A DNA stretch of 50,406 nt from Tranzscheliella williamsii (taxonomy: Eukaryota > Basidiomycota > Ustilaginomycetes > Ustilaginales > Ustilaginaceae), in the NCBI GenBank assembly GCA_023212725.1, contig JALBYF010000098.1, positions 1 through 50,406 of the forward strand, in the 5' to 3' direction. This document shows positions 1-50,406 of this stretch, one piece after another. The notes beneath the pieces were generated by a model. It worked only from the letters and a program-made list of their open reading frames with translations, was not told the DNA's origin and ran no database searches. The position numbers and the translations under genes were made by a program. Position 1 is the stretch's first letter. Each line of letters begins with the position of its first letter.

Positions 1-232
1 TAGTCTTATCTCCTTGCCAGTTCTCCGTTGTCTTCGCGCGGTTGCATTGTTTGGCCGAGGATCCAACTTGTAGTATTCGGGCTCCCATGTATTCACACGA
101 CAAGTATTTGTCTTGTGGCTTGGTCGCTGCGATATCCAAATCCTAACAGTTGAGCAACGATCCTGGATTGCTCAGCGAGACTGACTGAATGACTAGCTAT
201 GGTTATTGTTTAATAGAGTGGATGAGGATCCT
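1..232. other. Non-coding flank left of the solo LTR
   Basis: I see no convincing reading frame or RNA gene here. The last 14 bases (219-232) form the left half of a palindrome that the LTR at 233 interrupts. The region may be older transposon debris, but I cannot assign it. Confidence 0.4.
228..232. repeat. Left target-site duplication of the solo LTR
   Basis: ATCCT directly precedes the LTR start and is repeated exactly after its end at 747-751. Confidence 0.7.
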
Positions 233-746
233 TGTTACGGGTTTGGGGAACCTTGGGCCGGTATAGCTCAAGGGGCAGCTGCCATGGCGCTGCCATGGCC
301 TTCATATAAAAGTACAGGTGCATAAACAGTTCCCACCAGTGGATGTGGTGCTAGCGGGTCTACCCATTGTTTGGGTGGAAGAGAGACTATGTATATAGGC
401 AGCGCTTTTGAGACTGGAGGAGGACTGGTTCCTCATCCAGTCTAGTTAATACTAGAGCATATCTCTACCTCTCAGTATAGTTTGTAGGGTCCTACAAACT
501 ATACTCCGGTACGCTGAGTACTGATAGGTGGGTGCACAACACGCATGCCTAGTTATGCTGATACCAATCACCCCAGCACTGTAACGCCTCTCACTACAGC
601 GGTATCAATTGTCATCGCACTACAGGGTAAAGGGTCGCCACCCGTAGTGCGTCACTCTCTGTCATCACTGCCATTGAGTCCCTGAACGGGCGACTCACAC
701 GGTGGTCCTAGGGCTCACATCGCCCTACGGAATACCCACCGTTACA
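233..746. mobile_element. Solo LTR of an LTR retrotransposon (514 bp)
   Basis: The segment starts TGTTACGGG and ends CACCGTTACA, so its ends are short imperfect inverted repeats of the TG...CA type (TGTNACGG). It is flanked on both sides by the 5-bp direct repeat ATCCT (228-232 and 747-751), the size of target duplication made by LTR retrotransposon integrases. Inside are TATA-like boxes at 305-310 and near 392-397 and a strong hairpin at 474-505, but no gag or pol frame. It is therefore best read as a solo LTR left by recombination between two LTRs. The family (Ty3 or Ty1 type) and the orientation cannot be settled from this copy alone. Confidence 0.72.
474..505. repeat. Perfect 15-bp-arm hairpin inside the LTR
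   Basis: Arms 474-488 and 491-505 are exact reverse complements separated by only two bases (GT). As RNA this would be a very stable stem. In an LTR such a structure could lie near the transcription start or the polyadenylation site, but its role is inference. Confidence 0.75.
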
Positions 747-751
747 ATCCT
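747..751. repeat. Right target-site duplication of the solo LTR
   Basis: ATCCT directly follows the LTR terminal TTACA. Removing the LTR and one copy restores a 20-bp perfect palindrome. Confidence 0.7.
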
Positions 752-2109
752 CATCCACGGGGGAAAGCGCGTCTCCCTTTATAGAGGCCATTACTGATCA
801 GACCACCAATCGAGTGCCATACTCATGAAGTCCCCTTATCAGTGAACTGCTTCTTATCGTTGGTGGGGATTCATGACTGTTGTCTGGTGCTTATCAGTGA
901 GCAGATAAATGGGTTGGCATTGTGTCGGTGGTCGACTGAAATCCTAATTGTAGGCCTGGCCCCAGTCAATTGATCAGGTCATTGCGATTGAATCTTCATT
1001 GAGTCGATCTCACCCCCCGACTCGACTGAGTATCTCCTTTCCGCAGTCACACCGTTCTCCTATGTTATGTTGTTATGTTACCCGTTTCTGCTGTCCTCGG
1101 CATGTCCTGTGACAGTGAGTTGACTGTGTTGCAGTTGATTGACTCAATGGGTGGCAATTGGGTGTGAGTCCAGAGATCAACTGACTACCATGGATGCTCT
1201 GTCCAGAGGCAGGGTGGCATGTCTGGGATCGTACGTGCTCACAAGAGTGGGAGAGTTCCTTGACACACTCTTGCAAGGGGATGCTATCAGTGATGGTGTA
1301 CCAAAGGGTTGGTTGTGCTCACAGACCCCAGCAAGTATCATGTATGTAATCGTTGTACACAGACCTTGCACACTCCATATACCCTTTGGTCACTGAGCAA
1401 AGTACTGATTCTTGCCCAAGTAAAGTGCATGACATAGAAACTGGCAACGATGCGCTGTGTTAAGTTTAGCCATGGAATATATTCCAATAAAGCTGGGGTC
1501 CGATGTTTGTTGGCCGCATGTTACAATTCACAAGATGCCATGTGAATGCTCAGATGAGTGGGGTTACGCACATCCTTCGCTGCGCCATTCGAGATCTTCT
1601 GTTTCCCGCCATAGAGCTCTCTGGGGTTGAACTCGGCTCTAATGCAGCCATCTCCCAGACCATTTCACAGTCGAAGAGGTGACGACTGTGAAATGGTCTG
1701 GCCAAGGCCTCGCGCTGCCACTGCACCGTTTCGTTTCACATCCCTCTTTGATCGTCGAGGTGCACCACATAAGGCTTTGGATTCCATCGATGTGGAGGTG
1801 ATTGACATATGTGCCTTCTCGTGTGATGCACCTCCCTAGAGGCTTTCTATGGCTCTCTCTTCCTTCCCCAACGGTGGTATCTCCGCAAAGGGCCTTCCCC
1901 TCCTCCCACACACACTTCACACCTCGGTTCCTGTCCATCGCGTCCTTTGCACTTCTATCTCTGTGCCTCTAGCAGAATACCATATCTATACCGCACCGCT
2001 GAGGCCGGTGCAACGCCTGAAAGAAGGACCCCGACTAGCCCTTTCTGTTCCGGACCCTGACAACTGGGGGCCTTAGACGTGCTTGCGTCCCTGAAGAATT
2101 GACTTCGCG
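752..2109. other. Long non-coding region upstream of the first gene
   Basis: No frame here resembles a known protein. It holds an 11-bp direct repeat (CTTATCAGTGA at 835-845 and 890-900) and the inverted repeat at 1655-1701. The last few hundred bases are presumably the promoter and leader of the gene at 2110. Confidence 0.4.
1655..1701. repeat. Perfect 19-bp inverted repeat with 9-base spacer
   Basis: Bases 1655-1673 and 1683-1701 are exact reverse complements; the spacer 1674-1682 is AAGAGGTGA. It lies about 410 bp upstream of the start codon at 2110. It could be a foldback in a 5' leader, a regulator site or a remnant of a miniature element. Nothing else in the sequence decides between these. 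Confidence 0.8.
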
Positions 2110-5100
2110 ATGCCGTCAATGTTCAACAGCATTAGGAACTCTCTCTCTAAAACCGCAAAGCAGCAGCGACCCTCTTTGCCACCAAACCATATAGCCGGCC
2201 CACCGCCCTCTCACGATGCTACGGGCAACTCTGAGCAGACCCACTCCAGCTCGCGTGAACAGCTCCCATATGCATCTAACAAGGACCATGACGCGATTCC
2301 ACCAGCGACACCGGACCCCATCTTTCCTTCAGCTTCCAGCGCTGGCTCGAATACTTCTCCTACATCTAATGGTTCTCGGTCGGGGAAAGACCGAAGGGTT
2401 TCCCAGAGTATTGCGAAAGAAGTTGTCAGTCAGATTGTTTCCCGATCCGTCATTAAGATCGACTCCATGCAGGTACAAGAGCTCTCAGAGCATGGTTTTC
2501 GTATCAGGCTCCATATGCGCGTTGGCAAAACTGGACCTGCCAAGGCCAAAATTAGCTTTCCGCAAGGTCTCGAGCTCTACCTGTCGCAAGATGATGATCA
2601 CTGTATCGCTACTACCGAATTACCCACTATCCATATCCGACCCTCAGCACGGGCAGCTGGCATCACTTTGGATGCTACTGTCAGATCCAGTCATGCGAGC
2701 TCTCAAAATGGTCTTCATAACCTTTTTCGAATGCTGATCATCGAGGCAGGCCAGGTAGTCTTGAAGGTGGCCTCCCAAAAGACCGACATCAAAGCGTATG
2801 GACTGACATTCAGAGGCATTCCCCTTGAGAAAACCATTCAACTACAGGGGCTGGACCAGCTTGGAGGAACCCTCTACTTCGACGGTCATCCTACGTCCGC
2901 TTCGAGCGGCGGGCCTCGGCCGGCTCCGTCCAAGCAGTTTGTTGTTTCGTCCCGTAGTATCATTAAAGGCTTTCAGATCATCAGCGGCGACCCTGAGTCT
3001 GGCGTCAAGTTCAAGGCCCACATCGATTTGCAGAATCCTTCTCGTATCACTGCGCTCCTTGGCGATATCCATCTGCAGCTTTCCACCGACATGGATGAGC
3101 TTCGCTCTACTGGCATCAATCAGAACGCCCACATTGGCGAAATTGTAATTCCCAACTTGTCCCTCAGACCTGGTAGCAACTGCGTTGAGATACAAGGCAA
3201 TGTTTTGGTCGCACAGCCAGGACATTCCTCCCATACGGCGGGGATTTGCCTGATACGATGTTTACTGGAAAATCGCGCAGCCACGTTGATGGTAGCCGGA
3301 TCGCATCGATCCTCCTCTGTTACATGGGTTGCCGCCTTATTTGCTGAAGTACAGATCTTCGCAGAGTTACCGGCACTTGGTCTCAGCTCAAGGTTGCTGG
3401 ATGGGGCCTCACTCATACCAGCCGAGCAAGCCGCATCACGTTCTTCCTCAACGCTGCTCGTTCGTGCCAGCCTCAGGAACCAACTCGGGCCACCGCTCTT
3501 TGTGCACACCTTACGAGTAGAAGCATTTCATAACGTCCAGATAGCAAGGGGCAATGCGCATGCTGTTACATCGCACGCCACCCTTCTTGGCAGCATCTAC
3601 ACTTCCGAAGATTGGCCAGGCCTGATGGTACCGAACGATGAGCCGGCGCATGCTAGCCTACCATTTGATTTGACTGCAGATAGTCCATCGTACGTTCGCA
3701 TTTTGAAGGAGGAAGCAAAACAAAAACGGATGGACCTGGATGACAACCTTCTTGAAGTGTTCGAACTGATGTCTCTTGATGCACATGGCACCGAGCCACA
3801 GGAGCGATTGAAGAAGTCGGGTGACTCTCCTTTTCATCTGGACTTACCTGTACTGATCGCGAGTGTGCTTGGCTCACTCAAGGTATCAGCTCAGATCTCT
3901 GCACAGGTTTCCCTTGGAAACTATCGCATACCCGGCAGCGTCTCTTTCGTTCAAGATCAGCTTCCCATCGCAATAAGCGAAAAAGCGTCAAGAAGCATTA
4001 TTTCCATTGTGGGAGCACCGTTGGTGGAGATGCTTGTAGAGCAGGCACGCGTTTCGATCGCAAGGCTCAAGATCACAGATATGGACGAGAAGGGTTTGAG
4101 TGCGGAAGCCGAGATTACTTTGACCGACTTTGGACCTCTAGAGGTCGCAATTCACCTGGATCAGGGCGTTGATGTTCGTCTCGCTAAGCGCGGCGTTGTT
4201 GACGCATCCGACGTTCTCGCCAGGATCACCTTCTCCGAGGCTCTGCTCGGCATCCCAGGCAGCGCAGATGCATGCAAAGTCCATATACGAGTTATACCCG
4301 CCACAGGGCCGAGGAGCATCGCCGACTTTTCCACTTTTGTCTCTCAGCTTATTGAGTGTGAAGTACTCGGGATACAAATCTCCACGGATAACACCCGTGT
4401 CGTTGCGGGCGGAGCCGAGTTCACCACGAATCTCTCCAAGTCGCTCTCGTTACCCGGTCTGGGCGGCTTAATGTCGCTCCAGCTCGACGACTTACGTATC
4501 CTAGCAGAAGTCTCGGCCCCGACAGGGCCTGGACGCGGTAGAGCACTCAGCTCGTGTTCGACTTCCAGCAGCGGCTCAAGATCCGCTACACAGGAGATGG
4601 CTTACCGGATTCAAGCCCAAGTCAGGATCCCTCACAACGGACGAATTGCCTTGGCACTTTCTAAGATAGAAGCTGGAATCGAATTCGAGGGCGCTCAAAT
4701 CGGCTTTGTATCTGTGGACGACATCATCTTTCCTCTAACAGACGGTGTCATTGAGGCGGATGCCTTGGGCTACATCTTCATCGGTGGAGAAACAGTACAA
4801 GATCAATCAGTTCGCGAACATAGAAGGGACGTACTGGCGGCATTCGGCAGACTTGCGAGCCTTCTGTTGGCGGGATCTCCCGTACCGGTGACGGTGAGAG
4901 GTTACCGCGCCTATGCCCTGGGAGAGCCAAGCTTGTTGTCGCCGTCGCGTGTACAAGTGCCGCCTCATTTGCGCAGCAAAGCTTCAGCAACGTCTGTGCC
5001 CAAGAAAGGGTCGGCGCCCCTAGCACGCAGCGGCTCGATCAGCACTGCTGGTAGCTCCTCAACCCAAAAACAAGTGCCTTGGCTTGACCAGGCTTTCCAA

Positions 5101-6516
5101 AAGTTCTGCACCACGACTATGCTTCAGCAGGACCACCGATCCTCCCTTACGGAACTTACTGTCAACCGACTCTCCGCCGCCTTCGTCAATGGTAAGCAGC
5201 TCAAGGCTAAAGTTGACGAGTTGACCGTCAAGATACAATTGCCATACGACATCAGATACACAGTCCATGCTATCAGAGCGCAAATACAAGTACACTTTGA
5301 TGGACACGGGTGTGTCGCGTCCGGCGACATTGATGAATCAAGCTCCGTTTCTGTGGTCGAAGACGAACAAGATGATGTTGACGGCAACATCTCTGTCACC
5401 ACACAGTCGCAAACCGTTCAATCGTGGTCAAGCAAGGTGCTTAAGATCCGTCCGACTTCGTTCGACTTGGTCACTAGGCAAGAGGAGGCTATGGCGCAAA
5501 TGATCGCTCACGTAGCTGATTGCGAAGTGACAGATAAGATCAGCATTCGAGGCAAGGCCTCAGCGCGAGTCGATACGGTATTGGGGGAAATCTGGGTTGA
5601 TATCGATCTCGGCGAACACAATCATGTTTTGCATATGGAAGGATTGCGGGGTCTCCGTTCGAGTCCTGTTCAGTACACGAACTTGCAGGTCGTGGAAGCT
5701 TCCGCAGACTACCTCAAAATCGTCTTTTCGCTTTTCTTGAACAATCCATCGAGGACGTTCGAGATGAGTTTAGACGACTCAGAACTCACCATGGGAGCCT
5801 ACTATCGCGGTTGCTACGTAGGTAGAGCCCATCTGCCCAAAGGACTTTCCATGACCAGCGGCCCAATCGCGGTGCACAATATCCATTTCCGGTACTGTCC
5901 TCCTGTGGAAAGGGAGAGAGACGTTCGAGACATCCCAGCAAACTTTCTCTCGGGTCGCAGTACATTTCTTGAAATTCGGGGCGACGACGAATCGGTGGGC
6001 ATTCCAATGCTCATTCCCGCTCTCAAGAACATCCGACTCTCATTTGAGCTCAAACCCATGATCGACCGGACACTTATTGACAGTATTTCGATCACCCTTG
6101 GCGTTTCCGCTCTGACTGCTGCCTCAGTCGACGCCGAGTTCGTTGTCAACAATCCTCTCGGGGTCCCGTTCCACCTTTGCTCCATGTCCTTCATGGCTTC
6201 CTACCGAGACAAACCATTCGGAAGCTGTACGGTTGACTTTGAGCCTGGACAGCCACTCCGGGTGCCTAGTGGCAGCCCTAAACAACCTGGCCAACAAAGG
6301 AGCTCCCCAGTCTCGGTGACGCTCGCGCAACCACTGGAAAAGCTCATCGGGGCATTTCTTCAGAGCAAGGGCACTATTCTCCTCGATCTGGACGTGGCTG
6401 CGAGGGTCGAAATCCAAGGTTTCAAGATCCCAGTGTTCAACTACCGACAACCTAGGTTACCTCTAAACATCAAGGGCCTGGAATCTATTTCGAAGTGGAT
6501 GAAGTTTTTGCCTTAA
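2110..6516 (+). CDS. Large protein with repeated LEA/WHy-like (DUF3712-like) domains
   Basis: One intronless frame of 1468 codons starting at ATG 2110. The first ~90 residues are Ser/Pro-rich and look disordered. The rest is a chain of beta-rich modules with the hallmark of LEA-2/WHy domains, an Asn-Pro(-Leu/Ser) turn after a hydrophobic strand: NPSRITALLG near residue 308, NNPSRTF near 1212 and NNPLGVPF near 1347. Fungal proteins of the DUF3712 type have this build and are often vacuolar or membrane linked, some of them with a transmembrane anchor. I see no transmembrane segment or signal peptide in this frame, so an upstream anchor exon or a soluble lipid-binding role are both possible. The family assignment comes from pattern reading only and the molecular function is unknown. 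Confidence 0.75.
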   Translation: MPSMFNSIRNSLSKTAKQQRPSLPPNHIAGPPPSHDATGNSEQTHSSSREQLPYASNKDHDAIPPATPDPIFPSASSAGSNTSPTSNGSRSGKDRRVSQSIAKEVVSQIVSRSVIKIDSMQVQELSEHGFRIRLHMRVGKTGPAKAKISFPQGLELYLSQDDDHCIATTELPTIHIRPSARAAGITLDATVRSSHASSQNGLHNLFRMLIIEAGQVVLKVASQKTDIKAYGLTFRGIPLEKTIQLQGLDQLGGTLYFDGHPTSASSGGPRPAPSKQFVVSSRSIIKGFQIISGDPESGVKFKAHIDLQNPSRITALLGDIHLQLSTDMDELRSTGINQNAHIGEIVIPNLSLRPGSNCVEIQGNVLVAQPGHSSHTAGICLIRCLLENRAATLMVAGSHRSSSVTWVAALFAEVQIFAELPALGLSSRLLDGASLIPAEQAASRSSSTLLVRASLRNQLGPPLFVHTLRVEAFHNVQIARGNAHAVTSHATLLGSIYTSEDWPGLMVPNDEPAHASLPFDLTADSPSYVRILKEEAKQKRMDLDDNLLEVFELMSLDAHGTEPQERLKKSGDSPFHLDLPVLIASVLGSLKVSAQISAQVSLGNYRIPGSVSFVQDQLPIAISEKASRSIISIVGAPLVEMLVEQARVSIARLKITDMDEKGLSAEAEITLTDFGPLEVAIHLDQGVDVRLAKRGVVDASDVLARITFSEALLGIPGSADACKVHIRVIPATGPRSIADFSTFVSQLIECEVLGIQISTDNTRVVAGGAEFTTNLSKSLSLPGLGGLMSLQLDDLRILAEVSAPTGPGRGRALSSCSTSSSGSRSATQEMAYRIQAQVRIPHNGRIALALSKIEAGIEFEGAQIGFVSVDDIIFPLTDGVIEADALGYIFIGGETVQDQSVREHRRDVLAAFGRLASLLLAGSPVPVTVRGYRAYALGEPSLLSPSRVQVPPHLRSKASATSVPKKGSAPLARSGSISTAGSSSTQKQVPWLDQAFQKFCTTTMLQQDHRSSLTELTVNRLSAAFVNGKQLKAKVDELTVKIQLPYDIRYTVHAIRAQIQVHFDGHGCVASGDIDESSSVSVVEDEQDDVDGNISVTTQSQTVQSWSSKVLKIRPTSFDLVTRQEEAMAQMIAHVADCEVTDKISIRGKASARVDTVLGEIWVDIDLGEHNHVLHMEGLRGLRSSPVQYTNLQVVEASADYLKIVFSLFLNNPSRTFEMSLDDSELTMGAYYRGCYVGRAHLPKGLSMTSGPIAVHNIHFRYCPPVERERDVRDIPANFLSGRSTFLEIRGDDESVGIPMLIPALKNIRLSFELKPMIDRTLIDSISITLGVSALTAASVDAEFVVNNPLGVPFHLCSMSFMASYRDKPFGSCTVDFEPGQPLRVPSGSPKQPGQQRSSPVSVTLAQPLEKLIGAFLQSKGTILLDLDVAARVEIQGFKIPVFNYRQPRLPLNIKGLESISKWMKFLP

Positions 6517-6659
6517 GCCGGCAACGAACGCCCTGCTAGTTTCGTTGGACTTGTACCTGGATATACCCTTGCTTTCGAGCGGAAGTCATGAGTAGCCACT
6601 CAAGTAATTGTATCCCTTTTAGCACCGCGAGTGTCCGTAATCGTGAGGTTGACTCAGCA

Positions 6660-7465
6660 TCATTTCTTCCTGCTTGGCGGAGGTGGTAGTAAGGCTCCGG
6701 GGAGAGCTGTGGAGCCGGAGGCACCAGAAGTAATCTTGCGTCCACCGCCTCCCGGGAGCTTGATGGAAAACGTCTCGCCCTCCTTGAGAGCGAAATCCTG
6801 TTTCGGGCCAGCAGGTATGTGTGGGGAGGGTCCTTCGTCCGCCGGCTCTATACGTCCTGACGCCGCACTGCCAGCCTTCGCCGCCTTTTGACGCCTGTCA
6901 GCGACCGACATCGCAGGAACAGAGCGTTTGACATTAGTGACCGTGTAAAAAAGCGAGCGTCCACGACACAGGAGATGCGAAGGAAAAGCATCAACTTACT
7001 TTGTCCAGTCTTGCAAAGCTACATTAAAGTCGAAGCTGTCACTCCTGTCCTGAAACTGCATTGTATGGGCGCGCCAGGTGAAAACGACGACGGGGTAAGC
7101 GACAGACGGTGTCAGGAGGCACAGAAGCAACTCACACCCATCCCAATGTAGGCCTTCTTCTTCTGCCCGTTCGGGCCTGGCGACTCGACTCTCAGGACGA
7201 AGTACCGGCTAGAGTCGAGCACCGGCTCGACAGAGGTGCCGGTGATGTCGTAGGGGCATTCGGCGAACAGTTCGCCATTCTCGCCATCCTCCAGCCGGAT
7301 TGAACATTGGTCCCCCTTCTCCATGATGCGCAGCCTGCCCTTCCATAGAAAGGCCTCCATATCGCCCCACTCGCCAGCCTTATAGCCGGCTGTGGAGGCG
7401 CGTGGCGGAACTCGGTACACGAAGCACTCCCGAGCGACAAACAAGACCGTATCGTAGTCCGACAT
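6660..7465 (-). CDS. NECAP-type endocytic adaptor (PH-ear domain protein), 3 exons
   Basis: Spliced from 7465-7136, 7055-7000 and 6894-6660 on the minus strand (206 residues). Intron 7056-7135 has donor GTGAGT and acceptor CAG; intron 6895-6999 has donor GTAAGT and acceptor CAG. The joined reading gives the NECAP signature across the splice sites: DYDTVLFVARECFVYRVPP at the start, AYIGMG joined to FQDRSDSFDFNVALQDW, and PKQDFALKEGETFSIKLP near the C-terminus. NECAP proteins bind AP-2 and clathrin accessory proteins at coated vesicles. The first ATG that fits the family is at 7465, giving MSDYDT. The C-terminal tail is short and Gly/Pro-rich. The assignment is strong; gene naming in fungi varies, so I give no symbol. 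Confidence 0.88.
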
Positions 7466-7906
7466 GTTGCTAGGCTTGTCTGGTTCGACCAAGACCTAAG
7501 ACTAAAGAATGCGGTATAAAGGACAGTCGACAGGTGGAGAGGAACGTGTCCTGGGGCGACGTACATGGCGTTATGTCGTACTCATTGCGTCAGACACTCA
7601 CCTATTTAAGTGTGAGTGTTACTTCCATGTCACAGACCAACGAGCCGATACCGGTTTAACATCATATACCCGATTCAGATCCTGTCACCCTGCTTCCGAC
7701 CACGACGCTGCCATACGAGCATGTGTACTCAACTGCATGACTTGCCATCTAACGAGTGTTAACGATAGATCACGAGCACATGAACTGATATGGGCGGCTG
7801 CATTGTCAGCTGATTTCACATTGGCCAGTATGTACATTTAGGTATGCTCAACGACGTGGGAGGAGCGCGGTCGAATTCTGAGCATAGAGATACCGAAACC
7901 AGGGGC
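7466..7906. other. Intergenic region between NECAP-type gene start and SEC31 end
   Basis: It contains the presumed promoter of the minus-strand NECAP-type gene and the 3' flank of SEC31. No coding frame or RNA gene is recognisable. Confidence 0.4.
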
Positions 7907-10900
7907 TTACATCCGCGAAATCAGCATCTTGACACCGACCAGAGCGGCTGCGATGTCGCCAGTAGCGCTTGTCACGAGCTGGAGATGGATGCTTAGAGCA
8001 GCCTGCTGGTTTCTAGCATCGATAGCCGCGACAATCTGCAGCAATCCCTGCACTGTCTTCTGGTCTACGGTCCCACAGTTCAAATGGTCAAGTAGTAGGT
8101 TAATGCGTCGTTCCGTGTCGTCCACCATTCGCTTTTGAGCCGGAGCGGAAGTTCCCCTGAGACGTGCCACTTCCCTCTGCAAGGTCTGCTGAATTGGTTT
8201 CTGGTTGTCAGGGATATGGGATCGGTCGCCGGGAGGATACTTCATTTGGGGAACGTTTCTTGCACCAGGTGTGGCACTGCGTGCTGGAGCCCCAGCCCCA
8301 CCGCCAGGTGTGGCGGCTCGTTGAGGCACTCCGGGAGGGCCAAAGCTACCAGTCGCACCCGCTGGAGCTTGAGTTGGCGGCCGCAATGCACCTACACCTG
8401 GACCAGCCGACGGAATACCGTTGCCGGCGGTCGCACCAGCACCGGGAGGGCGAGCATATGCGCCTGACGGCGGAGGCGCCTGTCCAACAGGGCCGGAGGG
8501 CTGAGGCCCGGAGCCTGAGAAGCTCTGCCCAGGTCTCGGTCCGTTGACGCCAGCAGAAGGGGGTCGGAAGCCAGGCGCACCAGGAATGGAGCCAGCTCGC
8601 TGTGCAATCCCGGGACCCATCGGTGGGCCGGTGGGAGGCGGGCTGATCATTCCACGAGATGGAGTCTGACCTCGTGGTGGACCCGTAGGAGGTGTAGCAG
8701 CGTTGCCATAAGACGATGGCGTAGGAGCGGGCGAATTGGGGAACGGCGACGTGATTGCCGCTGCATTCTTGTGCTGGGACATCGCGCTGGGAGTGCGCTT
8801 AGGAGCAGCCAGTCCTACGGGGACATCGTTCCAACCCGATTGATCTCGCTTCAGAGGTGGAGGAGGCGGCAGCTGGTGTTGTTGCTGCTGAGGCGGAGCA
8901 CCACCATACTGCGGTGGACCCGGAATCATTGGCTGAGCTGGCGCGTAAGCCGGCTGGTAAGCCTGTTGGCCGCTATAGGGTCCGTATGAGGCCGCCTGGG
9001 GATGAACAGCATCCTGGTTAATCATGGGAGGACCAGGAGCCGGGACCGCTGGAGTATAGCGAGACTGTGTAGAGGGCACGGTTGCAGCCTGGTTTGCTGA
9101 ATATTGGTCATGGACCGGCTGAAGGGCGGGCACGGGTGGCACGGTTGTCGTCAATGGCGCTGACGGGGCCGAAGCAGTGGACTGATAGGGATCGTATGGA
9201 GCATATCCGTTGGCAGTCACGCTCGCAGTCTGATAAGGGGCGTGATTTGAAGCAGGGTAGCCGGTGTTCAAGGGTTCGGCAGCAGCAGCAGAGCCCTTTG
9301 GCCGAGCCATCTCCGCTTTGAGCAAGCGCTGTTTGAGAGCAACGACAGCAAACTGTCCTTGCTGCGCATCTTTGTGGAAGGTTCCCTTGGGCCGATAGTC
9401 GGCAGGCGTCTGATCAGCGAATTTGAGGGCAGGACCGATGAGGCCTTGATCGGCCAACAGCTCGACATATTCGTGAATACGATCGTAGAGAGAGGCGAGC
9501 TTGTATGTCCTTGCACCGGTCTCAGCGACATAATCGTTCTGAGTCGGTTGCTGCAGATCAACATCTACATAGCCGACAGCGCTCTGGAAAACTGTGATCT
9601 TCTCCATGAAAGTCTGCAGAGCTTCAGCATGCGCCGAGTAGAAGGTTCCGTCGTGATCTTGTCCGCCGCTCTTTGATCTGGAACGGAGCGCTAGCTCTTC
9701 TTCCTGCATCTCGTCGATCCAAAGGCCGGCAACCTTCTCGAGCTTGCCAGCAGCCAGATAGCACAGAACAGCATTCTTTCTGTGCTCCTTTGACTGTTCA
9801 TCGCTCGAGGATCGCGATGAGCTGTACTGATATTCCAACCTCTGTCCCAGCTGTTCAGCGAGATTGCTGAATTCGTCCTGCTTTGCAAAGGTGCACAGAA
9901 CGACAAAGATTTCCTGCCATTCGCTCAAGTCAGCGTTCTGGACAACGTCGGTGAGGTCGTCTGAGACAATGCTCTGGAAGAGGCGCAGGTACGGCAGCTG
10001 AGCGGTTCTCTTTTCGAAATATGCCTTTTGTGTCTTGGCCAGCAACTCTTGGCCACCCCGGACGGCGAGCAGGAACGCGTCAGCGAATCTTTCACTGTTG
10101 ATACACAGCGAGACGGCACTCTCAAAGTCTCCAAGGACTAAAGCACGCGTGATGAGCTTGTCGGCTTCGGACTCTTCAGCGGGGTAGATCTTGAAGTTTG
10201 ACGGTCGAACGCTGTCGCTGGTGACGGAGGACGGACGGGGCGATCCAGCTGTGGCTGCAGCCGAAGATCCAGCAACATGGTTCTCGGAGAACACATGTCC
10301 GGGTAAGGCTGATCGAGTGGTCTGCTGACCGGACGACATCTGGCTAAAGAAGTCAGAACCATCCGCGGCTCCTGCTCCAACAGGGTCATCACCAAAGAGG
10401 CTAGGCTCGGTGGCTTCGCTCGCAGCTTCATTCTTCGGAGCGTCGGGAGCATCATTGTTCGGTTTCTCGGCCGCGGTCTCGGAGGCAACAGAATCTTCCG
10501 TTGTTCCTTCGGACTTCAAGTCACGTTCGACCGCGCTTTCTCCGTCTGCTTCAATGGCATCGGACGACGACTTTGGTGACTTTGCGTCAGACTTATCTGC
10601 GATGGCGGCATCTTGGCCCCGGAACGCGGCAATGGAATGAGCTACTTTGGCGGCCACATCTTCCTTGGAGAACCCGAGCAGAGCGACAAGCTCATCGCGC
10701 GAGTCGGCGCGGAAGAGGGTCAGCAAAGCCTTCCAATTCGAGATATCGTCAGACCGGGTAGACGAATCTTGGCTGCGCTGGGCGCAGAACTCTGCTAAGT
10801 TTTGATTTTCTAGTGCCTGCTGAAGCTTGGTAGCGCGTTCCACGATTGGTGGCTCTGTGACCAAATCACGGAGGTGAACGGTGGAGCTAGGCGGTTTTGA

Positions 10901-12184
10901 TAAGGGACCTCCGTTGGACACCAGCTGGCCACCGAAGCCGAAGACGGCAGAAACGGGGCGCCGGAGCCACTTGGGTGGTTGCTTAAGAGAGAGACCCTTT
11001 GAGCTGGCTTCGGGAAACGTGGGCTGATTGAAGAAATCCGTGCCGTCGGAGGGGGGAACGGTCGCAGATGTCTCTTGTTCCGGTACATTTGTGCTCTGCA
11101 AAGAGTGTACGCTGATCTTGCCGTCGAAGCTAGCGGTTGCCAGCATGCCTGGGTTGCGGGGAGACCACTGTACCTCGAAGGACCAGTTGGAGCTGGGAGG
11201 AAGTTCGCCAACAATCTCGCAAGTCTGAGGGTTCCAGCAGATGGAACGGTTATCTTTGCCGCACGAAAGTAGCAAATCAGCATCCTGCTTGCACCAGGAT
11301 ACGGAGAGGACGCCCTTTTCATGACCTGTCATGATTTTCTCGGGCGCACGTGAGTTTCGGAGATCCCAAAGCATGATGATTGGACTGGCGTCATCTTCGC
11401 TGGCAGTGACAAGTCGGGTAGGGTTGTCTGGCTGCCATGCCACCGCACTCATACCTCTACGGCCACCGGCAGCGAGAGCTGCGCCCATGCCGTTGAAAGT
11501 TGGTGCGATGCTACCGCCTGCTGTGCCTGCTCCACCTCCGTACTGCAGAGCTGCCACCTCGCGTTTACCTCGGAGATCCCATACGACGGTGTATCCACTC
11601 GAGGAGGACGTAGCGAGGACATGGGGTACCTGGCAATTCCAGGCGAGCGAAGTGATTTCGTCCAACTTTTGAGAGCGTGCGCCAGGCGAGTAGGGTTTTT
11701 CGGGGGCGTTGAGGTCCCAGATAAAGATTTCGCCAGAGACGGCACCGCTGGAGAGGAGATGCGACTGGGTAGGATTGAAGTCGAGACCTCGAACGGGACC
11801 GGTATGTGTAGTATTTTTCATCACCTGGGCATCATCACTGCTGGCACCTTTTAGAATCTTGGCTGCATCCCACACGCCGAGCTCTCCATTTTCGAGACCA
11901 GCGGCTAAGAGACCCTTGGGTCGAGTAGCGTTGGCATAGCCCCAAGCAAGGCGATTGAAGCGAGCACTGGTAGAGATGATGCCGAGGCTTTTGGCATCTG
12001 CTGACGGCTGGTTGCCAGCTGTAGAGGACGAGTATGTTGGCTGCCAAAGTTCGAGCACGCTCTCGTTGCTAAAAGACTCATCGAGAGCGCCAGCAACGGT
12101 ACCTGTGGCAATGAGCGGGGCATCGGATTCGAGCGTTGCGGGGGACCAGGCAAACGTGGCGGTGCGATCAATAGTGGCCTTCAT
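7907..12184 (-). CDS. SEC31: COPII outer-coat subunit Sec31
   Basis: Intronless frame of 1425 residues with ATG at 12184 and TAA at 7907-7909. The N-terminal ~370 residues form the WD40 propeller typical of Sec31, with the start MKATIDRTATFAWSP. An alpha-solenoid (ACE1) segment follows around 665-850 (ALVLGDFESAVSLCINSERF). A long Pro/Gln/Gly-rich linker lies around 1000-1315, and a C-terminal helical domain begins PPGDRSHIPDNQK near 1317. Sec31 with Sec13 forms the outer cage of ER-to-Golgi vesicles, and its proline-rich linker contacts Sec23/Sar1. The length fits fungal Sec31 (about 1200-1400). It is divergently arranged with SEM1, about 1 kb away. Confidence 0.96.
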   Translation of the reverse strand: MKATIDRTATFAWSPATLESDAPLIATGTVAGALDESFSNESVLELWQPTYSSSTAGNQPSADAKSLGIISTSARFNRLAWGYANATRPKGLLAAGLENGELGVWDAAKILKGASSDDAQVMKNTTHTGPVRGLDFNPTQSHLLSSGAVSGEIFIWDLNAPEKPYSPGARSQKLDEITSLAWNCQVPHVLATSSSSGYTVVWDLRGKREVAALQYGGGAGTAGGSIAPTFNGMGAALAAGGRRGMSAVAWQPDNPTRLVTASEDDASPIIMLWDLRNSRAPEKIMTGHEKGVLSVSWCKQDADLLLSCGKDNRSICWNPQTCEIVGELPPSSNWSFEVQWSPRNPGMLATASFDGKISVHSLQSTNVPEQETSATVPPSDGTDFFNQPTFPEASSKGLSLKQPPKWLRRPVSAVFGFGGQLVSNGGPLSKPPSSTVHLRDLVTEPPIVERATKLQQALENQNLAEFCAQRSQDSSTRSDDISNWKALLTLFRADSRDELVALLGFSKEDVAAKVAHSIAAFRGQDAAIADKSDAKSPKSSSDAIEADGESAVERDLKSEGTTEDSVASETAAEKPNNDAPDAPKNEAASEATEPSLFGDDPVGAGAADGSDFFSQMSSGQQTTRSALPGHVFSENHVAGSSAAATAGSPRPSSVTSDSVRPSNFKIYPAEESEADKLITRALVLGDFESAVSLCINSERFADAFLLAVRGGQELLAKTQKAYFEKRTAQLPYLRLFQSIVSDDLTDVVQNADLSEWQEIFVVLCTFAKQDEFSNLAEQLGQRLEYQYSSSRSSSDEQSKEHRKNAVLCYLAAGKLEKVAGLWIDEMQEEELALRSRSKSGGQDHDGTFYSAHAEALQTFMEKITVFQSAVGYVDVDLQQPTQNDYVAETGARTYKLASLYDRIHEYVELLADQGLIGPALKFADQTPADYRPKGTFHKDAQQGQFAVVALKQRLLKAEMARPKGSAAAAEPLNTGYPASNHAPYQTASVTANGYAPYDPYQSTASAPSAPLTTTVPPVPALQPVHDQYSANQAATVPSTQSRYTPAVPAPGPPMINQDAVHPQAASYGPYSGQQAYQPAYAPAQPMIPGPPQYGGAPPQQQQHQLPPPPPLKRDQSGWNDVPVGLAAPKRTPSAMSQHKNAAAITSPFPNSPAPTPSSYGNAATPPTGPPRGQTPSRGMISPPPTGPPMGPGIAQRAGSIPGAPGFRPPSAGVNGPRPGQSFSGSGPQPSGPVGQAPPPSGAYARPPGAGATAGNGIPSAGPGVGALRPPTQAPAGATGSFGPPGVPQRAATPGGGAGAPARSATPGARNVPQMKYPPGDRSHIPDNQKPIQQTLQREVARLRGTSAPAQKRMVDDTERRINLLLDHLNCGTVDQKTVQGLLQIVAAIDARNQQAALSIHLQLVTSATGDIAAALVGVKMLISRM

Positions 12185-13213
12185 CCTGCACGAAGCTTGT
12201 CCACCTCAAGCGGCTTACGGCTCAGGCCAGCAATAATTGCAGATCGCACGACGTGAAGGAGCAAGTCTCCGCGACGGCCTGGCGAGCGTCAGTCACAAGC
12301 GTACGTCACAACCGCTAGAGGTACGAGAAGGGATGGGAGGGAGGTTTGGATGACCAAAAAGCGGAAGGTGGTGAAATACGTGAGCGGGCAAAGAAACAGA
12401 TGAAAGAAAGGAGGGCAGCGACGTTGAAGAATGGGAGCCGCGTGATGAGGCATGTGCAAGTCAAGCAAGTCAAGCAAGTCATTGCCAGTTGAACGGCAGC
12501 GGCGCCGTTGTGAATGAGCCCGTGACAGCAAGCTACGCGTGCAATCAAGCTGGCTTGGGGCTGTTTTGCATAGGGTATTTGAATTAGCGCGTTGGCTCGA
12601 TCGTTGGTTACTAGTACTGGACTACCTCTATCCCTTACCGATTGGGTGAGGTGGAACTCCACGCATTTCAAGCAACAATCAGAATTTCGAAGTCGATATC
12701 TACGCCCAGATTCATCATTCTCAACTCTATACATGACACGAGCGTGCCTTGGCACCGCTGGCAGTTAGCAGGAACCTTGAGAGGCTGTCTAAAGTTGTTA
12801 CAACGATATGAGGTGCAGGTCTGGACAGGCTTGATACCCCCAAATGTTGCCCATGAGCAGCGAAAGGCGTCTAGAGCTACCGTGTTGGAAAGAGGGACAG
12901 ATGCAAGCGCCTTGTGGCAGCGCCGTGACTTCTTCCAGTTCACGGGCCACCTCCGTTGTCTCGCTGTCGAGAGCGACGAAGCTCTAGAAACAGATTTAAC
13001 ACCACCTTTGTGTCATGAGTGGGTTGTGATCGAGACGCGTAAGAAGAGGACCCACTTGACGGGCTGCTCCACTTGGTACTTTTGGCTCGAAGTGTCACTC
13101 ACTGGATATCGAGACGCGGACTGACAATCAAGTGACTCTCACGGCTCAGCACTTCGCTTCTTCATCCCCAGATCCTTTTGCAAACACGCCACAGGCCAGA
13201 ACATTGTGCCATC
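12185..13213. other. Divergent promoter region SEC31 / SEM1
   Basis: About 1 kb between two divergent starts. It holds a short tandem run of CAAGT(CAAG) units near 12459-12481. A 160-codon open frame at 12642-13124 lacks an ATG at its start and matches nothing I recognise, so I do not call it a gene. Confidence 0.45.
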
Positions 13214-13756
13214 ATGTCATCTTCAAATACCGCCGCTCAGTCCAGCAAAGCCGAGCCACAGACTGCCGCTCCCACGCAAGACGCCAAATCAACACTTCCC
13301 TCTCTTGGCGCCCTGGACGAAGACGACGAGTTTGAGGAATTTGATGAGCAAGGTAAGTGGCCTGACGAAACCTTGTCCAGATCCCTAGTACACCTATTCA
13401 ACGCTGCTTGTACCTCTGGCCTGATTGTTCCGGTACAGATTGGAACGATGCAGAAGCAGATCTTACCCACCTCACCGGCTCTCATCCCAACGCCTTAGGG
13501 TCTACTGTTGGTCTCACCATGGGAGCGTCTTCCGCGAGCACGGGCGACCACCTCTGGCAGGACTCCTGGGATGACGACACAGTGGAAGACGACTTCAGCA
13601 AGGCTTTGAGGTACGTGATCCCCATTTGGAGCTCAGCCTCCTACCCTTCAGCTATCCAGCACAACTGACCACGTCTCCTTCGTCTGTCTGATTCCATTGC
13701 GCCGCAGAGCTGAACTGGACAAGCAGAGTAGTGCGCCACAGGCTATGTCCACCTAG
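13214..13756 (+). CDS. SEM1: 26S proteasome lid subunit Sem1/Dss1, 3 exons
   Basis: Exons 13214-13352, 13439-13610 and 13708-13756 give 119 residues. Introns start GTAAGT (13353) and GTACGT (13611) and end CAG. The product has the Dss1 signature of two acidic tryptophan segments: DEFEEFDEQDWNDAE, then LWQDSWDDDTVEDDF followed by the amphipathic end SKALRAELDK. Sem1/Dss1 is an intrinsically disordered protein found in the proteasome lid, in the TREX-2 mRNA export complex and with BRCA2-type proteins. It is unusual in length: about 35 residues rich in Ser/Thr/Gly separate the two acidic segments, which nearly touch in most species. Both segments join correctly through the predicted splices, which supports the model. 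Confidence 0.92.
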
Positions 13757-14052
13757 CCAGCTCAATGCCTTCGCCCTGGGCAAGCTCAGCAATCGTCCCA
13801 TCTATCTGTACCATTATACTTCTTACCAATATCACGCTGACACAACTCGCCTGCAACAACAATGCCTGCTAGAATCCGGTATCTACAAGAAGAAGACCAT
13901 CTCGCTAATTAGTTCCGAGTTGGCTAAGGCTGCCGCACAGTCCGCAGCTTGCTCAAATTCGATGCATGGTTTGCCCTGAAAGAAGTTTTCTGCGAAGCCC
14001 GACCGCTGTGGTGTCATGAGAGCAACATTTTAGCTCCGTCCACCTCATCCCC

Positions 14053-15502
14053 TCATATAGATGCGGCGCCGTGACTACTCACCAGTAATGGCTTGATACC
14101 TTGGTCCTGCCGACTCGCCTCTAATGTCAGCGCATTGCTCAGGATTTGAAGCTCCAGATTCGCCTCAACCTTTCCCAACCTCAAGTCCTTCAGATTTTGC
14201 AAGACCAGCCTTTTCATTCCCGGCGGGGGCTGTGGAGAGTCCGGTATCTTGCGTGAGTCCTCATCGTCAGAACTGGCAGAATCAGGCTTCTGGGACTGCA
14301 AATTGCCCGGAGGCGGCTGCGGTGCATCGGAGGAAAAGTTGAAGTATCTTTCCTGTTCGAGCAGCTGCCTGATGGACGCCAAGTCTTGCCAGGTGTTTGT
14401 TGTGCAATCCAGCAGCTGGCTTGGCTTGTACTCCGCTTTATACCTCATTTTCTGGCAGGTGTGGATGTAGAACCCCAGATAATAGTAGCGTATGCTTTGC
14501 ATATGTATCATGCTGCCTAGACGCTTAGTCAGAGCAATCTCCTGCAGGGCGCTGATCTTGCCTAACTCAAGGTCGTGAAGGTCTGGATCATAAAAGACAT
14601 ACACACTGCTAACGCAGCTCGGCAGAATGTCCAGCACACCTACGGCGATCAACAAGCCATCGACTGTTACGGGTCAAAGTTGGTTTAGTGGCGGGGAAAG
14701 TGGTAGCGTTCAGCCAAGGAACTTTGAGATACTCACGCCGATACTCCTGATGGTATGCGCCGAAAGGAATCTGGTCCGATATCGTCTGGAGAGTGAAATG
14801 ACGTGATCTCCATTCCGCTACTTCAGCCTCCGAGAGAGGCAGACCTGTCGAAGGCAGTGTGGGCACCATGCAAGAATCCACTAGGAATGACTCGAAGCCT
14901 TTGCGGCTGCTGATGTCTTTCTCGGCCTCGCCATGTACCTTGCTTTGGTATTTGCGGAAAAGCTGATACTTTTCGTCAGTCGAGCTGGAGAGTTGCAGCC
15001 GCACCTCCAGCTTCTTAGTGATTGGACCGGCAACTTGATCCACCCAAGAGACGCCCTTTGCTCCATCCTGCTTTCCCTGCGCTTGGACGTACTCGATCTC
15101 ATGCCATCTTTGCACGACATCCCAGTCGCGGCCTCGGCTCCAATTGCCCTTCCATCTGGCTGGTTTCTGCTTTTCTGTACGGACATGAAACAAGAGCTTT
15201 GACAGTGCCCGCTTCTGGCCCTTGCTTGGCCTGAAACGTTGTGAAGCAACGCGAATCGGTATCTGAGCGCAACAGGTTCGAAGCAGATCAGGTTTGTAGA
15301 TGTAGTCTCCGGAACGCCGCCAACCTTGATCTAGCAGCTGCTGGTAATGGAACGGAGATAGACGGTGAGCCCACACTCCGTACGACTTGCTCGTCTTGCT
15401 TGTCGAACGTTTGCCGGACGCTGGCCCGGTACAGTAGCCACACGAGGAGCTGGAATAGCCTACTGGCGAGACTATTGACAGCTGTCTGCTGGTGTGCCTC
15501 AT
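14053..15502 (-). CDS. ATE1: Arginyl-tRNA--protein transferase Ate1, 2 exons
   Basis: Exon 1 is 15502-14737 and exon 2 is 14663-14053, giving 458 residues. The intron 14664-14736 has donor GTGAGT and acceptor CAG, and the join reads QEYR-LDGLLIAVGVLDILP, a continuous Ate1 motif. The enzyme transfers Arg to N-terminal Asp, Glu or oxidised Cys and feeds proteins to the Arg/N-degron pathway. Visible hallmarks are CGYC near the N-terminus, GWRRSGDYIYKP, the TCC motif of the regulatory cysteine/heme region, and the C-terminal GNAT-like SSVYVFYDPD. I start at ATG 15502 because SIVSPVGY follows closely, as in the family. An in-frame ATG at 15682 would add 60 residues without homology. A GTGAGT in the last codons (near 14075) leaves open a further 3' exon. 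Confidence 0.93.
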
Positions 15503-15853
15503 GATAGCGTCTGCCGTCAGCGGGGGAATAGTAGATCTTGTGCACGATTCAACGTCATCTTGTGACTTGGTTTGATGGCACCCGACACTCGACTCAACCT
15601 GTAACGTCGTGAGTCGGTGGACACACACAGAGGCAAGCATTTCGGATTGAATGAGACTTGTATGCACGTACCGATCATCCATCTCGACCCTTTTTCATTT
15701 TTCAGGAATGCCAAAAGGCATGTGACAGCTTCTTGTGAATGCTGTCGTTGGGATCCCTCCCCGGACCAATGCTGGAGGTCAAGCTAACTATCCCTCTGCC
15801 ATTACCTTGACACAGCACCAGCCAGAGCAAACCGCTCTCTCTGGTTGCCAAAC
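15503..15853. promoter_or_regulatory. Divergent promoter region ATE1 / ELP2-PPAT
   Basis: These 351 bp separate the two start codons. No recognisable motif or RNA gene is present beyond the frame extension of ATE1 to 15682. Confidence 0.45.
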
Positions 15854-18800
15854 ATGCCGCCACACTTCTCTAGCGTCTACATCTCGGCGGCCTTCAACAG
15901 AGCCAATCATGTCGCCGACTGGGCCAACACACCGGGCAGTACCCTCGCTTTCGCTTCCAACAAAAGCATTGGCATATGGAAAGATCCAGGTCATCCTGCT
16001 TCTCCACAGATCACCCATGTAATCCACTCTGGCTTCTCCAAGCCGATATCCTGTCTCAAGTTCGCTTCTCTCCATGCAATTTCCCCTCTCGCCTCCATAG
16101 TGTCTGGCTCGGCTGACGGCTCCATAGGCGTATGGGCCGTCCAGCCAGATCAGGAATGGAAGAGGCAAAGTCTCACCAAGGATGCGCACCAAGGCTCAGT
16201 CTCTGCCCTCGGGGTCCTTCGAAGCTCAAGTACAGCTTCAACAACATCGCTGTTCGTGACAGGAGCTTCAGACGGCCTTCTGAAGGTCTGGCGTACGTCC
16301 GCTCATGGCCAAGTCCACCTCTCTCAGACCATCGACTTATCTGGCAGCTTCCCGCTCGATATTGCATTGTTAGAGCTTCCGTCAACCACGACCGGATCTG
16401 AGCCATTGGTCTTGATGGCGGTGGCCACGACGTCACAAAGGATCAACCTGTATGCATCCGAACCTGTCTCGAACACTTCCGAGCACCCTCGCTTCCAGCA
16501 CAAGTTAGCGCTTGACGGGCACGAGGATTGGGTCAAGTCTTTGGACCTTTGCCGAACTCAGACCTCTCATTCCGACGCTGTGCCCGACACGTTGATGCTG
16601 GCAAGTGGTTCCCAAGACGGCAGTGTCCGGTTATGGAAGATCGCAGCCCGAACCCGTAAGGATGAGCCTGACGCCGACCCAGCACCTAAAGAAATGGATG
16701 ATTTTGAGCGTATGGTGTCCAAGATCGAATCCGATCGGATGAATCAGGACGGCGAAATGTCCACACGAGCATACCCCTTCTCGGTCATGCAGCAAGCGGA
16801 CGCCCCTCAGGACTGGGCCGTTACCTTCGATGCCCTGCTAGTTGGTCATGATAATTGGGTAACCGGTGTACGCTGGCATCCTCCTATCTCGACAGCGTCT
16901 GGTGGCCTTATACAGCCTGCAGCAATCCTCTCCTCCTCTGCAGACAATAGTCTTATCCTCTGGACCCCCAGCGGGCAGGCAACCAAACTACATCATTCAA
17001 CTCCTTATCCGGTCTTTGATCGAGCTCTGCTCTCTTCTGGAGGAGCGAAAAGATCACAGGGACCAACCTCTCACCACACAGCCTCTTCAATATGGATGCC
17101 TTCTCAGCGATTTGGCGAAGTTGGCGGTGCAAGTAACCTCGGATTCTTCGGGGCTCTGTGGAGACCTGTATCACCGAGCTCCGCTCCCGAACAACAGCGG
17201 GATTTTTTCTCAGCTGTTATGGCACATGGATGGGGAGGGTCAGCTCATATATGGACGTCGAGTCGTATGACATCAGCGGCAGCGGAACTTCAGTGGCAAG
17301 ATGCTAGCCCAGTCACTGGGCATTTTGGGCCCGCAAGGTCTGTCGCTTGGGAACCTTGCGGCGAATATCTGCTAACCTGCTCAGATGATCAGACTACCAG
17401 GCTTCATGCCAGACCTTCTTCATCCTCCAACTTGGGACAAGGTTTCCCCTTAAACCGTTGGCATGAAGTAGCACGGCCTCAATCACATGGGTACGATTTG
17501 CACTCTGTCTCATGGCTCGACCGACTCAACTTTGTTTCGGCAGCCGATGAGAAGGTCCTACGTGTATTTTCTGCTCCCAGGGGCTTCGTCGGCACTATTG
17601 GACCGAACGGATTGGCCTGCGCCCGGCTAGGCTCGGAGGATGACTCGCGCAACGCCGTGATGCCACAATCCGGCCAGGATACATTCGTCTGCCTGGAGGT
17701 CGATGAAGGCGTCGGCCTCTTGTCGTCGGCCAAGAGACACGGCGCTCTCCTGAGCCAGGCGATGAGTGAACATTACAACGAAGAGCAGGAGGTCCTGACG
17801 GCAATCGTCAGCTCTTCTCTCTTCGACATGGAGGCGGCCTCGAGATCAAGCTTTAAATCGCTGGAGCTTTATCTCAAGTGGCTCTATGCCCAAGCCTGGA
17901 GTGTAGCTGTCAAGAAGCGCCAAATGTTGGCCGATATCAACATCCTCATTGTGCCTAAAGAGAAGCTGGAGAGCACTTCAAGAAGATTGTACTCAGCTTC
18001 GGCTCGCGTGTTGGTCGATGATACCATCTATGCATCTCAGAAGACATTCTGGACCAACCTCGGCGCAGCTGCGATGCCAATTTCCACCAACGTTGGCTAT
18101 GATGAAGACGCATCTGCTGTAGGTCAGGACGATGGGAAAGGGCTCAAGACGTACCCAGTAGTTGCTCTCGGCGGCACATTCGACCACCTTCACGTCGGTC
18201 ACAAGATCCTCCTAAGCATGGCTGCTCTGGTTGCCGAGAAAAAGATCATCGTTGGCGTAACGGATGACGCCATGCTAACGAAGAAGAGCAACGCGCGGCT
18301 TCTTGAGCCGATTGATCAGCGAATAGCCTCCGTCGATGCCTTTATCAAACTTTTCAGGCTGGCATACACGCCGTTGATACAGGACGTCGTGAAGCTCGAA
18401 GACGTGGCGGGTCCTGCGGCAACAGAAGCAGACCTGCAAGCACTTGTCGTTACGGACGAAACTCTTTCCGGCGCCGATTTTATTGATGGCAAGAGAAAGG
18501 AGAACGGGTTAAGTTCGCTCGAGACTTGGATCATCGGGGTTGTGGGAAGCGAAGGTGAGACCAACCTGACAGGCGACGCCAAGGCGCTTGCGGAAAGCAA
18601 GATCGGCAGCACCGCCATCCGCAAATGGCTGGCGCAGCGTGGTCCTCGCTTTGTACAGGCCCTGGAAACAGCCAGAAGATATCGAGTTGCAACCTCTCTC
18701 AGACAGTCTGCCGCTGGCACTACTGGGCCCGATACATCCAATCTGGAATTGAGGCCTGTAGGAGCCAGTGTACCGCCGTTGGGTCTGTCCAACCGTGCCG

Positions 18801-19696
18801 TTTTCGAAGGTTTTAACGTCGAAGAAACGCCGAGTGCAACCGGTCAGCCGATTGGGTCGGCCAAAGAATCCATGTCTGCTGTTCTTCAACGACCGCCGAC
18901 CGAGGAGCAGCTGAGTGTAGAAACGCTGTGGCCGGAGCTAGAGAAGCTCTATGGGCACGGATACGAGCTTCTCTGGGTAAGCGCCAATCCGGCAGGACGG
19001 GGGCCATGTGCAGAGACGGGCGGACGTTTCGTAGCCTCCTGCTGCCGTGCTACGAGCGAAGGCCACGCTGTTGTACGGATTCACGACCGGGAGCGGAACT
19101 GGATGGAATGCGGGGTCCTTTCTGGCCACTCGCTCAGCATCACCCGCATCCACTGGAGTCTAGACTCGCGTTATGTCCTTACCTGCTCCAGAGACCGGAG
19201 CTGGAGGATGTACGAGCGGACGACGGAGGATGCGGGTCGTAGCGGCGGCGTTTTTGTGCCGTTCACGGGCGAAAGGTCACATGCTCGGATCATCTGGGAC
19301 GTCTCATGGTCCAAGGATCCTGCGACGCCGTATCTTTTCGCGACGGCCTCGCGCGACAAGACGGTCAAGGTCTTCCGCCTGGTCGCCGGGGAGGAAAAGC
19401 CGTTCGAACTGATACAGACGATCAAGTTTACCGAACCAGCCACGGCGGTCGCTTTCGGGGTCGGTCAGCTGCTCGCGGTCGGCAAGGAAAGCGGCGGCCT
19501 TGAAATCCTGCAGCGAACCGACCAGGACGACGGCCTCGGCACCTGGAGCTGCGTACTCGCCATCGACGACTTTGCGTCCGACCAGATCAACCAGCTCGAG
19601 TTCCGCCCGCCCATGCTCGAGGACGGCGACGATGCCCTGCTTGCCTCCGCGTCCGAAGACGGTACGGTGCGTATCATCCGAATCACCGGTTTGTAG
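15854..19696 (+). CDS. ELP2: Elongator subunit Elp2 with an embedded phosphopantetheine adenylyltransferase domain
   Basis: A single open frame of 1280 residues from the first ATG (15854). Residues 1 to ~577 are the Elp2 WD40 half (SVYISAAFNRANHVADW at the start, repeated GHEDWVKSL and GHDNWVTGVRW blades, ending DEKVLRVFSAPRGFV). Residues ~578-969 are foreign to Elp2. After a ~180-residue lead they contain a eukaryotic PPAT (Cab4/COASY-type) core: VVALGGTFDHLHVGH (HxGH at 780-783), TDETLSGADFIDGKR, and KIGSTAIRKW (S919-T920, R923) matching the family's SSTxxR motif. From ~970 Elp2 resumes (VPPLGLSNRAVFEGFN, then ETLWPELEKLYGHGYEL and the last WD blades). Without the insert the Elp2 part is ~890 residues, close to normal. 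PPAT makes dephospho-CoA; Elp2 scaffolds Elongator, whose Elp3 uses acetyl-CoA. I see no splice pair needed to explain the fusion. Confidence 0.93.
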   Translation: MPPHFSSVYISAAFNRANHVADWANTPGSTLAFASNKSIGIWKDPGHPASPQITHVIHSGFSKPISCLKFASLHAISPLASIVSGSADGSIGVWAVQPDQEWKRQSLTKDAHQGSVSALGVLRSSSTASTTSLFVTGASDGLLKVWRTSAHGQVHLSQTIDLSGSFPLDIALLELPSTTTGSEPLVLMAVATTSQRINLYASEPVSNTSEHPRFQHKLALDGHEDWVKSLDLCRTQTSHSDAVPDTLMLASGSQDGSVRLWKIAARTRKDEPDADPAPKEMDDFERMVSKIESDRMNQDGEMSTRAYPFSVMQQADAPQDWAVTFDALLVGHDNWVTGVRWHPPISTASGGLIQPAAILSSSADNSLILWTPSGQATKLHHSTPYPVFDRALLSSGGAKRSQGPTSHHTASSIWMPSQRFGEVGGASNLGFFGALWRPVSPSSAPEQQRDFFSAVMAHGWGGSAHIWTSSRMTSAAAELQWQDASPVTGHFGPARSVAWEPCGEYLLTCSDDQTTRLHARPSSSSNLGQGFPLNRWHEVARPQSHGYDLHSVSWLDRLNFVSAADEKVLRVFSAPRGFVGTIGPNGLACARLGSEDDSRNAVMPQSGQDTFVCLEVDEGVGLLSSAKRHGALLSQAMSEHYNEEQEVLTAIVSSSLFDMEAASRSSFKSLELYLKWLYAQAWSVAVKKRQMLADINILIVPKEKLESTSRRLYSASARVLVDDTIYASQKTFWTNLGAAAMPISTNVGYDEDASAVGQDDGKGLKTYPVVALGGTFDHLHVGHKILLSMAALVAEKKIIVGVTDDAMLTKKSNARLLEPIDQRIASVDAFIKLFRLAYTPLIQDVVKLEDVAGPAATEADLQALVVTDETLSGADFIDGKRKENGLSSLETWIIGVVGSEGETNLTGDAKALAESKIGSTAIRKWLAQRGPRFVQALETARRYRVATSLRQSAAGTTGPDTSNLELRPVGASVPPLGLSNRAVFEGFNVEETPSATGQPIGSAKESMSAVLQRPPTEEQLSVETLWPELEKLYGHGYELLWVSANPAGRGPCAETGGRFVASCCRATSEGHAVVRIHDRERNWMECGVLSGHSLSITRIHWSLDSRYVLTCSRDRSWRMYERTTEDAGRSGGVFVPFTGERSHARIIWDVSWSKDPATPYLFATASRDKTVKVFRLVAGEEKPFELIQTIKFTEPATAVAFGVGQLLAVGKESGGLEILQRTDQDDGLGTWSCVLAIDDFASDQINQLEFRPPMLEDGDDALLASASEDGTVRIIRITGL

Positions 19697-19911
19697 CCAA
19701 CCCCTCATCGTTATTGCAAACACACATTGGCGGCCCACGGCGCTCGTAGAGACACAAACGCCATCCGCCACATCAGCAGCCGTGACGTTTGCGTGACTTG
19801 CAAGCGTGCTGTGTGAGAAATCGATGGTTTGAGTGGCTAGTGTACAGGTGAAGATAGAACCTGGCGGTATGAGAAACGGGAACAGCTAAGAGTCTTGCGA
19901 CGTCGGCTGGA

Positions 19912-20677
<766 letters not shown>

Positions 20678-21305
20678 GTCGTGAGTTGTGTCTTGATGCT
20701 GGGCGAGGAAAGCTGGTTGCAACCGCCCGAGATGATGGTGACAAGCAAGATGAAAGGTAAAAGCATGAGTGACTACCAACGCAGACTGATCCGCTCGCAG
20801 CTTTCCATTAAGAGAATCACCGATAACCTGTCTCCAAGTGGAGGAATACAAATCCGGCGGCGTAGTTATGAATTGCAGTAGTCACAGTCCAAGCAAGTAC
20901 TTTAGTTTGTTAATATAAATGGTAGGACCGGACCCAAATCAGGTAGAACACCGTAAGGGTCCACGCCATTGCCTAGCTCAAGATCCTACTCCTTGATCTT
21001 TAATGCCAACTGCCGCTCTCGCGAGCACGCTATCATTTCTCAACTCAGCCATCGTTTCTCACCTCCTGCTCCACGCGTCGCTAGTCGCCATCACAGTCAG
21101 AGGTTGCCCAGCCACTCCGACATCCAAGGTAGAGGCGACCACAGGGTTCTACCATGGTCCAAAGCTTCAGGATGGCATGGCTCTCAGCATTGCCTTTCTA
21201 ATTCTGCTTGCAGAAGCTTCTTTCGTCGCCGCCCTGCCTCGAAGCAACACATAGCAATCGGTCAATCATCACCTTCTGTGTGCTCTTTTGGCAGTGGCAC
21301 AGAGG
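20678..21305. promoter_or_regulatory. Divergent promoter region RBX1 / ATG14-like gene
   Basis: 628 bp between divergent starts, with an AT-rich patch near 20900-20930. Short open frames cross it, but none resembles a protein. An unrecognised 5' non-coding exon of the ATG14-like gene could lie here. Confidence 0.4.
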
Positions 21306-24164
21306 ATGCCTTCCTCACAGCCGTCCCGTCCGCCCTCGGCCGTCAGGTTGCAGTCGACTCGTTTTGGTGGTCCTCGCAACCCGGCTCAACCATCTAGGAT
21401 GACAGGAACTCCACCAGCAAGTCGCTCTACTGGCAACCCACAAGCAAGTGGGTCCACTGCCAAGGCTTCTCATACACCCCGTATTCAGCTGCGCCATGCT
21501 TCTACCGCTACGGTCAATCGACTTCCTTCAGCAACTCACGTCACGCCATCTTTCTCCGCCCACGCCTGCTACAACTGTCATCAAGATGACACCCGCTTCT
21601 ATTGCGAATCATGCCTCGACTCAAGGGTCCAGGCGCATCACAAAGAGCTAGCTCGGTTGACCATCGCTCGTGACAAGGCCAGGGCGATGGTAGAACGATT
21701 ACTTGGCACTCAGCAGCGTACATCTATCCCGCCCGGAGCTCGGCCGCTTGCGACCGGCTCTGCTAGCGCTCTTACCGGTGCCTACTCGCCTATCCCCACC
21801 GAGGAAACAGCTCTTCCCAACCCCTTCGACAACAGCGTGATTGGAGAAAGCTCCGAGAGACCTTCTCAGGAGCTGATGCTGGCCAAGCTCGTACAACTTC
21901 GAGCCGAAAAAGCACTCGTTATATCTCGAACCCAGGACCTCCACCACTGTACCTCATCCTCTCAACGGGCTTACCTCCGCAACAAGGAGGTTGTTAAGGA
22001 GAAGCGCGCGCAGATCCTCCTGCGAAAGCAAAATCTGGCCAAGGCTTGGTCCAGTCTAGAGGGCTCATCAAATACGTCGACCTCCACAACCCATCGTTCT
22101 CGTCTAGCAGCAAAATCTCGGTGGGTGCCCCAGACCAACGGCGCTGCTAACGCCTCTGATGGTGATGAGGTACCTGCTTGGACAACCGATGTGTATACCC
22201 ACTATGAACGTCGCCCAGACGACGCAACTGCAGTTGCAGGCGCAAACCACATTGACACAAAGCAGCTTGGAGCTTCGATAGCCGGTATCCGACTACAGCT
22301 CTCGTCTCTGGACCAGGAAGCCAAGGATGTCATGACAAAGCTAAAAGAGGCCAGAGCTACCTTAGCGAGTCAAGCATTCTCTATTTTCTCTGTTTCTGCC
22401 CCACGGACCTCGAAATCGTCGCACTTCACTTCCATTCGAAAGCGGCAGTACGACGCCTCAGCCAGCAACTTTGTGGCCCAGAGGATCAGCAAGCTTTCTG
22501 AGAGGTATATGCCAGGGGCCTTTCAATTTGGACCGGACGCCGAAAACCACGCCGCTCATCAGCATAGACTTGCCCCACACACTACCTCGATAGCGGCCGG
22601 TGTAGCGACTCCTTCGGCTGCACTGAGCGACTGGACCATTGTCGGCCTGGCTCTTCCACTACCCAGCGAAATTCGCAGACACCCTCGGGAAACGGTGAAT
22701 GGAGCTATCACCTACGTCGTCAACCTTCTCCAATTGTTGGCGGCCTATTTGGGAATTGCCCTGCCTTTCTCGGTTGAGCAACAGAGAGGCAGATACGCTC
22801 TGAAGCCTGATCCTCTGTGGGATGGCGGCGGCGGATCAAGTGCCAAGTCTCTCTACCTCTCTTCCACCGTCTTTGCCGTTTTGGCCTCGGCTCACAAAGC
22901 AAACAGTCGTGCTTCAAAGCTGAACGATCTTGCTGAGTCCACACTTGGCCTCGGCGTATCCACTCTTTCGACCATAGAGTCTTATATACAGCTTCCTGCT
23001 GGATCGAGTATACCTTGGGGTCTGTCTTCTGTCATATCTGGTCAACACAAGACCGGACCAGAAGTACACAGTACAGCTGCTACGATTCAGGACGTGGACG
23101 AAGATTTGGATACGTACCCATCGCCGGAACGCTCTGATGGGTTGGCATATGCTCCCAAAGCCTCTAGAGTCAAGCCAGACCAGGCCGTCAAAGCTTTCAT
23201 CGCCGCTATGGTTATGTTGAGCTACGATGTTGCATACCTGGCCACTAAGCAAGGCATGAAGATAGACTTAGTAGCCGCAGCTGCCAACCCCTTGCAGCTT
23301 TTGCATGGAGTCATGGGCCAGGCTGACCTCGGACGCTTGGCACACTTCAATCGTATTCGGGCTTCTAGCATCGACGACCTAAGTCTGCCCTCATTAGACT
23401 ACGAGCAACTAGCTCAAGTCCTCGAGCCAATGACCCCTGTCTCTGATGCATCGAGAAACAGTGGCGGCAGACACAAGGGGGACGCTGGTAAACTATCCTC
23501 GCGCTCCAGCCTTGCTAAGAGCGGACGCCCGAGCTCGGATTTGGAACAGAGCTATGTAGATGCGGGCGCAGCGGCGGCTTCAGTTCTCAATATCCAAACC
23601 CCAGCACAGCCGCGCAGCGCGAAAAAGGCTACTGGAAGCAACGAGCACGTCAACCGAACGCAAGCAAGTGCCAACACAGATCTCAACACTATGAAAAATA
23701 CGGTCAAGACGTCGCACCCGTCCGGTGCTTCGAATCCGGGAGGACGACAAGTGAAAGCCCTTGGTCCTCCTCGGACGTCGCTAGACTTTTTGAGGCAGAG
23801 AGGCAGGGATGCCGTCAAGCCCAAGTCGAATCTGAGCGGTCACGACGTTGCGAAGGATGTTGTCAACAAGCCAAACGCAGCAATGTCCACTGCCGAAGGT
23901 GGTCATAAAGGATCCGTGCACACCGGTCTATCCACAGAACCGGCTGATACGCTGCGACGGCCTACGACGCATGCTAGTGCGCAAAACTCAGAGTCCAGGC
24001 CCGGGCCAGGGGCTGTGATCTTCAACGGAATAGAAGTAGGAGTTGGCAATTTAGCAACGGAAGATGACAGGAAGGGGAACCCCCACAGCAAAAGGGGAAG
24101 GGCCGGTGTGCTCAAAACACCAGGAGCAGCACTGTCTGCAGATGACGAATGGAACCTTGTGTAA
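21306..24164 (+). CDS. Atg14/UVRAG-type subunit of the Vps34 PI3-kinase complex
   Basis: Intronless frame of 952 residues from the first ATG at 21306. After ~80 Ser/Thr/Pro-rich residues comes a paired cysteine motif C88-x2-C91...C100-x2-C103 (CYNCHQDDTRFYCESC), like the N-terminal CxxC repeats of Atg14/Barkor. A helical, probably coiled-coil region follows (charged HHKELARLTIARDKARAMVERL and later GIRLQLSSLDQEAKD). The Atg14/UVRAG (Vps38) core comes next: WTIVGLALPLP, VNLLQLLAAYLGIALPF, and a helical end ASKLNDLAESTLGLGVSTLSTI region near 540-570. These proteins direct Vps34-Vps15-Vps30 to autophagosome or endosome membranes. The last ~250 residues are low complexity. The cysteine motif favours Atg14 over Vps38, but I cannot exclude the latter. 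Confidence 0.82.
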   Translation: MPSSQPSRPPSAVRLQSTRFGGPRNPAQPSRMTGTPPASRSTGNPQASGSTAKASHTPRIQLRHASTATVNRLPSATHVTPSFSAHACYNCHQDDTRFYCESCLDSRVQAHHKELARLTIARDKARAMVERLLGTQQRTSIPPGARPLATGSASALTGAYSPIPTEETALPNPFDNSVIGESSERPSQELMLAKLVQLRAEKALVISRTQDLHHCTSSSQRAYLRNKEVVKEKRAQILLRKQNLAKAWSSLEGSSNTSTSTTHRSRLAAKSRWVPQTNGAANASDGDEVPAWTTDVYTHYERRPDDATAVAGANHIDTKQLGASIAGIRLQLSSLDQEAKDVMTKLKEARATLASQAFSIFSVSAPRTSKSSHFTSIRKRQYDASASNFVAQRISKLSERYMPGAFQFGPDAENHAAHQHRLAPHTTSIAAGVATPSAALSDWTIVGLALPLPSEIRRHPRETVNGAITYVVNLLQLLAAYLGIALPFSVEQQRGRYALKPDPLWDGGGGSSAKSLYLSSTVFAVLASAHKANSRASKLNDLAESTLGLGVSTLSTIESYIQLPAGSSIPWGLSSVISGQHKTGPEVHSTAATIQDVDEDLDTYPSPERSDGLAYAPKASRVKPDQAVKAFIAAMVMLSYDVAYLATKQGMKIDLVAAAANPLQLLHGVMGQADLGRLAHFNRIRASSIDDLSLPSLDYEQLAQVLEPMTPVSDASRNSGGRHKGDAGKLSSRSSLAKSGRPSSDLEQSYVDAGAAAASVLNIQTPAQPRSAKKATGSNEHVNRTQASANTDLNTMKNTVKTSHPSGASNPGGRQVKALGPPRTSLDFLRQRGRDAVKPKSNLSGHDVAKDVVNKPNAAMSTAEGGHKGSVHTGLSTEPADTLRRPTTHASAQNSESRPGPGAVIFNGIEVGVGNLATEDDRKGNPHSKRGRAGVLKTPGAALSADDEWNLV

Positions 24165-24475
24165 TCGGAGCCGTGGAAACTGTATCATAATCTACACCAT
24201 AACGCGACTGCGATATCCTGCCGTATTGCGACTGTCGCAGTTGTACTCCTGCAACAGTCTCTCCGCAGAACCACCAAGCTCGAGCATGCTTTGGATGTAG
24301 GCTGGATGTGTCGAAAAAGGTGAGAAAAAAAACGCGGAACTCGGATGGCTGATGTTGAGGGGGTGAGAATCACAATAAGTGCTGAGTTGCTGAGCTGTTT
24401 GAACCTCATGCGAGCTTCTCCACCGCGAGGTTCGTGTTCGCCTTGCAGCATACGGAACTCGCTATTCTGCCAACC
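24165..24475. other. Intergenic region upstream of PRP2
   Basis: 311 bp holding the 3' flank of the Atg14-type gene and the promoter of the helicase gene. An A-rich run lies near 24312-24333. No gene seen. Confidence 0.4.
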
Positions 24476-27400
24476 ATGGCCTCCGCAGAGCTACGTCGTT
24501 GGATCAGCGACAACAGCATCAGGTTCTTCGGCCTGTCCCAGTCGTCTATTGTGGATTTCATCCAAGTCTCAGCATCGTCAGCCGCCTCGCCTGCCGAGCT
24601 GTATCAGAATCTCAAGTCGCTAGGACTGCCCGCGACCGACGAGGCGCACCGCTTTGCTGACGAACTTTACTCTCGTGTACCTAGAGCCAGCCAGAGCAGC
24701 AAGAGGCAGGATGCATCGGAGAACACAGGCTCGAAGAAGGAGTCTCGAAAGCGGTATGGGCTTATCCTCGATGAAGTCGATGGCGCCGAGGAGCTCGCCA
24801 TCAAGCCGGAGCGGAAAAAGAAGAGGAAGAAAGCTGCTGAGAGCGACGACATTCGCAGCGACTCGAGGCGCTCTCCTAATCCACAGCAATCGCCGGATGT
24901 CCGGCCTGAAGGTGAACAGAGAGAAGAAGACGACCCGGAGATGGCGAGGTTGAGAGACCTTGCCGAGAGAGATGAGTTTGCTAGACGCATAAGAGATAAG
25001 GACAAGAATAACACCAAGGCTGTCGTTGAAGATCGTACCTCTGCACGCCTCAATCCTGAGGCGGCAGCGCGGAGACTTCTAGCGGATGATGATCAAGCCA
25101 GATCCGCGGCCATGCCCAGCTTGCGAGACCGCTCTAGACAGGAATACCTGGCCAAGCGGTCTCAGCAAAGGATCGAGCTGCTACGTCTCGAAATCCAAGA
25201 CGAAGAGCGCTTCTTCAAGGGCATGAAGATGTCCAAGAGGGAGCAACGCGAACTCGATTATAAGAAGGAAGTGCTACGGCTGGCAGAGGAGCGTTCCAAG
25301 ATTGACGATGGCGAGGCAGGCTACATGATGCCAGAAGATTACCTGACGGAGCAAGGCAAAATGAACATGAAGAAGAAGGAGCAAGCTCTCTACCAACGCT
25401 ACGACGATGCAAAGACAGAGCGTCAAGCACAGCAAACACACGCAACAGACGCTGAACTGTTCGAGAAAGAGCAGATCGACAGGTCCAAGTATGTCCCGAA
25501 GGCTTCTTCCCACGAGGTTGTCGAGGATTACGACTATGTCTTTGACGAGAGCCAGACGATTCAATTCGTTGTCGAGTCAAAGATCCGAGGAACTGAGATG
25601 AGTCACCAAGACAAACTTCTGCAACAACAGATCGATGAAGCTGAAACGAAGGCGGCTAAGATTCAGGCCACCCGCCAGTCTCTGCCAGTCTATGCCCTAC
25701 GATCGGAGCTCTTGGCTGCAATCGACGAATACCAGGTCCTCATTATAGTGGGAGAAACGGGTTCCGGAAAGACAACCCAGCTGCCACAATTTCTGCATGA
25801 GGCTGGCTATACCAAGGGAGGCAAGAAAGTCGCTTGTACCCAACCTCGTCGTGTCGCCGCAATGAGCGTTGCTGCGCGAGTTGCCGAAGAGATGGGCGTT
25901 CGACTAGGGAGGGAGTGCGGATATAGCATTCGGTTTGAGGATTGCACTTCGGACGACACCGTGATCAAGTACATGACGGATGGAATGCTGCTGCGAGAGT
26001 TTTTGACAGAACCAGATCTCAGCTCTTATTCGGCCCTCATTATAGACGAGGCGCACGAGCGGACGCTCAGCACTGACGTCCTTTTCGGTTTGGTCAAAGA
26101 TATCGCCCGATTTCGTCCCGACCTCAAGCTTTTGATCTCGAGCGCCACCCTTGACGCTGAAAAGTTTAGCGAGTTCTTTGACGATGCGCCCATCTTCAAC
26201 GTTCCAGGCAGGCGTTATCCTGTTGACATCCACTACACTCCGCAGCCAGAGGCAAACTACCTGCACGCAGCCATCACGACGATCTTCCAGATTCATACCA
26301 CTCAACCGAAGGGAGACGTTCTCGTCTTCTTTACCGGCCAGGACGAGATTGATGCCGCAGTGGAGAACTTACAGGAGACGAGCCGTGCGCTTGGAAACAA
26401 GATTGCTGAGCTGATCGTATGCCCCATCTATGCCAACCTGCCGTCCGATATGCAGGCCAAGATCTTTGAACCAACGCCCGAGGGAGCCCGCAAGGTGGTT
26501 CTGGCGACCAATATTGCTGAAACTTCTATCACGATTGATGGCGTCGTGTTTGTCATTGATCCCGGCTTTGTCAAGCAGAACTCGTACAACCCGAGAACCG
26601 GCATGTCGTCACTTACCGTGGTACCCTGTTCGCGCGCTTCGGCAAATCAACGGGCTGGTCGAGCCGGTCGAGTGGGCCCGGGTAAGTGCTTCCGATTGTT
26701 CACCAAATGGGCTTTCAAGAACGAGATGGAAGAAAACACGACACCTGAGATTCAACGAACCAACCTGGCCAACGTGGTGTTGTTGCTCAAGTCGCTAGGT
26801 ATCAACGACCTCCTCAACTTTGATTTCCTGGATCCCCCGCCAACCGAAACGCTCGGCCGGTCGCTGGAGATGCTGTATGCGCTAGGGGCGCTGAACGATA
26901 AAGGCGAGCTGACGAAGCTGGGGCGGCGGATGGCCGAGTTCCCGGTAGACCCACAGCTTTCCAAGGCCATTCTCGCTTCTGAGACGTACAAATGCACCGA
27001 GGAGGTGCTTTCCATTGTATCGATGCTTTCCGAGTCGTCTGCCCTATTTTATCGGCCCAAGGATAAGAAGATGCACGCTGATCGGGCGCGCGCTGCCTTT
27101 GTCCGACCGGGCGGCGACCACTTCACACTGCTCAATGTCTGGGAGCAGTGGGTACAGAACAACTACGACTATCAGTTCTGCGTCGAGAACTTTGTTCAGC
27201 CTAAGGTGCTACAGCGCGTGCGCGACGTTCGCGACCAGCTGGCGCAGCTGTGCGAGCGCGTCGAGCTGGTCCCGGAGTCCAATGTTGACTCGTCCGACAT
27301 CACGGGCATACAGCGCGCGGTGCTGGCTGGCTATTTCATGAACGCGGCGCGCATCCAGAAGGGCGGCGAGGCGTACCGGTCGATCAAGCAGAACAACACT

Positions 27401-27646
27401 GTCTACGTCCACCCCTCCAGCTGCCTCTACAAGCAGATCCCGCAGCCCAAGTTTCTCTGCTATTTCGAGCTGGTCGAGACGAGCAAAAACTTTATGCGCC
27501 AGGTGATCGAGATCAAGCCAGAGTGGCTACTCGAGGTCGCCCGCCACTACTTTACCAAGGAAGAAGTGCACGACGAGTCCAAGGTTAAGCGTTACAAGGG
27601 CATCACTGCGAGTGGCAGCGCGCTCGCCGGCTCTCCGCGGCCATGA
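24476..27646 (+). CDS. PRP2: DEAH-box pre-mRNA splicing helicase Prp2 (DHX16 type)
   Basis: Intronless frame of 1056 residues; the ATG at 24476 sits in a strong context (CCAACCATGGC). The N-terminal ~400 residues are charged with a long Arg/Glu/Lys-rich stretch, as in DHX16/Prp2. The helicase core has motif I GETGSGKTT (426-434), Ia TQPRRVAAMSVA, II DEAH (524-527), III SAT, IV VFFTGQDEI, V TNIAETSITI and VI SANQRAGRAGRVGPGKCFRL. HA2/OB domains follow, with the specific DPQLSKAIL and QNNTVYVHPSSCL. Prp2 remodels the spliceosome before the first catalytic step, with its activator Spp2. The N-terminal ending of the core and the length fit Prp2/DHX16 rather than Prp22, which has an S1 domain, or Prp43, which is shorter. 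Confidence 0.93.
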   Translation: MASAELRRWISDNSIRFFGLSQSSIVDFIQVSASSAASPAELYQNLKSLGLPATDEAHRFADELYSRVPRASQSSKRQDASENTGSKKESRKRYGLILDEVDGAEELAIKPERKKKRKKAAESDDIRSDSRRSPNPQQSPDVRPEGEQREEDDPEMARLRDLAERDEFARRIRDKDKNNTKAVVEDRTSARLNPEAAARRLLADDDQARSAAMPSLRDRSRQEYLAKRSQQRIELLRLEIQDEERFFKGMKMSKREQRELDYKKEVLRLAEERSKIDDGEAGYMMPEDYLTEQGKMNMKKKEQALYQRYDDAKTERQAQQTHATDAELFEKEQIDRSKYVPKASSHEVVEDYDYVFDESQTIQFVVESKIRGTEMSHQDKLLQQQIDEAETKAAKIQATRQSLPVYALRSELLAAIDEYQVLIIVGETGSGKTTQLPQFLHEAGYTKGGKKVACTQPRRVAAMSVAARVAEEMGVRLGRECGYSIRFEDCTSDDTVIKYMTDGMLLREFLTEPDLSSYSALIIDEAHERTLSTDVLFGLVKDIARFRPDLKLLISSATLDAEKFSEFFDDAPIFNVPGRRYPVDIHYTPQPEANYLHAAITTIFQIHTTQPKGDVLVFFTGQDEIDAAVENLQETSRALGNKIAELIVCPIYANLPSDMQAKIFEPTPEGARKVVLATNIAETSITIDGVVFVIDPGFVKQNSYNPRTGMSSLTVVPCSRASANQRAGRAGRVGPGKCFRLFTKWAFKNEMEENTTPEIQRTNLANVVLLLKSLGINDLLNFDFLDPPPTETLGRSLEMLYALGALNDKGELTKLGRRMAEFPVDPQLSKAILASETYKCTEEVLSIVSMLSESSALFYRPKDKKMHADRARAAFVRPGGDHFTLLNVWEQWVQNNYDYQFCVENFVQPKVLQRVRDVRDQLAQLCERVELVPESNVDSSDITGIQRAVLAGYFMNAARIQKGGEAYRSIKQNNTVYVHPSSCLYKQIPQPKFLCYFELVETSKNFMRQVIEIKPEWLLEVARHYFTKEEVHDESKVKRYKGITASGSALAGSPRP

Positions 27647-27920
27647 ACGCACACGTCGGTCGTTACGGCGGTGCTTTATACAGTCACGTTTGGTCCTTTG
27701 CATCATGCATGGCGACGACCCGTCGCCGCAGCCCCATTCTCCACTGCAATTTTGACTACCAGTACTGAGCAATTGCAGCCGCGTGCTCCGTCATGAGAGG
27801 CTGGGAGTGAACGGTGACATCGACATTGCCGGAAAGAGCGGAGGCGCGGGATAGTACAGGAAGACTGTGACTATGCGGACAGCACGGCGAAGGGGGTGTA
27901 GCGAGGTGCGAGGAGGGGGG

Positions 27921-28235
27921 TTAGGTGACGAAGTGTTGGCCGGCGACTTCATGGCAGGCGGAGGCGAGGAGGTTGGAAGCTTCGTCGGGGCCGACGAGTT
28001 GGCCTTGCTCGCAGTGGACGGTGGAGGAGCCGGGTTTGCAGGCGATGCGGCCGCTGGCGACCAGGCGCGAGGTGACGAGGGGGGCGCTGTTGGTAGTGGC
28101 GTCGAGCTTGCAGTGTGCGGTCTTGCCGCTCTTCAGCTTCAGCGAGACGTGCGCCTGCGGCGCCGGCGCCGCGCCCACCCCCAGCAGCCCCGCTGCCACC
28201 AGCGCAACCAGCACGCGCACTCGCAGAACAACCAT
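27921..28235 (-). CDS. Small secreted four-cysteine protein
   Basis: Frame of 104 residues with ATG at 28235 and TAA at 27921. Residues 1-22 form a clear signal peptide: basic start, a Val/Leu/Ala hydrophobic core, and a likely cleavage around GAA-PAPQ. The mature part is about 80 residues with four cysteines (42, 66, 75, 94), enough for two disulfides, and is otherwise Ser/Thr/Ala-rich with no transmembrane helix. I do not recognise a family. In a plant-associated smut such a protein would be an effector candidate; in a saprotroph it could be a cell-wall or antimicrobial protein. The G/C-rich coding sequence supports a real gene, but there is no independent support for expression. Confidence 0.62.
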   Translation of the reverse strand: MVVLRVRVLVALVAAGLLGVGAAPAPQAHVSLKLKSGKTAHCKLDATTNSAPLVTSRLVASGRIACKPGSSTVHCEQGQLVGPDEASNLLASACHEVAGQHFVT

Positions 28236-30077
28236 CTACCCCCTTCGTCAGTCTCAACGTCCCATCCTCACCGCGCCGAGTCGCAATCCATACCCACCTT
28301 CGTTTGTGTCTTTATGTAGAGTTTGGGGACGGAGCAAGCCAGGCTGCGTCGAAGGGTCGTGATTCGGACGGGGAGGATGGATAGGTGCGGCCGAGGGAGC
28401 AGCGCGGCACCGGGCTGCTTATATCTCTCGCTGGCGCTGCACCCTGGCGCTGGCGGGCGAAAAGGCCGCACTACGCCCAATAGCCGGCGGCCGCGCACGT
28501 CCTGCCGCGACACCCGTGGCCAGCAACCCCCGAAGCAACACCGCCCTGCAACCATCTGAAAGTTCCAGAAAATGTCCCTGGGCTCATTAGTTAGCGTCGC
28601 ATGCTGGTTACACGGCACGCCACGTCCCTCGCTGGACCGCGTATGAGCGCAAATGAACTCGGGCTGTGTCCTTTGCGCCGACACCGGGGAGGCAACCAAA
28701 CATAGACAACGCCGCGGCGGAGTTAGGCTATGCACATGCTCGGGCCAAGCTTGCCCGCAGGGGATCGTACCCTCTTTTGCAACTATTGTCGTTCGATCGT
28801 GCATTCCACAAATGAGATGAGCACCATTCCTATATTGTTTTGTGGACCATATGTGCACCATGTCAGTTCGGTCTGCCAAGGTGGTTGGATCCAAATTCGC
28901 AGAGACGCCAGATCATGCATGAGCTGCACCCAACGTCCTCGTCAGTTCATCTCCCGTCAGTATCCATGCAGGATAAGTACAGTTGCTGCGCTGCGCTGAA
29001 TTGCATCAAGAGGTGAGGCTGCAGCGCTGGATCTTGCCCAACCGAGTCGACGTGTGCGCAAACGACATCGATCCGTTCGCCGACTTCATTTGTGGAATGA
29101 AACGATGACCTTGAGCTAGTCTGACAACGAAGTCAGTTGCAGGGGAGTACTGTAATCCGCCACTCTACCACAACACGGCGTTATTCGCTCGGTGCTGTGT
29201 CGGCCAGCATCGCGGGCAGGCCATAATTGCGGGGCCTGCCGTGCGAAGTGCTGCAGCGGCTTGCCGGGCGATGATGAAGTGTGTGGCACCGAGTGAGGCG
29301 GAGGGCGGAAGCGTGTGAAGCCGAGACCGAACCGGCTCGAAGCGACTCGAATCGACGCTTGTCGACAGGGAACAATTACCGACGGAAGGATGCCCCACGG
29401 ACAGTGCAGGACGCGTGAGAACGCGCATACAGTCGTGCCTGCTTGCTGCACTGCCCGCGGCCAAATGTGATCAAGTCGTGCCACGGCCAGACCTCCCTCG
29501 CTCTGGCAGCGCTGGGTCGCCGCTCACAGTTCGAAAGCCTCGAAGCGTTGCTGGGGGCCCTGCTTTGCGACGTGAGGTCAGTCCGTCCATCTGCCGCAGC
29601 CGGGTGCATCTCTATGCAGACTCGCTCCGCGCTCGGCCGCCGAGCTCGCTGCCCTTTGCACAATCCGACCTCAAGCGACGCAAAGCAAGGCTGCAAGTCG
29701 CATTGCTAGTACAGCGCCAGTCGCTCAAACCATGCTGCGAAGGATTTGCATTTCTGATCGTAGCAACAGGCTCGCCGGCGGCCTGCGAAGTGTCGCGCGA
29801 AGAGCCGATTTTGTACAAAGCGCAATCACCTGTAAGCCGGCTGACTTCACTAACCTTGTCGGCCACAATCTCGGATTCACCAGGGAAGCACCTGGTGGGT
29901 CCCGATGCGTGAGTGTGCGGTCTGCTGGAAGGTGACGGAGGGTTTGCCCTGCCGTCGCAGAGTGGCCGCACGCATGATCGAGGCAGCGCAACGAGTGTGG
30001 CGCACACCGCGGGCAACCGTGTGTTGAATGATGCCCGGGGCGTGCGCAGTCGGAGAGCGGAGGGTGGTGTGCGGCGG
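28236..30077. other. Long intergenic region with no recognised gene
   Basis: About 1.84 kb between the secreted-protein gene start and the SND2 end. Several short overlapping frames exist on both strands (for example 28268-28894 minus), but none shows a signal peptide, domain or plausible splice partner. I found no tRNA or snoRNA fold by eye. Confidence 0.4.
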
Positions 30078-30859
30078 TCAGCGCTTTCGGGTTTGGACGC
30101 GCGGGTCGCCCTTTGCGGCGCGCGCCTGGAGCTTCTGCTGCCTCTTGGAGGTAGCCTCTACGGGCGGCTGAGGCGCGCCGGCCTGCGGATGCGGGTCGCG
30201 CGCGCCGCCGAGCATGCCCTGCAACGAAGCGAACGGACTCTGCCCGCGGAAGAGATACGGAAGCAGGATCTTCTGGTAGACCACATAGCCCGCGTAGCCG
30301 GGAATCTGAAGCGCCAAGAAACACAGCGGTCAGCAGCCCGCGCGCAAGCATGCCGCCCCGGTTGCTACTCACTATCAGATACAAATACCAGAACCTCGAC
30401 CACAGCAGCGACAACAGCTGCACAAGCCACGTCACGTAGATGATGTCGAACATGTACCTGCACGCCGCCAAATGTGTGCACGGCGTTAGTGAGCTTCTTA
30501 CCGTCCATGTCCGCGTGCGCGCCTACTTACTGGGTGAGGCCGCTCTGCTGCAGATCGTTCCCCTGCGCAGCCATGCTCTGCAGCGTCAGCCACAGAGCAA
30601 CGCCGAGACCCTCGGAAAGGACATACGCGGCAATAGTCCCCTTGGTGACGCTCGATTTGAAGAGCCAGAACCGCACAACGAGATACACTGTGTTGGTGGC
30701 CAGGAATCCGTTACGCAGGAGGGTCAAGAGAAAGGCATTTCCTGAAGCCGTTTTCTTGGCGCTGCCACGAGCCTGGAGCATGGATGAGACGGTAAACCAT
30801 CCGCGAGAGTCAGTCATGCTGGCCAATGCGGACGGCGCAGATCCGCTTAACCTACCATG
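30078..30859 (-). CDS. SND2: Snd2/TMEM208 family ER membrane-targeting protein, 4 exons
   Basis: Model: exon 1 30859-30857 (only ATG), exon 2 30772-30531, exon 3 30457-30373, exon 4 30305-30078; 185 residues. Donors are GTAGGT, GTAAGT and GTGAGT; acceptors are all CAG. The joined product begins MARGSAKKTASGN and carries hydrophobic helices (FLATNTVYLVVRFWLF; TIAAYVLSEGLGVALWLTL; a third around IIYVTWLVQLLSLL). It then shows the family hallmark, an aromatic WYLYLI helix end followed by PGYAGYVVYQK and the basic tail SKRQQKLQARAAKGD. Snd2/TMEM208 acts in the SRP-independent pathway that targets membrane proteins to the ER. If the tiny first exon is wrong, an in-frame ATG upstream of the exon 2 acceptor (30815 area) is the alternative start. 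Confidence 0.9.
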
Positions 30860-31284
30860 GTGCAAGCGGGAACGTTGGTGAAAGTGGTGGTAGGCGACTC
30901 AGACGGGCGGTCATGCACAGCGAAGCCACCCACATCATGTGCAGAGAGGCATCTCGAAGGTTCGTGGATGTGGAGCAAGACAAGAAGTTGATGTTAGATT
31001 CGGGAAAGATGCGTGAGGCCACACACAGAGCGCCATGTCGAGACTAGTCATTGAAAGTAGAGTCCGTTGCGAGATGAAGCGTCTCAGGTACACATGGAGC
31101 AGGGAAGCAGGAATCAGAAAAGGGAAATGCTAGAGGAATAGGTTGGCCAGTCGTAGCTGCCAAGCGGCGCTAGGGGAGGTCGATGGAAAGGAGCGCTTTG
31201 AGCCTCTCGGCTTGCAGATGGAAGCGCGGACGAAGCGGGAGGCGTTCAAAGGTGGGGGCGGCACGAGTGCTTGCCGGAGCATGT
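30860..31284. other. Intergenic region between SND2 and GPI-type protein gene
   Basis: 425 bp with the SND2 promoter and the 3' flank of the next minus-strand gene. Nothing else is recognisable. Confidence 0.4.
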
Positions 31285-31821
31285 CTATAGAAGCACGCAT
31301 ACTCCGACTGCCAAAGCGAGGAGACATGCGGCGCCAGCGGCGAAATGCGACGTGAGCATGCGGGCAGCGCTCACGATATGGTTGTCGTCAGGCCCCAACG
31401 CCTCCGAGCCAGCTCCGACTCCTCCAGGGACAGGAGCCAGGGCAGTGCCGGCCAGCGCACCCGTAGACGGCGCGGTGGCGATGGGGAAAGTAGTTGGGGT
31501 CGAGCTGGAAGTGACGTTGGAAGAGGCGGTGGAGTTGCCCGCGGTTGTGTTGTTACCAGAGGCGGTGGCATTGCCTGTAGGTGAGGGAGCAGCTGAGGAA
31601 TTCGACGCAGCTATCGAAAGCAACTCACCAAGGCGTCAGTGGCGAGAACAAGGGTCACGGTAGGGAGCAGAGTACGAGGAAGAGAACTACCTACTGGAGG
31701 AAGGCGAAGCGCTGCCCGACGCTTGGGTGGAAGCAGCAGTATTTTGGGCCAGTACGGCGGCAGCTACAGCCAAAAGGGCTATTACAAAGACATGGAGGCT
31801 GTACCGGGTGTATAACTTCAT
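31285..31821 (-). CDS. Small Ser/Thr-rich protein, probable GPI-anchored surface protein, 2 exons
   Basis: Exon 1 31821-31695 and exon 2 31610-31285 give 150 residues. The intron 31611-31694 has donor GTAGGT and acceptor TAG. Exon 1 encodes a signal peptide (MKLYTRYSLHVFVIALLAV followed by AAAVLAQ) with likely cleavage after LA. The mature chain is rich in Ser, Thr, Ala, Gly and Asn with several N-x-S/T sites. The C-terminus ends in a hydrophobic run (AACLLALAVGVCVLL) preceded by small residues, the usual layout for GPI addition. No enzymatic domain is visible, so it is likely a heavily glycosylated wall or membrane mannoprotein. The TAG stop is at 31285-31287. The frame crosses the intron without a break, which supports the model. 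Confidence 0.72.
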
Positions 31822-32532
31822 CCTGGTTGCAGAGCTGGAGTGGGGCACGTTGACCTGGCTGAATCCTGGCGGCGATGCTATGTAGAAACGCCGAGTAGCT
31901 AAAGATGATGGTTACCAATGCTGGCCACTACACTCACGCTCGGGTCTTTGCAAGGGTCCGGCTTGGGCTTAGACAGAAAATGCGGAACTCCGCTAACGAG
32001 CCAACCAAATGTGCATCAACTTGAAGCGCCAGCACGGCAACTTCATCGACCATCGACTAGCTCGCGCGAGTTAACAGAACGATGGACCTAACAACTCCTG
32101 CCTGTGTCTCTCTCCTTGTCGCGCGAGTAACCAAGGCATCGGCCTAACATACCCTCTCTTCTCTCCTTTGCCTCGCATTGCGATTGTGCGCAAGCTGATT
32201 TGACGATGGCCTCTTTGCCCCAGATGACTAGATAAAGGTGCAGGCAGGCAAAGACGCTTTCTGAACTTGGAATGAGCTTCGAGCTTGGAATGACTCGGAG
32301 AGGGGATATGTAGTTCGACCTCGCATTCTTCTCAAATGAACAAAAAATGGACCCGTCCTAGACCGCTTGTGGCCGCAACAGCATGAACGCTCGCTGCTCC
32401 TAACCAACACTTCGGTCGAGACGATCAGCCTGCCTTCCTCTCCTACTCGACCTGTGCCCCCCTCTTTTTCTTCTTTGCTCCCTACCGCTTGAGCCGACCT
32501 TGCCTTTCTTCTCCGCAGCATTGGCGATAGAG
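31822..32532. promoter_or_regulatory. Divergent promoter region, pyrimidine-rich before ILV3
   Basis: 711 bp between divergent starts. The stretch 32430-32515, directly upstream of ILV3, is strongly CT-rich, a common trait of leaders and core promoters of highly expressed fungal genes. No other gene seen. Confidence 0.45.
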
Positions 32533-34374
32533 ATGTTGCGGTCTGCCCTCCGGCTTCCCCAGCCGGTGCTGTCGCGCAATGTCGCCTGCAGCATCGCTCC
32601 GGCTCGACGAGCTCTCTCCACTACTCCGTCGTGGGCTGCTGAGCGGGATGGTCCTGGTGTGTTGAACAAGTACTCTCGCATCATCACACGTCCCAAAGAC
32701 CAGGGCGCTTCCCAGGCCATGCTCTACGCCACCGATGGTATCGAGAGTGACGAGGACCTCACCCGAGCCATGGTCGGTATTGGCTCCATCTGGTACGAAG
32801 GCAATCCGTGCAACGCGCATCTGCTCGGCATCAGCCAGCGCGTCAAGGCTTCCGTCCAGGCTGCCGGCCTCACCGGCTACCAGTTTGGCGCTGTCGGTGT
32901 CTCGGACGGTATCTCGATGGGCACTGATGCTATGTCCTACTCGCTGCCATCACGAGACTTGATTGCCGACTCGGTCGAGTCCGCCTGTGGCGGTCACTGG
33001 CTCGATGGTTGTGTCGTCATTCCCGGTTGCGACAAGAACATGCCAGGTGTACTGATGGCTCTCGGTCGGCTCAACCGTCCGGGTATCATGGTCTACGGCG
33101 GCACCATTCGTCCTGGAGGATGCTCAAGCGTCGAGGGCACCCTCGACATCGTATCTGCCTTCCAGTCCTACGGCCAGTATCTCATGAACGGCGGCACACC
33201 CGATGCTGAAAAGATTCGATACGACACCGTCCGCAATGCCTGTCCCGGTCCGGGTGCCTGCGGAGGCATGTACACTGCCAACACCATGGCCTCCTGCGCC
33301 GAAGCTCTCGGTATGACTCTTCCCGGAAGCGCCTCGTTCCCCGCCGCCTACCCCGAGAAGATTGCCGAGACCGAAGCCGTCGGTGCCGCCATGCGCAACC
33401 TGCTCGAGAAGGATATCAAGCCCCGGGACATTATGACCCGAGGCGCGTTCGAGGACGCCATCGCCCTCACCATGGTGCTCGGCGGCAGCACCAACGCCGT
33501 TCTGCATCTCATCGCCATGGCCCACTCGGTCGGTATCCAGCTGTCCATCGATGACTTCCAGAGGATTTCGGACGCCACGCCCTTCCTGGCTGACTTGAAA
33601 CCCTCGGGCAAGTACGTGATGGAGGACGTGCACACGCGTCTGGGGGGCCTGCCGACGGTGATCCAGTACTGCATCGAGAACAAGCTGATGAAGGGGGAGC
33701 ACATTACCGTGACCGGCCGCACCTTGGCGGAGAATGTGGACCGGTGGACGCAGGAGAAGGGCAAGCTGCCTGCGGGGCAGGACGTCTTGCGGCCGGTGGA
33801 GAACCCGCTCAAGTCGACTGGCCACCTGCGCATCCTCAAGGGCAATTTGGCGCCGGGCGGGGCTGTGGCCAAAATTACGGGCAAGGAGGGGGTGCGCTTT
33901 ACGGGCAAGGCGCGCGTCTTTGACACCGAGGATGCCATGGTGGCGGCGGTGGAGCGCCAGGAGATCAAGAAGGGCGAGAAGACGGTGATCGTGCTGCGGT
34001 ACAAGGGGCCGAAGGGCGGGCCGGGGATGCCCGAGATGCTCAAGCCGACCAGTCTGATCATGGGGGCCGGGCTAGGGCAGGATGTCGCCTGTCTGACCGA
34101 CGGCCGCTTCTCCGGCGGCTCGCACGGCTTTGTCATCGGCCACGTCGTCCCCGAGGCGCAGGTCGGCGGGCCTATCGGCCTCGTCCGCGACGGCGACACC
34201 ATCAGCATCGATGCCGAGCGCAACACGCTCGAGCTTGTCGGCGTCACCGACCACATCCTCGCCCAGCGCCGCGCCGAATGGTCCCCCCTCGACCTCAAGC
34301 CCAAGGCCGGCCACCTGCTCAAGTACGTCCGCAACGTCGCCGACGCCTCCAACGGCTGCATCACCGACATGTAA
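32533..34374 (+). CDS. ILV3: Dihydroxy-acid dehydratase, mitochondrial
   Basis: Intronless frame of 613 residues, ATG at 32533, TAA at 34372-34374. It dehydrates 2,3-dihydroxy-isovalerate and -methylvalerate in valine/isoleucine synthesis and feeds the leucine and pantothenate pathways. Residues 1-35 are Arg/Ser/Ala-rich without acids, a mitochondrial presequence. Family motifs: [13 protein letters not shown] (C93), [19 protein letters not shown] (C166), [16 protein letters not shown] (C243), [11 protein letters not shown] and the C-terminal [12 protein letters not shown]93, C166 and C243 are the expected iron-sulfur cluster cysteines. Length fits fungal Ilv3. Very high GC at third positions produces long open frames on the opposite strand, which are not genes. 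Confidence 0.97.
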
Positions 34375-34540
34375 CCCCGCATCCCATGTACCATACTAAA
34401 ACGGACTGGTCTCACGCGAATGTCCCACTTTTCCGTTTCACGGGGTCGGTGTGCGCTTACAGATTGTGCCGCGAGTGCACACGCGCGGGTGTGGCTTAGC
34501 TGGGTGAGTTGGTGGAGGGGCTGGTGGTGGGGAGGTGTGG

Positions 34541-37063
34541 CTAGAAGCGGAAGAAGCCGCTGCGGCGCTCGCTGGCCATTCTGCGCTTGATCATGCTGGC
34601 GGTGGCGGGGCCCCAGACCTCGACGGGGCTTCTGCCCTTTTTGAGCACCTCGGCCTGGTGGAGCTTGGCCTGGCTGCGCGAGAAGAGTGCCACGTTCTGG
34701 AAGCCGAGCGGCAGTGTCGAGTCCCAGCGCTCGAGCTGTGCCGCGGCGAGCGACTCGTACGGCGGCACGACGCTGCGGCCGCGGAAGACCTCCTCGAAGA
34801 GATAGGCAATGTCGTTCAAGCTGAACGGGAGGTGGTGGTACGGGGGCGCGCCCGCCGGGACCGCCGAGCCGGGCACCGGATGCCGCGACTCGGAAACAGT
34901 CAGGTCGTGGAAGAGCTTCTCGTACATCTTGCGCCGACCCTTGAACGCCAGCGGCTCCAGCTGCTGCCCGCCGATCTCGCACAGGATAAACGTCGCCACC
35001 GCCAGCCCAAACATGGCCGGCAGCGGCCCCAGCACCGGCAGAATCCGCACCCGGAAGTCCTCCAGCGCCGCCAGCTCGTCCACATTGCCCTTTTCAAACT
35101 CCTCCTCGTCCAGTGGCAGCAACCGCGTGTCCGACTTTTCCGTCGAGTAGACGCACGGGATGAAAAAGCTCGGCTCGGCAGGCGCAACCGCCTCAGAAAC
35201 GGAGCGTGACAGCGCGGGCGACGGCGCAGGAGACGGCCGCATGGAGGCGGCGCGTGACAGCGCCGGAGACGAGTTCGAGGGCGACGGAGACAGCTCCTCG
35301 ACCTCCGACACGTGCCGCTTGATAGACGGCGGCAGCGACCGAGGCATAGAGGCATGCCCGGCGGGGTCCACAGCCGTGGCTTCCGAAGCGGTGGTGCTCT
35401 CCGACAATCTGCGTTCTTTGGCAGAAGAGTCGGGGATGACAGGTACAGTGAGAGCATCGGCATCGGCCTGCTGTGGCCCTGCCTCGTACGTATCGGTTTC
35501 ACCCATTTGTCGGGATGGTTCATCCAAGGGTCGGAGCACGTTCTCGGATTCGCTACTGGAGCCGCCTTCACTGGGCAGCAGCGCAGCCATCTCATCGGAG
35601 GGGGTCGACATTGGCGTTGCGTAGGCGCCTGAACCGTAAGAAGAGACGCTGCTTGCGCGTCTGCTATGTCTAGGAGGCGGAAACGACGAGGAGACAGCTC
35701 GGGAAGGCGCGGTACCGTTCGTCAGCGGCAACGAGGTGAGGTCAGCGGAGCTGCCGTTGCGCGAGGCCAGCGGTGAGGGAGACGAGGTTGTGTGAGGTCC
35801 TGATGAGGAGCTTATCAGTCCACTGCTTGGCGGTGGCTTTGGCGCACTGTTGGCTCTGGAAAGCGCGGTACCGTTGCTCATGTTTGCTTTCATGGGCGTC
35901 TTTTGCAGGTCGACCTTCGAAGTCTGACCCGGCTTTTTGTTGGCTGACTTGCTGTTAGTTTTCTTCGGACCGGATTTGGTCGCGTTGGCTTGGCTAAGAT
36001 GGTTGCGTTCGGCCTCGGCTTTTTCCAGCTGTTCAGCTTCTTGTTTCGCTCGCTGTTCGACTTCCTTGGGTGGGATGGGGGGAATGCCTAGCGCTCTGAG
36101 CCTTCTCCTTACGCTGCGGGCCAGAGGATCTTCCGAAGTGACGCTGATGTCGGAGATCTGAATGCGACTTGGGTCGCTCTTGGCACCAGCGCCCATGGAG
36201 CTGATCACTTTGATCTTTCTTTCTGCGCAGAAGCGGAGCAGGTCGACCTTGGTATCGATGTTGTCGATCGCGTCTACCACATAGGTTGGATTGCCACCGA
36301 GCAACCTTTCGGCCTCATCGCCGCGGAAGAGCTCGACCCAAGCTTCGAGCTTAGCCCACGGAGCGATTTGTGCGAACTTTTCAGCACAGCAAACAACTTT
36401 GGGCCTGCCGACGTCGTCGAGCGTGGCGCAGGCGTGCCGATTGAGGGACGAGAGGGAAACTTGATCAAAATCGATCAGTCGAAGCTTGGCGACGCCGGAA
36501 CGGAGCAGCATGAGGGCGGCCCAAGAACCGACGCCTCCAGCGCCGACGACAATGACAAAAGAGTTGCGAATGGCGTCCATCCCGGCATCGCCGAGGAAGC
36601 TGTAGTTACGGGAAAGCTGCTCGCGTATGAGTGTTTCATCCCACTGCTCGGCTGTTGGCTGGCGCTTTCTGCCCAAAGTATCCGGTCGAGAGGGCCCAGC
36701 AGTCTGGGAGGGAGGTGTGCCGGAATAGAAACTGGCGCTGTTACGAAGGTGAGAGGTGGGACGCAACGTATTGCTCTGGATGCCAGAGAGGTATCGGGGT
36801 GTGCCGCCATCGTTGGAAGAAGAGGCTTCATCGCGCTGATTGAGGTCGAAGCGTTGCAGACGGTCGGGCCCGTTAGCGGTGGCAGCCTTTTGGATGGTTT
36901 CGGAGAGATCCTGACGTTTTTTGGTCCTTGTTATGCGTTGGGTGCCGAAGATGGCAGCGGCTGTGACCAAAGAAGAACCTACAGCGATGGAGCCAATGAA
37001 GAGGGCACTACGACCGGCCGGGGTAGAGAGGCTGGAGAGCCACGAGGAGGATTGGTCGGACAT
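34541..37063 (-). CDS. tRNA threonylcarbamoyladenosine dehydratase (Tcd1/Tcd2, ThiF-like), with large insert
   Basis: Intronless frame of 840 residues; the first ATG is at 37063 (MSDQSSSWLS) and the stop TAG at 34541. A hydrophobic segment at ~20-40 (LFIGSIAVGSSLVTAAAIF) fits the mitochondrial membrane anchor of fungal Tcd proteins. The E1-like catalytic half is intact: VGAGGVGSW (173-181), RLIDFDQVSLSSLNRH, VVDAIDNIDTK and SSMGAGAKSDPSRIQI. The C-terminal part resumes with PLPAMFGLAVATFILCEIGGQ. The enzyme cyclises t6A to ct6A at position 37 of ANN-decoding tRNAs using ATP. Yeast Tcd proteins have ~430-450 residues; the excess is a ~300-residue Ser/Pro/Ala/Lys-rich insert (about 335-650) inside the domain. 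I cannot decide between Tcd1 and Tcd2. Confidence 0.9.
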   Translation of the reverse strand: MSDQSSSWLSSLSTPAGRSALFIGSIAVGSSLVTAAAIFGTQRITRTKKRQDLSETIQKAATANGPDRLQRFDLNQRDEASSSNDGGTPRYLSGIQSNTLRPTSHLRNSASFYSGTPPSQTAGPSRPDTLGRKRQPTAEQWDETLIREQLSRNYSFLGDAGMDAIRNSFVIVVGAGGVGSWAALMLLRSGVAKLRLIDFDQVSLSSLNRHACATLDDVGRPKVVCCAEKFAQIAPWAKLEAWVELFRGDEAERLLGGNPTYVVDAIDNIDTKVDLLRFCAERKIKVISSMGAGAKSDPSRIQISDISVTSEDPLARSVRRRLRALGIPPIPPKEVEQRAKQEAEQLEKAEAERNHLSQANATKSGPKKTNSKSANKKPGQTSKVDLQKTPMKANMSNGTALSRANSAPKPPPSSGLISSSSGPHTTSSPSPLASRNGSSADLTSLPLTNGTAPSRAVSSSFPPPRHSRRASSVSSYGSGAYATPMSTPSDEMAALLPSEGGSSSESENVLRPLDEPSRQMGETDTYEAGPQQADADALTVPVIPDSSAKERRLSESTTASEATAVDPAGHASMPRSLPPSIKRHVSEVEELSPSPSNSSPALSRAASMRPSPAPSPALSRSVSEAVAPAEPSFFIPCVYSTEKSDTRLLPLDEEEFEKGNVDELAALEDFRVRILPVLGPLPAMFGLAVATFILCEIGGQQLEPLAFKGRRKMYEKLFHDLTVSESRHPVPGSAVPAGAPPYHHLPFSLNDIAYLFEEVFRGRSVVPPYESLAAAQLERWDSTLPLGFQNVALFSRSQAKLHQAEVLKKGRSPVEVWGPATASMIKRRMASERRSGFFRF

Positions 37064-37789
37064 CTTGACGTAGCAAGCAGCAGTTCTAACGCCGCTGTTC
37101 CACGGACCAAGAGAAACGGCCGATAGGATCACGTCACAAGGGAGGCTACAGCGCGGGCGTCGTCGTGTCGTCTCTGAGAAGGAGCGGAGATCTTAGTTAT
37201 GAGCCACGCTACGCCCTAGTCCACCGGCGATGATGGCGTACAATGGCACTTGGCGCGTCTATCCAGGTGCAGCTGGTGGTGATGAGCGATGCGATCCATG
37301 ACCAGCTTGCCAATCCTCAATCGTTCAATAGATGACATTTCCATTTTCCTTTTCGGTGGAGTTTTTCGATGAGAAAAGAAAGCATAAATCGCCAATAAAT
37401 TGTGATTTATTTGTGGAGAAAAAGGGCAGTGAATTGTTAAGTTGGAAGGCAGCTCGTCAGCTGACCCGTGCGGCCGGCCGGGTCATGGGACTCACATTCA
37501 ACGCGGAAGGGCTTTGCCCTTAAAAGCGAAGATGACAGCAGATTGCGAGCGGCAGTTGCGGGGTTAATATTGCGCACCGACCAACGCAACGCATCCCACC
37601 ACAGACACACGACATCTTTGCTGCTTGTCCTTCGCATTGCCGGCCACGGGAAACGTCGGCTAGAGGGACTCTTGCCAGTCCGCTTATAACAAGCGCTGGA
37701 CGCCGTCCTCCTGCGGCCCTCCTTCCCGCCGTCCTATTGCTGCTATTTCCGCCTGGTCGTACACAAGCACTGCTACTTGTCGCGCAAGG
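37064..37789. promoter_or_regulatory. Divergent promoter region TCD-type gene / alcohol dehydrogenase
   Basis: 726 bp. An AT-rich block at 37322-37440 contains a small perfect hairpin (AATAAAT at 37394-37400, ATTTATT at 37405-37411). Nothing coding is recognised. Confidence 0.45.
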
Positions 37790-38946
37790 ATGTCAGCCCC
37801 TAGTACCATGAAAGCCGTCGTCATCCAGGGCCCCGAGAAGGTCGCTGTGCTGGAGCGTCCAATCCCGAAGGCCAAGCAAGGCGAGGTGGTGGTCAAGGTC
37901 CACCTCTCCGCGCTTTGCGGCTCCGACCTGCACATCTATCGCGGCCACCAGCCTGTCCCCCACTACGACTTTGTCCTCGGTCACGAATTCGTCGGCGAGG
38001 TCTACGAGACTGGCGCTGGTATCAAGAACTGGAAGAAGGGGGACCGCGTCGTTTCACCCTTTACCATTTCGTGCGGCGACTGCTACTTCTGCGACCGCGC
38101 CCAGACCGGCCGGTGCACACAGTCTCGCGTCTTCGGCTCTGTCGCCCTCGACGGCGCACAGGCCGAGTACGTCCTCGTGCCTCTCGCCGACACTACCCTC
38201 TACCCCATCCCCCCCGACGTCCCCGAGGAGATCATGCTCCTCACCGCCGACATCTTCCCCACCGGCTACTTTGTCGCCCAGAACGCACATAACATGCTCA
38301 ACGAAGGCGAGAGAAAGGTAAGCATCCGTACCCGGATCCGTACAGGCGCTCGTCTGTGTTGCTAACTTTCCTCTGCGGTTCGGTTGTCTGTCCGGTTGTA
38401 CAGCAGGAAACCACCGCGGTGGTGATCGGGTGTGGGCCGGTTGGGCTGTGTGCTATCACGGCGGCGTGCTCCTTCTTCACGACGGTGTATGCGGTCGACT
38501 CGATCTCGGAGCGGCTGGAGGAGGCCAAGAAGCACGGCGCGATTCCGCTGCATCTGACCGACGACGACCCGGTCAAGACGCTGCGGGAGGCGACGGGCGG
38601 GCGCGGCGCCGACGTGGCGCTCGAGGTCGTCGGCGCCGAGCCTGCGCTCCACCTCGCCGTCCAGATTGTTCGCAACTTTGGCGTCATCTCGTCGTGCGGC
38701 ATCCACACGCACCCCGTCACCATCGCCGGCCTCGATCTCTACAACAAGAACCTCCGCCTCCAGTTCGGTCGCTGCCCCGTCCGCGCCGTCTTCGAACCCG
38801 CCGTTCAGCTCCTCTCCAAGCACCACAACCTCTTCCAGAGCTTCATCCAGCATACCCGCCCCATCGAAGATGCGCCCGAGTACTACAAGCTCTTCAACGA
38901 CCGTAAGGTCCTCAAGACCGTCTTTAAGATGGACCACTCCGACTGA
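37790..38946 (+). CDS. Zinc-dependent alcohol dehydrogenase (formaldehyde/polyol dehydrogenase-like), 2 exons
   Basis: Exon 1 37790-38317, exon 2 38404 or 38407 to 38946; 356 or 355 residues. The donor GTAAGC is at 38318. The acceptor is a CAGCAG tandem, so one Gln is optional. MDR fold: catalytic zinc ligands C43 and H65-E66 (LGHEFVGE); structural zinc cysteines C95, C98, C101 and C109 (SCGDCYFCDRAQTGRC); the Rossmann motif GCGPVGLCAI in exon 2; then YAVDSISERLEEAKKHGA. The acid after AVD suggests NAD(H). The first half resembles glutathione-independent formaldehyde dehydrogenases and threonine/polyol dehydrogenases. The substrate cannot be read from the sequence. The intron falls between the catalytic and coenzyme domains. 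Confidence 0.9.
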
Positions 38947-39049
38947 ATGTCCTGTATTCCAATGGCCTTGTGCCGTTTTCCTCACGAAAAGATGCTATCA
39001 AATGTGTTGCATGCACGGCAGCCGTGGTGTTGGCGGTGTGTACGGTGGG

Positions 39050-41569
39050 TTAGGGGATGTAGAGGCGGCTGAAGGCGAGGACGGGGGTTCGGCAGGTGGG
39101 GCAGAGGTGGGTGGAGTCGGCGGGGAGGCGGGGGGAGCGTGCGGGGGGGCGGGAGGCGAGGTGGTCGCGGCAGTCCATGCAGAGGGCGAGGCAGCGGCAG
39201 GGCCAGCAGATGACATTGCGCTCCTCGACACAGCAGACGACGCAGAGGCGGCGGAGGTCGTCGTGCGCCGGCGCGGGTGTGGGCGCGGGGCGTGCGCTGC
39301 GGCGCTCGGCGATTGTCTGCGCCAGCCGCACATCCGCCGCCCCCGCCGCACCCCGCCGCACCAGCGACACATACCCCGCCCGCGTCAGCGGCCCTTCTCC
39401 CCCCGGCCGCGCAATGTGCGCCACCAGGACCCGGTTCAGCTCGTCCCCCCCCACCGCCCCATCTCCACCCCCCTCCACATACGCCTCCAGCTCCTCCAGC
39501 AGCCCACTGATCTCCGATACGTCCATCGCCACGCCGTCCGAATCCGCCTCGCCAGACTCGCCGTCCGAGTCCGACTCGGCGGCAGCAAATTCCTCGTCCT
39601 CCCCCTCGTCCCCCTCCGGCAGCCACCGTAGCTGCCGTGCCGCAGCCGGCAGAAGACTCGTACGGTTAGATATGCTGGTGCTGTTATCCCCACCCTCGGT
39701 TGCCGTGAAGAGCCCAACTCCGACCGGGAAGCTTCGCCTAGCCAAGAGGAGCGAGACTGGGCGAGACGAGTCAACTGCAGACTCGCGCGTGGTGGGTCTG
39801 TCACGATAGGTCGTGAGCTGCGTGTCGTGGCCTGTCGCCGGTCGACGCTGTTCAGACTCTCTCCTCCGCGCAGCGCGGCTCTGCGCCAGTCGCTCCGCCC
39901 GACGTGTTTCGCCATTCTGCCCGTGCCAGACCAGCCGCGCGAGGCGGAGCCCTCGATAAACCCACCGAGGTACCCCCGGTGCCGGCAGACCGACCAAGCG
40001 GAACACTGCGTTAACCAGAACAGCGGCCAAGCCACGGATCACAAGAAGCGTAGCCAGCAGAAAGTTGGCTGCCGCTCGGAGTCTTTCCAGGCCGAAATGG
40101 CCCAGATTAGCAATCGAATGCTGTCCCAGCGGTTCGATGCGGATCTCCTTGATCTCACGACTCAGACCATCGGTCAGAGCGTTGCTGTAAGTCTGCCCTA
40201 GGGCGGCAGTGTTGTCGGAGTTGCCTCGGCTCCAGTCGACAGCATCGGTCGGTGCTACGATCTCGATACGGCCGCTTTGGGTAAGTTCTAGGTAGGGTTG
40301 TGTATACGTAGCTATGGGTGCCACCTCGCGTTCCAAACCGGTGAGCCGGGTCGACTCCATGCAAGCTGTGCCCAGCTTGAAAAGCGCCACGGACCAGTCT
40401 TCGTTCAAAGACGGCAAGTTGGACCGGGAAAAGACGAGGCGACCGGCTTCGATGCGGCCCTCCAACAGAAGCATCGTCATCGCATGCAAAGTCGTGGTGA
40501 GGGCGATAATAAGGAGCAAGGCCACCTCGGGCGTCCTGCTGAAGGCTTCCAAGAAGGGGTAGCGATTGGGACCAGCAATGCCAAAGTGAACGAGCGAGAC
40601 CATGCCGAAGAAGCCTGAGATAATGAGCCGCGGGACCAGCGGTCTCTTCCGACACTTGCTGAAGCTGACTGCCAGTATCTGCAAGAGTTGCAGCAAGACA
40701 CATAGGTAGACATGTTCATTTGCGGGTGCGTCGGGCGAAAACGAGTGGAAATGAAGCAGAAAGGCGAAGCCCACCAGATTGAAAACAGGCGGCTCGTCTC
40801 TGTCAGCGTCCAGGTTTCGGATAAGGCAGTCGGTGATGACGGCAACGCAGGTCGCGGTGAAGCCCGCCCACAATGCGCTGGCATCCCTGGCTCGGATGAT
40901 AGCATCCCTGCTGCTAGATCCAAAGTGGTCAAGCGCCCAGCTTTGTAATGGCTTGTTTGCGAGCCAGGTGCCTCTCCAGTTTGACGACACGCAGGCGGAC
41001 AGCGCGGCGTTGAGTACGCTCGATTCGGCCCAGAAGAAGTCGGCAATGATGGTGCTGAAGATGAGCACGGAGCGTAGCAGCAAAAGGAGACTGGGAAGGC
41101 GCAACGCGATACGCTGGGTAGAAGACAGCTGTGAGGTTCGCCCGCGGGGCCGGCAGATGTGCTGTATCCTATTGGTGATGATGGCAACAATGATGAGCGC
41201 AAAAGTATAGCGGCTGGTCAAGAAGCTCCAGGGGCTGTCGGAAAAGCTCTCCCAAGTGTCGACTAGCTGGCCATCGTGACTCGAGTCAGAGCGGAGAGCA
41301 GAAGCGGAGGAGGAAGAGTCGCTCCTGCCCACCACACCGCGATCCATGGCGGCTCGGCGAGCGTCGCCCGCACGCTTCTCCATACCGATGGTTGAGCGCG
41401 GATCTTCTAGGAAGCCATCTTCCAGAGGAGGAAAGACAAACTGGAATGCCCCTCGCAGCGGGTTGCCGACTGCCAGCGAGACTTGCTCGCGGCCGCTGTG
41501 GAAGGCATCGGACAGGTACTGGAACATGGTTTCTTCAAACACTCCTGATGACGCGGTAGACGCTTCCAT
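39050..41569 (-). CDS. Multi-pass membrane RING protein, Asi1/Asi3-like ubiquitin ligase
   Basis: Intronless frame of 839 residues, ATG at 41569, TAA at 39050. The N-terminal part is soluble and Ser-rich. Several membrane segments follow between ~120 and ~390 (FALIIVAIITNRI; LPSLLLLLRSVLIFSTIIADFF; VYLCVLLQLLQILAV; VALLLIIALTTTL), with another near 540 (FLLATLLVIRGLAAVLV). The last ~67 residues are a RING finger of the Asi type: CVVCCVEERNVICWPCRCLALC, then MDCRDHL, CPTC and the end FSRLYIP. In yeast Asi1/Asi3 this RING sits at the inner nuclear membrane and degrades mislocalised membrane proteins. An acidic Glu/Asp/Ser tract lies around 650-710. Membrane location is inferred from that resemblance. 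Confidence 0.82.
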   Translation of the reverse strand: MEASTASSGVFEETMFQYLSDAFHSGREQVSLAVGNPLRGAFQFVFPPLEDGFLEDPRSTIGMEKRAGDARRAAMDRGVVGRSDSSSSASALRSDSSHDGQLVDTWESFSDSPWSFLTSRYTFALIIVAIITNRIQHICRPRGRTSQLSSTQRIALRLPSLLLLLRSVLIFSTIIADFFWAESSVLNAALSACVSSNWRGTWLANKPLQSWALDHFGSSSRDAIIRARDASALWAGFTATCVAVITDCLIRNLDADRDEPPVFNLVGFAFLLHFHSFSPDAPANEHVYLCVLLQLLQILAVSFSKCRKRPLVPRLIISGFFGMVSLVHFGIAGPNRYPFLEAFSRTPEVALLLIIALTTTLHAMTMLLLEGRIEAGRLVFSRSNLPSLNEDWSVALFKLGTACMESTRLTGLEREVAPIATYTQPYLELTQSGRIEIVAPTDAVDWSRGNSDNTAALGQTYSNALTDGLSREIKEIRIEPLGQHSIANLGHFGLERLRAAANFLLATLLVIRGLAAVLVNAVFRLVGLPAPGVPRWVYRGLRLARLVWHGQNGETRRAERLAQSRAARRRESEQRRPATGHDTQLTTYRDRPTTRESAVDSSRPVSLLLARRSFPVGVGLFTATEGGDNSTSISNRTSLLPAAARQLRWLPEGDEGEDEEFAAAESDSDGESGEADSDGVAMDVSEISGLLEELEAYVEGGGDGAVGGDELNRVLVAHIARPGGEGPLTRAGYVSLVRRGAAGAADVRLAQTIAERRSARPAPTPAPAHDDLRRLCVVCCVEERNVICWPCRCLALCMDCRDHLASRPPARSPRLPADSTHLCPTCRTPVLAFSRLYIP
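39122..39153 (+). other. Potential G-quadruplex in the 3' coding end of the RING gene
   Basis: Four G runs of 4, 6, 7 and 3 bases with loops of 1-7 bases lie on the plus strand. This is the template strand of the RING gene, so the mRNA is C-rich there. Confidence 0.5.
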
Positions 41570-41883
41570 GGTAGCCTGCTGGCCGGTCAGAATCAGCGAA
41601 CGCCTATAGGCAGAATGGCATGATGGCGGTACTCCTAGTGGCGTACAAAGAGGTCACGCTGCTACGAGCCAAGATCCACTGACACTGCTGCGCAAAGAAA
41701 AGGATAGTCGGCAGCGTGGAGGGAGGTGGTGAGGCCTCATAACCCAGTTAATAACCGCCAAGGTATTAACGCTACGTGGAGAGGCGAAGCGCTTCCGATT
41801 TATGATGAAACGAGACTCACACTTCCTATCCACTCCACTTTAACGTCGATAGGCCTATCAGAGCTAGATAGAATAAAAAAGAT
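41570..41883. other. Intergenic region between RING gene and tRNA-Thr
   Basis: It holds the promoter of the minus-strand RING gene and AT-rich sequence toward the tRNA end, including a second A run (T run on the tRNA strand) at 41875-41880. No gene seen. Confidence 0.4.
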
Positions 41884-41888
41884 AAAAA
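41884..41888 (-). terminator. RNA polymerase III terminator of tRNA-Thr
   Basis: Five T residues on the minus strand start 10 bases past the last tRNA base, and a backup run of six T lies at 41875-41880. Confidence 0.75.
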
Positions 41889-41898
41889 TCGACTGTGC

Positions 41899-41997
41899 TG
41901 CCCCCTACCCGGATTGAACGAATGACCTTTAGTTCGCATACTCGAATGCCGAAGCAAGCCGTACAAGACTAACGCTCTACCACTGAGCTAAAGGGGC
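41899..41997 (-). tRNA. tRNA-Thr (anticodon UGU) with a 27-nt intron
   Basis: Read on the minus strand from 41997. The acceptor GCCCCTT pairs with AGGGGGC (one G-U). The D arm is GCTC-AGTGGTA-GAGC. The anticodon stem TTAGT/ACTAA encloses loop CTTGTAA with anticodon TGT (41963-41965). The T arm is ATTCG-TTCAATC-CGGGT. The intron 41935-41961 sits after base 37, the standard place for nuclear tRNA introns. The mature length is 72 nt before CCA. Box A (TAGCTCAGTGG) and box B (GTTCAATCC) are intact. The LINE at 41998 starts at the very next base upstream of tRNA position 1. Confidence 0.93.
41991..41997. repeat. Left copy of the 7-bp target duplication (tRNA acceptor stem)
   Basis: AAGGGGC is the first seven bases of the tRNA-Thr gene (plus-strand view). 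It recurs at 48496-48502, between the two LINE copies. Confidence 0.75.
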
Positions 41998-43085
41998 GGT
42001 GAATCACACTGATGATGACGACCAAATCGCCAGTATCGGACGGCGTCGGTGGCGACGACGGCAGCGGCTGGGCACGGGAGGTCATCCAGGTGGTTTCGCT
42101 CCAATGCCAGCATGGGGGCGCTAGCAAACTCGCTGTACCCTGCCAGGTGCGGGATCAGCCCAAAGTCTTGTCCAGACGGACAAGGAGTGCTCTGTCCACA
42201 TCGTGATGGGCTCCATGGAAGGCTACACAACCCATGATGACGGCGGCATTGATGGCCTTCTTGCTGCCATGGACCAATATCGGCCAGGCCTGTTCCTGGA
42301 TTGGCCCTGATCTTGCTGCACGAAGCCCAGTCATGAGTGTTTCTACTTCTCTTTGCCGCTTGCTTTGCCTCGACATCCTCACCAATTCAGGAGGCCTCGT
42401 CATCCGACTCCTTGGTCTCTAGTAGACACTTGCTTGCCTCTAGGGTGGTCATCGTGTTACAGGTTGTACCGGCAGGCCAAACCGCCCCTAGGTTTGCAAA
42501 GAGGTGTGGGCGGCGCCTACGGAATGTCGCTATAGGGCCATGCACAGTACCCTCCTTGACTCCCCCGGGATTCCCGTGCACTGCCAGGACTCAGCATCCA
42601 ACATGTACACGTCACCAACCGTCCTTTCACCTTCCCCCCTGCCCTCCACCCTGCCCTTCGGGGTTCACCACTTTCCACAGTTCGGCTCCCTGTGGGAACC
42701 CTTCTCACGCCACCCTTGCCGGGGATCGGCCCACCATATCGCCCTTCCCCCACACCTCTCTCGATAAAGGAACAGCCTCCCCAGGCTTTTCCCTCTTTCA
42801 AACTTACCCTCACCACCGATGGCTAGGGACCGTGAACTGGACCCTATTTCATCGCCCACCGCCCATCGCTACCAACCATGGCCGGGTATCTCATAGCTCA
42901 CCACAACATGACCTAGTCGCGCCTTCCTTCAATGATGCGCACCTGAATGCTCACCCCTCTACGAACCCAGCCTCTATCCTCATGATCCTGACCATATATC
43001 AGCCCCGCCGACCTCACCCACCACCCTCGGCACCCTCAGCACCCTCGGCACCCCTCAATAGCCCTCCACAACCCCCCAATCACCC

Positions 43086-44153
43086 ATGACAGATAACCAG
43101 CAGCAGACCCCTACCGATGCGGAACCTTCGGCCCAGGTCAAGAGTCTCCTACATACGACGGAGGTATCAACCTGGCTCCCGATCGCCCATCGCTTAGGAG
43201 GTAATGCCTCTGGCCAAAGTCCTCTTCTTCCATTCAGCGAGCTCCCTCCATATCAAATCCAGCACAAGTCATTCGCCGCCAAAATTGATCCAGGTACGGT
43301 CCGATATGCCGTTCCACCTGCCCTCAAGATCCAGACCCACACGGAACGGACTCATGCAGCCTACCACGTTGCCACCCAACTCCGCACCCGCTATGCTGAC
43401 TACGTTCCCGGGGCTATCCACTTCTTTAAGCGTAACAAACACACCCTTGTCGACATAGAGTGGACTGCGACCAGCGAGTTCAATCCTTCCACTCCGCTCT
43501 CACTAAACAATACTAACCTCGTTTTTGTTAGTTTGGCCCCTGCTATTCGACAGAATTGGCGCACAATCAGGATTAGCGGTCTGCCTTCGGCGGTGCGTAC
43601 CAACCCCAGCGTCATAACGGAAAGAGTTCATCAAGCCCTTTATCCCCATGAGGTTCTTGACTTCTGGACCACCGCCACCAGATTCTCTTCTCCAGACCTC
43701 GGTCCCACCGATATTTGGAATGAGGATATATACCTGCTTGTCGAATTAGCTCTGGAGGCGGGCGAGCCATATGGGCTGGCACACCCCTCTGAGGTGGCTG
43801 CCATGCTCCCGGGATGGATCTCCTATGGCTCAGTGGAATATCGTCTCGATTACCTCGACCGTTTTGACCACTGCATGCACTGTAAAGCCAATGTTGATTA
43901 CGAGAGTCGCCACACGTACAGATCTTGTACCGCGCGTCTATGCAGCTACTGTAACAAGGCCGGCCACCCCCGTCGCTCCTGTCCAATTATGAAACAGGAT
44001 AAGGCCGAACGGGGTGCCGACGCCTCTGTCGACCCCGCCCTTGAACAAGGCTTCGAAAACCTCACCCGCGAGCTCGCATCCCGTCCCTCTAAGCGCCAAC
44101 ACATTGATGAAGATACCGATGTTATGCACGAGGCCCAGCTTAGCTATGACTGA
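43086..44153 (+). CDS. LINE ORF1 protein (CCHC zinc-knuckle nucleic-acid-binding)
   Basis: 355-residue frame with ATG at 43086. The N-terminal part is polar (DNQQQTPTDAEPSAQ). The C-terminal third has cysteine/histidine motifs: CMHC...(a possible partial knuckle) and a canonical CX2CX4HX4C knuckle, CSYCNKAGHPRRSC. It binds element RNA in retrotransposition. ORF2 follows after a 169-bp gap. The first ~103 residues are almost identical in the second copy at 49547. Confidence 0.85.
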   Translation: MTDNQQQTPTDAEPSAQVKSLLHTTEVSTWLPIAHRLGGNASGQSPLLPFSELPPYQIQHKSFAAKIDPGTVRYAVPPALKIQTHTERTHAAYHVATQLRTRYADYVPGAIHFFKRNKHTLVDIEWTATSEFNPSTPLSLNNTNLVFVSLAPAIRQNWRTIRISGLPSAVRTNPSVITERVHQALYPHEVLDFWTTATRFSSPDLGPTDIWNEDIYLLVELALEAGEPYGLAHPSEVAAMLPGWISYGSVEYRLDYLDRFDHCMHCKANVDYESRHTYRSCTARLCSYCNKAGHPRRSCPIMKQDKAERGADASVDPALEQGFENLTRELASRPSKRQHIDEDTDVMHEAQLSYD

Positions 44154-44322
44154 AATATAACCTATACCTGTGATACTCCCACTGTCTGACTTGTCGATGC
44201 CCGGAAGGATTTAGTTGTGTGCGATTTTACTATAAGCAGAAACCCTCCCTGTACGACCTCTAGCTGCCCACCACCTCATGCGGTCTCGCTCCATCCACGC
44301 CTGACCAAAAGCTACTAAACCA

Positions 44323-47300
44323 ATGAGTTCCCAGCCTTTTCAGCGAACCCTCCGTTTGGTCAACTGGAACTGTAACGGCCTCAATGTGTCCCCGATCGCC
44401 AAAATCCAGGACTGGGAGGTCATTGCTCACAATGCCGACATAGTCCTCCTCCAGGAACCATGCTTCAACTCTATACGGCCGCAATTCCCAACCTATGACC
44501 CCTCACAATTGCTAACACAACTCGCACCTCGAGCCATTTCTGCCACCGTACATCAATCTCTGACCTCGCCTTATAGTGCTATTGTCATTCTAAATGCCGA
44601 CATAAACCTCACCAACCCAATCATAAGTGCAGATGGCCGCATCGTATCTGCCACCGTCAAGGTTTCAACAGATACCTTCCAAATCACTTCGATCTATGCC
44701 CCAGCCACGCACACCGACCGGAAACAATTCTTTGAAGACATCCGGATCAATCCATTCACTCGCGACCGCAATGCCATTCTAGCCGGAGACTGGAATGATG
44801 CACCGTCCCAACACGACTTTTATCATGGCCGTGACGGTCGCGCCCACCTTTGGCCCATTATTGAGCCTCAAACCATTGCTACCAACCTGTTTGACCCACA
44901 GCTTCTTCTCCATGGGGAGGCTCGGACGTACACGAGGATTGCATTCTCTGCCACGGGCCAGATCTCTTCGGCCAGCCGTATCGACTTCTACCTCATTAGC
45001 TCTCCACTACTACACCGTTGCACCTCCGTGGAGACTCACCAAAGCGTCTCTTCCGACCACTCCGCTGTGTCTCTTGAAAATCACCTATTCAAACGAGGTC
45101 TCCACTGACGACGACCGTCCGTATCGGCGATGGAAGTTACCTCAACCTATTGTCCGCTACGAGCCCTTCAAGGACTTAGCCTCTGAGTTCCTCACCCACA
45201 CCGTTGACTCAGTCCTTACACCGCCACCATCTATCAAAATAGCTACTGCCTACACCGAATGGATCGAAAGATGTCGCAATTTCTCCAGCCTCACTGGATA
45301 CAAACTGCGTCATTCCTTCCTGCTAGCTCACAAACTTCATCGTCACCTCCGTGCCACACTTGGCAGCTGGGATTTCCACAGAAACCCTGACCTCTCCGCT
45401 TACCTTGCACTTCGCCGGGACGTCCAACACCTTCAATCCCAACTTAACCTCACCGGCATCACTGTCCACCCAACACAACTCCATTCTACTGCCTATGATC
45501 AGTTGCACCACCTCAACGCCTCCGCCGCTACTTCCTTCTTTACCAACCTCTTCTCCGCTCGCCCTTCGACGAGGTCCAACATGTTGCGGCCCTCTCACTT
45601 CTTGCCACATCGCCACAGCGGTTATCAGAGGACACCATTGCCCACCTCCGTCGGCCCTTTACTGAAGCTGAATTCTTACCTATCATCGCCAGGGCGAAGA
45701 ATATGCACTCCGCACCCGGACCAAATGGGCTTCCCCACACCTTCTGGTTATGCAATCCCTCTGCTAGCGCCAAAGCCTTCAGCCGTCTTGCTAACAGCTT
45801 ACGCTCAGGACGGTCATTATCAGACCATCAGCCTCTAATCGCCGGCACCTTACTTTACAAGAACAAAGGCGACCGCGATAACCCCGCTAACTATCGACCC
45901 ATCTCCGTCATTGATGCTGACCTTCGTCTCCAAGACCTGGCCCTGCATCACCGACTGATGACAGGAGTGCAGGAAATTACACCTACTTCACAATCCGGCT
46001 TTATTGCTAACCGCTCCGTTTTCACCGCTGTATTGACTCTTCAGATTGTCGTATCAGCTGTCAACATCGGCCTCACCGAGACTGACGAAGTTCTGGTGAT
46101 TGATCAGGACCAGCAGAAAGCGTTTGACCGGATCGATCGGGCCTGGTTGTGGACTGTTCTCAAATTCCGGGGCTACCCCCTTTCCATCATTCGGTATCTG
46201 CAAAATCTGTACAAACACCCCCATGTGGTGTACCATATAGGTGACGGCTATACTGCCCACATCCCCATGGACCAAGGGATCTTACAAGGGCTTCCATCTT
46301 CTCCTCTTCTTTACCTCCTTGCCTACCAACCTTTCCTCGACTCCATTGCCCATGACGGCATTGGTGTCCGCCTCAGAAACACCTCTGAGCACATAACATC
46401 TACCTCATATGCCGACAACACCATCATCACCATCGCACGCACAGAGGACTTCCATCTTTATAGTGCACGCCATCAGGAGTTCGATACTGCTTCCGGAGCC
46501 AGCCTCAACCCATCCACAACCTACCGCCTCCTTCGTCGCTCGCAATCCAGCGCCGTGGGAGACATACAGTCCCAACCCTGGGATGACCTACTCTCCGCCA
46601 ACGGCATCACCTTAGATCCAAGCCCAGAATGGAAATATTTGGGCGCCTATTTCCACAATCACGACCATATCCCTGTCGATCACTTCAACACACTACTTGA
46701 CCAGGTTCGCAGCCGGCTACGGAAGACTTCACACAATCGCAAAGACCTTCTCTACCGCATCCAGTTATTAAACGGTTCTGTTTTCACCCTTCTTTGGCAC
46801 CACGTCTCCATCGGATTGCCCTTTGCTCAATTTCTGGACTCATTGCAAACGCTCACCAACAGCTGGCTTTTTGGGACATCACGACGGCCGTATGTCCCAC
46901 GGGACCTTCTTATTGGGCCCCGCGATTTGGGAGGCTTTGGCCTTCAAGATTGCTGGATTACCAGCCTCAGCCGTAACGCTAAGGTCATCTGCGGCGTTCT
47001 TTGCAGCGATGAACTCCCACACCACTCTCTGGTTGAACTCATTCGCGGCTATCTACAATGTCATGCTGCGTCTCCGCTCCCTACACTCCTCACTCGACAC
47101 AACATGTCCTGGGACCGGATACGCTGCGATCCCAACCACCATTTCCCCTCCTCGGTCCTTCAGACTCTGCATGAGCTCCAGCTCAGCATCCCCGCTGACG
47201 TTCACTGGGACCAGTTATCCCTTCCTGAAATCGGCTCCCTCCCTTGGTTTGATGAATCATACGGGATTGCCTTCCCACCGCAAGATCACCGTTGGAACAG

Positions 47301-48414
47301 GTTTAATCAACATTGTCTCAATCTAAGACGACAAGGCTTCATCTCTTTCGCAGACATCCTTTGGACCGATGGAACTAGCCTTTGCTTCCCAACCTTCTAT
47401 GACTTGGCCGCTGTGGACCAACCTGCATACATGTCCATTCAATATCCCCGCACAGTTAGCCAGCAAATCACGGGTCAAATTCAACGCCAAGCCAATCGTA
47501 CTACCTTTACCTGGATTTCCAAGCGCTGGGAGCACTATCTTCTGCTTTTACCGACTGGCCTCCAACGCCGTCTCCGACAACTGCCAACCTTTGCTCCAAC
47601 TGTCCCTCCCCTGCCCTTCAACCGATCCAGCTGGCCCATCTTCACGGCCGATGAACGCACCACTCTGCAGCTTCCTTGGCGGCACCTTTCTCTTGCCGGC
47701 CAACGCCTACATTCAATCGACCATTGCCAGACTTATGCCTGGTATTACACGCATCACGCGGGAACGACTCGCCCACACTTTTATGCGGACATACAAGCCT
47801 CTAGCGGGACACTTTTTCGGGTTGAACCAGCCACCTTCTGGACGACATTATGGAAGCGTATCCAACAGGTTAACCATGGACCCGGGAAGACCAACTGGCT
47901 CCTGGCCGTTTATGGCCGCCTATGGCGTCTCTGCAACGACGATGGCACGGTTTATGTGTGCGCAGCATGTGACCAACCTGACGACACCATCCACGCCATC
48001 TTCTCCTGCCCGGACCTTCGGTTGTTTTGGCCCTCGGTGTTCGCCATTGCCCAAGCCTGGATCCCTTCACTATCGGATCAGCGCCTCCCTCCGTCCTCTG
48101 CAATCGAGTACGTGCATGGCTGGCCAACAACATATGCACTCCTCCATCGGCGGGACAAAAAGCGGCTGCAGCTTGTGTTTCTTCTCGCCATCACTGCAAT
48201 CACCACCTGCCGGACCGCTAAGCGATGCACTTACTCTCCATGCCAGGCCCTCCCATACTTCAAAGCCGAGTTTCTCCTGGCCAAGGCCGACCCCTCGCAC
48301 AACCACCTCTTTGACAATTCCCCGCTGTCCTTCATTGACCCTGATGGCATTGACGCAATCATCCGCGCTTCTGAGGTACTTTGCGACGTCCAAGGCTGGT
48401 ACCATCGTGGCTAG
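44323..48414 (+). pseudogene. LINE ORF2 (endonuclease / reverse transcriptase) with two frameshifts
   Basis: Starts at ATG 44323. The endonuclease is in frame 1 up to ~45060-45108 with its catalytic set visible (NWNCNG, LLQEPC, LAGDWND, SRIDFYL, SDHSAV). The coding sense then moves to frame 2 (DDDRPYRRWKLPQPIVRYEPF...) and returns to frame 1 near 45560-45585, upstream of SAPGPNGLPHTFW. The two shifts compensate, so the reverse transcriptase and C-terminus read on to 48414. RT motifs: NYRPISVIDADLRL, DQDQQKAFDRID, MDQGILQGLPSSPLLY and SYADNTI. The last is YADN where LINE enzymes have YADD. The C-terminus has CAACDQPDDTIHAIFSC, a CCHC-like zinc motif. I do not assign the exact indel bases. Confidence 0.85.
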
Positions 48415-48495
48415 CTATGCGACAGCGTCCACGAGGGTGCTGCCCTTCTTCTCGACTGTATTTACGCTCCATTTGTCCTGCAATAGAAATCAATT

Positions 48496-48502
48496 AAGGG
48501 GC
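48496..48502. repeat. Right copy of the 7-bp target duplication
   Basis: AAGGGGC separates the 3' end of the full-length LINE from the 5' end of the second copy and matches tRNA-Thr acceptor bases 1-7. Confidence 0.75.
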
Positions 48503-49856
48503 GGTGAATCACACTGATGATGACGACCAAATCACCAGTATCGGACGGCGTCGATGACGACGACGGCAACGGCTGGGCACGGGAGGTCATCCAGGTGGTT
48601 TCGCTCCAATGCCAGCATGGGGGCGCTAGCAAACTCGCTGTACCCTGCCAGGTGCGGGATCAGCCCCAAGTCTTGTCCAGACGGACAAGGAGTGTTCTGT
48701 CCACATTGTGATGGGCTCCATGGAAGGCTACCCACCCTATGGAGAAGGACGGCAGCGTTGATGGCCTTCTGGCGACCATAGATCCAACGTCGGCCAGACC
48801 TGTTCCCGGACCGGCCGTTTCTACGTCTCTTTGCCGCTTGATTCGCCTTTGCCGCTTGGTTTTGCCTCGACAACCCCGAGCCCAGAAGGCTCTCCCTCCA
48901 GCTCCTTGGTCTAGTACGTACTTGCTCGCCCCTAGGTGGTCATCGTGTTACAGGTTACTCCAGCAGCCCAACCTATCGCCCCTAGGTTGCAACGAAGTGT
49001 GGGCAGCGACACCTACAGAATGTTGCTATAAGGCCATGCACAGTATACTCCCTTGATTCCCCGGAATACGTCAGCTCTGCTCACAGGACTCAGCATCCCT
49101 ACACGTACACATCAGCAACCGCCTTTTACCTTCCCCTGCCCTCCACCCTGCCCTTACGAGGTCACCGCTTCCCACGGTTCAGCCCTCTGTGGAAACCGCC
49201 ACACACGCCCTTCTCATGCCACCCTTGCCAGGGATCGGCCCACCATACTCCTTTTCCCACACCTCTCTCGATAAACGAGCAGCCTCCCTGAACTGGACCC
49301 TATTTCATTGCTTGCCGCCCATCGCTATCAACCATAGCCGGGCCCTCGGCTCCATCTCATAACCCACCACAACACGATCAGTCCTGCTTTTCGTCCTGCT
49401 TTCTTTCAATAACGTGCACTTCAACGCTCACTCCTCTACAGATCCGGGCCCCTATTCTCATGATCTCGACGTATATCAGCCCCACTGACCTCACCCCGCG
49501 ACCCTCAACATCCCCCCCAATAGTCCTCCACACCTCCCCATGCCCCATGACGGACAACCAGCAGCAGACCCCTACCGATGCGGAACCTTCGGCCCAGGTC
49601 AAGAGTCTCCTACATACGACGGAGGTATCAACCTGGCTCCCGATCGCCCATCGCTTAGGAGGTAATGCCTCTGGCCAAAGTCCTCTTCTTCCATTCAGTG
49701 AGCTCCCTCCATATCAAATCCAGCACAAGTCATTCGCCGCCAAAATTGATCCAGGTACGGTCCGATATGCCGTTCCACCTGCCCTCAAGATCCAGACCCA
49801 CATGGAACGGACTCATGCAGCCTACCATGTTGCCACCCAACTCCGCAACCGCTATG
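48503..49856 (+). mobile_element. Second LINE copy, 5' part only, in tandem
   Basis: Begins with the same GGTGAATCACACTG as the upstream copy. The first ~220 bp are nearly identical, the rest of the leader is markedly diverged with indels, and ORF1 from 49547 is again nearly identical. Similarity ends at 49856 (equivalent to 43395 in the first copy), inside ORF1, where unrelated sequence starts. The remaining 3' part may continue beyond the window if the interruption is an insertion. Confidence 0.85.
49547..49856 (+). pseudogene. Truncated LINE ORF1 fragment
   Basis: ATG at 49547, then ~103 codons that match the first 103 of ORF1 at 43086 except for about two residues (Thr to Met, Thr to Asn). 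After 49856 the frame runs on in foreign sequence to a stop at 50137, so the CCHC part is missing. Confidence 0.85.
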
Positions 49857-50197
49857 TGTGTCATCATTGTGGGATGAGCGATGAACTTGAGCTGGTTAAG
49901 CAACAAAATCAATTGCAAAAGAGAGTACCTACAGTAGCCCTTTATTGCGAGCTCAACTCGCTCTTGGTCGCAACTTTGGTTTTATTCTGCAATCAATATT
50001 ATGGCAGTCAACAATGTCGACACTCAACTTCTCTGTCTATACTCAAGCGGCATTATACTGTAAAAAACCGCCTTCTTTTGAGTCTTCCTCCCCCCCCGCC
50101 CGCCATCCTTCCTCGCCTCGCAATGAATGACTACTGACTTCAAGTGCACTCCCGTTCAAGTGAAAGCCTCGGCCTAGGCAAAGAGCCTCCTACTGTA
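49857..50197. other. Unassigned insertion interrupting the second LINE copy
   Basis: Starts TGTGTCATCATTGTGGG right at the break in LINE homology, AT-richer than its surroundings, with a C run near 50091-50099. A TG start at a break is compatible with an LTR, but no TG...CA end or target duplication can be checked within the window, and the Tc1/mariner element begins at 50198. I leave it unassigned. Confidence 0.4.
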
Positions 50198-50406
50198 CAG
50201 TGCCGTTTCATATAGATTGCACCTGTTTCATTAATTGGGTAGATGTTGACTGAACAGAAGCAAATGACTGTCACAAGGAAGGCGGATTGCTCTGCAACTG
50301 TGCTAGTCACCACACCATCAAACTGCACGATGGCAGGGCGGAAGTGGCTCTCTCCAGTGAGGCGGGCGCAGATCGAAGCTTACCGGCAGGCAGGGTTGTC
50401 ATATGC
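50198..50406 (+). mobile_element. Left end of a Tc1/mariner-type DNA transposon (cut by window edge)
   Basis: CAGTGCCGTTTCATATAG begins directly after a TA dinucleotide (50196-50197); CAGTG after TA is the usual start of Tc1/mariner terminal repeats. The transposase start at 50330 lies ~130 bp inside, as in such elements. The other end is outside the window, so the inverted repeat cannot be confirmed. Confidence 0.7.
50330..50406 (+). CDS. Tc1/mariner transposase, N-terminal fragment (partial, runs off the window)
   Basis: ATG at 50330 and 25 complete codons to the window end. The residues (GRKWLSPVRRAQIEAYRQAG, then LSYA) match the first helix-turn-helix of Tc1/mariner transposases (pattern LS...RRAQI.A.R.AGLS), which binds the terminal repeat. 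Whether the gene is intact cannot be seen. Confidence 0.7.
   Translation, partial: MAGRKWLSPVRRAQIEAYRQAGLSY

Follow-up and report, generated by a model that had tools for sequence, protein, structure and literature searches.

A predicted pantetheine-phosphate adenylyltransferase nested within the Elongator subunit Elp2 of Tranzscheliella williamsii and related fungi

The ELP2 gene of Tranzscheliella williamsii appears to encode both the Elongator subunit Elp2 and the enzyme of a late step (step 4) of CoA synthesis, pantetheine-phosphate adenylyltransferase (PPAT). Sequence comparisons make it highly probable that the product is a single bifunctional polypeptide which arose by an ancient insertion of PPAT into Elp2, and which has carried the PPAT of the cell since the free gene was lost. 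An entire PPAT of the kind usual in basidiomycetes would have entered Elp2 in frame, most simply once, at a variable loop that joins two blades of its second WD40 propeller, in an ancestor of most of the sampled Ustilaginomycotina; loss of the free PPAT gene would have followed. The Elp2 propellers would fold around the loop and join Elongator, and the PPAT domain would hang from the loop and make dephospho-CoA for the whole cell. The frame is presumably translated as one chain, the insert is probably active as a PPAT, and the fused Elp2 is likely to be incorporated in Elongator; PPAT supply would be expected to follow Elp2 abundance.

The window (the whole stretch of DNA that was analysed, 50,406 nucleotides of T. 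williamsii contig JALBYF010000098.1) contains an open frame at 15854-19696 that has no internal stop and encodes 1280 amino acids, a predicted protein of roughly 138 kDa. Solved Elp2 chains matched the product in four stretches in phmmer searches, the best being the mouse chain 8avg_B (E 3.5e-92). The matches to this chain flank the insert: stretch three runs up to residue 581 and stretch four begins at residue 967, so that homology to Elp2 is found on both sides. The predicted structure also agrees with Elp2 on either side of the insert, and the second WD40 propeller, which matched Elp2 in fold, is built from both sides. An earlier note, made from the sequence alone, had read the frame as Elp2, PPAT and Elp2 again without a stop, and the translation, the Elp2 matches on both sides and the PPAT models matching the middle bear this order out. 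The features of the frame are as follows.

15854..17590, plus strand: Elp2 part 1 (residues 1-579), holding the first WD40 propeller and the blades that open the second (phmmer matches with solved Elp2 chains; WD40 repeats; alignment boundary)
17591..18769, plus strand: insert (residues 580-972, 393 amino acids) holding the predicted PPAT and, at either end, what is left of the ordinary Elp2 loop (loop alignment; boundary against stand-alone PPATs)
17681..18082, plus strand: predicted PPAT N-terminal alpha/beta domain (residues about 610-743), also in stand-alone basidiomycete PPATs (alignment with stand-alone PPATs; predicted structure)
18152..18649, plus strand: predicted PPAT nucleotidyltransferase domain (residues about 767-932)
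18170..18202, plus strand: nucleotidyltransferase signature GGTFDHLHVGH (residues 773-783; translation; GGTFDHxHxGH in 55 of 55 inserts)
18599..18622, plus strand: C-terminal motif KIGSTAIR, SSTxxR-like (residues 916-923; translation; K, S340 and R in 55 of 55 inserts)
18752-18769, plus strand: right loop remnant RPVGAS (loop alignment)
18770..19696, plus strand: Elp2 part 2 (residues 973-1280) and stop, with the rest of the second propeller (phmmer; loop alignment; predicted structure)

A search of the fungus's own genome located genes for Elp1, Elp3 and Elp4, each on a contig other than that of ELP2. On the minus strand, an ATE1-like arginyl-tRNA-protein transferase frame (14609-15682) lies head to head with ELP2, with about 170 bases between them, and the two genes may have a promoter region in common. 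Near the end of the contig, a plus-strand frame of 903 amino acids with a reverse transcriptase domain (RVT_1; 45703-48414) is likely a retroelement.

The limits of the insert were taken from an alignment of the window protein with 120 of 326 homologues (121 rows). Between the blocks SAPRGFV and VPPLGLSN, the loop has 393 residues in the window protein vs. 21-30 residues in 58 comparison proteins (54 named and four of unnamed source), in keeping with the earlier claim that the blocks flanking the insert enclose only a short loop in ordinary Elp2; in five Tilletia proteins it has 27-35 residues. The insert is where it had originally been placed, at residues ~578-969, but alignment with the homologues sets its exact limits at 580-972. 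The loop is long in 57 of the 121 rows, and 55 complete inserts, the window's included, have 328-436 residues (the fragments P0020 and P0034 are left out of this set, and the fragment P0066 falls in neither loop class). In rows such as Tilletiaria, the ends of the ordinary loop are still readable, with ETVKNLG at the left, a sequence shared with Hydnomerulius, and RPIGAS at the right, which argues that PPAT slotted into the variable middle of the loop. The right linker varies in both length and sequence (25 rows). Third-position GC in the two halves of the insert (0.65 and 0.59) is inside the range of the flanks (0.61, 0.46 and 0.71) and so gives no hint of a recent origin. Following the C-terminal PPAT motif, a long helix is predicted in the window protein at residues 931-954 (18644-18715); similar residues (GPRFxxALE-like) occur in other Ustilaginomycetes rows and are not recognisable in Malassezia rows. 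This helix may set the distance between PPAT and the propeller.

Its sequence, motifs and predicted fold identify the insert as a complete PPAT of the fungal type, the N-terminal domain of which was barely probed by the fold search. Among the best 25 of 30 Pfam families, CTP_transf_like (PF01467) matched residues 772-873 with 32.3 bits (cut-off 21). The insert is closer to PPAT than to other nucleotidyltransferases: it matched the chain 3do8, which was deposited as a PPAT (E 2e-9), and the pantetheine-phosphate adenylyltransferase model NF001985 (E 1.8e-26). The score of 93.1 bits for the latter is under the curated cut-off of 104, as are those of two Tilletia stand-alone PPATs (81.6 and 93.2 bits); the NCBIfam library serves bacterial and archaeal annotation, and this cut-off is not decisive for membership of a eukaryotic PPAT. 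When twelve stand-alone PPATs were compared with the insert over their full length, the start fell at insert residues 12-26 for eleven of them (from Tilletia and Agaricomycetes) and at residue 1 for the Microbotryum protein, and the end fell at residues 353-361 in ten cases and at 393 in two Tilletia rows. This match suggests that a whole fungal PPAT was inserted and not the catalytic core alone, which agrees with the initial reading of a complete PPAT domain inside Elp2 and adds the N-terminal domain to it.

The two-histidine signature GGTFDHxHxGH and the SSTxxR-like C-terminal motif had both been described as intact in the window protein. Both are present in the translation, and their fixed positions, including K337, S340 and R344, are invariant in all 55 inserts and in 111 stand-alone rows; the T of the C-terminal motif is present in 98% of the inserts. 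The catalytic domain is otherwise somewhat more divergent in the fused inserts. Twelve of the 45 positions that are at least 97% conserved in the stand-alone rows are less strictly kept in the fused inserts, where conservation is below 90% or another residue is commonest; ten of the twelve are hydrophobic or aromatic, and the other two are K218 (often R) and Q283. Mean pairwise identity of the catalytic domain is 54.0% for fused vs. 64.3% for stand-alone proteins (nine rows each).

The 18.18-Mb assembly (135 contigs) was searched for further copies of either part, and the best candidates were scored and read exon by exon. CTP_transf_like matched the ELP2 frame and two other genes, and both of these were rejected as PPATs, one being CCT-like (3hl4, E 1.4e-42) and the other NMNAT-like (9iw1, E 2.2e-47). 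Ethanolamine-phosphate cytidylyltransferase, which we would have expected among the PF01467 matches of this genome, was absent from them, and the list is perhaps not exhaustive. PPAT queries from the insert, Tilletia maclaganii and Heliocybe matched only the ELP2 frame. To the question, raised at the outset, of whether the genome has another PPAT gene, the answer from PF01467 and these three queries is that none was found in the assembly. Nor did the assembly yield a second, uninterrupted Elp2: an Elp2 query matched the ELP2 frame in three pieces and gave two weak extra matches (E 3.3e-5 and 6.1e-4), which are taken to be other WD40 genes. DPCK is encoded separately, the sole CoaE match in the own-genome search being on contig C61. 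The CAB genes of yeast are essential (PMC8494682), and the sole PPAT that was found lies in the fused frame, so the ELP2 gene of this fungus should be essential.

Among the 120 of 326 homologues that were aligned, 54 other proteins carry this insert at the same loop, and a fusion that recurs in this way is not a chance event. The homologues reveal the insert in at least 25 other named species among the matches listed, which belong to Ustilaginomycetes, Exobasidiomycetes and Malassezia. They are Ustilaginales and Violaceomyces; Tilletiaria, Microstroma, Sympodiomycopsis, Exobasidium, Meira, Parajaminaea, Jaminaea, two Ceraceosorus and, among the matches listed, seven species of Malassezia. The class was checked for Violaceomyces, Ceraceosorus, Malassezia, Tilletia and Tilletiaria, and is presumed for the other fused genera. 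Tilletia is the exception, having a short-loop Elp2 (five Tilletia proteins) and a separate PPAT, and the two genes are also apart in Heliocybe, Obba and Gloeophyllum. A 2123-amino-acid Elp2 entry from Rhodotorula toruloides (P0105) has, besides its propellers, PF00589, which we take to be an integrase/recombinase domain; this entry may reflect merged gene models or a further fusion.

Two PPAT searches listed no free PPAT from the fused lineages among their named matches (the best 120 of 230 and 120 of 341, the latter including a single Tilletia PPAT where the former had five). Scored as free pieces, 46 of the 55 inserts, the window's included, reach at least 146 bits, the lowest score among the matches listed (120 of 230). 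These comparisons are suggestive of there being no free PPAT in the fused relatives, and we infer that the free gene was lost in them.

The history of the fusion turns on Tilletia, which was either never fused or has undone the fusion. In the PPAT tree, the fused inserts and the Tilletia PPATs form a clade (100/100), within which Malassezia falls outside Tilletia and the remaining rows (96/79). The fused rows come together as a single group in 2% of its bootstrap trees, and one fused clade is not rejected (p-AU 0.185). The concatenated tree likewise places Malassezia outside (97/98, starred) and Tilletia among the Exobasidiomycetes (87/87), with one fused group in 2% of bootstrap trees and again no rejection (p-AU 0.102). 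The tree of Elp2 alone puts Tilletia outside all fused rows (86/84). Malassezia rows have an odd composition in these trees. Since the PPAT and concatenated trees do not unite the fused rows in one clade, a single gain agrees with them only if Tilletia reverted or Malassezia is misplaced. The published placement of Tilletia in Exobasidiomycetes (PMC7184893) leans toward a clean reversal in that genus. The identical loop makes a single gain the simplest account, with or without one later, clean reversal in Tilletia.

As to why the fusion has persisted, probably there is no joint function: the domains would work independently, and the fusion would have become hard to undo once the free copy was lost. 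This is the preferred account with an evolutionary cause attached, and it explains the data without further assumption. The insertion site is a variable, tolerant loop with both ends kept, the linkers vary, and a second copy was not found in the 18.18-Mb assembly, all of which are consistent with this idea. On the other hand, it predicts nothing special, and the fusion has been undone once if Tilletia sits inside the fused group, as in the concatenated tree.

An alternative, and unlikely, explanation is that PPAT is kept on Elongator to supply or sense CoA for Elp3, or that Elp2 scaffolds other CoA enzymes. Elongator uses acetyl-CoA (PMC7663514), Elp2 clamps Elp3, doing so on the face that lies opposite Elp1 (PMC10018365, PMC11096365), and the CoA enzymes of yeast form a complex with Cab3 as scaffold (PMC7865483). 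The fusion moreover spans three classes, from Malassezia to the smuts. The product of PPAT is, however, two steps from acetyl-CoA and DPCK is a separate gene, Tilletia lives with the genes apart, the right linker is variable, and once the free copy was gone, that by itself would keep the fusion in place. PPAT makes dephospho-CoA from 4'-phosphopantetheine and ATP, and this product must pass through DPCK and be acetylated to become usable by Elp3; PPAT could therefore feed Elongator only indirectly. We think it rather unlikely that Elongator is also a platform for CoA synthesis, such that one protein sets both CoA supply (or the level of phosphopantetheine) and translation and couples CoA synthesis to wobble-uridine modification. 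Local service of PPAT to Elongator is not needed to explain the data.

The two activities could also be parted after transcription or translation, with alternative splicing removing the insert or proteolysis freeing PPAT, and the stretches that flank PPAT are modelled with low confidence (pLDDT under 50 at insert residues 1-26 and 379-391). We consider such a separation very unlikely, given that no GTRNGY donor-like site lies near 17591, that only one of the six such sites in the frame is inside the insert (18119), and that homologous protein models count the insert as coding, although models cannot exclude alternative forms. It is highly improbable that the insert is an inactive enzyme which persists as a structural addition to Elp2: its N-terminal PPAT domain shows low conservation (23.3% mean identity across nine fused rows), but so does that of nine stand-alone rows (28.8%), the signature positions and K, S340 and R are invariant in 55 of 55 inserts, and the assembly yielded no other PPAT. 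An assembly chimera or contaminant, for which a check of both junctions had been proposed, can be safely dismissed, as other sequenced species have the same junctions, including the 13 closest rows (P0002-P0014), which are 63-65% identical over the whole protein.

No paper describing an Elp2-PPAT fusion was found in the portion of the open-licence PMC literature that was searched. Database annotations already show the domain pair, with one Kalmanozyma entry named 'Cytidyltransferase-like domain protein'. Enzyme fusions are common; to judge from this search, no description exists of an essential CoA enzyme placed within a subunit of Elongator and retained across much of a subphylum. An essential CoA enzyme and an Elongator subunit appear to share one gene across many fungi, including smuts and the skin yeast Malassezia. 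The Elongator role of ELP2 is dispensable in yeast. The prediction is that ELP2 would be essential in the fused fungi, so that Elongator knock-out results there would be confounded. The fusion also offers a natural experiment on the persistence of fused genes, in which Tilletia serves as the unfused case. Some database entries for stand-alone PPATs appear to be mislabelled as Elp2. Two free-standing PPATs of Tilletia horrida (P0123 and P0128; 358 and 364 amino acids), with PF01467 as their only Pfam domain, are named 'Elongator subunit elp2' in NCBI, a label that is probably a naming error copied from the fused proteins.

The two parts of the protein each resemble a known system. Like Elp2 of yeast (4xfv) and mouse (8avg_B), the window protein has WD40 propellers, a sequence match over its whole length and the fold of the second propeller, and genes for other Elongator subunits are present; unlike in the mouse chain, where about 18 residues separate the matched stretches (475 to 494), 393 residues intervene here. 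With fungal PPATs of the Cab4 type, which stand alone in Tilletia, Agaricomycetes and others, the insert shares its N-terminal and nucleotidyltransferase domains and its motifs; it differs in that both of its ends are tied to Elp2, and no PPAT gene of its own was found in this fungus. The CoA synthase of animals (COASY) is a fusion of PPAT and DPCK, and marsupial entries with PF01467 and PF01121 were among the matches listed in the PPAT search. An environmental protein of 385 amino acids (P0319) has the same two domains in a COASY-like pairing. COASY and the window protein are alike in holding PPAT within a larger multidomain protein. In contrast to COASY, where enzymes for successive steps of a single pathway are linked end to end, the window protein has no DPCK (CoaE) domain, and its PPAT would be nested in a subunit of an unrelated complex, with DPCK encoded by a separate gene.
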